This document shows, one piece after another, positions 1 to 64,000 of a DNA stretch of 64,000 nt. Position 1 is the stretch's first letter, and each line of letters begins with the position of its first letter. The position numbers and the translations under genes were made by a program. The notes under the pieces were generated by a model, which worked only from the letters and a program-made list of their open reading frames with translations, did not search any database and was not told where the DNA came from. The stretch is taken from NCBI RefSeq assembly GCF_964026535.1, contig NZ_OZ032153.1, positions 310,001 to 374,000 of the forward strand. Direction: 5' to 3'. Origin of the DNA: Candidatus Tisiphia endosymbiont of Sialis lutaria. Its GTDB lineage: Bacteria; Pseudomonadota; Alphaproteobacteria; Rickettsiales; Rickettsiaceae.

Positions 1-86
1 TAAGTGTACGCTCCGCTCGCTCACCCCTTGTTTTACGTTCCAATTCTCCAAATCATTTGAGTATATAATCTGCTGCTTTGAGTATA
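1..86 (-). repeat. Palindromic element G1, inside queC
   Basis: On the minus strand this reads TATACTCAAATGATTTGGAG and then GTGAGCGAGCGGAGCGTAC, matching the left half of the element at 14519-14645 almost base for base (one extra A). The right half lies beyond the window. A short copy of the outer end lies just upstream (about 68-86). The reading frame passes through it without a stop, as described for Rickettsia palindromic elements inside genes. Confidence 0.75.
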
Positions 87-363
87 GATCATTCTGTAAT
101 TCACTATGATCTTTATATTTTGGTACGTCTATGGCATTGTCAGTAAGAGCTGATCCGCCAAAGTTACGTAAATCAATATTTACAATTTTATGCTGTTTGA
201 TGTTATAGTTGTTAACTAATTGCTTAACCTTCTCCAGTTCAACATTATTGCGTTGAGAATAGTTGAAACTTATGGCATAAATTTCGTAATTCATTTTTTC
301 CATCATGGCTAGTACGGTAGCTGAATCTGCACCACCACTAACTAAAGCTACTGCCTTTTTCAT
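1..363 (-). CDS. queC: 7-cyano-7-deazaguanine synthase QueC, N-terminal part, with in-frame palindromic element
   Basis: This is the first 121 codons of a gene that runs off the left edge; ATG at 363-361, no internal stop. The start [19 protein letters not shown] carries the PP-loop ATP-binding motif SGGxDS, and [14 protein letters not shown] fits QueC/ExsB. QueC converts 7-carboxy-7-deazaguanine to preQ0 using ATP and ammonia, in queuosine synthesis. From about residue 97 the protein stops looking like QueC: the family has YVPARN near here, but this protein reads [17 protein letters not shown]. That stretch is the coding version of the palindromic element also seen in the spacer at 14519-14645. 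The ORF stays open through it to the edge, so this is either an in-frame insertion or an early stage of gene decay. The family call is firm; functionality is unknown. Confidence 0.8.
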
Positions 364-654
364 AATAATCTGCATCCGTTTATCATTAATATATATAGCT
401 AATCCGATTAGCACTACTCTGCCTATTAGCGAGCCGTAGTATCACTCGACTAAGCACTTGCAAGTTATCATTCCCACTTCCCTTTGCCCTTCCCGCTTCC
501 CATTGTCATTCCCGCGTAGGCAGGAATCTGGATACCTGCCTACGCAGGTATGACAAAACAGCATTGCTTCATCGCTACTAAGTGGCTTCTCGTAATGACC
601 TATTGGACTTCTATATCTTTGAGTATATAGCAAAATTTTTTTCCACTAAGCTAA
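364..654. repeat. Spacer with palindromic repeats
   Basis: Gap between queC and uvrA (291 bp). It holds one R2 palindrome at about 505-553 (CATTCCCGCGTAGGCAGGAA pairing with CCTGCCTACGCAGG) and one R1 half-hairpin at about 561-600. No gene is supported here; the minus-strand frame at 442-633 is only a read-through of these repeats. Confidence 0.7.
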
Positions 655-3510
655 TTATAGATAATTTTTTAAATATTTTCCAGTATGGCTCTCACTGCAA
701 GCCGCAATATCCTTCGGAGTTCCAGTAACTACTATGCTACCACCTTTATCCCCTCCCTCAGGACCAACATCTATAACGTAATCCGCTGTTTTTACAACAT
801 CTAGGTTATGCTCAATAACTACCACCGTATTACCCATGTCAACTAATTTATGTAATACTTTAAGCAATTTATTAATATCATCTATGTGTAAACCTGTTGT
901 TGGTTCATCAAGTATGTATAAAGTTTTACCAGTTGAGCGTTTTGATAATTCCTTAGCTAATTTTATCCTTTGTGCTTCACCCCCAGACAAAGTAGTAGCC
1001 GATTGACCAATTTTTATATAACCAAGTCCTACCTCATTTAAAGTAACCAGTTTTTCGTAAATTAATGGTACTTTCTCAAAAAAGCTCATAGCATCTTCAA
1101 CTGTCATCCTAAGAACATCAGATATAGACTTATCCTTATATTTAATTTCAAGAGTCTCTCTGTTATATCTATCGCCATTACACACATCACATTTTACATA
1201 AATATCAGGTAAAAAATGCATTTCTATTTTAATCAGACCATCACCTTGACATGATTCGCATCTTCCACCTTTAACATTGAATGAAAACCTACCAACTTTA
1301 TAACCCCGAGTTTTTGCAGTTGGTAATTCAGCAAACCAGTCTCTAATATGGGTAAATGCCCCTGTATAAGTTGCTGGGTTTGATCTTGGTGTACGACCTA
1401 TTGGCGACTGATTGATATCAATAACCTTATCAATATATTCAAGACCAGTAATTGATTTATATTCTCCCGGAAAGACTTTTGAAGATGGTTCTAAAAACTT
1501 TAAAGCGGCTTTATATAAAGTATGAATTATTAAGCTTGATTTTCCTCCACCGGATACACCGGTTATTGCTGTAAAACTACCCAAAGGGATCGTAATATTA
1601 ACATTTTGTAAATTATTAGACACAGCTCCAGTTAAGACTATTACCTTACCGGAAGAGGGTATTCGAGTATTTGCTGGTACTTCAATAAATTGTTTACCAC
1701 TTAAATAGCTGCCAGTTATGCTATTTGCACATTGTTTAATTTCCTCAATTGTTCCTTGGGCTACTATATGTCCACCATGAATACCGGCACCTGGTCCAAC
1801 ATCAATAATGTGATCCGACTCATACATTGTTTCTTCATCATGCTCAACAACCAGTACTGTATTACCAAGGTCTCGAAGATTTTTGAGAGTTTCTATTAAG
1901 CGAGCATTATCACGCTGATGTAAACCAATTGACGGCTCGTCAAGTACATATAACACCCCACTAAGTCCTGAACCAATTTGTGACGCTAAACGAATACGCT
2001 GGCTTTCTCCACCAGATAAAGTACCTGACCCTCTAGACAAAGCAAGATATTCAAGACCAACATTCATAAGAAATTGTAACCTTTCCTTGATTTCCTTTAA
2101 TATACGCTCGGCAATAACTACTTGTCTTTTATTAAGCTGTTGGTCTAATTGATTAAACCATTTTTGTAGTTGTAAAATACTCAAGGCAGATACTTGTCCT
2201 ATATGCATATCAGCAATTTTAATACAAAGAGACTCTGTCTTTAATCTATAACCTTCACAAGCTGTACATTTGTGTTCTGCTTTGTATTTTAATAATTCTT
2301 CTTTTACTAAAGAGGAATCAGTCTTACGCTCTTTTTCTTGTAAGCTAGGTATTATTCCAGCAAAAGGCTGCTGAATAATCTGAGATTTAGAACCATCATG
2401 ATATTGAAAATCTATAACTTCATCACCAGACCCATGGAGCAATATTTGCTGTATCGTATTTGATAATTCTGTAAAGGGCGTGTCTAATGAAAATTTGTAA
2501 TGAGTTGCTAAGGCTTTTAATGTTTCTAAAAAGAACTTTGAGGATATTTTACCCCAGGGGGCTATAGCTCCATCCTTAATACTAACTCTGCTATCGGGAA
2601 TAATTAAGTCTTTATCAAGAAATAATTCTTTGCCAAGACCTTCACATTTAGGACAAGCACCAAATGGGCTATTAAAGGAAAAAATTCTTGGTTCTATCTC
2701 AGTAATCTGGAAACCAGAAACTGGACAAGAATATTTTTCTGAAAAAATGATTCTCGAGCCTTTAGTAAGGGTGGTCTCTACTCCGTTTGGTAAATCAACA
2801 ATCTCGACATATACTATACCATCTGCCAATTTAAGAGCTATTTCCAAACTATCTGCAAGTCTATTGCCTAAATCACCTTCTAGAGAAATCCTATCAACAA
2901 TTACTTCAATATTATGTTTTTTATTTTTGTCAAATTTTGGCAGATTATCAATCTCATAAATTTCATTGTTAATTACCAATCTGCCAAAACCCTGTTTTCT
3001 AAGATCAAGAATTTCACGTCTAAACTCACCCTTCTGTCCTCGGACAATCGGAGCTAAAATGTATAATTTACTTGCTTTAGGAAAGGCAAGAATGGCATCT
3101 ATCATCTCTGATATAGTCTGATTCTTGATAGGTAGACCTGTTGCTGGAGAATATGGGACTCCTACTCTTGCATATAGTAATCTCAAATAATCATAAATCT
3201 CAGTTATCGTACCCACTGTAGAGCGTGGATTTTTAGATGTAGTTTTTTGATCAATAGCTATTGCCGGCGACAAACCAGAGACTGACTCAACATCAGGCTT
3301 ATCCTGAAGATGTAAGAATTGTCTAGCATAAGAAGACAGGCTTTCAACATATCTACGTTGCCCTTCAGCATAAATAGTATCAAAGGCTAATGAAGACTTA
3401 CCAGAACCACTAAGCCCAGTAATTACCACAAACTTATTTCTAGGAATATCAACATTTATATTTTTTAAATTATGCTCCTTAGCACCACGAACTTTAATAT
3501 ATTCTTGCAT
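655..3510 (-). CDS. uvrA: Excinuclease ABC subunit A
   Basis: Full-length UvrA (951 aa), the damage-recognition ATPase of nucleotide excision repair that loads UvrB at bulky lesions. Two ABC modules are visible: the N-terminal Walker [10 protein letters not shown] near residue 33 with its [12 protein letters not shown] signature, and the C-terminal Walker [10 protein letters not shown] with [16 protein letters not shown]. CxxC pairs of the zinc modules are present ([16 protein letters not shown] with CDVCNGDR). It is divergent from ssb across a 109-bp gap that probably holds both promoters; in many bacteria uvrA and ssb are also divergently paired. Length and motifs are ordinary; nothing suggests decay. 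Confidence 0.98.
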
Positions 3511-3619
3511 AATAATTTGTTATAAATTTTTAAGGAACTTTCAAAAAACTTGTAGCATTATAGGTCGTTTTGGATTACTATTGCAATAATAAATTTTTAA
3601 ATAAATTAGGTAATGATTT

Positions 3620-4063
3620 GTGGCTGGTAGTTTAAATAAAGCAATATTAATAGGTAATTTAGGACGTGATCCAGAAATTAGGCATACGGCTGACGGTAAA
3701 GAGATAGCAAGTTTTAGTGTTGCTACTTCTGAGACATGGAAAGATCGTACTACTGGAGAGAAGAAAGAAAAAACCGAATGGCATAGAGTAGTAGTATTTA
3801 GTGAAGGTTTGGTATCTGTTGTAAAGAATTATGCCAAAAAAGGAACTAGAGTTTACTTAGAAGGTATTTTACAAACTAGAAAATGGGTAGATAACCTTGG
3901 GCATGAAAAATATACGACAGAAATAGTGCTGCAGAATTTTAACTCACAATTTATATTGTTAGATTCTAAAGGTGTTGGCATTCAAACATCAGATACTGTT
4001 GTACCCAAAAATACGGTTACTAACTTTGACCATAGCGATTTAGATGATGAAATACCTTTCTAG
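3620..4063 (+). CDS. ssb: Single-stranded DNA-binding protein
   Basis: SSB (147 aa) coats single-stranded DNA in replication, repair and recombination. The start is GTG: the family sequence MAGSLNKAILIGNLGRDPE begins exactly there and no upstream ATG fits. An OB fold spans about residues 5-110, and the acidic tail DLDDEIPF, which docks replication and repair partners, is intact. The last 20 bp overlap the start of the next gene, so the two are probably cotranscribed. Divergent from uvrA. Confidence 0.97.
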   Translation: MAGSLNKAILIGNLGRDPEIRHTADGKEIASFSVATSETWKDRTTGEKKEKTEWHRVVVFSEGLVSVVKNYAKKGTRVYLEGILQTRKWVDNLGHEKYTTEIVLQNFNSQFILLDSKGVGIQTSDTVVPKNTVTNFDHSDLDDEIPF

Positions 4064-4883
4064 AGTTGCGGTAGTTTCTTTATCTTTGGCTCTTTCTTCT
4101 TGTGTTTCGTCTATAGAAACAAGGGTTGAGGAAGCAGAAAAACTAGCATCAATAAACAGGTTTGAGAAAAAACTTGTTAAGGCTGGGGATTTTGTCATTA
4201 CAACTTACCAACATATCTCGGATAAAGATAGCCCTTATGTATTTTATATTGAGGGTGATGGAAGTATTGGACGTTATGCCGTCGCTAGCAATCCGACTCC
4301 TTCCAAGATTATGTTGTTTAAGCTTGCTACTCTTGATACTAGACCTAATGTAGTTTATATAGCTCGTCCATGCCAATATACACCAGTAGAGCTTAATCCT
4401 AATTGTAATCAAGTCTATTGGACAGACAAAAGAATGGCTGAAGAGGTTATAGAATCAACAAACATAGTAATAAATAGTATAAATAATGATAAGCCAGCTA
4501 GTTTAGTTGGTTTCTCTGGTGGGGGAGGTGTTGCTATCTTGGTGGCAGCAAGAAATAAACATATTAAGGATATAATAACTGTAGCCGGTAATCTTGATAT
4601 TAAAAATTTTAGTGAACATCATAGAGTATATGCATTAAAGAAATCATTAAATCCCATAGATTATGCCATAAAAATCAATAATATCCCACAATTACATATT
4701 TCAGGAAGCAAGGATAAAATAGTACCTAGCAGTATTATGCATGGCTATATAAAAGCTAGTTCTTCAAATTGTATACAGCAAAAGATTTTTCCTAATATTA
4801 CTCATACCAAAGGTTGGGATAAGGTGTGGCAGAATGTGCTGAAAATTAATCTTACCTGCAAATATAATAGACCTCTTGCATAG
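4044..4883 (+). CDS. Putative lipoprotein with alpha/beta-hydrolase fold
   Basis: A 279-aa protein with a lipoprotein signal peptide: hydrophobic stretch then lipobox LSSC, acylated Cys at residue 20. The body has the nucleophile elbow GFSGGG (Ser158), a later GSKDKIVPS (possible catalytic Asp) and ITHTKGWDKVW (possible catalytic His), so a membrane-anchored serine hydrolase is likely; the substrate is unknown. It overlaps ssb by 20 bp. The last codons and stop (RPLA*) come from the sequence AGACCTCTTGCATA, which is the terminal repeat of element E (57791-57934), so the original C-terminus may have been replaced. Confidence 0.75.
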   Translation: MMKYLSRVAVVSLSLALSSCVSSIETRVEEAEKLASINRFEKKLVKAGDFVITTYQHISDKDSPYVFYIEGDGSIGRYAVASNPTPSKIMLFKLATLDTRPNVVYIARPCQYTPVELNPNCNQVYWTDKRMAEEVIESTNIVINSINNDKPASLVGFSGGGGVAILVAARNKHIKDIITVAGNLDIKNFSEHHRVYALKKSLNPIDYAIKINNIPQLHISGSKDKIVPSSIMHGYIKASSSNCIQQKIFPNITHTKGWDKVWQNVLKINLTCKYNRPLA

Positions 4884-4886
4884 CTT
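4869..4886 (+). repeat. Element E terminal-repeat fragment
   Basis: AGACCTCTTGCATAgct matches the left end of the full E element at 57791. It overlaps the stop codon of the hydrolase gene. Confidence 0.55.
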
Positions 4887-4925
4887 ATAAACGCAAAATT
4901 TGTCATTCCCGCGTAGGTACATAGG

Positions 4926-5198
4926 CCACAACTGTTGAAAGTTAGAAGAGGAAGCGGGTTTTAGATAGGTTTTCTGTCATTGCGAGACCACGTAGTGGTC
5001 GTGGCAATCCATCTTTGGTTACTTTTATGGATTGCTTCGTCGACCTAAGGTCTTTCTCGCAATGACGTTGACCACATACGATTTTTAAACTATCCGGTCT
5101 AAAACCGCTTCCTCTTCTAACTTTCAACAGTTGTGGTCTCGCAATGACAGAAAACCTATCTAAAACCCGCTTTACCTTCTAACTTTCAACAGTTGTGG
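4926..5198. repeat. Composite palindromic element A, copy 1, with an extra end
   Basis: An outer inverted repeat begins CCACAACTGTTGAAAGTTAG and ends with its reverse complement at 5136; an R1 hairpin (about 4976-5066) sits between the arms. A second right arm follows directly (5137-5198), as if two copies had recombined. Copies 2 and 3 are at 20784-20996 and 42111-42321, about 211-213 bp each, with the same R1 centre, once in the opposite orientation. No gene here; the minus-strand frame is repeat read-through. Confidence 0.8.
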
Positions 5199-5200
5199 TA

Positions 5201-5687
5201 CATAGGCGTCAGCTTAAGAAAATAAGTCGTCATTACGAGCCACCGTAGGTGGCGTGGCAATCTATTTCTAATCACTTTTCTGGATTGCTTTGTCGACCTT
5301 ACGGTCTCCTCGCAATCTGATATATCCCCACGAAATTGTTGCAAAATAGCAAGAATTGATAGAATATCATCATTATTTAATGATGATGGAGATAGTAGGT
5401 TATGGATGTAAAAACAGTATTAAATGATTGGGTTATAGGTGTGGTAGGCTATAGCCAAGGTATGCAAAGAATTTTCCAACCTAACACAGTAAAAGATAAA
5501 AAAATTTATTCGTATTGTACTCTTGGGAAATTTATTATTGAATTTAATTATTTGCATGCCATAAAACCATTGGTAGAACCCCTTCATCTATTATAAAGAC
5601 GGAGCTTTGTCATGCTTAATTTCGTGGGGATATATCAGCTCGCAATGACGGTTTTTCAATTATTGTTTTCTTAAACTAACGCTTATG
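5201..5687. repeat. Element H copy with R1 centre, split by an insertion
   Basis: Outer arms CATAGGCGTCAG...AAGAAAATAA and its inverse at 5660-5687 enclose an R1 hairpin starting at about 5228. The R1 right arm is cut at 5316 by the 322-bp insertion described separately and resumes at 5639. Without the insertion and its duplication the element is about 157 bp, close to the copies at 13501-13666, 37400-37570 and 54378-54544. Confidence 0.7.
5317..5638. mobile_element. 322-bp inserted element with terminal inverted repeats and 8-bp target duplication
   Basis: The element begins CTGATATATCCCCACGAAAT and ends with the exact inverse ATTTCGTGGGGATATATCAG. It interrupts an R1 hairpin, and the 8 bases CTCGCAAT occur on both sides (5309-5316 and 5639-5646), as expected of a target-site duplication. 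It contains one open frame (5402-5596, 64 aa) that resembles no transposase I recognise, so it is most simply a non-autonomous MITE or a deleted insertion sequence. An 8-bp duplication is compatible with several IS families and does not identify one. Confidence 0.8.
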
Positions 5688-6020
5688 TGAGTAGGCGGGA
5701 ATCTAGACCCCTGCTTTCGCAGGGGTGACACTAAAGTGTAATTTATCATTCCCTCTCCTATTGTCACTCCCACTTCCCCTTGCCATTCCCGCGTAGGCGG
5801 GAATCTAGACCCCGCACCAAAGCAGGGGTGACGCTAAGTTGTAATTTGTCATTCCAGCCCATTTTGCAAAAAAACTTGATTTCAAGTATTAGTGTAGTTG
5901 ATTTTTATGATATATTATTATATAGGAAGGATGGAATTTAATAAAAAGCCTATTGCCTAATGTGGATATATTTTATATATCTATATACTTAGATCGCTTG
6001 AGTATAGAAACAGAATAAAT
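5688..6020. repeat. Spacer with R2 palindromes upstream of aspS
   Basis: Holds two R2 units (about 5690-5730 and 5789-5833), with paired tracts of the type GTAGGCGGGAATCTAGACCC and CCTGC...GCAGGGGTGAC. The AT-rich last 150 bp before aspS probably hold its promoter; I see no clear -35/-10 pair. Confidence 0.55.
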
Positions 6021-7847
6021 ATGTTGAGTAAAATGCATAAATATAGAACGCATAATTGTAATGAATTGCGATTGAGTGATGTCGGAAAAAGAGTAAAATT
6101 ATCTGGCTGGGTACATAGAAGAAGGGATCATGGTAATTTGGTATTTATTGATCTTAGGGATCATTTTGGTATCAGCCAATTAGTATTTACTGATCAAGAC
6201 CCAAGTTTAATGGATGCTGCTAGTCGGTTAAGGTATGAATCGGTTATAACTATTGTTGGTGAAGTAGTAGCAAGGCTTGATGACACAATAAATGATTCAT
6301 TAACGACCGGTAAAATTGAAATATTGGTAAGTGAGTTTATAATTGAGTCTAATGCCGAAGCTTTACCATTATTGGTGAATTCTGAACAAATTTCTCCCGA
6401 AGAAACTAGGCTAAAATATCGTTTCCTAGATCTTAGGCGTGAAAAGTTGCATAATAACATTATGCTAAGATCGCAAATTATTGCTCATCTACGTCAGATT
6501 ATGACGCAGGGTGGTTTTACTGAATTTCAAACACCAATCTTAACTGCCAGTTCACCAGAAGGGGCTAGGGACTTCTTAGTACCCAGCCGATTACACCCTG
6601 GGAAATTTTATGCTTTACCGCAAGCTCCTCAGCAATTCAAACAATTGCTTATGGTATCAGGATTTGATCGTTATTTTCAGATAGCTCCTTGTTTTAGAGA
6701 TGAGGATGCAAGAGCTGATAGATCGCCAGGTGAATTTTATCAATTGGATATAGAAATGTCTTTTGTTACGCAGGAAGATATATTTAATACTATTGAACCG
6801 GTGATGTATGAAATATTTAGCAAATTTTCTGATAAGACAGTATCAAATACCCCTTTTGTCCAGATTCCATATGAAGAAGCAATGTTAAAATATGGTACTG
6901 ATAAGCCAGACCTTAGAAATCCGCTAATCATTGCCGATGTTACCGAATTATTTAGAGAGTCTAATTTTGCTATCTTTAAAGAAAATATAAAAAATGGCTA
7001 TGTTGTAAGAGCAGTGCCAGCTCCTAAAACTTCTACTTTACCGAGAAGCTTCTTTGACAAAATGGCAGAATTTGCAATTTCCGAGGGGGCAAGTGGGCTT
7101 GGTTACATCCAGTTTCTAGAAGATGGACAAGTTAAAGGACCTATTGTTAAATTTTTAACAGAGGAACAATTATTAAATTTAAAGTCTTTAGCAAATCTAC
7201 AAAATGGTGACACTGTCTTCTTTACCTGTGATAAAGTTGATAAAACCTCTAAACTTGCTGGTAAGATTCGAACTAAATTAGGCGAGGATTTAGCTTTACT
7301 TAAAAAAGATTGTTTTGAGTTTTGTTGGATAATAGATTTCCCATTTTATGAATTAAATGAGCAAACTAAAAAAATAGATTTTAGCCATAATCCATTTTCT
7401 ATGCCCCAAGGTGGTATGGAGATATTAGAATCAGCTAAAACAGTAGATGATCTACTTGCCATTAAAGCATATCAATATGATATTGTTTGTAATGGTATTG
7501 AATTATCTAGTGGAGCAATTAGAAATCATAAACCAGAAATAATGTATAAAGCTTTTGAGATTGCTGGATACCCTCCAGAAATTGTCGATAAAAGATTTGG
7601 CGGAATGATCAGAGCGTTTAAATTTGGTGCTCCACCACATGGTGGAATAGCCCCTGGCATAGATAGAATCGTTATGTTATTAACCGATTCAACCAATATT
7701 AGAGAGGTGATAGCTTTCCCACTAAATCAACAGGCGGAAGATTTATTGATGAATGCTCCTGATTATATTGATGAAAAAGCTTTAAAAGAGCTTAATATTA
7801 ACTTATCTCCTTCAGTCAGAAATAAATTGCTAGCTGAAGGAGCTTAA
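6021..7847 (+). CDS. aspS: Aspartyl-tRNA synthetase
   Basis: Class II synthetase (608 aa). The N-terminal OB anticodon-binding domain begins [20 protein letters not shown]; motif 2 is [15 protein letters not shown] and motif 3 is [13 protein letters not shown], with the bacterial GAD insert between them (about residues 290-420). The family N-terminus fits the second ATG at 6033 better than the one at 6021; neither has a strong ribosome-binding site. Probably of the non-discriminating type, as inferred for bacteria using GatCAB, but the sequence alone does not show this. A transporter gene follows 12 bp downstream. Confidence 0.97.
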
Positions 7848-7859
7848 ATAAGATGAAAA

Positions 7860-9137
7860 GTGAAAGAAAAAACAAAAAATAAAATTATCGGAGCATTCCT
7901 AGGAACAATCGTTGAATATTACGACTATAGTTTATACGGTTTTTCTGCTGGAATTATTGCTGTTAAATTTTTTCCAAATACTGATTATATAACTAGTCTA
8001 ATAAATGCTTTTGCTGTTTATGCGATGGCATATCTCTCAAAACCTATTGGTTCGCTAATTTTTGGACGTATAGGGGATATTTATGGGCGTAAGACGGCGT
8101 TAACTATTACTATAATAGGAATTGTGATACCTACTATGATTATAGGATGTTTGCCAGACTACTCGTCTATTGGGGTTTGGAGTACGGTAATTCTGGTTTT
8201 GTGTCGTATTATGCAAGGTATTTTTGTAGCTGGAGAATATGACGGAGCAGCTATTTATGTTATCGAACATTTAGGGGAGAAATATCGATATACCGCTTCG
8301 GCGATAACTCGTTGTACTGGAGTTTTAGGCTTATTACTAGGAATTGGGGCAACCAATTTTTTTAGTTCCCATATTTTTCCAGATTGGGGTTGGCGTATTC
8401 CTTTCTTAATTAGTTTACCTTTAGCTTTAGTTACTCTATATTTCCGTCGTAAATTAGATGAAACACCGGAATTTAAGAAAAATCAAGCAAATGGAATAAG
8501 GGTTCAAAGCCTAGCTACTTTAGTTAACAAACAGTGGCGGATTATTTTGATGGTAGTATTTCTTGCTGGTGGATTTGGTGTGACTTATCAACTATCCATT
8601 ATGTTTATGAAACAATATTTGCCTATGATTCTACCACAAACTAGTTTCATTATGAGTGTTTTTTCAGTTCTGATAACTGTGTGTTTTGCAATTGCTATGC
8701 CTATTTCTGGCTTATTTGCTGATCGATTTAATCAAATGATAGTGTTTAAGATCAGTCTATTTGGTACACTTGTAGCTAGTTTATTATTTATTATTTCGGT
8801 TAATTATCAAATGGTTAATTTGGCTTTAGGTTCTTGTTTAATGCTTGCATGTTTTGTTGCCCCTTTCAATGCTCTTGCCCATGGTACTATGATAAAAGCT
8901 TTTGCTGTTAATGATCGCTACCGGGCAATAAGTCTTGGTCATACTATGGGGGCAATGTTGATGTCTGGCAGTGCAAATTATGTATGTCTAGTATTAATGA
9001 GATATCTAAACTTTAAATTATTCCCCATGATATATCTTATTTTCTTTGTGATATTAGCCTATTTGATGGTAAAGCGTTTTGAGAAAGATTATAAAAGAAA
9101 AATCAAATTACAGCCTGATATTAGCATACAGCTATAA
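7860..9137 (+). CDS. MFS transporter, MHS/ProP-like family
   Basis: A 425-aa membrane protein with about 12 hydrophobic segments. The start FLGTIVEYYDYSLYGF and the loop motif GRIGDIYGRKTAL are typical of the metabolite:H+ symporter group that includes ProP. Rickettsiae carry many such paralogues, thought to import host osmolytes or metabolites; the substrate here cannot be read from sequence. The start is GTG, 12 bp after aspS, so cotranscription is likely. A nearby ATG at 7853 is out of frame and hits a stop. Confidence 0.88.
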   Translation: MKEKTKNKIIGAFLGTIVEYYDYSLYGFSAGIIAVKFFPNTDYITSLINAFAVYAMAYLSKPIGSLIFGRIGDIYGRKTALTITIIGIVIPTMIIGCLPDYSSIGVWSTVILVLCRIMQGIFVAGEYDGAAIYVIEHLGEKYRYTASAITRCTGVLGLLLGIGATNFFSSHIFPDWGWRIPFLISLPLALVTLYFRRKLDETPEFKKNQANGIRVQSLATLVNKQWRIILMVVFLAGGFGVTYQLSIMFMKQYLPMILPQTSFIMSVFSVLITVCFAIAMPISGLFADRFNQMIVFKISLFGTLVASLLFIISVNYQMVNLALGSCLMLACFVAPFNALAHGTMIKAFAVNDRYRAISLGHTMGAMLMSGSANYVCLVLMRYLNFKLFPMIYLIFFVILAYLMVKRFEKDYKRKIKLQPDISIQL

Positions 9138-9148
9138 ACTCAGTTATA

Positions 9149-9547
9149 TTATTCTATTTCATCACAAAATACTGTACTATCAGTGTTTATATTACGGAGT
9201 ATAGCTGTTTTATTTTTTGTATGCCATTCATATTGATTTGCCCCATATAGTACTCCACTAGCTGATACCCTACCAGTAAAAATTAAAATTTGATTTTCTT
9301 CTGCAATTGGAATAATCGCTAAAGTATTAGCTCCCTTATTCAAATACTGTATATTTATTTTCCTTCCATCTATACAGCTATAATTTACATTCTCAACTTG
9401 TAAATTCCCATTCCCAGGAATAATTAAATTTTCTTGATCTTTATAACTTTTGCAAGAAACAAGAATTATAAATATAATTACTAAAAAAATAGTAATTATT
9501 ATCAGATTACTTTGAAATAGTTCTAAACTAGTTTTATTTATTTTCAT
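9149..9547 (-). CDS. Putative MliC-type lysozyme inhibitor lipoprotein
   Basis: A 132-aa protein: N-terminal hydrophobic stretch (about residues 14-31) ending in the lipobox-like ILVSC, then a small domain. YSCIDGRKINIQYLNKGAN, FTGRVSASGVLYG and NQYEWHTKNKTAIL follow the MliC/PliC pattern (YxCxDG..., VxASGARY..., WTKG). Such proteins inhibit C-type lysozyme at the cell surface. The assignment is by pattern memory. It stands alone, convergent with the transporter gene. Confidence 0.72.
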   Translation of the reverse strand: MKINKTSLELFQSNLIIITIFLVIIFIILVSCKSYKDQENLIIPGNGNLQVENVNYSCIDGRKINIQYLNKGANTLAIIPIAEENQILIFTGRVSASGVLYGANQYEWHTKNKTAILRNINTDSTVFCDEIE

Positions 9548-9571
9548 AATTGTACCTTGTTTTTCTGTTAT

Positions 9572-9663
9572 ACTCGATAATCAAGTTTTTTGCAGAGCTT
9601 ATAACTGAGGCTAAATACTAATCGGATTTATAACGTCACCAACTTCTCATCAACTGACTATAT
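9572..9663. repeat. Fused fragments of elements F, D and C
   Basis: 9572-9603 is the terminal repeat of element F (CTCGATAATCAAG...GCTTATAA). It runs into a D-type arm (CTAAATACTAATCGGATTTA) and then the right end of element C (ACCAACTTCTCATCAACTGACTATA). The last bases overlap the C-terminus of the next gene. Confidence 0.6.
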
Positions 9664-10063
9664 AATAGCATAATTTTATAACACCACTAATAGCTAAAAC
9701 CCTTATAAAATTTATTTTAGTAAAGCCGGCAATTAAAGGAATGAATTTTCCCCATAATGGTATGAATATAAGCCATAATATCAATATGTTATATTTAAAA
9801 AAAAACTGAGATAATAATTGCTGATTAGTATGAATCTGGGTATTTTTAGAAAAATAAAAAATTCTCCATAACATTATACCAAAAAAATAATTTATACTAG
9901 TAGCAACTAATGAAGCAATAGTTGCTACCACCACTATTATTAAATTATTATAAACACCAAACATTTTCATAGAATGAACAATTAGTTCACTATCTAAACT
10001 TATAACTAAATTACCTACTAAACTATCGGTAAATAATAACGAATAGGCTTCAAACTGCTCCAT
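9650..10063 (-). CDS. YqaA/VTT-like membrane protein, C-terminus replaced by repeat
   Basis: A 137-aa protein with several membrane segments. The layout (short amphipathic start, SLDSELIVHSMKMFG, a long hydrophobic hairpin, then GKFIPLIAGFTKINF) resembles the small YqaA branch of the DedA/VTT family. Function of the family is membrane-related but unsettled. The last codons, YYIVS*, are encoded by the terminal repeat of a C-type element (TATAGTCAGTTGA), so the native end, probably about 12 residues longer by comparison with E. coli YqaA, has been lost. Confidence 0.6.
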   Translation of the reverse strand: MEQFEAYSLLFTDSLVGNLVISLDSELIVHSMKMFGVYNNLIIVVVATIASLVATSINYFFGIMLWRIFYFSKNTQIHTNQQLLSQFFFKYNILILWLIFIPLWGKFIPLIAGFTKINFIRVLAISGVIKLCYYIVS

Positions 10064-10109
10064 AATTCAAACTAGTCTCAGCAATTATAAATTCAAAAAT
10101 GACAGAACC

Positions 10110-10250
10110 TAACAATTCGAGGGGCAGTCATTTTACTCTCTCGATTTGCTCTGCCTTATGTTTAAGTAGCATAGTTTTTGCTATAGCTTTCATTGCTTCG
10201 GTTTTACCTTCGACTCTACCTTTGGCTTCAGTCGCTACTAAAGTAATGCC
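10110..10250 (-). pseudogene. C-terminal remnant of a second Rpn-type nuclease gene
   Basis: Translating the minus strand gives VATEAKGRVEGKTEAMKAIA, then KTMLLKHKAEQIERVK and a stop. The glycine/glutamate-rich repeat is the same kind found near the C-terminus of the intact gene next door (EAKGRAEGRVEGRVEGEA). No start or catalytic part remains, so this is the tail of a lost paralogue. Confidence 0.6.
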
Positions 10251-10260
10251 TTGCTAATAA

Positions 10261-11229
10261 TTACTGTACTTTCAATAGTTCATTGATTCTTGTAATAGAT
10301 AATCTAGTCATTCTCGCTACTTCTTCAATAGAGCTACCATTATTTATCATCATTTTTATTAATTTAGCTTCACCCTCAACTCTACCCTCGACTCTACCCT
10401 CGGCTCTACCTTTGGCTTCTCCGATTTTGATACCATCTTGCACTCCGATTTGAATCCCTTCTTCTTTCCATACTTGAGCTATACTAGGCATAAGTTTTTC
10501 TCCTTTTTCTTTAGTTAAATTATTTTTTAGTATTTTTTCTAACTCTATTTTATCATTTTGCTCAATAAAGGTCAAAGTATAGCTCAATAGATTTCTTATA
10601 TGGTCATGGCCTATTGTTATTTTACTCAATTTAGGCAATAGATGAGAAATTTCCTGCCATCTTTTCAGTAATTGACGTTCGTGGATGTGTTTGAGGAAAA
10701 ATAACAAAATCCCAGACCATACTTTTTTCTTTAGCTCCTCATCGGGGATATCATGTACGTTAATAAGCTGACAATCATTTGTCCAAAAGCCTCTGGCTAA
10801 ATCTGGATGGCTAAATAAATTCCATATATTGAGCGATGCGTTATATTTCTTCTTGCCATTATAAATTATTAGGGGATAAATTACTGGAAGGCATTTAGCT
10901 TTAGGATTAGTAGTTAAATATCGATCACAAATATTAATCATATATTTAAATAACCTAAATGCCATCATTTTATCAACAGTACTTTGATGTTCCAATAGCA
11001 AAAAAATATAGCCATCCTGATCATTAAACTTAACAGAAAATAATACATCTGAAATAGTTTCAGAAAGGTCTGGCTCAATAAAACTATCTTTTTCTAATTT
11101 TAAAGATGTGCTATCGATTAAAGCCAGTACATCTTTAGGCAAATGAGTTGCCAAAAACTCTTTAGCAACTATGGGATTCTCCATAGATTTGCGAAAGACT
11201 TCGTCATGTTTTGGCTTGTCTGAAGTCAT
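10261..11229 (-). CDS. Rpn family recombination-promoting nuclease / putative transposase
   Basis: A 322-aa protein of the PD-(D/E)XK Rpn/YhgA group. Near the N-terminus it has HDEVFRKSMENPIVAKEFL, then EPDLSETISDVLFSVKF and YIFLLLEHQST, which give the D and E-x-Q of the nuclease core. The C-terminal third has a run of EGR/EGK repeats (about residues 265-287) that varies in length in this family, then a short helical end. In E. coli such proteins raise recA-independent recombination by nicking DNA. Many copies are typical of repeat-rich Rickettsiales genomes. A broken copy lies just downstream. Confidence 0.85.
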   Translation of the reverse strand: MTSDKPKHDEVFRKSMENPIVAKEFLATHLPKDVLALIDSTSLKLEKDSFIEPDLSETISDVLFSVKFNDQDGYIFLLLEHQSTVDKMMAFRLFKYMINICDRYLTTNPKAKCLPVIYPLIIYNGKKKYNASLNIWNLFSHPDLARGFWTNDCQLINVHDIPDEELKKKVWSGILLFFLKHIHERQLLKRWQEISHLLPKLSKITIGHDHIRNLLSYTLTFIEQNDKIELEKILKNNLTKEKGEKLMPSIAQVWKEEGIQIGVQDGIKIGEAKGRAEGRVEGRVEGEAKLIKMMINNGSSIEEVARMTRLSITRINELLKVQ

Positions 11230-11359
11230 AATACCATTTCCCTATTAATTACTTTAGTTATTTCCTACAACCTCCTAGTTTATAAAGGTTTGACAAAATA
11301 CTATTTAATACTATAATTTAACACCTTAAAATACAACGTTATTATAATTTAAATTTTTT

Positions 11360-12637
11360 ATGAATACAGCTCTATCCTTGAAAAAACCATTTTTATTATG
11401 GTCTCTTGCCAGCATGTTTTTTGCCTTTCAATTTATATTAAGACTTTCGACTGGAATTCTTAGAGAAGAAATTATGCAAAAATTTGCCATTGATACCATA
11501 GCATTTGGTACAGTTGCTGGATATTATTATTTAGGTTATGCAGGGATGCAAATACCAATTGGCATAATGCTCGATAAATTTAACTTTAGAATTGTTACAT
11601 TCATATCTATCTTGGTTACTTCTCTTGGTACTTTAACTTTTGTTGCCAGCGAAAATTTCAATTATTTACTCATTGGTAGATTTATGATTGGAGCTGGTTC
11701 TGCTGTTGGGTTTTTATCAGTAGCTAAAATTACTAGAAGCTGTTTTCCAACTAAATACCACTCCGTAATGCTAGGGCTTTCTTTTACTTTTGGCTTAATT
11801 GGAGCAGTATTTGCTATTACTCCAATGAAACTATTATTCACCTATTTTGGTTATAACGTAACTTTTAATAGTTTAGCTGCCATCGGATTTATTATTGGAC
11901 TAATGATTTTATTGATAAAAAATGATGATGTAAGTAGCAATTCTACTACTACTCTAGATTCCGAATTATCGATATTGAAACTCTTATTAAACCCTACTAT
12001 TCTGTTAATCGGAATTTTTGGTGGTTTAATGGTAGGAGCATTGGAAGGTTTTGCTGATGTATGGGCTATTCCATTTTTCAAACAAATTTATCAAATGAAT
12101 GATATGGATAGTAACTTAGCTACCTCATTTGTTTATATAGGGATGTGTCTTGGCGGTCCAATACTTGCTCTTATTGCTAATTTAGTAAAATCATCTGATG
12201 CTATAATAACTATCACCGGATTGCTGACAATAGTAATTTTTATCATTCTATTATATTGTCCTTCATTAAATTTCTTTACTAGTAGTTCTTTAATGTTTTT
12301 ATTAGGAATTTTTTGTTGTTATCAGGTTCTAATCTTTACCATTGTCAGTAACCTTGTTACGAAGAAATCTATTGGACTTGCCGTTGCGATAGTCAACTGT
12401 ATCAACATGTCTTTTGGGCATTTCTTTCACAAAATTATGAGTTATTTAATCTCTTATAATTGGGACGGCTTACTGAGTGAATCTGGCACTCCTATTTATA
12501 GTCACTATGATTTTATTGTGGCAATTTCTATAGTTCCCATTTGTTGTCTTATCGGAATTATCGGCTTTTGCTGTTTGTCTAAAAAGTCAAATAAAATATC
12601 AATCAAGGGATTTGTGGAAGAACCTGTTTCAGCCTAA
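11360..12637 (+). CDS. MFS transporter
   Basis: A 425-aa, roughly 12-segment permease. It begins with the helix FLLWSLASMFFAFQFILRLS and has the MFS loop PIGIMLDKFNFR (G-x-x-x-D-x-x-x-x-R) between segments 2 and 3. It is not close to the ProP-like protein at 7860, so the two probably carry different substrates; none can be named. It has its own upstream region (130 bp, very AT-rich) facing the Rpn gene. Confidence 0.85.
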   Translation: MNTALSLKKPFLLWSLASMFFAFQFILRLSTGILREEIMQKFAIDTIAFGTVAGYYYLGYAGMQIPIGIMLDKFNFRIVTFISILVTSLGTLTFVASENFNYLLIGRFMIGAGSAVGFLSVAKITRSCFPTKYHSVMLGLSFTFGLIGAVFAITPMKLLFTYFGYNVTFNSLAAIGFIIGLMILLIKNDDVSSNSTTTLDSELSILKLLLNPTILLIGIFGGLMVGALEGFADVWAIPFFKQIYQMNDMDSNLATSFVYIGMCLGGPILALIANLVKSSDAIITITGLLTIVIFIILLYCPSLNFFTSSSLMFLLGIFCCYQVLIFTIVSNLVTKKSIGLAVAIVNCINMSFGHFFHKIMSYLISYNWDGLLSESGTPIYSHYDFIVAISIVPICCLIGIIGFCCLSKKSNKISIKGFVEEPVSA

Positions 12638-12699
12638 CAAACGTCATTGCGAAGAGGCACAAGCCGACGAAGTTGATCCAGGAAATTAGTACAAATAAT

Positions 12700-13005
12700 T
12701 TAACCTCTTAAAACTTGTTTTACAATTTCAGGTTCCTTTTGAATAATCTTAAGAAGTACCTTTGCTGCCCCAGTTGGTGATCTACGCCCTTGTTCCCAAT
12801 TACGTAGTGTTGCAATGCTAATTCCAAATGCTGCAGCAAATTGTTTCTGAGTTAGTTTGAGGTGATCTCTTGCCTCATATACATCAATATTTGGTAATGA
12901 AATATTGTGTTTTTTTGCTTTTAGCCGACCTTTAGAATATAGGATCGCTTCTTGCATTCCAGCTAGAATACTTTTTTCAGTTCGATTAAATTCTTTTGTA
13001 CTCAT
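12700..13005 (-). CDS. HTH antitoxin of a RelE/HigB-type module
   Basis: A 101-aa protein with an XRE-type helix-turn-helix: LKLTQKQFAAAFGISIATLR followed by NWEQGRRSPTGAAKVLLKII. This is the NadS/HigA-like antitoxin form whose gene follows its toxin. The toxin gene ends 9 bp upstream on the same strand, so it is a two-gene operon that the antitoxin would autoregulate. The segment between this gene and the upstream transporter gene has a decayed R1 repeat (12644-12680). Confidence 0.85.
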   Translation of the reverse strand: MSTKEFNRTEKSILAGMQEAILYSKGRLKAKKHNISLPNIDVYEARDHLKLTQKQFAAAFGISIATLRNWEQGRRSPTGAAKVLLKIIQKEPEIVKQVLRG

Positions 13006-13014
13006 ATTTTTTTC

Positions 13015-13368
13015 CTAATTATATAATTTTATTAAAGTCTTACTCAGGTTTTTTAATTCGTTACAAGTATCCTGACTAATATTCTCCATTTTGCTTTTTA
13101 TAAAACCAGTTATTAAAAAGACCGGCATATTTTCATTATGATAAAAATAAATTATTCTCATTCCTCCACTTTTACCTTTATTGTTAGTTAGAGCAAATCT
13201 TAATTTTCTAATACCACCAGTACCTCTTATTATATTTCCCTGATTAGGATTCGCTGCTATATAGTTAATAATTTCCATACATTCTTTTTCACTCAAGTAA
13301 TCCTTAGCAAATTTTTGAAATTCTGGAAGTTCAACAATTGAAATAAGTTTTGTATCCATAAAATACAC
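13015..13368 (-). CDS. RelE/HigB-like toxin
   Basis: A 117-aa protein. FQKFAKDYLSEKECMEIINY, GTGGIRKLRFALTNNKGKSG and GMRIIYFYHNENMPVFLITG match the RelE/HigB fold of mRNA-cutting toxins that pair with the antitoxin type encoded just downstream. Conserved Arg and Tyr residues of the active face are present. The second Met (13359) is an equally good start. The pair lacks any obvious decay. Confidence 0.85.
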   Translation of the reverse strand: MYFMDTKLISIVELPEFQKFAKDYLSEKECMEIINYIAANPNQGNIIRGTGGIRKLRFALTNNKGKSGGMRIIYFYHNENMPVFLITGFIKSKMENISQDTCNELKNLSKTLIKLYN

Positions 13369-13780
13369 GATATGCCATTGGCATACTTATGTCAAGAGCT
13401 AAGTAAGGGAACTGTAAATATTTCTGCAAAGATTTCGCACAAGGCTGTATTTTAATATCTATGTGGGTATAGCCTCATCGGCGTAATCTGTACGAACACG
13501 CATAAGCGTCAGCAATTAAGAAAACAATAATTGAGAAACCGTCATTGCGAGGAGACCGTAAGGTCACGAAGCAATCAAGAAAAGTGATTAGAAATCGATT
13601 GCCACGCCACCTACGGTGGCTCGCTAATAGACGACTTTTCTACTTTATTTTCTTGCTGACGCCTATAAGTAATAGGCGAGCATTAGAGTGACGACGTCAC
13701 CAACTTCTCATCAATTGACTATAAATCGTAGGTAGCTTCCTAGAATGGCACAACTGTCGAACATTGGTATTTCTTTTTTA
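13369..13780. repeat. Spacer with nested H/R1 element and the right half of element C
   Basis: H arms at about 13501-13540 and 13634-13666 enclose an R1 hairpin (13541-13633). This lies in the right half of a C element that ends ATCAATTGACTATA at 13723. The R1 right arm ends in the variant CTCGCTAATAGAC. No gene is visible. Confidence 0.65.
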
Positions 13781-14071
13781 TTATTTAAATTCTATTTCCT
13801 TAGCATGTCTGATATGAACTACATAAATAGTATCATCATATATTCGATATCGTAGTATGTAACCTGATAAGCCAAATCGAATATATAAATCCCTATAATC
13901 TATTAGATTAGTCACAGGTTTACCTATTAAAGGAAATTCTATAAGTTCGATAACTGCTTTCTTTATTACTTCTGCCACTCTCTTTGCAGCATTAGGATTA
14001 TTTTTATCAATGAATTTTCTTGGCCGTACCAAATCTGTAATTGCCGATTCCAACCATACTAATCTTTCCAT
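13781..14071 (-). CDS. ParE/RelE-superfamily toxin
   Basis: A 96-aa toxin: VWLESAITDLVRPRKFIDKN, NPNAAKRVAEVI, LIGKPVTNLIDYRDLYI and YILRYRIYDDTIYVVHIRHA follow the ParE pattern throughout, including the C-terminal IRHAKE. ParE proteins poison DNA gyrase, while other members of the fold cut mRNA; sequence does not separate these here. Its start overlaps the stop of the antitoxin gene by 1 bp. Confidence 0.88.
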   Translation of the reverse strand: MERLVWLESAITDLVRPRKFIDKNNPNAAKRVAEVIKKAVIELIEFPLIGKPVTNLIDYRDLYIRFGLSGYILRYRIYDDTIYVVHIRHAKEIEFK

Positions 14072-14349
14072 TAAGGTCTTTCCTCTTCTTTATCGCTTCC
14101 CCATCTATCAAGCCACTCAGTTATTTTGTCATTTCCTAAAAATTTACCTTCTTGCATTTCTTGCCAACGCTGTATAGTCTCTTGTTTTAATTGTTCCTCA
14201 TGTTCCTCTAATTTAAGATAATTAGTAATTGCCTCCTTCATCAGCCAGTGTGTTGAACGTTGCTTAATTTTACCAAGTACTTGCAACCTCTTCTTAATTT
14301 GCGGGGCAATTTTAACGCTTACTACAATATTCTCATCAGCTCTTTTCAT
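14071..14349 (-). CDS. Ribbon-helix-helix antitoxin (CopG/ParD-like)
   Basis: A 92-aa protein with an N-terminal ribbon-helix-helix: NIVVSVKIAPQIKKRLQVLG then RSTHWLMKEAITNYL. The C-terminal half (EEHEEQLKQETIQRWQEMQ...) is charged and helical, as in toxin-binding tails of ParD/CopG antitoxins. It precedes the toxin gene and overlaps it by 1 bp, so translation is coupled. It probably represses its own promoter in the gap to 14420. Confidence 0.85.
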   Translation of the reverse strand: MKRADENIVVSVKIAPQIKKRLQVLGKIKQRSTHWLMKEAITNYLKLEEHEEQLKQETIQRWQEMQEGKFLGNDKITEWLDRWGSDKEEERP

Positions 14350-14676
14350 ACGAGTTCTCCTTTATAGTATTAAGTATTTATAGGTAATACTATACATTAC
14401 TTGTTTTGTGTTTGCAATCCATGTTATAGTCAATCGATGAGAGACAACGTTACCAACTTCTCATTATTTATAAAATTATTACTAATAAAGCTTAGTGCAG
14501 ATTATAATTGTTGTATACTATACTCAAATGATTTGGAGAATTGGAACGTAAACAAGGGGTGAGCGAGCGGAGCGTACATGAAGTACGTGAGCACGCGAAT
14601 ACCCTGAAGTTTTACGGAGCCAATTCTTCAAAGCAGAAGAGTATACATAAATATAACAATTTGACCTAATAGCAAA
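14350..14676. repeat. Spacer upstream of polA with palindromic element G2
   Basis: 14429-14470 is a fragment of element C. 14519-14645 is a full G element: TATACTCAAATGATTTGGAG on the left, AAAGCAGAAGAGTATA on the right, and GAGCGAGCGGAGCGTACATG in between. It is the complete form of the sequence that lies inside queC at the left window edge. The polA promoter must lie in or next to this repeat. Confidence 0.75.
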
Positions 14677-17313
14677 ATGACTAATAAAAATACTTTATTA
14701 ATAATTGATGGCTACGGATTTATCTTTAGAGCCTACCATGTTCAGCCACCATTAACTTCTCCGAGTGGCTTAGCTGTTGGAGCACTTTATGGTTTTACTT
14801 CAATGTTGTTAAAGCTATTGAATGATTTTAAGCCAGAACATGCTATTGTAGTTTTTGATTCTGGTGGTAAGAATTTTCGTCATCAAATTTATCAGCAATA
14901 TAAAGCAAATAGACCCCCTATACCAGAGGATTTAAAGAGTCAATTACCACTTATTCGCCTTGCAGCAAATAGCCTAAATTTTCCAATGATTGAGAAAGCT
15001 GGTTATGAAGCAGATGATATAATTGCCACTTTAGCCCATAAAGCTTCTGCATTACAACAAAATACTATCATTATTTCTTCTGATAAAGATTTAATGCAAT
15101 TAATTAATTCGCATACTAAAATGTATGACCCAATAAAAGCAAAATATATTTCCGAAGATGACGTGATAGAGAAATTTGGTGTAGAACCAAGTAAAATCAG
15201 GGAAGTAATGGCGTTGATCGGCGATAAGTCCGATAATATACCAGGCGTGCCAAGCATTGGTCCTAAAACTGCAGCAACACTTATTAAACAATTTGGTTCA
15301 TTAGCAGAGCTGTTAAATTCACTTGATCAAATCACTAACGATCGCCAGAGAGCAATCATCAGCTCCTCAAAAGATTTAGCCTTAATTTCCTGGCAATTAT
15401 TTAGTCTAGATTATAATGTTGATATCGATTTAGATTTTAGTTTATTGCAGTATACCCAACCTGATAGCAAACAAATATCTGATTTTCTGGTAGAATATGG
15501 TTTTAAATCTCTAAATAAAAGAGTGGAGAACTTATTCCAAATACAAATTACCAACGAATCTTTACCTACTAAGCAAATTATAATTCAAGAAGTTGCTTCT
15601 CAACAACAGCTTGATGCTATGCTAACTAAGGCAGAAGAATATGGGATTGTCAATATTCATTTATCCGATTACCCTGGGCAAACTCCTTCTATAATTTTAT
15701 CAATTGATGGTAAATGCTACAATATTAAGTTTATTGCTAAAATTTCTGGCAATATGTCTGATTTACTTGCTTACGATTTTCGTCAAAACTACCTGGAACA
15801 ATGGTTTATGGCTAATATTCTTCAATTGCTAAAGAATAAATCTATTAAGAAAATCACCTATAAGGTTAAATCATTATTAAAATTCTTTGTCAATAATGAA
15901 GTATATTCATGTGAAGATCTTGAACTAATGCAATATCTAATTTCTGCTGGCAAGCCTCAGAAGAATCCATTTGATGGAATACAGCAGGATAGTTTAGACA
16001 ATTTAGCGAGAGTAGTTACCGGCTTTAGTGATAATTACCAAAAACTGTTGCTAGAACTAAAAGATAACCATGCCTTAACACTATATCGAGATATTGATTT
16101 ACCTTTATGTTATATAATAGATAAAATGGAAAAAATTGGGGTTAAGGTCAATTCACCATATCTTAAACAATTATCGGATGAATTTGGCAGTGAAATTACT
16201 CAATTAGAACATAATATTTTTGCTATTACCGGCACAAAGTTTAACATCGCTTCACCAAAGCAACTGGGGGAAATTTTATTTGAAAAAATGCAATTACCCT
16301 TTGGTAAATTGTCATCAAAAGCAAAATCTTATTCTACTAGTGCAGAAATTCTTGAAAAAATTAGCGAAAGTGGCTTTGCTATTGCTGATTTATTGCTAAA
16401 ATGGCGTCACTTTACTAAATTAAAAAATACCTATACGGATAGTTTACCTATGCAAGTAAATCCGATAACTCATAGGGTGCATACAACATTTTTACAAACT
16501 TCAACTAGTACTGGTAGGCTTAGTTCTCAAGAACCCAATTTACAAAATGTACCAATTCGCTCGAAAGAAGGTAATAAAATCAGAGCAGCTTTTATTGCAG
16601 AAGATAAGCATAAATTAATTTCAGCAGACTATTCACAGATTGAACTGCGAATATTAAGTAGCATGGCAGATATACCTTCTTTAAAACAAGCTTTTGTTAA
16701 TGGTGAGGATATTCATAGTAAAACCGCTTGTAATATATTTAAAATTACTAAAGAGCAGTTAACTTCCGAACATCGGCATAAAGCAAAAGCTATAAATTTT
16801 GGCATTATCTATGGTATTAGTGCTTTTGGACTAGCAAAGCAGTTACATATTAGCTCTACACAAGCAGCTGAATATATAAAGAAATATTTTGAAGAATATC
16901 CAGAAATTCAAAAATATATGGAATATACAAAAAACTACGCCAAAGAGCATGGTTATGTCCTGAATCTCTTCGGACGAAAGTGCTTTATTCCCTTAATCTA
17001 TGATAAAAAACATTCTTTACAGCAATTTGCCGAAAGGGCAGCAATCAACGCTCCAATCCAAGGGACTAGTGCCGACATAATCAAAATAGCGATGATTGAT
17101 CTTGACCGTAAAATTCAACAACTAAAATTGAAAACCAAGCTAATCTTACAAATCCACGACGAATTACTTTTTGAATCGCCCATTGATGAAGTAGAACTAG
17201 CGACCCAACTAATTAAAACTACTATGGAAAATTCATCTAAATTAATGGTTCCGCTCATTGTCGAAACCAAGGTAGGAGATAATTGGATAAATATGCATAC
17301 TATAGTCAATTAA
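14677..17313 (+). CDS. polA: DNA polymerase I
   Basis: Family A polymerase (878 aa). The N-terminal 5'-3' exonuclease (about 1-290) has [20 protein letters not shown]. The C-terminal polymerase has motif [15 protein letters not shown], motif [16 protein letters not shown] and motif [11 protein letters not shown]. The middle domain (about 300-480) lacks the acidic residues of the 3'-5' exonuclease: the DxE and the later Asp positions are replaced ([21 protein letters not shown]), so proofreading is probably lost, as in several other family A enzymes. The last codons TIVN* are encoded by the TATAGTCAATTAA terminal repeat of element D. Confidence 0.97.
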
Positions 17314-17390
17314 TCTGAATTAGTACCGAATAAGCACCCTTCATGCTGTCTATTAGCGAGGAGGCATAAGCCTACGAAGCAATCCATATA
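17301..17390. repeat. Half of element D with R1 half-hairpin
   Basis: TATAGTCAATTAATCTGAAT begins in the polA stop region and is followed by ACCGAATAAGCACCC and an R1 arm of the variant form GTCTATTAGCGAGG. It matches the right end of the full D element at 30589-30785 in inverse orientation; the other half is missing. Confidence 0.6.
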
Positions 17391-17416
17391 GTCTTGATGT
17401 ATCTATACTAATTCTC

Positions 17417-17685
17417 AGATTTAAGAGATGGGTTGACAAAGGCATATGGAAAGCTTTAATGGATCATGTTAAAGTAGATGTAGATAGGTTATTATACCAC
17501 CAAAATCTAATCGTAAAGTACAACGTGAATATGATAAACATATTTATAAAGAACGCCATTTAATTGAATGTTTCTTTGGGAAAATCAAACATTTTAGGCG
17601 TATATTTTTTTCTAGGTTTGATAAAGCCCCAGCCACCTTTTTAGCCTTTCTAAATTTTGTTGGAGCTTTAATATGGTTACGTTAA
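17417..17685 (+). pseudogene. IS5-type transposase remnant
   Basis: Two pieces in different frames. 17417-17480 reads RFKRWVDKGIWKALMDHV, an N-terminal region of IS5-family DDE transposases. 17497-17685 reads KHIYKERHLIECFFGKIKHF and ends KAPATFLAFLNFVGALIWLR*, the C-terminus with the catalytic Glu (RHLIECFFGKIK). The catalytic centre between is deleted and the join is out of frame, so it is dead. A likely IS end, AAAATTTTGTCAACAGAACC, follows at 17685-17707. Confidence 0.8.
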
Positions 17686-17707
17686 AAATTTTGTCAACAG
17701 AACCTAG
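17685..17707. repeat. Terminal repeat of the dead IS
   Basis: AAAATTTTGTCAACAGAACC plus TAG, right after the transposase stop. The identical 23 bases recur at 19048-19070 without a transposase. Confidence 0.6.
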
Positions 17708-17764
17708 TAAAATAATTTCTTATTAATCCTTTCCAAACAAATCTTTTCCTTCACTACTTTTAAT

Positions 17765-18055
17765 TTAAGCAGACATGTGAAGTAATATTTTAATATGAGA
17801 AACATCAATATTTTTTTTGGCATTCCAAATATCATACTGTTGTTGAAGATTAAGCCAGTATTCAGGGCTTGTGTTTGGAAATGCAGCAGATAAACGAATA
17901 GCCATAGAAGAACTGATACTAGATTTTTCGTTGATCAGAAATGATAAAGTTTTACGGGTAACTCCAAGCGATATAGATGCTTCAGTGACAGTTAAATTTA
18001 AAGGTTCTAAATACAACTCTTTTAATATACTACCTGGGTGTGGAGGATTGAACAT
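17765..18055 (-). CDS. higA: HigA-family antitoxin
   Basis: A 96-aa protein beginning NPPHPGSILKELYLEPLNLT, with the helix-turn-helix VTEASISLGVTRKTLSFLIN and then MAIRLSAAFPNTSPEYWLNL, the standard HigA (VapI) layout. It represses the higBA promoter and neutralises HigB. Its gene follows the toxin gene after 12 bp. Unlike the module at 12700-13368, this is the classical HigA type. Confidence 0.92.
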   Translation of the reverse strand: MFNPPHPGSILKELYLEPLNLTVTEASISLGVTRKTLSFLINEKSSISSSMAIRLSAAFPNTSPEYWLNLQQQYDIWNAKKNIDVSHIKILLHMSA

Positions 18056-18067
18056 ATATACCTTGCT

Positions 18068-18346
18068 TTAATGATAATCTAAATAATCAACGTCATAGGC
18101 ATCTCCATTACTAAAATGAAATATCAGACGCCAATTACCATTAATTTTAACTGACCAGAAGTCTTTCATATTGCCTTGCAGCTTATGCAGTCCGAGTCCT
18201 GGTAAATTCATGTTTTCTACCTTAGTTGCAGCATTTAAGTTAGCTAATAACAGTCTGAGTTTTTTTATATGATCACTTTGTATTTTTGTAGTATCACCAT
18301 AATTAAAGAAATTGCTTAGACCTTTATGGCTGAAAGTTTTGATCAT
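18068..18346 (-). CDS. higB: HigB-family toxin
   Basis: A 92-aa ribosome-dependent mRNA interferase of the HigB/RelE fold: MIKTFSHKGLSNFFNYGDT, LPGLGLHKLQGNMKDFWSV and NGNWRLIFHFSNGDAYDVDY are the usual conserved blocks, including the WR...F active-site strand. It is upstream of higA on the same strand. No truncation is visible. Confidence 0.92.
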   Translation of the reverse strand: MIKTFSHKGLSNFFNYGDTTKIQSDHIKKLRLLLANLNAATKVENMNLPGLGLHKLQGNMKDFWSVKINGNWRLIFHFSNGDAYDVDYLDYH

Positions 18347-18710
18347 ATCATAAATAATATTGCCTTATCATAATTGTAACATATAACGTTATAGTTACCA
18401 AGATAATTATCGTCTGTTTAATCTCTCACTCGATAATCAAGTTTTTTGCAGAGCTTATAAATAGTAGGTTGTTTGAAGGAAATTTGAATATATCCGAATC
18501 ACGACATCTATCTTTAAACGCAAAATTTGTCATTCCCGCGTAGGCAGGTATCTAAAAATGCTCTGAGGTATTATAGATTCCCGCCTACGCGGGAATGACA
18601 ATTTACTTCTACTATTTATAAGCTCTGCAAAAAACTTGATTATCGAGTCTCATCTCCCAAATCTACATATTCTAGTTCACTTTCTACCCATTTATTCATA
18701 TCAATACCAA
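18347..18710. repeat. Element F (full) enclosing an R2 palindrome
   Basis: 18428-18648 is bounded by CTCGATAATCAAG...GCTTATAAA and its exact inverse. In the middle is an R2 unit (about 18529-18600) with CATTCCCGCGTAGGCAG and CCTACGCGGGAATGAC. Partial copies of the F ends are at 9572-9603 and 56797-56860. No gene is visible. Confidence 0.7.
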
Positions 18711-18750
18711 CTTTATGATTTCCTTAATTGATATTATTAAACTATTTTTC

Positions 18751-18857
18751 CACCTCTTGCAACTTATGGGTAAAGATATGCATCTTAATAAGCTGCGGTA
18801 CTCGACTTCGTTTTTCCTAAAAATTCCTCAATTATCTTTAGGTTATGCAAGAGGTCT
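18751..18857. repeat. Element E, partial copy
   Basis: The right part, GCTGCGGTACTCGACTTCG through AGGTTATGCAAGAGGTCT, is nearly identical to the E element at 57791-57934; the left end is degenerate. The plus-strand frame at 18715-18918 reads through it and is not credible. Confidence 0.6.
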
Positions 18858-19095
18858 AATAAACTGTCTTATTTTCTCCTCATTCTTCTTGTGTATAGCT
18901 TTTTTTCTTAAAAAATGATAAAATTGCTTCTCATGCTTGGTTTTTTATGTAATACTTCATATTGGTAGCTCTTTGGTTTCGACAGCTAAAAACTACCATT
19001 CCTTCTTACTGTTGCAACTTATTTATTCTCCTCTGATAACTTAACATAAAATTTTGTCAACAGAACCTAGCTCTCTTTTATCATTTTGGCGTTAT
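18858..19095. repeat. Spacer with a solitary IS end
   Basis: The only recognisable item is 19048-19070, the same 23 bases as the end of the dead IS at 17685-17707. It could be the scar of a deleted IS copy. The rest is AT-rich and without a gene. Confidence 0.45.
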
Positions 19096-20628
19096 TTAGT
19101 ACGATAAATGATCCAATACATCCTGAGTCCATAAAACCATTTGACCAATTATCCCTACATTCTCTTCTTTGACTTCTGGCATTGGCGGTATTATTGCAAG
19201 GTCTTGACGAGTTTGAAACAATAATTGCTCGATAGAATGCCCCGCTTCATTAGAAACTAGTAGATTATGATTTTTCCATAGCTCTGCTATCAAGCACGCC
19301 AGTTCAGAATGAATAGTTGGGACATCCTGTTTGGAACTAAAACCTACTCCTTCGACTTCAATATGATAACCTTTTTTATCTAATCCATATTTTTGTAATA
19401 TTTTATCAACTTCTCTTTGAGTAGCAATTGTTTGGCGTTGAATGTAAGGGTTATTGCTGATAAATAAAATAACATAATCTTTTTGCTCACCAAGCCCCCC
19501 ACTCAAAATCTTATCAACAAGAGTAACTGCAGCATCATAAGCAGTAGTAGCGGTATTAGGTCTTGCGTTATTGTTGCCCAGTTCGGTATTTATTACTTCA
19601 GCTGAGCTTCTCTGCTCCTTATTAAGGAAGTTATTTAATAAATCCTCACTCATAAGGCTTTCTGTGAGCTTTGTTTCATCTGTAGTTGCATAATTAGGAT
19701 AGACTCTTCCAGGAAAGAAACCTGCAGGACATTCTTCTTTTGTGGTATATTGAATGAAGGGTTGTGTTAGTTCTAAAACAATATTATAACTTTTAGCAAG
19801 TGACCCCATATATTCCTTCCCTTCCTCTGTACGAGCTGAATCTTCTCCAACTAATAAAGAAGCATCTAATTTATTGATATCCCCCTTATCTTGCCATATT
19901 TTTAGTAATTTATCGTATGTCTCTGGGTTAATACCATCAATATTAGCCCATAATGGTCTTGCTCCGGCTAATACTAATACTGATCCATTAATTTTAATTT
20001 GTTCTGTTATTTTATTATGATAAATTATCCGTGCCAATAAGCCAATTCTAGAGGCTCCAGCAATCCAGCTTTCAGCATATTCCTGATGTTGGGGTGGTAT
20101 TTCATCAATAAGCCCTAATTGTTTGGCAGCATCAATGTATTGAGAGGCATATTTAATCATCCAATTTTCATTGGTTAGTTCATTACGTTCCTGACCAACT
20201 TTACGATTAAATGCATTCTGAGCAACATATAGTAACCAATCTTCAACATCTCGTACACTCAATTCATTAGTAGCTTTAAATAAATTTTTACGCAATAATT
20301 TAGCATCGAATTGATCAGGAGCATCTTGAGTAGCTCGAGATTTAATTAAACTTCTAGAAATTGAAGCAAATATTTTTTCTGAATTACCAGTTTTATCAAA
20401 ACATGCTAGATCACGCCATAATTTTTCTGGTTGTAAATATCCGGCTAGATGAAGAATCTTTAACAAACTGTCTTGCTGAGTTGGGAAAGTGAAACCTAAT
20501 CCCTTAGCAGCTATCTCAAATTTAGAAAGTTCTGACGAGCGTTTATAACCTTCATATGTTACCCCAGTAAACATCCCTGTTACTATAATAGGTAGCATCA
20601 TTTTTTGTAAGAGTTTAGCTTTAGACAT
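19096..20628 (-). CDS. Putative exported protein with YdcF/SanA (DUF218)-like domain
   Basis: A 510-aa protein, ATG start, with a hydrophobic N-terminal stretch (about residues 10-26) that could be an uncleaved signal anchor. The middle and C-terminal parts resemble DUF218: GSVLVLAGARPLWANIDG, then LDASLLVGEDSARTEEGKEY, then ARPNTATTAYDAAVTLVDKI, then YVILFISNNPYIQRQTIATQ. The N-terminal 190 residues match nothing I recognise. YdcF/SanA/ElyC proteins act in envelope homeostasis but their reaction is unclear. It is a single gene flanked by repeats. Confidence 0.5.
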   Translation of the reverse strand: MSKAKLLQKMMLPIIVTGMFTGVTYEGYKRSSELSKFEIAAKGLGFTFPTQQDSLLKILHLAGYLQPEKLWRDLACFDKTGNSEKIFASISRSLIKSRATQDAPDQFDAKLLRKNLFKATNELSVRDVEDWLLYVAQNAFNRKVGQERNELTNENWMIKYASQYIDAAKQLGLIDEIPPQHQEYAESWIAGASRIGLLARIIYHNKITEQIKINGSVLVLAGARPLWANIDGINPETYDKLLKIWQDKGDINKLDASLLVGEDSARTEEGKEYMGSLAKSYNIVLELTQPFIQYTTKEECPAGFFPGRVYPNYATTDETKLTESLMSEDLLNNFLNKEQRSSAEVINTELGNNNARPNTATTAYDAAVTLVDKILSGGLGEQKDYVILFISNNPYIQRQTIATQREVDKILQKYGLDKKGYHIEVEGVGFSSKQDVPTIHSELACLIAELWKNHNLLVSNEAGHSIEQLLFQTRQDLAIIPPMPEVKEENVGIIGQMVLWTQDVLDHLSY

Positions 20629-21052
20629 ATTGTAAATCCTGTAGTTTAATTATTGTGTTATCCATACTAATGTTTTATGTCACCCCTACTCTCTTGTCAC
20701 CACTACTCATCTTGTCACCACTACTCATCTTGTCATACCTACTCTCTTGTCATACCTGCGTAAGCAGGGGTCTAGATTCCACACCACAACTGTTGAAAGT
20801 TAGAAGAGGAAGCGGTTTTAGACCGGATAGTTTAAAAGTCGTATGTGGTCAACGTCTATTAGCGAGAAAGACCGTAGGTCGACGAAGCAATCCACAAAAG
20901 TAACCAAAGATGGATTGCCACGACCACTACGTGGTCTCGCAATGACAGAAAACCTATCTAAAACCCGCTTTACCTTCTAACTTTCAACAGTTGTGGTTCC
21001 ACACCGAAGCGGGAATGACAGAAAGTCAGATGTCATGTATGGACGGTTATTA
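20629..21052. repeat. Spacer with short tandem units and composite element A copy 2
   Basis: 20690-20760 has an 18-bp unit (CTTGTCACCACTACTCAT) twice, with degenerate flanking copies, derived from the tail of an R2 repeat. 20784-20996 is element A copy 2 with an R1 hairpin in its centre whose left arm has the variant start GTCTATTAGCGAG. The frame at 20655-20903 is repeat read-through. Confidence 0.7.
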
Positions 21053-22606
21053 CTACAATCCCAGATTTTTTGGATTTTGGTATTTAATCCAAATATCAAT
21101 TAACAATTTAGTAATAATAATCGCAGAAAACATCGATGATATTATACCAATAGTTAGTGTTACCGCGAAGCCTTTTATAGCACCAACACCAAACATAAAA
21201 AGTAAAAACGCCGCTATCAAAGTTGTCACGTTTGAGTCAAGAATTGTCGCAAAAGCTGATTCAAACCCTGTCCTTATAGCATACAGGTTAGATGCCCCCT
21301 TTTTAAGCTCTTCCCTTATTCTCTCATAAATGAGTACATTGGCATCAACCGCCATGCCAATCGTTAATATTATACCAGCAATTCCCGGTAGAGTTAATGT
21401 CGCTTGGAAAAGTGACAATAAAGCTAGAATATAGAGTAGGGCTAGACTTAATGCTATATTGGCAAAAATTCCAAGAATTCCGTACGACCAAATCATAAAT
21501 ATCACCACACTGGCAAAACCAATCATCCCTGCTTTCTTACCTGCCTCTATTGAGTCTGCCCCAAGATTTGGCCCTATGGTTCGTTCCTCTATTATCTTTA
21601 AAGGAGCTGGTAACGAACCAGCTCTAAGTAATAAGGCTAATTCATTGGCTGATTCGACAGTAAAATTACCTGAAATTATACCACTTCCTCCAAGAATTGG
21701 TTCATTAATTACTGGAGCACTTAATAATTTATTATCAAGCACGATCGCAAGCCTTTTACCAGAATTATTTTTGGTTATTTCCGCAAATAATTTGCTACCA
21801 AGATTATTAAAGGAAAAAGCAACGGCTGGTTGAGTATTTTGGTTAAAAGAAGCTTGAGCAGTTATTAGCTGCTCACCACTAACAATAACTTTTTTCTTAA
21901 CAACTACATAATATTCTTTTTTATCTGAATTTTCTCCTTTAACTAAGATTGAGCCAGAGGGTAAACGCCCATTTATTGCTTCTTGTATGTTGGCATTTTC
22001 GTCAACTAAATGGAAGGTTAATTTTGCAGTTTTACCAAGAATATTTTTCAGTTGTTGTGGGTTTTCCTCACCTGGTACCTGGAGCAATATATGTTTATCG
22101 CCTTGCCTCTGTATGTTAGGCTCTTTGGTACCTGTACTATCCACTCTCATTCTAATTATTTCGATTGATTGAGCAATTACTTTTTGCCTTAATTCGGCAA
22201 GTTTAGAATCATTATAGCTAAGCTTAATATTAGAATTATCTTGTTCTACAGTAATTTCTCGGTCAATTTTACCTAAAATCTTTTTTATTGTTTTGTAATC
22301 TTCTGGGTTTCTTAATTCAAACTGTACCATGTGATTTTTAGCAATAAGATTTTTATAGCCTACCTTATCTTCCCGTAAATATTTTCGTAAATGGTCAGTC
22401 AAACCTTCCATTACATCATTTAAATAAGTATCAAAATCGACATCTAGCAATAGATGAGTACCACCTCTTAAATCAAGACCAAGATTTACCCTATAATTGG
22501 GTAATATTTTTGAATCTATAGTTGTAAAATTAGGTAAAGCACAAATAAATGCTCCTATTGTACATAAAATAGACAAGAATATTTTCCATTTAGCAATATT
22601 ATGCAC
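21053..22606 (-). CDS. secD: Protein translocase subunit SecD
   Basis: SecD (517 aa) works with SecF to drive late steps of Sec export using the proton gradient. One N-terminal membrane segment is followed by LGLDLRGGTHLLLDVD, a long periplasmic region, and five C-terminal segments with GMAVDANVLIYERIREELKK, the conserved SecD motif. It lies 2 bp after yajC, the usual yajC-secD operon. secF is not in the window; the gene downstream is separated by repeats. Confidence 0.97.
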   Translation of the reverse strand: MHNIAKWKIFLSILCTIGAFICALPNFTTIDSKILPNYRVNLGLDLRGGTHLLLDVDFDTYLNDVMEGLTDHLRKYLREDKVGYKNLIAKNHMVQFELRNPEDYKTIKKILGKIDREITVEQDNSNIKLSYNDSKLAELRQKVIAQSIEIIRMRVDSTGTKEPNIQRQGDKHILLQVPGEENPQQLKNILGKTAKLTFHLVDENANIQEAINGRLPSGSILVKGENSDKKEYYVVVKKKVIVSGEQLITAQASFNQNTQPAVAFSFNNLGSKLFAEITKNNSGKRLAIVLDNKLLSAPVINEPILGGSGIISGNFTVESANELALLLRAGSLPAPLKIIEERTIGPNLGADSIEAGKKAGMIGFASVVIFMIWSYGILGIFANIALSLALLYILALLSLFQATLTLPGIAGIILTIGMAVDANVLIYERIREELKKGASNLYAIRTGFESAFATILDSNVTTLIAAFLLFMFGVGAIKGFAVTLTIGIISSMFSAIIITKLLIDIWIKYQNPKNLGL

Positions 22607-22608
22607 AG

Positions 22609-23016
22609 CTATTTTCCTTTGTCTTTTTTACTTTTATTAACAGCTATAGCTTCTTTTTTATGACGACTTGTAATATCGAGTATTGCAGATTTTAAAACTT
22701 TGATTCGTATATTTTCAGATATTTCAAGGTCTATTGTGTTGTCAGTATCGTTAATCTTGCTGACTATACCAAAGATTCCGCTATTAGTTACTACCTCTTC
22801 GCCCTTTTTTACGCTACTCACCACACTTTCTTTCTCCTTACGACGTTTTTCTTGCGGTCTAATTAGGAAAAAATAAAATACAATGAAAATTAATACCATC
22901 GGCACCATGCTTGTTAATACTGACTGCATAGATGATTCAGGTGCTGCTGGAACTACTTCTACAGTTTCTTTGATTGATATTGTATCGTCATCTGCATAGG
23001 CATTTTCTATAAACAT
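22609..23016 (-). CDS. yajC: Preprotein translocase accessory subunit YajC
   Basis: YajC (135 aa) associates with SecDF. It has one membrane segment (about 38-55, MVLIFIVFYFFLIRPQEKRR), then the conserved soluble part VKKGEEVVTNSGIFGIVSKI. The N-terminal extension before the membrane segment and the Lys-rich tail are longer than in E. coli but usual for rickettsiae. First gene of the yajC-secD pair. Confidence 0.95.
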   Translation of the reverse strand: MFIENAYADDDTISIKETVEVVPAAPESSMQSVLTSMVPMVLIFIVFYFFLIRPQEKRRKEKESVVSSVKKGEEVVTNSGIFGIVSKINDTDNTIDLEISENIRIKVLKSAILDITSRHKKEAIAVNKSKKDKGK

Positions 23017-23306
23017 AATATATCTCCTGATGTTTATCTTTTACTGTAGTAAAAGTAGTTGTGTTAACTAGCAAACTACGTCATTGCGAGGAGTGTGTAA
23101 ACACGACGAAACAATCCATATGATAAGCTTCATGGATTGCCACGCTCACGTACGTTCGCTCGCAATGACAGAAGTGCCTTACCCAAACCTCATTGCGAAG
23201 AGCCGCTTTACGGCGACGAAGCAATCCAGGGAAACGATAAATTTGGATTGCTTCGGACTTCACCCCTCCTCGCAATGACGGTAATGTTAGCTATATAATG
23301 ACATAC
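23017..23306. repeat. Two R1 hairpins between yajC and atpC
   Basis: R1 units at about 23079-23170 and 23189-23280. Their arm tips differ (GTGTGTAAACAC, GCCGCTTTACGGC) but each tip is self-complementary. Because yajC and atpC are on the same strand, the hairpins lie between two operons and may end or stabilise transcripts. Both strands have read-through frames of 64 codons that are not genes. Confidence 0.75.
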
Positions 23307-23705
23307 TTACTCAAAACAAGCTAGTAAAGATTCGTATCTAGCTATATCTAATTTTATAATATCATTCTTTGTCTCACCCTTTTCTTCGCTTATTTCTTTT
23401 TTTAACAATACTATCTTTTCAGCTATTTCATGGGGTTGTAAGTTGTTGGTATCAACAGCAAATTCAGTTACTATATTAACGTTGGTCTTAGTAACTTCAG
23501 CTAATCCCGAATAAACAAAATACTTTAATACAGAATTACCTACTGTTATTTTTGTTAAACCAGCTTTTAAACTAGAAATCAGTAACTCATGACCAGGTAA
23601 AACACCAAATTCTCCTAATTCTCCATGCATTGTTACTTCTTGAGCTTCCTGGTCAAATACAATACTTGTAGGTGTTACAATTTTAACCCTAATTATTTTG
23701 TTCAT
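23307..23705 (-). CDS. atpC: ATP synthase F1 epsilon subunit
   Basis: Epsilon (132 aa), the regulatory central-stalk subunit. VKIVTPTSIVFDQEAQEVTM and HGELGEFGVLPGHELLISSL are the conserved N-terminal beta domain. The C-terminal helical part has a short insertion rich in Lys/Glu (KKEISEEKGETKND). It lies 13 bp after atpD and ends the F1 gene series. Confidence 0.95.
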   Translation of the reverse strand: MNKIIRVKIVTPTSIVFDQEAQEVTMHGELGEFGVLPGHELLISSLKAGLTKITVGNSVLKYFVYSGLAEVTKTNVNIVTEFAVDTNNLQPHEIAEKIVLLKKEISEEKGETKNDIIKLDIARYESLLACFE

Positions 23706-23718
23706 TTATGCAATCCAT

Positions 23719-25398
<1,680 letters not shown>

Positions 25399-26286
25399 TT
25401 ATATAGCTTCTGCTCCTGCAATAATTTCAATTAAATCCCGAGTAATTATATCTTGTCTAGACCTATTCAGCGTTAATGTTAACTTATTAATAAGCTCATT
25501 AGCATTTTTTGTGGCATTATCCATCGCTGTCATTCTAGCTCCTTCTTCACTAACTCTACTTTGTAGTAGAGCATAATTAATTTGTGCGGTTACATAAAGA
25601 TTAATCATATTCAAAACAAGCCCCTCGCCTTCATATTCATAGCTTAAATACTGCTCACTTGAGTATTGCTCACTTGAAGATAGCTGCTGTTCAATTGGTA
25701 ATATTTGCTGTTTAGTGGCAATCTGGGTTATAGCATTTTTACATTTATTAAAATATATCTGACAACTGCTAATTTTACCACTATCCACCATCTCCGTTAT
25801 TTTATCTTTAATCTGAAATGCCAAATTATTATTATGATATTTGGGAAAATCATAATAATTGTCAATATAATGGGAATATTGCCATTTGAATAGATCGTAG
25901 CCTTTTTTACCAATAATAATAAGCCTTACTTGTTTACCAGCATTTTCCAAATTTGCAATATCAAATTTCACCTGTTTGAACACTGCAAAATTGAAAGAAC
26001 CACATAAACCGCGTTCCGAGGTAACTACTACCAATAAATGAGGCTTATTTATATTTACATCACTTGAAAAGAATTTTTTTTCTTCTTCAGTCATATTTTG
26101 CAAATTATTCCTAGATGCTACATTAGACATTGTATTCCGCAAAATCTCAATATAATCTTCTGAGTCCTTAATTTGGCTTTTGGCTTTGGTAAATTTGGTA
26201 GCCGAGACTATTTGCATAGCCTTAGTAATTTTTTGCGTTGATTTAACACTTTTAATACGAGATCTTAATTGTTTTAAACCTGACAT
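25399..26286 (-). CDS. atpG: ATP synthase F1 gamma subunit
   Basis: Rotor subunit (295 aa): MSGLKQLRSRIKSVKSTQKI at the start and ARMTAMDNATKNANELINKL near the end are the two coiled-coil helices. GLCGSFN in the middle is conserved. A small repeat, SSEQYSSEQYLS, around residue 215 gives a local insertion. It is 2 bp after atpA. Confidence 0.97.
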   Translation of the reverse strand: MSGLKQLRSRIKSVKSTQKITKAMQIVSATKFTKAKSQIKDSEDYIEILRNTMSNVASRNNLQNMTEEEKKFFSSDVNINKPHLLVVVTSERGLCGSFNFAVFKQVKFDIANLENAGKQVRLIIIGKKGYDLFKWQYSHYIDNYYDFPKYHNNNLAFQIKDKITEMVDSGKISSCQIYFNKCKNAITQIATKQQILPIEQQLSSSEQYSSEQYLSYEYEGEGLVLNMINLYVTAQINYALLQSRVSEEGARMTAMDNATKNANELINKLTLTLNRSRQDIITRDLIEIIAGAEAI

Positions 26287-26288
26287 AG

Positions 26289-27848
26289 CTACCCAACTTT
26301 ATTGTCAGTAAGAAAGTTCTGTACAAATTCTTCTAAGAAAAATTTTAACTTTTCTTCCGTTTCTTTAATGATTTGCCCCTGATTTTTAATGGATAATAAA
26401 ATATCGTTTTCTTTAAGCTTTATTTCTTGGAGTAATTTAAGCTCAAATTCTTTTACTAACTCAACAGGAATATTATCGAGATAATTTTTCACCCCAGCAT
26501 AAAGACTTACTACCTGTTCTTCAACAGAGAAGGGAGCATATTGATCCTGCTTCAATATCTCACTTAACCTTGTACCATGTGAGATAAGCTGCTTAGTTGA
26601 GCTGTCTAAATCTGAACTAAACTGAGCAAAAGCGGCTAATTCCCTAAATTGGGCTAATTCAAGTTTGACACTTCCTGCTACTTGTTTCATAGATTTTACT
26701 TGAGCAGCTGATCCTACCCTACTCACTGATATACCAATATTTACCGCCGGTCTGATACCTTTATAAAATAGTTCATTCTCTAAAAAAATCTGTCCATCAG
26801 TAATTGATATAACATTGGTTGGAATATATGCAGAAACATCACCTGCCTGGGTCTCAATAATCGGCAAAGCCGTAAGAGAACCCCCACCATCTTTATCCGA
26901 CATATTTGCTGCTCGTTCCAGTAACCTAGAATGTAGGTAAAATATATCTCCCGGATATGCTTCACGCCCTGGTGGTCTTCTGAGCAATAGAGAGATTTGT
27001 CTATAGGCAACAGCATGTTTACTCAAATCATCATAAATAACTAATGCATGCATGCCATTATCACGAAAATACTCACCAATACTACAGCCAGTGTAAGGTG
27101 CCACATATTGCAACGCAACAGGATCAGAGGCGGTGGCTGCAACAACTACTGTATATTCCATAGCCCCTGAATCTTCCAATTTTTTTACTACCTGTGCGAC
27201 AGTCGACCTTTTTTGACCAATAGCTACGTAAATACAATAAATCTTATTTTTTTCATCGCCATCAAGATGAGCTTGTCTTTGGTTAATAATCGTATCGATG
27301 GCAATAGCCGTTTTTCCTACTTGCCTGTCACCAATAATTAACTCCCGCTGACCTCTACCAATAGGAATTAGGGAATCAATCACTTTGATACCCGTTTGCA
27401 CCGGGTCTTTAACACTTTGTCTAGAAATGATCCCCGGAGCCTTTTCTTCTATATTCCTGTAGCTATCAGTTATAATTTCGCCTTTACCGTCAATAGGACT
27501 TGCCATACCATCAACGACCCTACCAAGCAATGCTTTACCGACTGGTACTTGTATAATCTTACCAGTTCTTTTGACCGAATCTCCTTGCTTTACTTCGCGA
27601 TCGTCACCAATCAATATGATATTTACCGAGTCTGTTTCAAGATTAAGAGCAAGACCTTTCACCCCCGAGGCAAACTCAACTACCTCACCAGCTCCTACAT
27701 TATCGATACCGTATACTCTAGCTATACCATCTCCAACTGTTATAACTTGCCCTACTTCTTGTAAATCGCTAAATTGTTCAATATTAGCAATTTCTTTTTT
27801 TAGTACTTCAGCAAGTTCAACAGCCTTTAATTTTTGGGAAGAACCCAT
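26289..27848 (-). CDS. atpA: ATP synthase F1 alpha subunit
   Basis: Alpha subunit (519 aa) with P-loop [27 protein letters not shown], and signature [14 protein letters not shown]. Slightly longer than the E. coli protein at the N-terminus. A 324-bp repeat-filled gap separates it from atpH upstream; atpG follows after 2 bp. Confidence 0.98.
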
Positions 27849-28172
27849 AATTATTTACCTCGTAAATCTTATTTAATAATTTTTAATCCAAACGTCATTG
27901 CGAAACCATATAGTGGTCGTGGCAATCCATTTCTAATCACTTTCCTAGATTGCTTCGTCGCCACTAAAGTGGCTTCTCGCAATGACGAAAAGATTTTACC
28001 AAACGTCATTGCGAGACCATATAAGTGGTCGTGGCAATCCATTTCTAATCACTTTCCTAGATTGCTTCGTCGCCACTAAAGTGGCTTCTCGCAATGACGA
28101 AAAGATTTTACCAAACGTCATTGCGAGACCATATAGTGATCGTGGCAATCCATTTCTAACTATCTATATAAC
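27849..28172. repeat. Tandem R1 array between atpH and atpA
   Basis: R1 units begin at 27893, 28004 and 28116, a period of 111-112 bp that includes the linker GAAAAGATTTTACCAAA. The first two are complete and nearly identical; the third is cut after about 45 bp. The high identity indicates recent duplication inside a housekeeping operon. Confidence 0.85.
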
Positions 28173-28721
28173 CTAAATCTTTGTAGTTTTTAAGGTTTTT
28201 ATTATCTTTTTTAACATTCCATCAATAGAGTAATCCCTAACTACGCTATCATATTGTATAATAATACCACCAATAATTGACTGATTCTGACTAAATTTTA
28301 TCGCAACTTTCTGCTGAAAATCAGTTTCTAAATGTTTTGTTAACCATTGTTTTTCTTCACTATGCAAAATTTTAGCAGAAGTGATTGTTACCATCTTAAT
28401 ATTTCTACTTTTATTAAGTAATTGTTGGTACAATACAACTATATTTGATAAAATAGGCATACGTGAATGTTTTAGTAATATTAATAATAACTGCTTAACT
28501 GTAGATTCAACATTAAAGTTTTTTGCAATTAATTCAATTATTTTACATTTATCAATATTTTTCACTATAGGAGAAAATATCGCCTCCTTGATTTGTGCAT
28601 TATCATTGATAAGCTGATCAATAATCTTAATCTGCTCAAATATTTTATCTTCCAAAGCATTAGCTAGTGCATTATTAAATAACGCAGAAGTATAATTTTG
28701 TACTAATTTATTATTGATCAT
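28173..28721 (-). CDS. atpH: ATP synthase F1 delta subunit
   Basis: Delta (182 aa), which ties F1 to the peripheral stalk. I place the start at the ATG at 28721 (MINNKLVQNYTSALFNNALA), where family similarity begins; the frame is open further upstream to 28808 but that part overlaps another small gene. IKFSQNQSIIGGIIIQYDSV is the conserved C-terminal motif region. First gene of atpHAGDC. Confidence 0.9.
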   Translation of the reverse strand: MINNKLVQNYTSALFNNALANALEDKIFEQIKIIDQLINDNAQIKEAIFSPIVKNIDKCKIIELIAKNFNVESTVKQLLLILLKHSRMPILSNIVVLYQQLLNKSRNIKMVTITSAKILHSEEKQWLTKHLETDFQQKVAIKFSQNQSIIGGIIIQYDSVVRDYSIDGMLKKIIKTLKTTKI

Positions 28722-28744
28722 TATACTGTTACATCCATAAAACT

Positions 28745-28942
28745 CTAATAAGACAAGCAATAATAAACCACATAAAGCCATGAAAACAAACCATGTAAGA
28801 CTGCCCATAACACAGAGTGGTTGATGTTAAACGAAATAGCCATAGCCAATGCCGAGCCAAATGATACACCATGCCGCATAACGATATTTATTCGCCGCTT
28901 TCGTGGAAAAGTTTCATAATCCTCAGCATTCATCTTACTCAT
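28745..28942 (-). CDS. Small conserved membrane protein
   Basis: A 65-aa protein with a basic, soluble first 20 residues and one or two membrane segments. GSALAMAISFNINHSVLWAV followed by LHGLFSWLYVVYY resembles a small, widely distributed family of unknown function with the motif HS-x-x-(W/Y)-A-x-x-HG-x-x-x-W-x-Y-V-x-Y-Y. It lies 23 bp upstream of atpH on the same strand and may be cotranscribed. The conserved His and Trp/Tyr positions argue that it is real. Confidence 0.65.
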   Translation of the reverse strand: MSKMNAEDYETFPRKRRINIVMRHGVSFGSALAMAISFNINHSVLWAVLHGLFSWLYVVYYCLSY

Positions 28943-29140
28943 TGCCTGTACCTCATATTTAAATTTAATTGCAAGTTGTTATTCTTGCTCTCTTGTCATC
29001 CGCCTCTCTTGTCACCCCTGCGTAAGCAGGGGGCTAGATTCCCGCCTACGCGGGAATGACACAAAACCTTCGCGGGAGTAACAAATAGTACTTATAACAC
29101 AATCTATCCTTACCACTAAGTATATTTAGAAAAAAATAAA
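28943..29140. repeat. R2 palindrome between lpdA and the small membrane gene
   Basis: About 28995-29062: CTCTTGTCACCCCTGCGTAA with GCAGGGG..., and CCCGCCTACGCGGGAATGAC. Another short CGCGGGAGTAAC follows. No gene. Confidence 0.6.
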
Positions 29141-30529
29141 TCAAATATGAATGGCTCTACCATAGGCCTGCAATACTGACTCACTCATCATTTCCGATAA
29201 AGTTGGGTGAGGGAAAATGGTATTGATTAAATCAAGCTCTGTACCTTCCATAGTTCTAGCAATTACATAACCTTGAATTAGCTCGGTAACCTCTTCGCCT
29301 ATCAAGTGCGCCCCTAGCAATTCCCCAGTTTTTGTATCAAATATTGTTTTAACCATCCCTTCAGTACACCCATCAACCAGGGCTTTCCCATTAGCGATAG
29401 ATGGGAATTTGCCAATTTTCACTTGGTAACCAGCTTTTTTCGCTTGTTCTTCAGTAAGCCCTACACTAGCAATCTGCGGTGAGGAATAAGTACAACCTGG
29501 AATATTACGATTTTCTAGAGGATGAGCTTTAAGACCGGCAATAGTTTCTACAGCAATAATACCTTCATGACTTGCCTTGTGTGCAAGCCACGGGGGAGAT
29601 GTGACATCACCTATTGCATAAATTCCTTGTTCATCAGTTTGCATAAACTGATTGGTAACAATATGACCTCTATCTATTTTTATATTAGTTTTTTCTAAAT
29701 TAAGATTTTCCGTATTGCCAACTATACCAACTGCCATAAGCAAAGTTTCAGCTTGTATTTTGTGGTTCTTACCTTCTATCTCAACTTCAATCATAACATG
29801 ATCTTGTGTTTGGCTATGATTTAACAACTTACTATTAGTATGAATTTTTATACCCTTTTTCTCAAAAATTTTTCGTGCCATTAAAGAAATTTCTTCATCT
29901 TCAGCTTGTAAAATCCTATTTTGTACTTCAACTATGGTGACGTTTGTTCCTAAAGAGTTATAAAATGAGGCAAATTCTATACCAATCGCTCCTGATCCAA
30001 CTATAATCATAGATTTTGGTAATTTATCCAAAATCATAGCCTCCTTAGAAGTAATAATTTGCTTACCATCTGGTTTAAATCCATTTAAAATCCTAGCTCT
30101 TGCACCTGTAGCAATTATTATATCTTGTGCTTTAATTGAAATTTTTTGACCGTTACTATCAATATTTACCACTTTGCCAGCTCCAAGTACAGCAGTGCCA
30201 TCAATTACCGTAACCTTATTTTTCTTTAGTAAGGACTTAATGCCAGATGTTAACTGCGTCGATATATCTCTAGAACGCTGTACTATTTTTTTTAAGTCAA
30301 AGCTTGGTTCATTGACTATAATACCATAATCTTGAGCATGCTTAATTTTCTGAAATAATTCAGCTGATTTAAGTAGTGCTTTTGTTGGTATACATCCCCA
30401 ATTTAAACAAACCCCTCCTAAATGCTCTCTCTCAATCAACACAACTTTTTTATTTAGTTGTGCCGCCCTAATTGCCGCAACATAACCACCAGGCCCACCG
30501 CCAATAATTGCTATATCATAATTTTCCAT
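29141..30529 (-). CDS. lpdA: Dihydrolipoyl dehydrogenase
   Basis: E3 component of the 2-oxoacid dehydrogenase complexes (462 aa from the chosen start). FAD-binding IIGGGPGGYVAAIRAAQ, redox disulfide GGVCLNWGCIPTK, NAD-binding GSGAIGIEFASFY, and the C-terminal HPTLSEMMSE with the catalytic His. I prefer the ATG at 30529 over the GTG at 30541 because GGAA sits at the right distance before it. It is a single gene; no other E1 or E2 genes are nearby. Confidence 0.95.
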   Translation of the reverse strand: MENYDIAIIGGGPGGYVAAIRAAQLNKKVVLIEREHLGGVCLNWGCIPTKALLKSAELFQKIKHAQDYGIIVNEPSFDLKKIVQRSRDISTQLTSGIKSLLKKNKVTVIDGTAVLGAGKVVNIDSNGQKISIKAQDIIIATGARARILNGFKPDGKQIITSKEAMILDKLPKSMIIVGSGAIGIEFASFYNSLGTNVTIVEVQNRILQAEDEEISLMARKIFEKKGIKIHTNSKLLNHSQTQDHVMIEVEIEGKNHKIQAETLLMAVGIVGNTENLNLEKTNIKIDRGHIVTNQFMQTDEQGIYAIGDVTSPPWLAHKASHEGIIAVETIAGLKAHPLENRNIPGCTYSSPQIASVGLTEEQAKKAGYQVKIGKFPSIANGKALVDGCTEGMVKTIFDTKTGELLGAHLIGEEVTELIQGYVIARTMEGTELDLINTIFPHPTLSEMMSESVLQAYGRAIHI

Positions 30530-30588
30530 TAATATTTCCACTTATTCATTCATTGCTATTTTTAATGCTTTATTTACTCCAACCAGAT

Positions 30589-30785
30589 TATAGTGAATTA
30601 ACTTGAATTAGCAACGTTATAAATCCTATTAGTATTTAGCTTCAGCGTCATTGCGAGAAGCCACTTTAGTGGCGACGAAGCAATCCAAAAAACTATTAAA
30701 ATGGATTGCTTCGGAGGCTTATGCCTCCTCGCAATGACAGTATGATGGGTGCTTATTCGGCACTAATTCAGGTTAATTGACTATA
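30589..30785. repeat. Element D, full copy with R1 centre
   Basis: Ends are TATAGTGAATTAACTTGAAT and its inverse ...ATTCAGGTTAATTGACTATA. The left inner part has ACGTTATAAATCCTATTAG and the right inner part GGGTGCTTATTCGGCAC. An R1 hairpin (about 30647-30741) with GCCACTTTAGTGGC tips fills the centre. Other copies: 40992-41210, 49031-49375; halves at 17301 and 56540. Confidence 0.8.
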
Positions 30786-30810
30786 ACTTATAACCAGTGG
30801 CTAATTGCAG

Positions 30811-31533
30811 TTAATCTAAGAAAACCTTTTGAAGAGATTTTTTTGCTAATTTTCCTTCAGTAAGAAAGTCCTTATTTAAATGAGTAACTTTATTATTTAA
30901 TAACCTTAATTGTAAGTAATCACTAATTGCCTGGGTAAATTCACCAATTTTGTTCCGAAAAAAATGATCGGCTCCATGGATGAGCTTATAGTCGACAGTT
31001 ATATGTTTCTGCTTAGACAGCTTTCCTACCAGTTCAAGTACTGATTCTTCTGACACAATACTATCATTGTCCCCTTGTATTACAAAACCGGAAATAGGGC
31101 ATTGAGACAAGAAGGAAAAATCATATTTATTTACTGGTGGGGATACCATAATAAAATTATTAATCTCTGGTCTTCTCATGATAAGTTGCATGGCTATCAA
31201 GGCTCCAAAAGAAAAGCCTGCTATTAAATTTATACTACCTGTAGGATTGTTAAGCTGCAACCAATCAAGTGCTGTCGCCGCATCAGTCATTTCCCCAATA
31301 CCATTATCAAACTCTCCTTGAGAGCGTCCAACTCCTCGAAAATTAATTCTGAGTACTGTGAATCCATTCGATACTAGTGTTCTATATACATTATAAACCA
31401 CTTTGTTATTCATAGTGCCACCGTGAAGTGGATGTGGATGTAATACCAAAGCAAGTGGAGCCTTAGAATCGCTAGATTTAGTATACAGCCCTTCAATCCG
31501 ACCAGCAGGACCATTAAAAAAAACTTCAGCCAT
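30811..31533 (-). CDS. Alpha/beta hydrolase
   Basis: A 240-aa serine hydrolase: LVLHPHPLHGGTMNNKVVYN near the start, FRGVGRSQGEFDNGIGEMTD, nucleophile GFSFGALIAMQ, GDNDSIVSEES and HGADHFF for the Asp and His. It matches the cytosolic family common in alphaproteobacteria whose substrate is not known. Unlike the protein at 4044 it has no signal peptide. Single gene downstream of ftsZ on the same strand (139-bp gap). Confidence 0.85.
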   Translation of the reverse strand: MAEVFFNGPAGRIEGLYTKSSDSKAPLALVLHPHPLHGGTMNNKVVYNVYRTLVSNGFTVLRINFRGVGRSQGEFDNGIGEMTDAATALDWLQLNNPTGSINLIAGFSFGALIAMQLIMRRPEINNFIMVSPPVNKYDFSFLSQCPISGFVIQGDNDSIVSEESVLELVGKLSKQKHITVDYKLIHGADHFFRNKIGEFTQAISDYLQLRLLNNKVTHLNKDFLTEGKLAKKSLQKVFLD

Positions 31534-31672
31534 AATTATACACTATCATATATTAATTTATATCGATCGCTAAGCTATATTAATAATTTAAATTTTGTTA
31601 CATAGCCTAAGAACAATAAGTGAGAATTATAGCACGCTACTTGATATATTTCAAGATAACTAATGTATTCTA

Positions 31673-33040
31673 TTATTTTGGTTTCCTTAAAAAAGCTGGA
31701 ATATCATGGATATCAACGTCTACATCGCTCTTTTGAGAAATTGGAGGAATATGGTTTTTGATTTGCTCTTGATTTTGATTAGTATTGGATTTTAGTGAAT
31801 TCCACATTCTACTGAGTAAAGATGCTTTGGCATCATTGCTACTTATAGTTGGCTGATTTGGTATATTAATTGATGTCGCCTGAACGTTTAAGTTTAAAGG
31901 CTGTACTCCAGAATCTACTAAACTAGCTTTTTCACCAGTATATTGGGCAAAATCTGGAATTTCTTCTAAAATGATTGTCTCTGTTAAATTAGGGTTATTA
32001 GCTACTTGTTCACAACTTGCAGGACTACTAGTTACTGATTCAATAGGTTGGGGTTTGTTGCTTATAACTTGATCAGCATCAATACCAGTAGCAACTACCG
32101 ATACCCGAATAACACCATTTAATTCTTGATTAAACGTTGAACCAAAAATAATATTAGCATCACTATCCCCTACTTCTTCTCTAATTCTATTAGCCGCACT
32201 ATCAACCTCAAATAAGGTCATATCCGCACCACCAGTAATGTTAATTAACACCCCTCTAGCACCACGCATTGAGTTATGATCTAATAGTGGATTAGAGATA
32301 GCCGCTTCAGCTGCCTTAACCGCCCTATCCTCACCAGATGCTTCTCCCGTACCCATCATAGCTTTACCCATTTCGCTCATCACTGTTCTAATGTCAGCAA
32401 AGTCTAGGTTAATCAGACCTGGCATGATCATCAAATCAGTAACCCCTCTGACTCCGGCATGTAATACATCATCTGCCATTTTAAAGGCATCGGCAAAGGT
32501 AGTATTTTCATTTGCTATACGAAATAAATTTTGATTCGGTATTACTATCAAAGTATCAACAAATCTTTGTAGTTCTAGTAAACCTTGTTCAGCAGTTTTA
32601 ATTCTATGTTTTCCTTCAAAATGAAAAGGTTTAGTAACTACCCCCACAGTAAGAATTCCTAGCTCCTTAGCAATCTTTGCCACAACCGGAGAAGCACCTG
32701 TACCAGTACCTCCACCCATACCGGCAGTGATAAACACCATATTGCTACCTTCTAAATGCCCCTTAATCTCGTCAGCTGATTCTTCAGCTGCTAAAGCCCC
32801 GATTTCTGGAGACGCACCAGCTCCAAGACCTTTAGTAATCGCAACACCTAACTGTATTTTGTTGTCGCATAAGGAATGTTCGAGTGATTGGGCATCAGTA
32901 TTGGCAACAACAAAGTTTGCTCCTTGCAATTTGGCAAGTAGCATATTATTTATTGCATTACCACCAGCTCCTCCAACACCAAATACTGTGATAATTGGTT
33001 TAAGAATTACATTTTCTGGTGCTTTGAGATGTAAAGCCAT
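31673..33040 (-). CDS. ftsZ: Cell division protein FtsZ
   Basis: FtsZ (455 aa), the tubulin-like GTPase of the division ring. GTP-binding [11 protein letters not shown], tubulin signature [14 protein letters not shown]7 loop [12 protein letters not shown] variable linker (about 325-440) leads to the conserved C-terminal peptide [13 protein letters not shown], which binds FtsA and other partners. It stands alone here, apart from ftsQA. Confidence 0.98.
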
Positions 33041-33138
33041 AATAATATTTTACCTGTTAAATATAAATTGTTTTTAGTATAATAAAGAATCTGAAAATTT
33101 CTACCATAAAATATATTTCATAAAGAGCATCAGTCTAA

Positions 33139-34521
33139 TTATACCATATTTTTTGCTACCACTAAGCGATCAAACTCCTCACCTGATAAAAAATTTAATT
33201 TTATAGCAGCTTCTCTTAAAGTTATACCTTCTTGATAGGCTTTTTTTGCAACTTTTGCCGCATTATCATAACCTATATGCGGATTTAAGGCTGTCACTAA
33301 CATCAGCGATTGCTCTCTCAGCTTATTAATACGTTCTATATTCGGCTCTAAACCTTCAATACAATGCGTAACAAAACTATTGATGCTAGCAGAAATCAAC
33401 TCTATTGACTGCAAAATATTATATATTATAACCGGCTTAAAGGTATTTAATTCAAGATGACCGTTTGATCCGGCTATAGCTACTGCAAGATTATTGCCCA
33501 TAACCTGCACGCAAACCATAGTCAATGCTTCAATTTGTGTTGGATTAACCTTACCTGGCATAATTGAAGAACCAGGCTCATTTTCCGGTAAATGTAATTC
33601 ACCAAAACCACATCTTGGTCCCGATCCTAATAGCCTGATGTCATTAGCCATTTTCATTAAACTTCCTGCTATGGTATTTAGAGTACCAGAAAATTCTACT
33701 AATGCATCATGAGTAGCTAATGCTTCAAATTTATTAGCAGCACTTTTGAAAGGATAGTTGGTATATGCAGCAACTTGATCAGAGAATCTTACAGCAAATT
33801 CTTTACGACAATTAATACCAGTCCCCACTGCAGTTCCACCTTGGGCTAAAAAATATACTCTTTTTAGTGACTCCTCAACTCGTTCTATGGCATAGGCTAT
33901 TTGCGTTACATAACCAGAAAATTCTTGCCCAAGCGTTATTGGCGTAGCGTCCTGCAAATGAGTGCGTCCTATCTTAACTATATTATTCCAAGCTGTAGCT
34001 TTGGTATTTAACGCCGAATGTAGGCTGGTTAATGCTGGAATTAATTGTTGTTTACTAGCGAGTATGGTTGCGATATGCATAGCAGTTGGAAACGAGTCGT
34101 TGGATGATTGTGCCATATTTACATGATCATTTGGATGAATTGGCGATTTACCACCCTTCTTGCCTACTAATTGTTCATTACCAATAGAGGCTATTACCTC
34201 ATTGATATTCATATTAGTCTGAGTACCAGAGCCAGTCTGCCATACTACTAAAGGAAATTGATCATCAAATTCCCCTTTTAATATTCTAGAGGTAGCTTGA
34301 TCTATTGCTTCTGATATCTCAGGCTTAAGATCGCCTAATTCTTTATTGACCTTTGCTGCACATTTTTTTAAAATTGCTAGTGCCTTAATCAACTGAATAG
34401 GCATTTTTTGCTCGCCTATCTTAAAATTCTCAAGAGACCTTTGAGTTCCCGCCCCCCAGTAAAATTGATCGTCTACTTTGATTTCTCCAAATGAATCGGT
34501 TTCAATTCTATAATTTTTCAT
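33139..34521 (-). CDS. fumC: Fumarate hydratase class II
   Basis: Class II fumarase (460 aa), TCA cycle. [15 protein letters not shown] binds substrate, [20 protein letters not shown] carries the catalytic His, and the signature [13 protein letters not shown] is intact. Start [20 protein letters not shown] fits the family. Same strand as ftsZ with a 98-bp gap. Confidence 0.98.
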
Positions 34522-34711
34522 ATAAATTTTTCTTTTTCGCTTTTATTATATTTATAACTAATCCGACTGTCATTGCGAGGAGGTCGCCAGACCGACGAAG
34601 CAATCCATTTCTATTCACTTTTTCTTGGATTGCTTCATCGGTTTACGCCTCCTCGCAATGACGGCTTGAGGACTTAAGGTCTTCTCGCAATGACAAGTCG
34701 GGTTAGTCAAT
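34522..34711. repeat. R1 hairpin plus extra arm
   Basis: A complete R1 at about 34569-34663 with tip GGTCGCCAGACC, followed by a second right arm (GGACTTAAGGTCTTCTCGC) to 34692. Lies between fumC and the DUF2278 gene. Confidence 0.7.
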
Positions 34712-35371
34712 TCACTCATCATCAACAGGATCGCCTGAATCATCAGTATTCAAAGATTGTTCATCAAACATGAAGAAAAAGGCTTTAATACTATTATTAG
34801 GGGTTTCTATGAATATAGCCCCATCTTGATAAATGCCATTATCTTTACTGTGTGGGTTATAGTTCCCCTGATTCAGATGTATATCATGTATACCTCTAGG
34901 AGGAAGTTGAGAATGTTGTTGTTTTAGCTGTAATCCATAAGGTACTACTTCCCTTGTTTCAGTATCATCATAAGACTCACCTAAAATACATATCTTTGTA
35001 CCACGGATAATATGCATGTCTAGCAAAGATGAAATTTCTTGCCATGATTTTGCTAAAGTATTCTTTAAATAATCTACTGGCAAAATTCCACTGCGAAAAT
35101 AATCAAGTCTATAGGCTTGATTTAACTTATCTAAGCGAAATAATCCCTCATTTCCTAGTTTAGCTAAATTAGTTAACAATTCATTATTATCCAACTGATC
35201 GACATAGTATAGTTTAACATTAGCTCTAGAATCAGACTGAATATCTATATTTACTTGATAGTCTAGTTGGTTAGCTTGCACTATAAAATTATGGTGAGTC
35301 ATTGTGTGTTTTGTACTATCTTCTAAATCCTCTAACACAGTACCTTTTACACATGTATAGTTTTTTAGCAT
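34712..35371 (-). CDS. YukJ/DUF2278 family protein
   Basis: A 219-aa protein. HHNFIVQANQLDYQVNIDIQ, LDYFRSGILP, LDMHIIRGTKICILGESY, RGIHDIHLNQGN and DNGIYQDGAIFIE follow DUF2278 (YukJ of Bacillus) closely. The function of this family is unknown. The C-terminal 20 residues are acidic (NTDDSGDPVDDE). It is patchily distributed, and its place here between fumC and lepA with repeats on one side suggests an accessory gene. No signal peptide. Confidence 0.75.
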   Translation of the reverse strand: MLKNYTCVKGTVLEDLEDSTKHTMTHHNFIVQANQLDYQVNIDIQSDSRANVKLYYVDQLDNNELLTNLAKLGNEGLFRLDKLNQAYRLDYFRSGILPVDYLKNTLAKSWQEISSLLDMHIIRGTKICILGESYDDTETREVVPYGLQLKQQHSQLPPRGIHDIHLNQGNYNPHSKDNGIYQDGAIFIETPNNSIKAFFFMFDEQSLNTDDSGDPVDDE

Positions 35372-35459
35372 AATAATACCTCATAAGCTTTAATTTATAT
35401 TATATTAACTTGTCGGTGAGTCAATCTTTTTATAACTATAGTCAATCAGGGTAGCTATA

Positions 35460-37262
35460 TCACTCATCTCCTATTCTAAGAGCAGCTATAAAAGCCGATT
35501 GCGGAATTTCAACATTACCAATATTACGCATACGTTTTTTGCCAGCTTTTTGCTTTTCCAATAATTTACGTTTACGAGTTATATCTCCACCATAGCATTT
35601 AGATAAAACATCTTTACGCATTGCTTTAACGGTTTCTCTAGCGATTATTCTGCTACCAATAGCAGCTTGAATAGCGATCTGAAATAATTGCCTTGGGATT
35701 AAATCGCTAAGGCGTTTACACAATTCTCGACCACGATATTCTGATCGTGACCGATGTACTATAGTAGATAGAGCATCAACTGGCTCGCTATTAACCAAAA
35801 TAGATAATTTTACCAAATCACTTTCCTCATAACCATCCATTTCCCAATCAAAGCTAGCATAGCCTTTTGTGTAACTTTTTAACTTATCGTAAAAATCAAA
35901 TACTATCTCATTTAACGGTAATCGGTAAATTACCATAGCCCTACCACCGACATAAGTTAATTCAATTTGTACTCCTCTTTTATCAGTACACAAAGATAAA
36001 ACATTACCTAAAAACTCATCTGGCACTAATATTGTTGCCTTAACCCAAGGCTCTAACATTGATTCTATATTTTGAGTAACAGGTAAGTCAGCCGGATTAT
36101 GTATTTCTAATTGATGTCCATCACGCATATTAATCTTATAAACCACACTAGGAGCAGTAGTTATCATATCAAGATCAAATTCACGCTCCAGTCTTTCTTG
36201 CACTATTTCAAGATGTAGTAACCCCAAGAAACCGCAGCGAAATCCTAATCCTAAGGCAGTTGAACTTTCTGCTTCAAATTCAAAGCTAGCATCGTTAAGC
36301 CTTAATTTAGCTAAAGAATCTTTTAGATGCTCAAATTGTGAAGCGTCTGAAGGATATAATCCACAAAATACTACCGGTAAATGTGGCTTAAAACCAGGCA
36401 AAGGCTCCTTACAAGGTCTTTTTTCATCAGTTATTGTGTCACCAACTTTACAGTCGACAACTTGCTTGATTGAAGCAGTAAAAAACCCTATTTCTCCTGA
36501 ATATAAAATATCTGATATATGTTTCTTAGGAGTAAAATACCCAACATTCTCAACATTATAACTACAATTGCTAGCCATCATCCTAATACGCATATTTTTG
36601 CGTAAAGTTCCATCGATAACTCTAACCAAAATTACTACTCCTAGGTAAGAATCGTACCAACTATCAACCAATAATGCCTTTAAAATATCTGTTTGATTAG
36701 TTGCAGGACAGGGTAGTCTATTAACAATTGCTTCAAGTACTTCTTCTATTCCTATACCACTCTTTGCCGAAATCAATAATGCATCGCTTGCATCTATACC
36801 AATTACGTCCTCTATTTGTTGTTTGACTTTATCAGGATCAGCGGCTGGTAGATCAATTTTATTGAGTACAGGAACAATTTCATGCTTATTATCAATCGCT
36901 TGATAAACATTTGCGAGAGTTTGTGCCTCAACACCCTGGCTACTATCTACCACTAATAATGAGCCTTCACAAGCAGCGAGTGACCTACTAACCTCATAAG
37001 AAAAATCCACATGACCAGGAGTATCCATTAGGTTTAGATAATAGGTATTACCATCTTTGGCTTTATAAACTAATCTAACAGTCTGTGCTTTGATAGTAAT
37101 TCCCCGCTCTTTTTCTATGTCCATTGAGTCAAGTACCTGCTGACTCATTTCTCGAGCTACCAATCCTCCACAATATTCAATTAACCTGTCTGCTAAAGTA
37201 GACTTACCATGATCAATATGAGCGATGATTGAAAAATTTCTGATAAACTTTTGATTATTCAT
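35460..37262 (-). CDS. lepA: Elongation factor 4 (LepA)
   Basis: Translational GTPase (600 aa). G1 [16 protein letters not shown]2/G3 [11 protein letters not shown] and DTPGHVDF, G4 [10 protein letters not shown]. The LepA-specific C-terminal domain ends ...[20 protein letters not shown]. Typical length, no anomalies. 88 bp downstream of the gap to the DUF2278 gene. Confidence 0.98.
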
Positions 37263-37634
37263 TGTATATGCGATATAATGTTAAAATTAGAAAAATGCTA
37301 ACCCGACTGGTCATTGCAAAAAGTAGCAAAGCTCGAACGAAACGATCCTATTTAATAAATAGTGGATTGCCACGACCTAACTTACGTGATCTCGCAATGA
37401 CGCATAGGCATCAGTTTAAGAAAATAAAGTAAAAAAGTCGTCTATTAGCGAGCCACCGTAGGTGGCGTGGCAATCCATTTTTAATCACTTTTTTGGATTG
37501 CTTCGTTGACCTTACGGTCTCCTCGCAATGACAGTTTCTCAATTATTGGCTTCTTAAACTAACACTTATGCACAATGACGTCGGTTTATCTTATCTTTAT
37601 ATAGTAAAATTCCATTTTATAGTAGGAAATAATA
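37263..37634. repeat. Spacer with R1 and H/R1 elements
   Basis: An R1 hairpin at about 37310-37399 (diverged left arm) abuts an H element at 37400-37570 with its own R1 (about 37437-37531, left arm GTCTATTAGCGAG). The divergent lepA and prfB promoters must share this region. Confidence 0.7.
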
Positions 37635-38745
37635 GTGCGTGCTGAAATTGAACATTATGTAAAAAAAATCGAACAGTCTTTAGAGCTGCTCAGGAGGTCA
37701 CTTTGATTTTGATAACGCAACCAAAAGGCTTGTAGAGCTGGAAAATATATCAGAATATCCAACTTTGTGGGATAATCAGGAAAAGGCTCAAAATATTCTG
37801 AAAGAAAAAAGACTTCTAGAGACTAAACTTAATTCGTTTAAACAACTTCAATCTAATCTTACGGAATGTTTAGAACTTGAGGAATTGGCGTTTGCCGAAA
37901 ATGACCAGCAAGTTCTAGAACAAGTTCAAGAAGATTTAAGAAAACTATCTATTATTGCCGGAAAATTTGAGACTGAATGCTTATTTTCTGGGGAATTTGA
38001 CAGTAATAATTGTTTTCTTGAAATCAATGCTGGAGCTGGCGGTACGGAGAGTCATGACTGGGCATCAATTATGATGCGTATGTATTTGCGTTTCGCGGAA
38101 AGACAGGGTTTTAAAAGCGAAGTTATTCATCTTATTAACGGTGAAGAAGCAGGAATAAAATCATGTACTATTAAAATTAATGGCTACCAAGCATATGGTT
38201 GGTTTCGAACAGAATCAGGAGTGCACCGTTTAGTACGGATATCGCCTTTTAATGCAGCGGGCAAAAGGATGACTAGCTTTGCTAGTAGTTGGGTATATCC
38301 AGAAATTGATGATAGTATTGCAATTGTAATAGATGAAAAAGACCTTAGAATTGATACTTACCGTTCTTCCGGAGCTGGGGGACAACACGTAAACACTACT
38401 GATTCTGCCGTAAGGATTACCCACTTACCTACTAATATCGTAACACAGTGCCAAAATGATAGATCACAGCATAAGAACAAAGCACAGGCTATGAAAATGC
38501 TTAAAGCAAGGCTTTATGAACTAGAGTTAAAAAAACGTACTGAGGATATTCAAGAACAGAATGCATCAAAAACTGAGAATGGCTGGGGACATCAAATAAG
38601 ATCTTATGTATTGCAACCTTATCAAATGGTTAAGGATTTACGTACCAATCATGAGACTTCTGATACTAAAGGTGTACTTGACGGAGATTTAGAAAAATTT
38701 GTTTCAGCTAGCCTATCAATTAGTGTTGGTAATATATATAGTTAA
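37635..38745 (+). CDS. prfB: Peptide chain release factor 2, programmed +1 frameshift
   Basis: RF2 (369 aa after the shift) releases peptides at UGA/UAA. Frame 0 begins at GTG 37635 (VRAEIEHYVKKIEQSLELLR) and stops at TGA 37704-37706. The slippery CTT TGA is preceded, three bases away, by AGGAGG (37692-37697), the internal Shine-Dalgarno that drives +1 shifting in bacterial RF2. Frame +1 continues FDFDNATKRLVELEN to 38745. SPF (ISPFNAAG) and GGQ (SSGAGGQHVN) motifs are intact. The last residues NIYS* lie in the terminal repeat of element C, so the native C-terminus has been altered. Confidence 0.97.
37692..37707 (+). promoter_or_regulatory. RF2 frameshift signal
   Basis: AGGAGG, three bases, then CTTTGAT. 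Low RF2 slows termination at this UGA and favours the +1 slip, so RF2 regulates its own synthesis. Confidence 0.93.
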
Positions 38746-38843
38746 TTCAGGAGAATTTGGTGCTAGGAACGATGGAGCGACGCCTATAAGTAATAGGCAA
38801 GCGACGAGTGACGACGTCACCAACTTCTCATCAATTGACTATA
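38737..38843. repeat. Element C, full copy 1
   Basis: 107 bp with ends TATAGTTAATTCAGGAGAAT and ...CTTCTCATCAATTGACTATA. The centre has the palindrome GCCTATAAGTAATAGGC, and the right part has GTGACGACGTCAC. The left end overlaps the prfB stop. Copy 2 (56690-56796) has the same length; copy 3 (54335-54599) is interrupted; copy 4 starts at 63952. Confidence 0.85.
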
Positions 38844-38945
38844 GTTAATTTAGGATAGATTGGCTATATATAATTAAGAAACGTGCTAAAATGTCTATAT
38901 TTCAAAGAGAAATATAAAATACTATGGATATTTTCTTATCCTTTG

Positions 38946-38974
38946 TTGACAATTATCAAAAAAAGGAGTACCAT
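38946..38974 (+). promoter_or_regulatory. Probable cspA promoter
   Basis: TTGACA at 38946-38951, 17-bp spacer, TACCAT at 38969-38974. It lies about 130 bp before the cspA ATG, giving a long 5' leader of the kind that cold-shock mRNAs use for temperature-dependent folding. Confidence 0.6.
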
Positions 38975-39105
38975 GTTTTTTGGGTTTAATAATTAACTCT
39001 TTAATAGCATGAAAGCCTTATTTCTGCCTGTCAGTTATTGGGTTTAATTTCTACGGAAGAGTTCGAATTAAGTTCAGATAAGTAACTCTATACTAAAAGG
39101 TTTTT

Positions 39106-39315
39106 ATGACTACTAAAGTAGGTAAGGTCAAATGGTTTAATACAACCAAAGGTTTTGGTTTTATTCAACCAGACGATGGTGGGAGCGACGTTTTTGTTCA
39201 CATCTCAGCTGTAGAGCGTGCCGGGATCCGTAATCTTAATGGAGGTCAAAGTGTAGGCTTTGATCTAGAAGACAATAAGGGAAAAATTTCTGCTGTTAAT
39301 CTGCAAATAAAATAA
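39106..39315 (+). CDS. cspA: Cold-shock protein, CspA family
   Basis: A 69-aa single-domain RNA chaperone: [20 protein letters not shown] (RNP1) and [10 protein letters not shown] (RNP2). It opens nucleic-acid structure at low temperature or during growth shifts. ATG start. The unusually clear promoter and the long leader suggest mRNA-level control. It is followed by a weak hairpin. Confidence 0.97.
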
Positions 39316-39336
39316 TATTTATTTAAAACTACAAGC

Positions 39337-39366
39337 AACTACTCAAAATTTATGAGTGGTTATTAA
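39337..39366 (+). terminator. Possible cspA terminator hairpin
   Basis: AACTACTCA pairs with TGAGTGGTT (one G-T pair) around a 7-base loop. The following tract (ATTAAAC) is only weakly T-rich, so efficiency is doubtful. Confidence 0.35.
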
Positions 39367-39741
39367 ACTAGTGAATTTTGGGTAGTATCATCTTTTTATA
39401 CACTCTGTGCATTATCTTTTATAATTCAGTGTTCACTGTAAGTAAAGCTGTAATTTTATTGGACTATTTTAAGTATACTCGAATGATTTGGGGAAATGGA
39501 TTTTCAAAGCAAAAGAGTATCTATGATAGGATTGTATTTATAATTACAGCCGCTTTTACTATACAACAATTAATAACCCGCTTTATAACATAAGAACTTA
39601 ATCATAAATTTATTTTTTAAGGTATAGAATATATGTTTGCTCAAATGCTTTGAAGATTTGGAGTTTAATTGCATTTAACCTTTCAATTCCTTAAAGCATT
39701 TGAGTATTTTTAATTTACGATAAATAACATTGGATTTAATA
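39367..39741. repeat. Spacer with shortened G elements upstream of the helicase gene
   Basis: 39474-39521 is an internally deleted G element (TATACTCGAATGATTTGGG...CAAAAGAGTAT). 39640-39704 is a palindrome CTCAAATGCTTT...AAAGCATTTGAG that resembles the G ends. The plus-strand frame 39378-39593 runs through the first of them and is unlikely to be a gene. The helicase transcript may start with the second palindrome. Confidence 0.5.
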
Positions 39742-40974
39742 ATGAAAAATTTTAATTTACCAAACGAAGTGATTATATCACTTGAACAGATGAACATCAC
39801 CTCTCCTACAGAAATTCAAAGAGAGGCTATACCGATTGCGATGCAAGGTAGTGATATTCTTGCTTCTAGTCAAACTGGTTCAGGTAAAACCCTTGCCTAT
39901 TTACTACCAATCGTCAATTCTTTTATACAGACAAAATCAATGGCTTTGGTACTTGTACCAACTCGGGAATTAGCTAGCCAAGTACGCACTACTTTAACCA
40001 ATGTAACTACTCAAATTAAGCTTCCTAGTGCGGTTTTAATAGGTGGTGAACCAATGCATAAACAATTTACGCAGCTAAAGGCAAATCCTAAAGTGGTGAT
40101 TGGAACCCCTGGTCGTATTATAGATCATTTACTACGTGGTACCTTAAAATTAAACACAGTACAATTAGTGGTACTTGATGAGATGGATAGGATGCTTGAT
40201 ATGGGCATGAAAGAACAGTTGGAAGAAATAAATAAATATATACCTGAAAAAAGACAGGTTTTAATGTTTTCAGCTACTATGCCAAAACATATTATTGCAC
40301 TATCGCAAAAATATGTGATTAACCCTAAATGCATTACTATTGGCTCAACTACTCAGGCTGCTTCTCAAATAAAACAAGAAACTTTGCGAGTTTCTGATAA
40401 AGAGAAATTCCCTGAGCTTATAAAGCAATTAAAACAACGTGATGGTTCTATAATTATTTTTGTGAAAACTAAGCGTGGTGCCGATCAGTTGGCAAAAATG
40501 TTAAAATTTGAAGATCACAAAGCTGAAGCTATCCATGGTGATTTAACACAAGGTAGAAGGGATCACGTAATTGCATCGTTTCGCTCTTCTCGTCACAGAA
40601 TTATGGTGGCAACAGATGTTGCGGCTCGTGGCTTAGACATACCACATACACAGCATGTGATCAATTATGACCTACCAATGTCTCCAGAAGATTATTTACA
40701 TAGAATAGGTAGAACTGGTAGAGCAGGACTTTCAGGTTGCGCATTATCCTTCATTTCGCCAGAAGATAATATTAGGTGGAAAGCTATTGATCGCCTAATG
40801 AACCAAGGTGAGAGTACTTCAAGAGAAGAAATGACCGGAAATAAGAATCGTAGAAGACCATTTAATGGTAATAATAGCAACAATAACAATAATGGTAGAA
40901 AAAGTTATTTTCCTCGTAATAATAACGATAAAAAGCCTTATTCTGGTCGCTCTAGAAATAGCCAAGCGTCCTAA
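39742..40974 (+). CDS. DEAD-box RNA helicase
   Basis: A 410-aa ATP-dependent RNA helicase. Q motif then motif I SSQTGSGKT, Ib TPGRI, II DEMD (E in place of the first A of DEAD's usual DEAD), III SATM, V/VI VATDVAARGLDI and HRIGRTGRAG. Closest in layout to RhlE/DeaD-type proteins. The C-terminal 45 residues are Asn/Arg-rich and low-complexity (NNSNNNNNGRKSYFPRNNND), probably for nonspecific RNA contact. ATG at 39742 is preferred over the TTG at 39730. It follows cspA, and both act on RNA structure. Confidence 0.93.
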   Translation: MKNFNLPNEVIISLEQMNITSPTEIQREAIPIAMQGSDILASSQTGSGKTLAYLLPIVNSFIQTKSMALVLVPTRELASQVRTTLTNVTTQIKLPSAVLIGGEPMHKQFTQLKANPKVVIGTPGRIIDHLLRGTLKLNTVQLVVLDEMDRMLDMGMKEQLEEINKYIPEKRQVLMFSATMPKHIIALSQKYVINPKCITIGSTTQAASQIKQETLRVSDKEKFPELIKQLKQRDGSIIIFVKTKRGADQLAKMLKFEDHKAEAIHGDLTQGRRDHVIASFRSSRHRIMVATDVAARGLDIPHTQHVINYDLPMSPEDYLHRIGRTGRAGLSGCALSFISPEDNIRWKAIDRLMNQGESTSREEMTGNKNRRRPFNGNNSNNNNNGRKSYFPRNNNDKKPYSGRSRNSQAS

Positions 40975-40991
40975 TTTAGTAAAAGTAGTTA

Positions 40992-41210
40992 TGTTATACC
41001 CGATTAGTATTTAGCATCAGCGTCATGGCTCAGAGCCACTTTAGTGGGCGACGAAGCAATCCTGTTTGTGTCATACCTGCGTAGGCAGGTATCCAGATTC
41101 CCGCCTACGCGGGAATGACAACTTACAATTGCTTCGAAGGTTTACGCCTCCTCGCTAATAGACAGCACGATGGGTGGTTATTCAGCACTAATTCAGGTTA
41201 ATTGACTATA
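40992..41210. repeat. Element D with R1 centre that itself contains an R2
   Basis: Right end ATTCAGGTTAATTGACTATA at 41210; the left terminal repeat is eroded but inner D sequence (GATTAGTATTTAGC) remains. The R1 inside is split after CAATCC by an R2 unit (about 41069-41121, GTCATACCTGCGTAGGCAGG...CGCGGGAATGAC) and resumes with TTGCTTCG. Three repeat families are nested here. Confidence 0.75.
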
Positions 41211-41261
41211 ACAAACTTACTATAGCTAAATAACTATAAAAGGAAAAATCAAAAAATTCAT

Positions 41262-41297
41262 TAGACCTTATATCTTGAAAATGTGATATAAGGTCTA
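41262..41297 (+). promoter_or_regulatory. Perfect 13-bp hairpin just upstream of rpe
   Basis: TAGACCTTATATC pairs exactly with GATATAAGGTCTA around a 10-base loop, ending 21 bp before the rpe start. It could be an attenuator, an operator or a terminator for upstream transcription; the downstream TTATTT is short for a terminator. Confidence 0.55.
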
Positions 41298-41318
41298 TTA
41301 TTTAAGGATAAAAATACA

Positions 41319-41969
41319 GTGAAAGTAATTAAGATCGCACCTTCATTGCTATCAGCCGATTTTGCTAATTTACAAAAAGAAATCAATTCTTTGGAAAAAG
41401 CGGGGGCTGATATGATCCATATAGACGTTATGGATGGTCATTTTGTACCTAACTTAACATTTGGACCTCCTATAATAAAAGCCTTAAGATCTCATACTGC
41501 ATTGCCGTTTGATATACATTTAATGATTAATAACCCAGAATATTCGATTAAAGAATATGCTAGTAGTGGGGCAGATATTATCACTATCCATCCTGAAACA
41601 ACTATTCATCTTGACCGAACTTTAGACATTATTCAAAATTTAGGAGTAAAAGTCGGAGTGGCACTGCTTCCTTCCACCAACCCAAATTCTATAGATTATA
41701 TTATTGATAAAGTAGATTTGATTTTAGTAATGACTGTAAATCCCGGGTTTTCTGGTCAAAAATTTATAGAGAATCAGTTAGAGAAAATCAAAATTATTTC
41801 AGAAAAAATCAAAAATTCCAACAAAACTATATTACTTTCTGTAGATGGAGGAATAAATAATATTACCGGTAAAAATTGCATCAACGCAGGAGCTGATATT
41901 TTAGTATCAGGTAATTTTATTTTTCAATCAAAAAATTATCAAAAACAAATAGATTTACTAAGACATTAA
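41319..41969 (+). CDS. rpe: Ribulose-phosphate 3-epimerase
   Basis: A 216-aa TIM-barrel epimerase that interconverts ribulose 5-phosphate and xylulose 5-phosphate. IAPSLLSADFANLQKEI, HIDVMDGHFVPNLTFGPPII (metal-binding Asp and His), FDIHLMINNPE, MTVNPGFSGQKFI and SVDGGINNIT are all conserved. GTG start with AAGGA upstream. Most Rickettsia lack the pentose phosphate pathway; its non-oxidative part is reported for Torix-type relatives, so this gene is a lineage clue. Confidence 0.96.
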   Translation: MKVIKIAPSLLSADFANLQKEINSLEKAGADMIHIDVMDGHFVPNLTFGPPIIKALRSHTALPFDIHLMINNPEYSIKEYASSGADIITIHPETTIHLDRTLDIIQNLGVKVGVALLPSTNPNSIDYIIDKVDLILVMTVNPGFSGQKFIENQLEKIKIISEKIKNSNKTILLSVDGGINNITGKNCINAGADILVSGNFIFQSKNYQKQIDLLRH

Positions 41970-42660
41970 CTATCTCACCTTACGCATAACCCAGAATAAT
42001 TTAAAAATTGCAAGACGTCTATTAGCAAGGAGCTACTTTATTAGCATTGAAGCAATCCAGAAAGCGACCAAAATGGATTGCCACGACCACTATGTGGTCT
42101 GGCAATGACGCCACAACTGTTGAAAGTTGGAAGAGGAAGCAGTTTTAGACCAGGTAGTTTAAAGTCATATGTGGTCAACGTCATTACGAGGAAGACCGTA
42201 GGTCGACGAAGCAATCCATAAAAATTAACCAAAAATGGATTGCCACGACCACTACGTGGTCTCGCAATGACAGAAAACCTATCTAAAACCCGCTTTACCT
42301 TCTAACTTTCAACAGTTGTGGCAATGACGCATAAGCGTCAGTTTAGGAAAATAATAATTGAGAAACCGTCATTGCGAGGAAGACCGTAGGTCGACGAAGC
42401 AATCCATAAAAAGTAACCAAAGATGGATTGCCACGACCACTACGTGGTCTCGCAATGACGCATAAGCGTCAGCAATTAAGAAAACAATAATTGAGAAACC
42501 GTCATTGCGAGGAGACCGTAAGGTCACGAAGCAATCCATAAATTGTCATCCCTATTTAATTCAGTGTCATCCCTGCGAAGGCAGGGATCTATACTAGACT
42601 CCCGCCTAGGCGGGAATAACAACTTGCTCAACTTTATGTTGATTAACTATAAAGAACAAT
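41970..42660. repeat. Large repeat cluster between rpe and the autotransporter
   Basis: In order: an R1 (about 42016-42110), element A copy 3 (42111-42321) with an R1 centre, an H arm (42326-42367), an R1 (about 42368-42460), a second H arm (42461-42500), an R1 half (42501-42543) and an R2 (about 42547-42611). Adjacent H arms in direct order suggest duplication of an H[R1] unit. No gene is present in these 690 bp. Confidence 0.75.
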
Positions 42661-42670
42661 AATATAAACA

Positions 42671-42706
42671 AAAAAGGCTTCCTCTTGGAGAAGGAAGCCC
42701 TTTTTG
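42671..42706 (-). terminator. Rho-independent terminator of the autotransporter gene
   Basis: GGGCTTCCTT pairs with AAGGAAGCC across a short loop and has A/T tracts on both sides, so it could work in both directions. It ends 34 bp past the autotransporter stop. Confidence 0.88.
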
Positions 42707-42739
42707 TAGTAATAGATAAGTAAACTTAAATGATTAAGT

Positions 42740-45700
42740 TTAGAAGTTTACACGAACTTTTAAAGTACCTTGATGAGCAACATAGTTCTTAGCTAAATTT
42801 GCGTCATAACCAGCTCCATACTCCATAACACCAGCTTTAGCAATAACGCCTAAACCAACATTAAATGATGTTTTTGCAGCTTTTTCAGACTTAGTAATAA
42901 AGGAATCAGTCATACCCTCTAATCTAACATCAACTTTTCCTAACGAATTAGCACCTAACTTTTGTGAAACAAAAGCATGTAATTCAGGAGTCACTACAAC
43001 ACCATCAGTATCTATAGAGGTTGAAACTTTAGCACCAACTATAGCCTCAATGTTATTAACACCTCTCTCACCAACAATCTTATTTTGATTTGTTGTACCA
43101 GTTTCCTTATAACTTTCATCGTTAAACCTTGTATAACGAACTCCAGCCATCGGAGTTAGTAATGCTGAGTCAGCTATTTTAGCGTTGTAACCAAATAACA
43201 CCTCTCCGCCGTAAGACATAGTGCCATAATCAGCTTTAGCAGTTTCCTGACCACTAGAATGAGTCTTAGTAGAAACTATTCTAGGATCAGTACCTTTAAT
43301 TTTACTTGAACCCAAAGAAGCCACAGCTTGTACAAAGAAATTTTGAGGAAGTGATTGTGCTGCATAAATAGAACCCATGAAAGTACCTATTTCAGTTTTT
43401 CCAGCGTAATCACCTTTGCACTTCATGTCACTCTTAACAAAGCTAACAGCAGCACCAATTGTTAGATCATCATTGACTAAAGTATCAAAACCAACGACTC
43501 CACCAAAAGATTTTACTCCATACCCAGCATCATCACCGCTCTTCTTTTGAGTAGCTTGACTATAATATGGCATAGCCCATGCACCCATTAAAGTATCATC
43601 AGAACCAGCAGAAACTGCAGCAGCATTAGCTTTAAGCATTCTGTTACGAAGAGCAGCACCAAACATTTCACCAACCTTTCCGACTTGGCGTGTTGATTCA
43701 ACATTGTTAGTTGTTGAAACCACTTTTCTGACTGCATGAGCACGAAGATCTGCATATTCTTCTGGCTCTTCCCCTTTTGCATGGTCTTCAGACATAAAGC
43801 TTAGATCATTTACAAAACCTTTTGCTTTAACAAGGCGTTTGACATTTTCAGCACTAACAACAGCACCAACTTTTTTCAAGTCCGCTGTAATACCACCTTC
43901 TATATCAACCTTACGTTCAAACATTAGTTTATTATCTTTAGTTATAATATCCCAATCTACATAGGCTCGATTGTGTGCTACTCCTTCTACACCTACTAGA
44001 TTGAATGCACCACCATCTAAGTGATTAGCACCATCTATAAGTATAAATGGCTTGTTATTATACTCTGTTACGTCAGCTTCGTCAGAAATTCTAACGGTAA
44101 CTCCTACATTGCTAGCAACAGTAACTTTGTCCTTAAGCACTATATTACCAAATGCACCTCCTTTACTTAAGACAGTACGAATACTGGTTTTTTCTCCCCA
44201 AGTTCCGGATTTTTCGAGGCTCAACTGATTAGATTCTAGATCAATATTTGCATTGATCTGTGAAATACTATGAAGTGCTACCTTGTTAGCAGCAATTTTA
44301 ATATTTTCATTACCAAAGTTAATATTTTTCGCATGCAAACCAGAAGATTTCAAAGTTGCAGTATGTGTATTATCACCAGTAAAGTTAATCGCCTCAAAGG
44401 CCTTGTTAGCTGTACCAAAAGTCTTGCTACTAATTTCAGCATTACCTGCAAAGGCGATGGTATTTTTAGTTCCCACACTGGTCATATCAGCTTTCAGAAT
44501 AACGTTATCTCTGAATTCAACAGAAGCAACACCACCAGCGTCAGTTTCAGTATGACCAAGCTGTATTGCCCCGTCTACTGTTCCACCAGCTGCATAATAT
44601 ACATTATCATGAACAACAACCTTATTAGCAAAGGTATCGCCATAGTTTGTGACTTTTGATTTTAAATTTACTAGTTTTAAGTTGTAATTCTCACTACCTA
44701 AACCATAAATAGCACCATCAACTCCTTTACCCAAATCATAGTTAACAGTACCTTTCTCTTTAGCTACAGTAGTTACACTAATAAAGGCTTTTTGACTCTT
44801 AACATCTAAAATAGTATCTGCAGTAAATGCTAAATTAACAGGATGAGCATCACTCCCAATATTTTGACCTGAGATAATTTCGTCTTGATTTATTGCACTT
44901 GCTAACCGAATTGTAGGGCTTTTATCTGCAACAGTACTTTCAACCTCTATCCCACTAAGTTTCATGTCCTTAGATAAAGCTAAGGTTGAAGCCTTGCTGA
45001 AAGCAATTTTTTTGAATCTAAAACCATTACCTTCTAATGTAACATTACCATCACCTTGTAACTCTAATACCGCTACTGCATCAACAGGAGCAAGAGTACG
45101 AACACGTCCACCAGGAGCAACAGGAACAGCAGTAGTAGCTGTTTCAAATGTTGCTGCACCTTTATTGGTAAATCTTAATACTCCACTACCATCAGTTTTA
45201 ACAGCAAAGTTTTTAACCTTATAGTCATTATCTACAACTAATACAGAACTATCCCCCAAGGCTATATTTGTGACGTAGGCTTTACCAGATGTAGTTGCTT
45301 CAACACTATCCATTACCTCAAGTGTTTTAAAAAATCTAATATAGTTTCCTATATTTCCTTTCAAAGCACCAGCTTTAGCAAAAACTATCTTACCTTGATT
45401 ATTGTTAGAAGTTGTTATAGAGTCAGCAGTAATGTCAATATCACCAATAGTTAAAGTCTTATCTGCTTTAAAGTTAATTTCCTCTAGCTTATCATCACCA
45501 GTTGTTTTGGTATTAAGTAATGAGATATTCTCAGAAATTTCAACTTTAACTTTCTTCGCCTTCTTCAACTCTCCTAAAGCATAACTAGCATCAGCAATTT
45601 TTAAACCAATTGTTGAAGCTTTTTCATTAAATTCTATTCCAGCAATATTAACCGATTTTCCATTTCCAGGCTGTAAATTAAGATTTTGTCCACTCAGTGA

Positions 45701-47548
45701 TATTTTATCTAAAGGCGTATTATCAGTTCCTATGTCACCAATAATTGTTAAGATTCTCTTATCTGCCATTTTAGTTGCATCAATATTACCACCAAATTTA
45801 CTAATTTGCTTAGATTCAATGGTTACGTTCCCTGCTGAATTAAGTGCTAATGTTCCTTTGGCATTACCAAATACTATAGTATTAGCCTTAATCGTAGTAC
45901 CACCTACCATTAATGTTTTATCCTGTGCAATATTAATCTCATTAACATCTGTAATATTACCAGCAACTTCAGCGTTTTCAAAATTTAAGGTTAGAGCATT
46001 TTCAATATTACCGGCGAATTTATAATCGTTAACAAACTCAAATATGCTATCATTTGCTCCCTGTATTTTAGTGGCACTATTAGTACCAGCTTTTGTGAAT
46101 CTCAAAGTACCACCACCTGCATGTGTAATCAAATTCAAGTCAGTTACAGTACCATCAAATTCACTATTACCTGCAGCAAAATTCAGTGTTCCGGTTTTGT
46201 GTTTGTGTCTTTTATTAGGGCTACGATCACCACAGAAATCTCCAGAAAGATTTTTGTTAGCTATAACGTTAATAATACTATTGACGTCATGGAAATCTAC
46301 TCTACCAAGATTACCACCCTTAGTAAGATTTAATGTTGTTATATTAGGTCCTGTTAGATTGGTAGTATCTACGTTAAGTGCGTGATCAACAGTTACTGTA
46401 CCACCATCTGCACTAAAGGCATCAATAAATGCTTCGGTCTGAACTCTTACTGCAGTTGCTGCTGGTATATTTGTAAATTTAAGCTCTTTTAATCTATTCT
46501 CCTTAGTACCGATAGAATAAGCGATATTATGAGCAATGTTACCATTTAAATGTAGAGTACCTGTTCCATCTTTTGTAGTTGTAATGCTAGTAGCATCAAT
46601 AGCATTGTTGACTTGCAAGGAAGAATTATCCCCATTGAATACGATGTTAGTAGCTTTGATAACATTAGTAGCATTCTGGAATTCTACTTTTCCTCCAATT
46701 TCAATGCTATGTAATTTATTAGCATTCCCGACCAGTGAAGTAACAACAGAATCTCCTGCAAAAATTACATCACCATTGTTAAGAGCAGCACCCTTTATTT
46801 CAGCTGCTGTTACGTTCCCATTAAATATAATAGTACTACCAGCCCCTAGCGTTACACTCTCATTAAGATGTAAATGATTAGTTATAGTTACCGATTTACC
46901 AGCATTAACTGCTAAGTTTTTCACAAGAGTATTAGCAGCAGCACTCCAAGTTCCTCTTAAAACTACTTTATTAGCGTCAATCGTAACCGTACCATTATTA
47001 CCTCCAGTACTTAGGAAGTCAACATCAGAATTGAAACCATCTGTAGCAATGATAGCACTTGCAGCTTTATTACCAAAATCAATAGCTTTTAAGCCTTCAT
47101 AATGTCCTACTTCACCAGGCATAGCAAAAGCTGGAACACCATCAGTACCCAACACAATTCGAGCAGCATCCTCGGTTGCAGTAATAGTTAATTGGCGGTC
47201 ACCACCAACAACACCAGCAACACCAACCCTAAAAGCCCCTACATTAAGTGCCGTAGCATGTCCATTGGTGTTGATTGTAACAGTCTTAGCCTCATCACCG
47301 GTTATAACGGTATTTGCAACAGTAATACCAAGTGAAGCACCGTTATTTACTATCTGATCTGGATCCCATTCTCCATTACGACCACCACCACCAATAGCAG
47401 CATTAGTAAACGTAACTGCATTACCCGTTGCCTGCATAGGCACACCAGCACCAAACGCTGAACTACTTGCCCCAACTATTACCGAAGCAACAGAAGCAGT
47501 AGTCAGCAAACTTCTTAAAAAATTGCTTTTTTTTCTTTCTTTATTCAT
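42740..47548 (-). CDS. OmpB (Sca5)-like surface autotransporter
   Basis: A 1602-aa type V autotransporter. A signal peptide with the extended region MNKERKKSNFLRSLLTTASV cleaves after about SSAFGAG. The passenger (about 35-1300) is a long chain of beta-helix turns rich in Asn, Thr, Gly and Ala. AIYGLGSENYNLKLVNLKSK and KPFILIDGANHLDGG recall rickettsial OmpB, and the barrel (about 1310-1602) begins MGAWAMPYYSQATQKK and ends YVAHQGTLKVRVNF, which is nearly the OmpB end. OmpB mediates adhesion and protects the surface. The passenger differs a great deal from spotted-fever OmpB. RBS AGGAAAAATTT before the ATG; a strong terminator follows. Confidence 0.9.
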   Translation of the reverse strand: MNKERKKSNFLRSLLTTASVASVIVGASSSAFGAGVPMQATGNAVTFTNAAIGGGGRNGEWDPDQIVNNGASLGITVANTVITGDEAKTVTINTNGHATALNVGAFRVGVAGVVGGDRQLTITATEDAARIVLGTDGVPAFAMPGEVGHYEGLKAIDFGNKAASAIIATDGFNSDVDFLSTGGNNGTVTIDANKVVLRGTWSAAANTLVKNLAVNAGKSVTITNHLHLNESVTLGAGSTIIFNGNVTAAEIKGAALNNGDVIFAGDSVVTSLVGNANKLHSIEIGGKVEFQNATNVIKATNIVFNGDNSSLQVNNAIDATSITTTKDGTGTLHLNGNIAHNIAYSIGTKENRLKELKFTNIPAATAVRVQTEAFIDAFSADGGTVTVDHALNVDTTNLTGPNITTLNLTKGGNLGRVDFHDVNSIINVIANKNLSGDFCGDRSPNKRHKHKTGTLNFAAGNSEFDGTVTDLNLITHAGGGTLRFTKAGTNSATKIQGANDSIFEFVNDYKFAGNIENALTLNFENAEVAGNITDVNEINIAQDKTLMVGGTTIKANTIVFGNAKGTLALNSAGNVTIESKQISKFGGNIDATKMADKRILTIIGDIGTDNTPLDKISLSGQNLNLQPGNGKSVNIAGIEFNEKASTIGLKIADASYALGELKKAKKVKVEISENISLLNTKTTGDDKLEEINFKADKTLTIGDIDITADSITTSNNNQGKIVFAKAGALKGNIGNYIRFFKTLEVMDSVEATTSGKAYVTNIALGDSSVLVVDNDYKVKNFAVKTDGSGVLRFTNKGAATFETATTAVPVAPGGRVRTLAPVDAVAVLELQGDGNVTLEGNGFRFKKIAFSKASTLALSKDMKLSGIEVESTVADKSPTIRLASAINQDEIISGQNIGSDAHPVNLAFTADTILDVKSQKAFISVTTVAKEKGTVNYDLGKGVDGAIYGLGSENYNLKLVNLKSKVTNYGDTFANKVVVHDNVYYAAGGTVDGAIQLGHTETDAGGVASVEFRDNVILKADMTSVGTKNTIAFAGNAEISSKTFGTANKAFEAINFTGDNTHTATLKSSGLHAKNINFGNENIKIAANKVALHSISQINANIDLESNQLSLEKSGTWGEKTSIRTVLSKGGAFGNIVLKDKVTVASNVGVTVRISDEADVTEYNNKPFILIDGANHLDGGAFNLVGVEGVAHNRAYVDWDIITKDNKLMFERKVDIEGGITADLKKVGAVVSAENVKRLVKAKGFVNDLSFMSEDHAKGEEPEEYADLRAHAVRKVVSTTNNVESTRQVGKVGEMFGAALRNRMLKANAAAVSAGSDDTLMGAWAMPYYSQATQKKSGDDAGYGVKSFGGVVGFDTLVNDDLTIGAAVSFVKSDMKCKGDYAGKTEIGTFMGSIYAAQSLPQNFFVQAVASLGSSKIKGTDPRIVSTKTHSSGQETAKADYGTMSYGGEVLFGYNAKIADSALLTPMAGVRYTRFNDESYKETGTTNQNKIVGERGVNNIEAIVGAKVSTSIDTDGVVVTPELHAFVSQKLGANSLGKVDVRLEGMTDSFITKSEKAAKTSFNVGLGVIAKAGVMEYGAGYDANLAKNYVAHQGTLKVRVNF

Positions 47549-48426
47549 AAATTTTTCCTAATTTAAGTTAATTTTTTAAATCGGTTTTTATGTCATTCCC
47601 GCGTAGACGGGAATCTAAGACCCCCTACCTTCGCAGGGATGACACAAAACCTTATGCCATTCTTGTGTTCTAATCACACCCTTCCTACCCGAGTCTTTGG
47701 TCATTTTTCCTCATCTTATGTCATTGCCGCTTCGATGTGGAATCTAAGGTTTTTTAGCTCCATGCCGTTGCCAGGAATGACATCATTTTTGTGGGAATGA
47801 CGCATTTTTCGTGTAGATGACAGCCTTTTACAGGAATGACATACCTATTCTATATAAAACCTTTTAGAATATCTAGCACGCAGAATACTATATATGCAAA
47901 ACTAATTAATTACAAGCTACTTAGACTATTTTTTTTGATAAATCCTTATCTATTGTGTTATATTTGAAACAGTACTAATTTAGATAGGTTGTAAAAGCAA
48001 TCAAAAATGGATTGCTTAGTCGGCTTACGCCTCCTCGTAATGACGGGAAAGCCTATAACCCACTTCCTCGCAATGACGTTTGTGGTGCATATAAGTCATT
48101 GCGAGACCACATAGTGGTCGTGGCAATCCATTTGGGTCACTTTCCTGGATTGCTTCGTCGGCTCACGCCTTCTCGCAATGACGTATAAACCTCTCGTCAC
48201 TGCGAGAAAACATAAGCTTACCACTCGTCATTGCGAGCGAACGTATGTGAGCGTGGCAATCCATCAGACTTGTCATATGAATATACCTACAGCTCCTAGG
48301 AATAATATCAATATTACAAGGTATTTTAAATTATTAGTTGACTTATTAGAGATTTGGTATTGTAATAGGTTATAATTTTGTGTATCATAATAAATGTTTT
48401 TAATCATTATTAATTGGAGAATTTTA
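47549..48426. repeat. Repeat-bearing spacer upstream of the autotransporter
   Basis: An R2 unit (about 47590-47645), decayed R2-like pieces up to 47840 (GTCATTGCCGCTTCGATGTGG and similar), a partial R1 (47998-48045), a full R1 (about 48095-48183) and an R1 half (about 48225-48272). The divergent promoters of the autotransporter and peroxiredoxin lie here; TTGACT...TATTGT at 48338-48364 is a weak candidate for the latter. No gene is credible. Confidence 0.6.
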
Positions 48427-49029
48427 ATGCAAGTGTTCGTTGGAAAAGCTGCTCCGGATTTTACAGCTAAAGCTATTATGCCTGATAATAGTATAGAATC
48501 TGAATTTAATCTTAGAAATTATGCTAAAAATCATAAAGTGGTATTGTTTTTTTACCCGCTTGATTTTACTTTTGTTTGTCCATCAGAAATTATAGCTTTT
48601 AATAATAGGTTAGGAGAATTTACTGAGAGAAATACAAAATTAGTAGCAATAAGTGTTGACTCGCATTTTTCTCATTTAGCTTGGAAAAATACCCCTTACA
48701 ATAAAGGTGGGGTTGGTAATATCCAGATTCCTATGGTGTCAGATATTAAAAAGAGTGCGTCACATAGTTATAATGTACTACATGATGAAGGAATATCGCT
48801 GCGTGGTACTTTTGTTATTGATGAAGCATTTATAGTACGGCATTTGCTAGTTAACGATTTGCCAATTGGTAGAAATATTGATGAAGTAATAAGAGTGATC
48901 GATGCTATAGACTATAATACCAAACATGGCGAAGTATGTCCAGCTGGCTGGCAGAAAGGTGACGAAGGTATTACTCCATCGCATAAAGGAGTGTCACATT
49001 ACTTAGCTTCTAATGCAGAAAAGTTATAG
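48427..49029 (+). CDS. Peroxiredoxin (AhpC/TSA, typical 2-Cys)
   Basis: A 200-aa peroxidase. The peroxidatic Cys51 is in FTFVCPSE and the resolving Cys171 in GEVCPAGW, so it is a typical 2-Cys type reduced by thioredoxin or AhpF-like partners. The ATG at 48427 has GGAG eight bases upstream and fits family starts (MQVFVGKAAPDFTAKA); the frame is open 33 bp further but without a ribosome-binding site. It protects against host-derived or respiratory peroxide. Confidence 0.95.
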   Translation: MQVFVGKAAPDFTAKAIMPDNSIESEFNLRNYAKNHKVVLFFYPLDFTFVCPSEIIAFNNRLGEFTERNTKLVAISVDSHFSHLAWKNTPYNKGGVGNIQIPMVSDIKKSASHSYNVLHDEGISLRGTFVIDEAFIVRHLLVNDLPIGRNIDEVIRVIDAIDYNTKHGEVCPAGWQKGDEGITPSHKGVSHYLASNAEKL

Positions 49030-49030
49030 C

Positions 49031-49375
49031 TATAGTCAATTGCTGAACTAGTGCCGAATAAGCACCCATCGTGCTGTCATTGTGCATAAGTGTCAGTTGA
49101 CGCCTATGTGTCATTGCGAGGAGACCGTAAGGTCGACGAAGCAATCCAGAAAAGTGATTAAAAATGGATTGCCACGCCACCTACGGTGGCTCGCAATGAC
49201 GCATAGTCAGTTATTGAAAAACCGTCATTGCGAGGAGACCGTAAGATCGACGAAGCAATCCAGAAAAGTGATTAAAAATTGATCGCCACACCACCTACGG
49301 TGGCTCGCAATGACGCTGATGCTAAATACTAACCGGATTTATAACGTTGCCAATTAAAGTTAATTCACTAATATA
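49031..49375. repeat. Element D with two nested R1 hairpins and an H remnant
   Basis: Left end TATAGTCAATTGCTGAACTA, right end ...AAAGTTAATTCACTAATATA with the inner D block CTAAATACTAACCGGATTTA. Between them: an H remnant (CATAAGTGTCAGTTGACGCC), then R1 units at about 49110-49201 and 49223-49312. Both R1 copies have the same tips, so the second is probably a duplicate of the first. Confidence 0.75.
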
Positions 49376-49385
49376 TAGTCAATTG

Positions 49386-50543
49386 ATGCTGAAGGAGCTA
49401 TTTTTGGATACTAAACCAGTATCTTACACAAAAGAAACTATTGACATCCTAAGATTGATTAGGAGTGAAAATGTTGGCTCAAGAACTTTTTGGAGCTTAA
49501 TAAAGCTATTTGGTAATAGCAGTGCTGCAATTGACAAAATACAAGAATTTTCTCTGAGAGGTGGGCGTTCTAAGCCCGTAAGGGTATTTTCTCAGAGCGA
49601 TGCAAGTAAAGAACTTGAATTGTTGCAAAAGCATAATGCTCAGATTATTACCTATAAATCTCCAGGATATTCAAGGTTATTGTTAGAGATTTTTGATTGC
49701 CCGCCGATACTAAGTTATAAGGGCAATATTGGGTTATTAGCACACGAAAGATGTTTAGCAATTGTTGGAGCAAGAAATGCTTCAGTAAATGGTCGTGCCT
49801 TTGCTGCTAAAATTGCTAAGGAATTGACTGATGCAAATTATATAGTGGTTTCTGGACTTGCCAGAGGTGTTGATACAGCAGTGCATCAAGTAAATACCTC
49901 TAAAACAATAGGAGTTATAGCTGGAGGAATTGATTATGTTTACCCCCCAGAGAATGTTAGATTATTTGAGCAAATCCAACAAAATGGCTTGATAATTGCT
50001 GAATTACCAGTAGGTTCAAAACCACTTGGGCAACATTTTCCACAGCGTAATCGATTAATTTCTGGTATATCTCTTGGAACAGTAGTGATTGAAGCAAGTC
50101 TAAAATCTGGATCGTTAATAACAGCACGGTTTGCTTTAGAACAGAATAGAGAAGTATTTGCTGTACCAGGATTTCCGCTGGATCCTAGGTGTCAAGGTAC
50201 TAATAAACTTATCAAGGAAGGAGCTCATATGGTGGAATCTACTGAGGACATAGAGACTAATTTACCACCTTTTAGCAAAATTATCAGTAAATCTAAGGAT
50301 GTAGCAAATGATTCAATCGAAAATAATCAGTTTAGAACGTTAGATATCAAATATGATAATGTAATTACCAATGATATGCGTATGAGGGTTAAGGAGCTTT
50401 TATCTTCAACTCCTATAGATTTTGATTGTTTACATCAAACACAGCTACCTTTGCCGGCTATATATATGATAATATTAGAGCTAGAATTGGCTGGAAAAAT
50501 AACCAGATATCCTGGCAACAAGATATCTTTAATTTATAAATAA
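49386..50543 (+). CDS. dprA: DNA-processing protein DprA
   Basis: DprA (385 aa from this start) loads RecA on incoming single-stranded DNA. Rossmann core: IVGARNASVNGRAFAAKIA, VSGLARGVDTAVH, GVIAGGIDYVYPPEN, PVGSKPLGQHFPQRNRLISG; C-terminal winged-helix (about 320-385). ATG 49386 lies in the end of element D; a TTG at 49404 has a better site (AAGGAG six bases before) and may be the real start. Two bases separate it from topA. Natural competence is not shown for this group. Confidence 0.93.
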   Translation: MLKELFLDTKPVSYTKETIDILRLIRSENVGSRTFWSLIKLFGNSSAAIDKIQEFSLRGGRSKPVRVFSQSDASKELELLQKHNAQIITYKSPGYSRLLLEIFDCPPILSYKGNIGLLAHERCLAIVGARNASVNGRAFAAKIAKELTDANYIVVSGLARGVDTAVHQVNTSKTIGVIAGGIDYVYPPENVRLFEQIQQNGLIIAELPVGSKPLGQHFPQRNRLISGISLGTVVIEASLKSGSLITARFALEQNREVFAVPGFPLDPRCQGTNKLIKEGAHMVESTEDIETNLPPFSKIISKSKDVANDSIENNQFRTLDIKYDNVITNDMRMRVKELLSSTPIDFDCLHQTQLPLPAIYMIILELELAGKITRYPGNKISLIYK

Positions 50544-50545
50544 AT

Positions 50546-52975
50546 ATGAAATTAGTAATAGTAGAATCGCCGGCAAAGGCGAAAACGATAAATAAGTATC
50601 TGGATAGTGATTTTAAGGTTATTGCTTCGTTTGGACATATTAGAGATTTACCATCTAAAAATGGTTCAGTTCTGCCAAATGAAGATTTTTCTATGAAATA
50701 TGTTATATCAGATAAAGCAGAAAAATATGTTGAAGCAATAACTAAGGATGCTGCCAAAGCTGAAATGGTTTATCTAGCAACAGATCGAGACCGAGAGGGA
50801 GAAGCAATTGCCTGGCATGTTGCAGAAATAATAAAAGAAAAAAACTTGATTAAATCTAATGATTTCTTTAAGAGAGTAGCATTTGATGAGATTACCAAAA
50901 AAGCTATTTTACATGCAATGGACAACCCAAGAAATATTGATATTGATTTGGTTAATGCTCAACAAGCAAGGAGAGCATTGGATTATTTGGTAGGATTTAC
51001 TTTATCACCGATATTATGGCGTAAATTGCCGGGATGTAGATCAGCAGGTAGAGTTCAGTCTGTAGCACTCCGACTTATTTGTGAGCGAGAAGATGAAATT
51101 GAACGTTTTAAATCGCAAGAATATTGGGATATTACCCTTAATGTTCTGAATAGTAATAACGAGCCGTTTTTAGCGAGATTAACTCATGTCAATGGTAATA
51201 AATTAGAGAAATTCTCAATTATTAATCAATCGGCAGCTAATGATCTAGTCAAACAAATAAAATCAAAGAATTTTCACATTGCATCTTTAGAAAAAAAGCA
51301 GCAAAAACGTCAACCTCAACCGCCTTTCATTACTTCTTCGTTACAGCAAGAAGCAGCTCGAAAATTAGGGTTTACTGCTAAAAAAACTATGCAAATTGCC
51401 CAAAAACTTTACGAAGGCATGGATATAGGTAATGAAACGATAGGTTTGATTACCTATATGAGAACTGATGGTACTACCCTTGCTAGTGAGGCTGTTGAAC
51501 AAATACGTCAGTTGATACATAAGAATTTTGGTGATAAATATCTACCAGCTAGCCAGCGAGTTTATAAATCTAGAGCCAAGAATGCTCAAGAAGCTCATGA
51601 AGCTATTAGACCAACCGATGTTACTCTGTTACCAGAAAAATTAAAGGATACACTAGATAAAGATTATTATAGGCTTTACGACTTGATTTGGAAAAGGACG
51701 ATAGCCTGCCAAATGGAAAATGTTATTATTGATTTGGTGGTCGCTCAGCTTGATACAGAAAATAAAGAATTCACCGCCAGGGCAACTGGTTCAATTATTG
51801 CCTTTGATGGTTTCTACAAAATTTATCGTGAGGGTCTAGATGATGAAACGGAAGAAGAAAATAGGCTGCTACCATTACTACAAGAAGGAGAAAAATTAAC
51901 TACAACTTCAGTGAATCCAGCACAGCATTTCACCGAACCACCACCAAGATATTCTGAAGCCAGTCTCGTCAAGAAGCTTGAAGAACTTGGAATTGGTCGT
52001 CCTTCTACTTATGCTTCTATTATATCAGTATTGCAAGATAGGAACTATGTGGTTGTTGAAAAAAAACGTTTCTTTCCAGAGGAATTAGGGCGTTTAGTGA
52101 CAACATTTCTGACAGGGTTTTTCAAAAAATATGTTGAATATGATTTTACAGCTGATCTGGAGAATGATTTAGATGAAGTGGCAGAAGGTAAAATAGAATG
52201 GAAAAATTTACTAAAAAAATTCTGGGATGGGTTTAATAATAACGTAGAAATAGTTAGTGATAAGAAAATATCTGATATAATTCTTTATGTTGAACAAGCA
52301 TTAGATTATCACCTATTTGGAGAAAAATCAGAAAGTAACAATTCGAAAAATTGCCCATCCTGTTCTACAGGGCAATTAGGGTTAAAGCTTGGTAAGTTTG
52401 GAGCGTTTTTAGCTTGCAGTAACTATCCTGAATGTACTTTCAAAAAACAAATTACTTCGAAGAATAGTGATATTGTTGATATGGCTGAAGAGAACAAATT
52501 ATTAGGAGTAGATAAAGAGGGTCATGATGTTTTATTAAAGAAAGGTCCATATGGTTTTTATGTACAGACTAGCAAACCAGTTGCCAAGGGTGAAAAACCA
52601 AAGCGTGTGTCATTGCCACCGTCAGTAGCACAAAATGACGTGACTCTTAGTTTGGCTCTAAGGCTTCTTGAGTTACCGGTTAAGTTATGCCTACACCCTG
52701 AATCTCATCAAGAGATTATACTGGGTATAGGTAGATATGGTCCGTATCTTAAATATCTTGATCGGTTTATTTCGATACCGAAAAGATACGATCCTTTTAC
52801 CATCACATTAGAAACTGCTGTGGAAATAATTGAGGCTAGTAATAATAGGCTGAAGAATAAACCGGAGAAAGATACTGATAAGCCAGGAGTAGTGGTAACA
52901 ACAATTCCTAAAAAGAATATTAGGACAAGGACTGGTGCTGCAAAAAAAGTAACAAAAAAGAAAAAAGCAAAATAA
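50546..52975 (+). CDS. topA: DNA topoisomerase I
   Basis: Type IA topoisomerase (809 aa) that relaxes negative supercoils. TOPRIM VESPAKAKTINKYL and ATDRDREGEAIAWH, active-site Tyr in GLITYMRTDGT, one 4-Cys zinc motif (CPSC...CSNYPEC, about residue 606), then degenerate repeats lacking Cys and a Lys-rich end. Central gene of dprA-topA-gltX. Confidence 0.98.
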   Translation: MKLVIVESPAKAKTINKYLDSDFKVIASFGHIRDLPSKNGSVLPNEDFSMKYVISDKAEKYVEAITKDAAKAEMVYLATDRDREGEAIAWHVAEIIKEKNLIKSNDFFKRVAFDEITKKAILHAMDNPRNIDIDLVNAQQARRALDYLVGFTLSPILWRKLPGCRSAGRVQSVALRLICEREDEIERFKSQEYWDITLNVLNSNNEPFLARLTHVNGNKLEKFSIINQSAANDLVKQIKSKNFHIASLEKKQQKRQPQPPFITSSLQQEAARKLGFTAKKTMQIAQKLYEGMDIGNETIGLITYMRTDGTTLASEAVEQIRQLIHKNFGDKYLPASQRVYKSRAKNAQEAHEAIRPTDVTLLPEKLKDTLDKDYYRLYDLIWKRTIACQMENVIIDLVVAQLDTENKEFTARATGSIIAFDGFYKIYREGLDDETEEENRLLPLLQEGEKLTTTSVNPAQHFTEPPPRYSEASLVKKLEELGIGRPSTYASIISVLQDRNYVVVEKKRFFPEELGRLVTTFLTGFFKKYVEYDFTADLENDLDEVAEGKIEWKNLLKKFWDGFNNNVEIVSDKKISDIILYVEQALDYHLFGEKSESNNSKNCPSCSTGQLGLKLGKFGAFLACSNYPECTFKKQITSKNSDIVDMAEENKLLGVDKEGHDVLLKKGPYGFYVQTSKPVAKGEKPKRVSLPPSVAQNDVTLSLALRLLELPVKLCLHPESHQEIILGIGRYGPYLKYLDRFISIPKRYDPFTITLETAVEIIEASNNRLKNKPEKDTDKPGVVVTTIPKKNIRTRTGAAKKVTKKKKAK

Positions 52976-52989
52976 GCAGTTAGAAAATT

Positions 52990-54324
52990 ATGAGAAAAGT
53001 TATCACAAGATTTGCTCCCTCACCAACTGGTATGTTGCATATAGGTAATACTAGGACAGCTCTGATAAATTGGTTATATGCTAGAAAGCATAATGGCATA
53101 TTTATTTTAAGGTTTGATGATACTGATCTTGAACGTAGCAAACAACAATATAAACATGCCATTGAAGAGGATTTTAAATTTTTAGGACTTAACTGGGATC
53201 AAACTTTTTGCCAATCTGATAGATTTGATAAGTATGAAGCAGTAAAAGCATTATTATTACAAAAAAATAAATTATATCCTTGTTTTGAGACCCAGGAAGA
53301 GCTGGAATTAAAGCGTAAGTTACAACTATCTAGAGGGCTTCCTCCGATATATGATCGTGCGGCTTTGAACCTTACTGAACAACAAATAAATGACTATATT
53401 AGTCAAGGAAGAAAACCGCATTATCGATTCTTGGTATCGCATACTCCAATTATTTGGCAAGATATGATTAAGGGTGAAGTTAAATATGAAGGCAAGAATA
53501 TTGGTGATCCGATAGTTATCAGAGAAGATAACAGTATGACTTATATGCTTTGTTCGGTTGTTGATGATATTGATTATGGCATTACCGATATTGTTCGGGG
53601 CGAGGATCATGTAACTAACACTGCCATTCATGTGCAAATGTTTGAAACTCTAGGGGCAAAGGTACCAAATTTTGCTCATCTTAGTCTAGTTATCAGTCGG
53701 GATGAAAAAATATCTAAAAGAACAGGGGGATTTGAGATTGCTGCTCTAAGGGATAAAATTGGATTAGAACCAATGGCAATTAATAGTTTCTTTAGTTTGC
53801 TTGGCTCATCATCGCCTATTATACCATTTAAAAATTTAGCTGGGCTAATAAAAGAGTTTGACATTAATAATTTTTCTAAAAGTCCAACAACTTATTTACC
53901 AGAAGAGCTAGAGCGTTTAAATCATAAATTACTAATTAGCTTGAGTTTTGATGAAGTAAAAGATCGCTTAAAAGAGATTAAAGCTGAACAAATAAATGAG
54001 CAATTTTGGTTGGCAGTTAGAGGTAATTTACAAAAATTATATGAAATAAAAGATTGGTGGAATATTTGTTATTCCCCCCCTAAAGTTGAAGGATTAGATA
54101 AAGAGTTTTTAAAACAAGCAGCTACCTTATTAATAGACGAACCAATAACCATCGATAGTTGGAGCATATGGACTAAAAGAATTATGGAAATAACTGGTAA
54201 AAAAGGTAAAGAAGTATTCCTACCTTTAAGACTTGCTATAACAGGAATGACATCTGGACCAGAAATGTCAGTAATATTACCTCTGCTCAGCAAAGATGAA
54301 ATTATAAAAAGATTAACAAGTTGA
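52990..54324 (+). CDS. gltX: Glutamyl-tRNA synthetase
   Basis: Class I synthetase (444 aa). HIGH form [21 protein letters not shown] form [10 protein letters not shown], and the alphaproteobacterial helical C-terminal domain. Rickettsiae usually carry two gltX genes, one of which charges tRNA-Gln with Glu; which this is cannot be told from here. It begins 14 bp after topA; likely in the same operon. Confidence 0.97.
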
Positions 54325-54334
54325 TTTATGCAAA

Positions 54335-54599
54335 TATAGTCAATTCAGAAGAATTTGGGGCTAGGAGCGATGGAGTGCATAAGCGTCAGTTTAAAAAATA
54401 ATAATTGAAAAACCGTCATTGCGAGGAAACCTTAAGGTTGACGAAGCAATCCAGAAAAGTGATTAAAAATGGATTGCCACGCCACTTACGGTGGCTCGCT
54501 AATAAACGACTTTTCTACTTTATTTTCTTAAATTAACGCCTATAAGTAATAGGCGAGCATTGAGCAACAACGTCTCCAACTTCTCATCAATTGACTATA
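54335..54599. repeat. Element C copy 3 with nested H and R1
   Basis: C ends are TATAGTCAATTCAGAAGAAT and ...CTTCTCATCAATTGACTATA. At the central palindrome, an H element (about 54378-54544) has replaced a few bases, and inside the H lies an R1 (about 54414-54505). A degraded right end of element A (CTCTTCTAATTTTCAACAAT) follows to 54625. Confidence 0.8.
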
Positions 54600-54625
54600 G
54601 CTCTTCTAATTTTCAACAATTGTGC

Positions 54626-56449
54626 CTAAGATACCTGAGCTATTTGGTATTCTAGAGCCACTTCTTTACCACAAAAAGCTATAGCAATTTTGATAATTTT
54701 CTGAACATGAGAGTGTTCTTTTATTTTAGTCTCATATTTTTTTCTCATGATTTGATCTAGCCCATCTTTTGCGATAGATTCTAGAGTATCAGGAGATTTG
54801 CATATTTTATATTCAATAATAATAGCATTATTCTGCTTCCCAGCCTTAGGTATCAACATAACATCAGCTCTACCACTGCCTGTTTCTCTCTCACTATCTA
54901 TGACATAGCCAGGAGATAAAGTGTTAATCAAACCTAGCATAAAACCACTATAAAATAGCTCGGCTTTTTTCTCGCCAGTTTGATGAAAACTAGTAGCATT
55001 TAGTAATAACTCTTGTAATTTCTCTTTAAATTCTTCTATTTTGCCTGCCGGCAATAAACTAGCAAAAGAATAATATAAAGAACTATCCATTTGTAACTTG
55101 CTACTCACCCATTGTAATAGCCTGGTTTCATATATATACTCTACTTCCTTATTAGGCACTGATAATTCGTAGATATCTTTTGCAGGTTCGATAGCTGTTG
55201 GGTTTAAATAACCACTAAATAGCAACAGACTAAATAACCCACTTCGTGTATTGATGTCGTTGAAACTGATTTGTTTGGTAATAGGTGCAATGATACTTTT
55301 ACCGCTAGCTAATTGTTGGATATCAATTTGCATTCCATCTGACAATAATGCTTTATCAACAAGAGCCGTCCCCCCACTATCAAGCCAATAATGATCAAGT
55401 TTGCCTCTAGTATCTAAGCATAACATAATTGACCATGGATTATAGATGATTTCTCCACCAAAACTATAGCCATTATACCAAGCTTTAATTTGTTCAGGAC
55501 TTGTGTCAAGTGGTACTTTGGTTAATAACTCATCAACTTCTGATTGAGTGAAACCATAAAATTTAGCAAATTTTTCATCTAGCAGAGTATATTCACGAAC
55601 ATTATTCAAATCCGAAAATAAATTAGCTTTAGCGATACGCAATATACCAGTTATTATTCCTTTTTCTATACAAGGATTAGTCTTTAGGCTACTACCAAAC
55701 ATACCACGAAATAGCTCAAGTACTTGTTCAAACTCTTCTGGCTTACTGCCAAATTTAATGTAGGAGCTATTGATCGGTGTGTCATATTCATCGATTAATA
55801 TATAAACTTTCTGATTAAAATGTTTGTACAGTACTTCACTCAAAACCCGTAAACTATCTTTTAAGTCATTTTTCTCAAGTTTCCCATCAAAATATCTCCT
55901 TAGTTTTTCTTTTTGTGCATTATTTAATAGTCCTGTATCTTCTGTTACATGATGATTTAAGTAATGATGACTTGCAAATAATTCTATAATTTGATTCTTA
56001 ATGCTTAGTTCTATTTCCTGATAACTACTGCCTTTAACATCTTTAAGATTGAGCAAAATCACCGGAAATTGACCTTGACGTTTCATGATACTTGCATCAC
56101 TCACAATTTTCAAAGGTTTTAGCTCTTTAGTTTCGTCAAATCCTAAATCTACTGTACCACCAGTAAATAGCTTGTTATTTACTCTATCCTCTTCAGGTAA
56201 AGGCTTACCTCTCTCATCCACCTCTATCTCAAAAAATTTCTGTAGCATGTTCATATTCAAACTTTTACCCCACCGCCTTGGTCTGGTGATTAGGATGACA
56301 TCTCCACTATCTGCCAATAACTCTTTAATCATTAAGCTTTTATCAACAAATACGTTGCTATTAAGCAATAATTTCTTAAAATCATCAGTACCAACTAACA
56401 TGGTTGGTTGATCATCAACATTATTTTTTCCTTCTATCATTGTTTTCAC
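54626..56449 (-). CDS. AAA-ATPase-like protein with PD-(D/E)XK nuclease domain
   Basis: A 607-aa protein of the AAA-ATPase-like/DUF1703 family. N-terminal: DDFKKLLLNSNVFVDKSLMI, ITRPRRWGKSLNMNML (degenerate P-loop), then VYILIDEYDTPI (Walker B). C-terminal: GSGRADVMLIPKAGKQNNAI followed by IIEYKICK, a PD-(D/E)XK pattern. These are numerous in intracellular bacteria and often occur in variable copies; suggested roles (host interaction, mobile-element or defence) are not proven. ATG start with GAAAGG-type context upstream. Confidence 0.85.
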   Translation of the reverse strand: MKTMIEGKNNVDDQPTMLVGTDDFKKLLLNSNVFVDKSLMIKELLADSGDVILITRPRRWGKSLNMNMLQKFFEIEVDERGKPLPEEDRVNNKLFTGGTVDLGFDETKELKPLKIVSDASIMKRQGQFPVILLNLKDVKGSSYQEIELSIKNQIIELFASHHYLNHHVTEDTGLLNNAQKEKLRRYFDGKLEKNDLKDSLRVLSEVLYKHFNQKVYILIDEYDTPINSSYIKFGSKPEEFEQVLELFRGMFGSSLKTNPCIEKGIITGILRIAKANLFSDLNNVREYTLLDEKFAKFYGFTQSEVDELLTKVPLDTSPEQIKAWYNGYSFGGEIIYNPWSIMLCLDTRGKLDHYWLDSGGTALVDKALLSDGMQIDIQQLASGKSIIAPITKQISFNDINTRSGLFSLLLFSGYLNPTAIEPAKDIYELSVPNKEVEYIYETRLLQWVSSKLQMDSSLYYSFASLLPAGKIEEFKEKLQELLLNATSFHQTGEKKAELFYSGFMLGLINTLSPGYVIDSERETGSGRADVMLIPKAGKQNNAIIIEYKICKSPDTLESIAKDGLDQIMRKKYETKIKEHSHVQKIIKIAIAFCGKEVALEYQIAQVS

Positions 56450-56878
56450 GTGTTCCTTTCAACTATAATATCCATTATACTACTTTTTTATTGTCCACTA
56501 ATAGCTAATTAGCAAAATTTTTATAATTTTTTGTTTTTTTATAGTGAATTAACCTGAATTAACACCCAGTACGATATAATTATGCAGCCTTAGAAAATGT
56601 TATAATTTCAGTGCCGTTGGTAGTTGTTATGTGCAACTCCGCTTTATCCACCTGGCTCGGTATAAAAATCTTTCCGCCCAAATGAAATTTATAGTCAATT
56701 CAGGAGAATTTGGGGCTAGGAGCGATGGAGCGACGCCTATAAGTAATAGGCGAGCGACGAGTGACGACGTCACCAACTTCCCATCAATTGACTATATATT
56801 CAAATTTCTTTTGAACAACCTACTATTTATAAGCTCTATAAAAAACTTGATTATGGAGTATTACTATTTCATCTATTT
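56450..56878. repeat. Spacer with D end, gene fragment, element C copy 2 and F end
   Basis: 56540-56575: D end. 56580-56689: a coding fragment listed separately. 56690-56796: full element C (107 bp). 56797-56860: element F right half (ATTCAAATTTCTTTTGAACA... to CTTGATTATGGAG). Junctions are base-to-base, so repeats have inserted next to each other. Confidence 0.7.
56580..56689 (-). pseudogene. C-terminal fragment of an unknown gene
   Basis: On the minus strand one frame reads GGKIFIPSQVDKAELHITTT followed by NGTEIITFSKAA and a stop. It begins exactly where element C ends, so the rest has been removed. I cannot name the family. Confidence 0.3.
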
Positions 56879-57346
56879 TTACCCTGCATTCGTGCCTTGA
56901 GATGCTACTATTGACCCAATAAGCTCAACTATTTTTTGTCTAATTTGCGGATTTTGAATTTTGCTAAATACTCTAACAAGATAGGATACTTCCTCTTCTG
57001 CATCGTATTTTAAAGGGGCTAAATATTCTGCTCTATCTTCCGCAATAATATCATTCAAAAACTTATGATTGTCTTGTATCTCAAATAAGTAACCATCTGA
57101 TGCATCAGTAATTTCAGTTGTATCAAGAAAATACTCAATAGATACATTTAATAATTTTGCAAAAAAATACAATATACTACTAGCTATTGGGGTAGTAGCA
57201 TCTTCATATCTTTGTATCTGCTTTACACTAAGATTAATAGCTGTACTTAATTCTTGTTGGCTTATACCCATCATTATACGACGCTGTTTTAAACGCATAC
57301 CTATAATCAGGTTTATTCTTTCTTTTGATTTATTAGATTTATTCAT
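56879..57346 (-). CDS. XRE-family transcriptional regulator
   Basis: A 155-aa protein with an N-terminal helix-turn-helix (about 15-70): MRLKQRRIMMGISQQELSTA, INLSVKQIQRYEDATTPIAS, then ILYFFAKLLNVSIEYFLDTT. The layout is like small regulators common in alphaproteobacteria. The C-terminal half (RAEYLAPLKYDAEEEVSYLV...KIVELIGSIVASQGTNAG) is helical. Its target is unknown; no toxin or phage gene adjoins it. Confidence 0.82.
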   Translation of the reverse strand: MNKSNKSKERINLIIGMRLKQRRIMMGISQQELSTAINLSVKQIQRYEDATTPIASSILYFFAKLLNVSIEYFLDTTEITDASDGYLFEIQDNHKFLNDIIAEDRAEYLAPLKYDAEEEVSYLVRVFSKIQNPQIRQKIVELIGSIVASQGTNAG

Positions 57347-57790
57347 TGTTATAATAATTTAATTTTCACTATTTATTTCAACTAATAATAATCTAGTGTC
57401 TTAGCTTAATCAAGTAATTTTTCATCTATATTAATAAATTTGAATAATTGGCAAAAATAGTTGCAATAGCATTACAATACAACTCTTTTAGCTGTGTAAT
57501 TTAAGCAAGGAAAAAAGGGAGAAAGGAAATATCAAGTATAGCTAATCCAAATAGCATTACGCCAAATTCACAAAAGTCATTGTAATTCCCGCTTAAGTGG
57601 GAATCTGGATACCTGCTTACGCAGGGGTGACATAAAAAAGTAAATTGTCATTCCCGAGTAGGCGGGAATCTAGTATATATCCCTACCTACGCAGGGATGA
57701 CACAAAACAGGATTACTTTGTCGGATTACGCATCTTCGCAATGACGCAAGTTTGTTATGGATAACTAATCAGATTAGCTATATACTGATT
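57347..57790. repeat. Spacer with R2 palindromes
   Basis: R2 units at about 57581-57632 (GTAATTCCCGCTTAAGTGGG...CTTACGCAGGGGTGAC) and 57647-57704, followed by half an R1 (57711-57746). The first 200 bp are AT-rich and hold nothing I recognise apart from, presumably, the promoter of the regulator gene. Confidence 0.6.
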
Positions 57791-57934
57791 AGACCTCTTG
57801 CATAACCTAATCTAATTGGTAATTTTGTTGTCAAAACTCGTCTCCGTTCCTCACGTACATCTTAGTACGCTGCGGTACTCGACTTCGTTTTTCCTAAAAA
57901 TTCCTCAATTATCTTTAGGTTAGGCAAGAGGTCT
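57791..57934. repeat. Element E, full copy
   Basis: 144 bp with ends AGACCTCTTGCATAACCTAA and TAGGTTAGGCAAGAGGTCT. The interior has CTCACGTACATCTTAGTACG and CTGCGGTACTCGACTTCG. A partial copy is at 18751-18857, and an end alone at 4869-4886. It is 22 bp upstream of pgpA. Confidence 0.75.
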
Positions 57935-57955
57935 ATTAAATTAAGTAGGGTTATT

Positions 57956-58513
57956 ATGTTTAATAGATACAAATTTGCAGAATTTATTGTAACTTTTTTC
58001 TATATAGGTAAAATAAAATATTGTCCTGGTACATTTGGCTCTCTGGCTGCTTTCCCTTTGTGCTACTGGATATTATATCTTTCTATGCAAGTAGAACTTA
58101 TTAGTATCTTTATTATCGCTTTTTTGATTTGCCTGTTACTATTTATATTAGGCACATATTTTTCCTCAATATACATACACTATAGTAAGCGAGAGGATCC
58201 AAGAGAAGTGGTGATTGATGAGGTAGTGGGTCAAATGCTAACATTAATATTAAGCTTTCCTTCCGTTTTTTTTATGAATTATTCAGGAATTACAAAATAT
58301 TTAAGTTTGCCTGTACTAAATTTTATCTTTTTATTGGCTTTACCTTTTGCTCTGTTCAGGTTCTTTGATATTATCAAACCATGGCCAATAAATTGGCTTG
58401 ATGCCAATATTAAAGGTGGTATTGGCGTTATGGTAGATGATATTGCTGCAGCAGTTTTTGCTTCAGTTATGCATTACGCTATCACTTTTAGTCTAATAGA
58501 TTGGTTTGGTTAA
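57956..58513 (+). CDS. pgpA: Phosphatidylglycerophosphatase A
   Basis: A 185-aa membrane phosphatase converting phosphatidylglycerol phosphate to phosphatidylglycerol. YCPGTFGSLAAFPL, DPREVVIDEVVGQM, FRFFDIIKPWPINWLD and GIGVMVDDIAAAVFAS are all PgpA motifs. Four hydrophobic segments. Convergent with the next gene, overlapping by 4 bp at the stops. Confidence 0.95.
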   Translation: MFNRYKFAEFIVTFFYIGKIKYCPGTFGSLAAFPLCYWILYLSMQVELISIFIIAFLICLLLFILGTYFSSIYIHYSKREDPREVVIDEVVGQMLTLILSFPSVFFMNYSGITKYLSLPVLNFIFLLALPFALFRFFDIIKPWPINWLDANIKGGIGVMVDDIAAAVFASVMHYAITFSLIDWFG

Positions 58514-59163
58514 ATCATAAGAGTATACTCCACTGAATCGATTAATGGAGTGACCAATAACTTATAGCCATACTCTGTAATTAAGTAGTAAGTGTAATAT
58601 TCGTGAACATTTTCTATAGTTATACTGGAATGATCTGAAGAGTTGGCTCCTGTTCCAAGCAAAATATCTGTTTTATTCTGATCAAACTTGAGATTTGTGG
58701 CTATTACTACAATTTTCATACTAATAAATTTATCATGTTGTATCTCCAGCTCAACTTTAATAATAGCATTTTTGGATAGATTATTAGATGCTACAACAAT
58801 TAAACAGATGATAATCTGGGCTATATGGTCATTGATATCTATGCTATATAACCTTGTAAATATTAGTTCAATATTATGATTTTTTGATTTTAAAAAATCA
58901 GTAGCTAATCTATTAATTTCTGCAATAGAAATTTTGTTACCCTCAGAAGGCAGAGAATATAAATAACGATAAAACTGTAAATAGCTTATAAGTCTATCGG
59001 TACTATCCTGAATCAGTTTAATAGCCTTTTTTTTATAAGCTATAGTTTTTATTAAGCCAATACTATTATCTATAGCACCTATTGTTCCTGCAAAATCGTG
59101 ACATATTTTTTCATTTAAAGCTTGGCTCAGCCTTATTAAACTTGGGCTTATTGAATTTAACAT
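58510..59163 (-). CDS. ChpT-like histidine phosphotransferase
   Basis: A 217-aa protein. ARL-type start LSQALNEKICHDFAGTIGAI and NSIGLIKTIA match the dimerisation/His helix of ChpT (conserved ...RICHDL...GAI), which passes phosphate from CckA to CtrA in alphaproteobacteria. The C-terminal half would be the degenerate ATPase-like domain; the sequence is weakly conserved, as in other rickettsiae. 25 bp downstream of sdhA. Confidence 0.75.
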   Translation of the reverse strand: MLNSISPSLIRLSQALNEKICHDFAGTIGAIDNSIGLIKTIAYKKKAIKLIQDSTDRLISYLQFYRYLYSLPSEGNKISIAEINRLATDFLKSKNHNIELIFTRLYSIDINDHIAQIIICLIVVASNNLSKNAIIKVELEIQHDKFISMKIVVIATNLKFDQNKTDILLGTGANSSDHSSITIENVHEYYTYYLITEYGYKLLVTPLIDSVEYTLMI

Positions 59164-59188
59164 AAACTATATAACATAAACTGTATTT

Positions 59189-60982
59189 TTAATAAACTCG
59201 TTTAGCTGGCGGAATTGCCGCTACTTCGTCTGTTAAGGTTGTAAGAGTTACCGGTTTATAATCTAGTTTGACATTACCTTGTTCGTCAATCCAAGCCAGT
59301 GTATGTTTCATCCACTCCTCGTCGTTACGTTCTAAATAATCTTCTCTAGAATGTGCTCCTCTGCTTTCCTTTCTATTGGCAGCAGAATGCATAGTAATTA
59401 CTGCTTGGTCTAATAAATTAGCTAATTCTAGTGCTTCCACTAAATCACTATTCCATATTAACGATTTATCATTGATCTGAATATCAGCATATTCCTTTCG
59501 TGCCTTATCAATCAGCTCTATCCCTTGATCTAGAACTTCTTGAGTTCTGAATACTGCTGCGTGATTTTGCATAATTTTTTGCATTTTGAGTCTTAGATCA
59601 GCTACTGGTATTTCTCCTTTAGCATGACGTATACCGTCAAATCTGCTAATTATTTTATCCAATATTGATTGAGGTAGAACCTTATGTGGTTGACCCACTT
59701 TAACAATTTCAGCAGCTTTTTTTGCTGCCGCCCTACCAAATACCACTAAATCAAGCAAAGAGTTCGATCCTAATCGATTAGCTCCATGTACTGAAACGCA
59801 GGCAGCCTCACCAATCGACATTAATCCAGGAATAATTTTATGATGATTATCCTGATCTTTATCAATAACTTGCCCATGGTAATTTGTTGGTATTCCCCCC
59901 ATATTATAATGTACTGTTGGTAATACCGGTATTGGCTGGGTGTTAACATTAACCCCAGCAAAAATCTTTGCTGTTTCGGAAATACCCGGTAAACGTTCGT
60001 GAAGAATTTCCGGCGACAAATGATCTAAATGTAGGAATACATGATCTTTATGCTCACCTACGCCTCTATTTTCTCTGATTTCCATGGTAATAGCTCTTGA
60101 AACCACATCTCTTGAAGCAAGGTCTTTAGCGGCTGGAGCATATCGTTCCATAAATCTTTCACCATTGGCATTTACTAAATAACCACCTTCTCCCCTAGCA
60201 CCTTCTGTAATTAAGCAGCCAGACCCATATATACCAGTTGGATGGAATTGAACAAATTCCATATCCTGCAAGGCAATGGAGCTTCTTGCCACCATTCCCC
60301 CTCCATCACCGGTACAAGTATGAGCACTTGTGGCAGAAAAATAAGCTCTACCATATCCGCCAGTAGCTAATACTACTAAGTGAGAATGAAAACAATGTAT
60401 TGTCCCGTCATCAAGATTCCAAGCAACTACCCCTACACATTCTCCATTATTCATTAACAAATCAATGGCAAAATATTCAATAAAAAATTGAGCTTTATTT
60501 TTTAAAGCCTGTTGGTATAAAGTATGTAATATGGCATGACCCGTACGATCTGCTGCAGCACAAGTTCTTTGGGCAGCTTGCCCCTTGCCATAATTTGTCG
60601 TCATACCACCAAAAGGACGCTGATAAATTTTACCTTCTTCTGTTCGTGAAAAAGGTACCCCATAATGTTCAAGCTCTAGTACCGCGGCAGCTGCATGTTT
60701 ACACATATACTCAATCGCGTCTTGATCACCTAACCAATCAGAACCCTTTACGGTATCATACATATGCCAACGCCAATCATCTTGCCCCATATTACCAAGA
60801 GAGGCACTGATACCACCTTGTGCCGCTACAGTATGGCTTCTAGTGGGAAAAACCTTGCTAATACAAGCAGTACTCAACCCCTCTTTTGCCATACCAAAAG
60901 TTGCCCTAAGACCAGCTCCTCCAGCTCCAACTACCACTACATCAAATTGATGGTGGACAATATTATAAGATTTAGTAGACAT
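59189..60982 (-). CDS. sdhA: Succinate dehydrogenase flavoprotein subunit
   Basis: SdhA (597 aa): FAD-binding [16 protein letters not shown], the covalent-FAD His in [10 protein letters not shown], catalytic [20 protein letters not shown], and C-terminal [20 protein letters not shown]. It oxidises succinate in complex II. Order sdhC-sdhD-sdhA is rickettsial; sdhB is not in the window. A 218-bp repeat gap separates it from sdhD. Confidence 0.98.
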
Positions 60983-61200
60983 TCATAAATTCCTTTTATT
61001 CCAAATAATACTCAAATAATTTTAACCTATAGCTAATCCGGCTAATATTATTCAGTCTATTAGCAAGGAGTAGCGAAACACGATTAAGCAATTACTTTCA
61101 TGGATTGCCGCGTCGCCACTAAAGTGGCTCCTCGCAATGACGATTTATAAACCCAAGCGTCATTGCGAGGAGGCGAAAGCCGACGAAGCAATCCATTTAG
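60983..61200. repeat. R1 hairpin and half between sdhD and sdhA
   Basis: R1 at about 61055-61142 (left arm GTCTATTAGCAAGG, right tip GCCACTAAAGTGGC) and a half unit at about 61158-61198. As in the atp operon, hairpins interrupt a conserved operon. Confidence 0.7.
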
Positions 61201-61581
61201 CTATAGTATAGCATAAAATAATGCTACCACTAAGAATGCAATCGTTATAATACAAAATATTTGCAAAAATATAATTAACCCAATACGAAGCTTGATACAA
61301 CTAATATAATCCTCAATTACCACTCGCATACCAAGCATGGCATGATAGAAGGTGGTAATAATCAATATGCCCAAAGGCACAATATTGTAAGGTTTCTGTA
61401 AAGTACCAACAAAATGAGTTAAGTCCTTGCCAATATTACATTTAATAAAAACTATTAGCCAAATAGAGCAAATTGCCAAAATAATAGCAGTGATTCTTTG
61501 ATGTAACCAGTGACTAGAGCCACTTTTTGCCGAACCAACTCCTTTAGCTTTTGCTAAATCTGTCCTTAAATTAGTATTCAT
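61201..61581 (-). CDS. sdhD: Succinate dehydrogenase membrane anchor SdhD
   Basis: A 126-aa anchor with three membrane segments. I place the start at 61581, where MNTNLRTDLAKAKGVGSAKS begins and matches rickettsial SdhD; the frame is open upstream. SGSSHWLHQRITAIILA and YHAMLGMRVVIEDYI carry the quinone and haem-binding residues. Confidence 0.93.
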   Translation of the reverse strand: MNTNLRTDLAKAKGVGSAKSGSSHWLHQRITAIILAICSIWLIVFIKCNIGKDLTHFVGTLQKPYNIVPLGILIITTFYHAMLGMRVVIEDYISCIKLRIGLIIFLQIFCIITIAFLVVALFYAIL

Positions 61582-61604
61582 ATAGAGACCATAAATTAAA
61601 TTGA

Positions 61605-61991
61605 CTATAACAACCAAAAAGCTAACGTCATAACTATTGAGGCTATTACAACAAACCAGCCTGTGAAGTTAATAGCTCTTATTGAAAAGCAACGCCCACT
61701 ATCCCAAATTAAGTGACGCACCCCATTACATAAATGGTAAAACCAGGCAAAACTTATAAATATTAGAGGGATTTTAAATAAACTACATTTAAAGAACTGT
61801 AAATATTCGGGATTAAATTTGCTAAAAGATAATAAAATAAAACACCATATCAATACTGATAGTGCAAAAAATAATCCTATCCCCGTCATACGATGCACAA
61901 TAGACAAAACAGCACTGATCTGTTTTTTATATATTGTTAAATGAGGAGAAGTTGGTCTGCTATTATAAATTTCCTGCTTTGTTTTTGTCAT
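61605..61991 (-). CDS. sdhC: Succinate dehydrogenase cytochrome b556 subunit
   Basis: A 128-aa haem-binding subunit: RPTSPHLTIYKKQISAVLSI and HRMTGIGLFFALSVLIW at the N-terminus, HLCNGVRHLIWDSG with the haem-ligand His. I use the second Met (61991) because the rickettsial protein begins MTKTKQEIYNSRPTSP; the frame starts at 62003. First gene of sdhCDA. Confidence 0.95.
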   Translation of the reverse strand: MTKTKQEIYNSRPTSPHLTIYKKQISAVLSIVHRMTGIGLFFALSVLIWCFILLSFSKFNPEYLQFFKCSLFKIPLIFISFAWFYHLCNGVRHLIWDSGRCFSIRAINFTGWFVVIASIVMTLAFWLL

Positions 61992-62071
61992 ATATTTTGT
62001 CATAAATTACATTTTATATTAGAGAGACCTAAAATGGAATATAACATAATAGGAATAGATGATAAATACTC

Positions 62072-62818
62072 TTATAATTTATTTTTATGAGTTTGTTCAA
62101 ATAATATTTGCTTTTCGGTATTAATCACCTGTTCTATCTTTTCAGTAAGGTCTCTAACATCAGATTGTTCTATTTCCTCTACCGAGATAACATCAATTAT
62201 CTTTACTTGAATTATCCCTGGTTTCTTAACCCAAAAGCCCCTTGGCCAATATACCCCTGCATTGTGTGCCATCATCACTATCGGTACTTTTGCCAATGAA
62301 GCTAATTTTACTGCACTAGGTTTAAATTTAGCGTTTTGTTCTGGTTTAAATCTAGTAGATTCAGGAAAGATAACCAACCATAAACCACTTTTTATCTTTT
62401 CCTGTCCTTCTCTTAAAATTTGACCAACCGAGATATTAGCGTTACGGTCTACAGCAATTGGCTTAACCATTTTCAACCCCCAGCCGAATAACGGGATATT
62501 AAATAACTCTTTTTTTAATACCCAAGAATGTTCAGGTATAATTAATTGTACAAATATTTGTTCCCAGCATGATTGGTGATTAGACAATACTATGGAAGGA
62601 GATGAAGGTAATTTGTCTAGACCAACAACTTGGTATTTTAAACCACAAAAGATTTTAACCAGCCAAATAAATACATGAGAAAAAATAAACCCTATCCTGT
62701 ATCGTATATAATAGTTGACATTGAAAAATGTTACGGGTATGTAACATATAAGGAAGAATGTAATGGTAAATATAGCAAGTAGTGCATAAAATGTTAATAC
62801 TCTTAAACGCCAAAACAT
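62072..62818 (-). CDS. Lysophospholipid acyltransferase (PlsC-like)
   Basis: A 248-aa acyltransferase probably making phosphatidic acid from 1-acylglycerol-3-phosphate. One or two N-terminal membrane segments; the active site is NHQSCWEQ, that is H-x4-E rather than the commoner H-x4-D, as in many alphaproteobacterial members; then VFPESTRF, and PIVMMAHNAGVYWPRGFW. Together with pgpA it belongs to membrane lipid synthesis. Confidence 0.9.
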   Translation of the reverse strand: MFWRLRVLTFYALLAIFTITFFLICYIPVTFFNVNYYIRYRIGFIFSHVFIWLVKIFCGLKYQVVGLDKLPSSPSIVLSNHQSCWEQIFVQLIIPEHSWVLKKELFNIPLFGWGLKMVKPIAVDRNANISVGQILREGQEKIKSGLWLVIFPESTRFKPEQNAKFKPSAVKLASLAKVPIVMMAHNAGVYWPRGFWVKKPGIIQVKIIDVISVEEIEQSDVRDLTEKIEQVINTEKQILFEQTHKNKL

Positions 62819-62931
62819 AGTTGGTTAACTCATTTGTTAATAATGAATAGATATATAACAGATATATAATAAATATATAGTATAAGATTACTTTTACATA
62901 GCTATAATTAGTAACTATTCGGAGAAATTCA

Positions 62932-63921
62932 ATGAAAAAAACAGCTCTATCCGGATGTCAAGTGACTGGGGATCTACATTTAGGGAACTATCTCGGAGCA
63001 ATTGTTAATTGGTCTAAGATTCAGGATGAGTATAATTGCTTGTTCTTTTTAGCCGATTTACATGCTATTACTATAGATCGCTCACCCATAGAACTAAACT
63101 CTTCTATATTGCAAACTGTTGCCATATATATAGCAACAGGGCTTGTGCCAGAGAAAACTACCATATTCGCACAAAGTATGGTGAAGGAACATACGGAACT
63201 TGCTTGGATATTAAATTGCGTTACCCCACTTGGTTGGCTTAAACGTATGACTCAGTTTAAAGACAAAGCAGGAAAAGACCAGGAAAATGCTGGCTTAGGA
63301 TTATTGTCTTATCCAGTATTGATGGCAGCTGATATATTATTATATAATGCTGACATAGTACCTGTTGGTGATGATCAAAAACAGCATTTGGAACTTACCA
63401 GAGATATTGCGGCTATTATCAATAGAAAATTCAATCAGGATGTCCTAAAATTACCTGAACCATTAATTCAAGGCTCATCAAGAATAATGAGCTTAAAAGA
63501 CGGTCGTAAAAAAATGAGTAAATCTGATCCATCTGATTTATCTCGTATTAATTTAAATGATAGCCCAGATCAAATTTACCAAAAAATTAAAAAAGCTAAA
63601 ACAGATCATTTAGCGGAAATCAGTTATGATCCTCAAAATAGACCAGAAATTAGCAATTTAATTGACATTTATTGCAGTTTATCTGGTACTAATGTTGACA
63701 AAATAGTTGATCAGTACCAAAATGCCGGTTTTGCCAAATTTAAGGAGGAGCTAGCTGATATTATCATCACGACTCTAACTCCCATTCATGGTAAATATAC
63801 AGAGTTAATGAAAAACCAAGATTATTTGATAACTACATTATATAACGGAGCGGATAAAGCTAGAATGACCGCTGCTAAAACTCTGATTGAACTCAAGAAA
63901 TTAATGGGCTTTGTTGTGTAA
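62932..63921 (+). CDS. trpS: Tryptophanyl-tRNA synthetase
   Basis: Class I synthetase (329 aa): ATP-binding TGDLHLGNYLGAIVNW (HIGH form), KMSKSDPSD (KMSKS), and the Trp-binding stretch LLSYPVLMAADILLYNADIV. ATG preceded by GGAGAAATTCA. Divergent from the plsC-like gene across 113 bp. Confidence 0.98.
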   Translation: MKKTALSGCQVTGDLHLGNYLGAIVNWSKIQDEYNCLFFLADLHAITIDRSPIELNSSILQTVAIYIATGLVPEKTTIFAQSMVKEHTELAWILNCVTPLGWLKRMTQFKDKAGKDQENAGLGLLSYPVLMAADILLYNADIVPVGDDQKQHLELTRDIAAIINRKFNQDVLKLPEPLIQGSSRIMSLKDGRKKMSKSDPSDLSRINLNDSPDQIYQKIKKAKTDHLAEISYDPQNRPEISNLIDIYCSLSGTNVDKIVDQYQNAGFAKFKEELADIIITTLTPIHGKYTELMKNQDYLITTLYNGADKARMTAAKTLIELKKLMGFVV

Positions 63922-63951
63922 AAAACCAATTATGATCTACTAATTTCTATA

Positions 63952-64000
63952 TATAGTAAATTCAGGAGGATTTGGTGTTAGGAGCGATGGAGCGAGGCCT
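63952..64000. repeat. Element C copy 4, cut by the window edge
   Basis: TATAGTAAATTCAGGAGGAT and then GGAGCGATGGAGCGAGGCCT match the left half of element C. It begins 30 bp after trpS. Confidence 0.75.

Follow-up and report, generated by a model that had tools for sequence, protein, structure and literature searches.

The left end of the analysed DNA raises the question of whether a palindromic repeat lying inside queC, a gene of the queuosine pathway, has been accommodated in the reading frame or marks the loss of the gene. The stretch analysed (hereafter the window, 64,000 nt) corresponds to positions 310001-374000 of contig C1 in a single-contig genome of 1,459,252 bp (G000), from a Torix-group Rickettsia ("Candidatus Tisiphia"). 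The 5' part of queC, encoding 7-cyano-7-deazaguanine synthase, occupies window 1..363 on the minus strand, as assigned from the TIGR00364 and PF06508 profiles, the ORF and the relatives. The complete gene spans genome positions 309530-310363 (L023:3531-4364) and thus extends about 470 bp past the left edge. A preliminary description, made from the window only, had seen an unbroken frame run from QueC sequence into the repeat and had proposed a leftward extension, in which a stop or frameshift without any later QueC sequence would indicate gene decay. The frame, which begins with the ATG at window 363, indeed contains no internal stop or frameshift until its end some 470 bp outside the window, and QueC homology picks up in frame right past the element and continues to the cysteine motif. 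As the frame is open to a normal stop, the signs of decay are not found. The predicted QueC is 277 aa long, a 49-aa in-frame insert included. In profile scans, it matches TIGR00364 (1.3e-53, exceeding the model cut-off) and PF06508 (7.6e-71), in two stretches each, and its core motifs SGGxDS, VPARN, YPDCR and CGxCxxC are all intact. The PP-loop motif, the zinc cysteines, the family profile and the fold are therefore all those of a QueC, the best PDB matches of its structural model being QueC 3bl5 and 2pg3.

The insert has two parts. In the coding direction, a 23-bp scar, TATACTCAAAGCAGCAGATTATA (window 64..86, minus strand), which reads YSKQQII, is followed by a 128-bp palindromic element, TATACTCAAATGATTTGG...CCAATTCTTCAAAGCAGAAGAGTATA, with a TA common to both. 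The element lies at genome positions 309938-310065 and encodes 42 residues in frame; its first 65 nt are in the window (1..65, minus strand). The single element initially drawn over window 1-120 has consequently to be redrawn: 1-65 is element, 64-86 is a separate scar of the same family and 87-120 is ordinary QueC sequence. The insert was correctly located near the conserved YVPARN region, as it lies just before the VPARN motif, and its repeat was correctly described as the coding version of an intergenic one at window 14519..14645 (plus strand; 127 nt, thus lacking one base, and with a closed coding frame), to which it is 93% identical. This intergenic copy sits upstream of an ORF that is presumably polA, a name given from the reading of its start. 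Other near-full-length copies in the same genome match the queC element at E = 1e-20 or lower, and there are more than 250 matches in 15 of the 16 genomes of the genus, so that a chance resemblance is excluded.

How such an element enters a gene was deduced from 124 copies, gathered from fetched stretches mainly by DNA similarity. Eighteen of them, some being orthologous copies of one insertion, were compared with orthologous sites without the full element. Of these 18 filled/empty comparisons, 14 show a net gain of exactly 126 bp (42 codons), the remaining four giving 123 bp twice (a boundary indel), 129 bp (a 131-nt copy) and 105 bp (a full element compared with a scar). The dinucleotide of the empty site is TA at no fewer than eight independent sites, and CA, AT, GA or GG at the others. 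As empty sites are mostly TA and the net gain is 126 bp, a target TA is filled as TA-element-TA. The consensus, 128 nt long and thus within the 100-150 bp of dispersed palindromic repeats of the Rickettsia palindromic element (RPE) kind, folds as a single long hairpin (-60 kcal/mol), whose 32 pairs are kept at 98% over 95 copies. Compensatory cells (76) exceed those of all 500 shuffles (mean 13), a result that is supportive rather than a proof, as the shuffles ignore relatedness. A parental insertion sequence was sought between two family ends lying 1.3 kb apart, from lpxK to past the next gene, and this interval contains host genes and a scar only.

Fifty-five of the 124 copies are genic, as judged from ORF length and flanks, and all of these are 128, 131 or 134 nt long; their net gains are therefore multiples of three, and conserved genes carry them in frame, as with RPEs. 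About 50 in-frame copies other than that of queC lie in ORFs that read, from their translations, like aminoacyl-tRNA synthetases, uvrC, mutL, ligA, dnaE or atpG. All genic copies but one (54/55) use one frame and orientation, the exception using the same-phase frame of the opposite strand in an ORF reading like transketolase; when copies with shared flanks are merged, the bias is 49 out of 50 (p = 9e-14). It is not explained by stops, as the used frame is open in 110/124 copies and the same-phase opposite-strand frame in 109/124. Neither is it explained by peptide conservation, since the nonsynonymous/synonymous ratio is 1.09 in genic copies vs 1.29 in non-genic ones, with similar values for the opposite-strand frame. 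Purifying selection on the insert peptide was thus considered and left unsupported, the ratio being about 1. The simplest guess is that the reverse peptide is harmful.

In the genus, the 49-codon insert is present in 2 of 15 queC sequences, those of G000 and of the symbiont of Labidopullus (Lappe4, taken to be G006). RiCNE (G001), recognised by its shared 30-mers as the Rickettsia endosymbiont of Culicoides newsteadi, which belongs to the same species as G000, has seven extra codons at the same point, TATACTCAAATCATTTGAGTATA, a near-perfect palindrome. The other 12 sequences, one of which (G009) is incomplete at its start, have no insert at this site; the genus also includes the symbionts of Pseudomimeciton (Pante1, presumptively G008) and Culicoides impunctatus (RiCimp, presumptively G003). 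Between G000 and Lappe4, the host part of queC shows 8 synonymous and 2 nonsynonymous changes, vs 2 and 7, respectively, in the insert; for the whole gene, dN/dS from G000 is 0.15 to Lappe4 and 0.39 to RiCNE. These counts, with only 10 host substitutions, are suggestive of purifying selection on the host codons, and not on the insert, since the insertion. One could propose that the insert is instead a selected peptide, an exapted domain giving QueC a new property, given the orientation bias and the fact that copies are recognisable across two genera. The near-equal ratios of genic, non-genic and opposite-strand frames, the mostly nonsynonymous changes of the queC insert, its presence in two sequences out of 15 and its predicted disorder nevertheless make this proposal barely credible. 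A tolerated passenger agrees better with these data. In queC (L023, L058), a short tract lying about 100 bp from the insertion site, upstream in the coding direction, has about 7 bases at which RiCNE differs from G000 and G000 is identical to Lappe4; on either side of it, G000 and RiCNE are almost the same, and the tract possibly results from recombination next to the insertion.

Does such a QueC still work? The preliminary description had offered two outcomes, a tolerated surface loop or the loss of queuosine synthesis. The first is favoured by the substitution pattern of host and insert, by the AlphaFold2 model, in which the insert is a low-confidence coil (pLDDT about 30) and most core blocks exceed 80, and by the long open frames of queF and tgt in G000. 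Conservation of the queuosine pathway is high among Rickettsia (PMC5615194), and a translated RPE in R. conorii guanylate kinase leaves an active product with a changed substrate affinity (reviewed in PMC2229807). Outside the window, the queF of G000 (L273; genome 19.4-20.3 kb, minus strand) was itself found to carry a 35-codon in-frame RPE2 insert, missing from RiCNE, Lappe4 and RiCimp. Its empty site GAAGA-TA-ATACG is filled as GAAGA-TATAG...CTATA-ATACG, with a net gain of 105 bp and the same TA rule. Two consecutive enzymes of the pathway therefore carry palindromic inserts, which could reflect a relaxed selection on the pathway and counts against a simple toleration.

It might be asked whether queC is on its way to becoming a pseudogene: the insertion would have abolished QueC, too recently for the frame to have closed, and queuosine would no longer be made or would be obtained by salvage. 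The reductive genome of the symbiont, the RPE2 insert in the queF of G000 and not of RiCNE, and the lack of the full insert in RiCNE, of the same species, would fit. However, the insert is common to a second species, Lappe4, where the host part of queC is intact too, there is no stop or frameshift, and host changes are mostly synonymous. Moreover, the other genes that carry in-frame copies (ORFs reading like aminoacyl-tRNA synthetases, dnaE and others) can hardly all be dead. We thus regard the pseudogene as improbable, and consider it highly probable that the insertion is selfish and tolerated, in a still functional queC, as a predicted disordered loop produced by an element at TA together with an older scar.

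The scar brings in a second type of event. The 23-bp unit corresponds to a net 21 bp, i.e., 7 codons, and TATACTCAAAKCANNNGAGTATA, allowing at most one mismatch, is found in 12 of 16 genomes, the reversed control being found in 0. There are several units per genome, some of them intergenic, and the units found within long frames share the same phase. Full elements can apparently collapse to such scars, as judged by sequence comparison: in lpxK, a full element in Pante1 is replaced at the identical base by a 23-bp scar in G000 and Lappe4, and both arms of the element contain a TCAAA repeat, between which a deletion of 105 nt (35 codons) leaves the scar sequence. In gltX, the scar is alone in one genome (G012) and followed by a full element in another (G005), which parallels queC in RiCNE and G000. 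Both right-arm variants, GCAGAAG and TCATTTG, are present among full copies; the scar of RiCNE queC has the other variant from that of G000, and therefore does not derive from the G000 arrangement by deletion alone. A single open frame of 418 aa (L124; G013:C1:786419-786504) contains four tandem scar units with a 21-bp period, YSKQKSI three times and then a TCATTT variant.

The 23-bp units could alternatively be an independent mini-element inserting alone, a proposal that bears on the scars only. Their abundance, their intergenic occurrence and the tandem of three identical units and a variant would be in its favour. On the other hand, the insertion of an element into a pre-existing unit would give a unit plus an element, and not the exchange of one for the other at an identical lpxK position in different species; furthermore, the unit sequence is the one predicted from the TCAAA deletion, and both arm variants occur in full copies. 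A mini-element is consequently rather unlikely, and we prefer the collapse of full elements.

What, then, is this family? Rickettsia palindromic elements RPE1-RPE8 were reportedly described by Ogata and colleagues in 2000 and 2002, and the preliminary description had likened the repeat to in-frame palindromic elements of Rickettsia. This holds as to kind, given the palindrome and the in-frame genic copies, but not as to identity with RPE1, RPE2 or RPE3, the families compared here by their NCBIfam models. The queC insert gives zero matches to NCBIfam models in six frames and to Pfam in the coding frame. RPE1 (TIGR01045) matches 33 sites in G000, queC not being among those listed, and queC has no hmmscan match to it at E 1 or 10. 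RPE2 (TIGR03774) matches 141, none at queC; RPE3 (TIGR03775) has none in G000, where the positive control is also silent, and no hmmscan match for the queC peptide. A family profile built from 15 peptides, searched in 85 Rickettsiaceae genomes of 24 genera, finds the family in 33 genomes and 2 genera, with up to 58 matches per genome in the Torix genus and 1-5 matches in 18/23 genomes of the second, which apparently includes Rickettsia sp. MEAM1. Within this one family of bacteria, it is thus restricted to Rickettsia and close relatives, as are RPEs.

Like RPE1-RPE8 (reviewed in PMC2229807 and PMC10969869), the family is a dispersed palindrome of about 130 bp with intergenic and in-frame intragenic copies, a conserved-peptide coding frame and no recognised transposase of its own. 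Unlike RPE1-RPE3, it matches no NCBIfam model and, unlike RPEs generally, whose target duplication is given as "?" (PMC2229807), it has a measured target and 126-bp net gain, and frame-preserving 7-codon scars. It also resembles TA-terminated bacterial MITEs (Correia, ERIC, RUP), which are short inverted-repeat elements ending in 5'-TA-3' and showing a target-site duplication. Each of the six frames of RUP contains stops (PMC2229807), whereas the present family leaves the frame undisturbed in one phase and is read in a single orientation. Among the papers searched, no study joining a palindromic element, Rickettsia and queuosine was found, nor were descriptions of this family, of queC as a host gene or of 7-codon remnants. 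The nearest case comes from spotted-fever Rickettsia, where RPE-4/RPE-7 has inserted in queA (PMC3767692, Table 1); this is also an in-frame palindromic insertion in a queuosine-pathway enzyme (tRNA ribosyltransferase-isomerase), but in another gene, with another element family and in another genus. The in-frame palindromic insertion is therefore of a known kind; the element family and the host gene would be new.

All these results can be assembled into a history in which a palindromic element of the RPE kind, similar to MITEs, would have entered the queC of a Torix-group Rickettsia; the family inserts mostly into TA dinucleotides and lengthens the site by a net 126 bp. As 126 is a multiple of three and each strand keeps one long frame open in the phase NTA-TAC, a right-phase insertion adds 42 residues without truncation. 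queC would have been hit twice: an older copy would have shrunk to the 23-bp scar of 7 codons, and a full copy would then have entered at its terminal TA, giving 49 codons in total, an order of events that we infer. QueC would remain functional, with a disordered loop immediately ahead of VPARN, the insert being a passenger and not a selected domain. More generally, a frame-neutral transposable palindrome could edit proteins in steps, adding 42 codons at TA, losing 35 by TCAAA-repeat deletion and leaving 7 that can take a new copy, a scheme to which we give even chances. If true, the gain, collapse and re-insertion of protein loops would be a recurrent and polymorphic process in Torix Rickettsia, with a one-orientation rule. 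Palindromic elements lying in frame within genes have long puzzled Rickettsia genomics; here a target (mostly TA) and a net length of 42 codons have been measured, and a route of decay is proposed. Within-species polymorphism, clean empty sites and scars together make it possible to test how selfish DNA can lengthen a protein and leave it alive, on near-identical pairs such as the QueC forms having or lacking the insert.

The window contains other repeats. Those at 38734-38844 and 56687-56797 have a translation resembling the RPE2 peptide (NSGEFGARSDGATPISNRRA...), and many of the RPE2 matches of this 1.46-Mb genome are inside long open frames. Dense, dispersed repeats of the GTCATTGCGAGG...CAATGACG type, with inverted copies of up to 151 nt, are found at window 4925-5316, 20783-20996, 42070-42509 and 49109-49316, among others.
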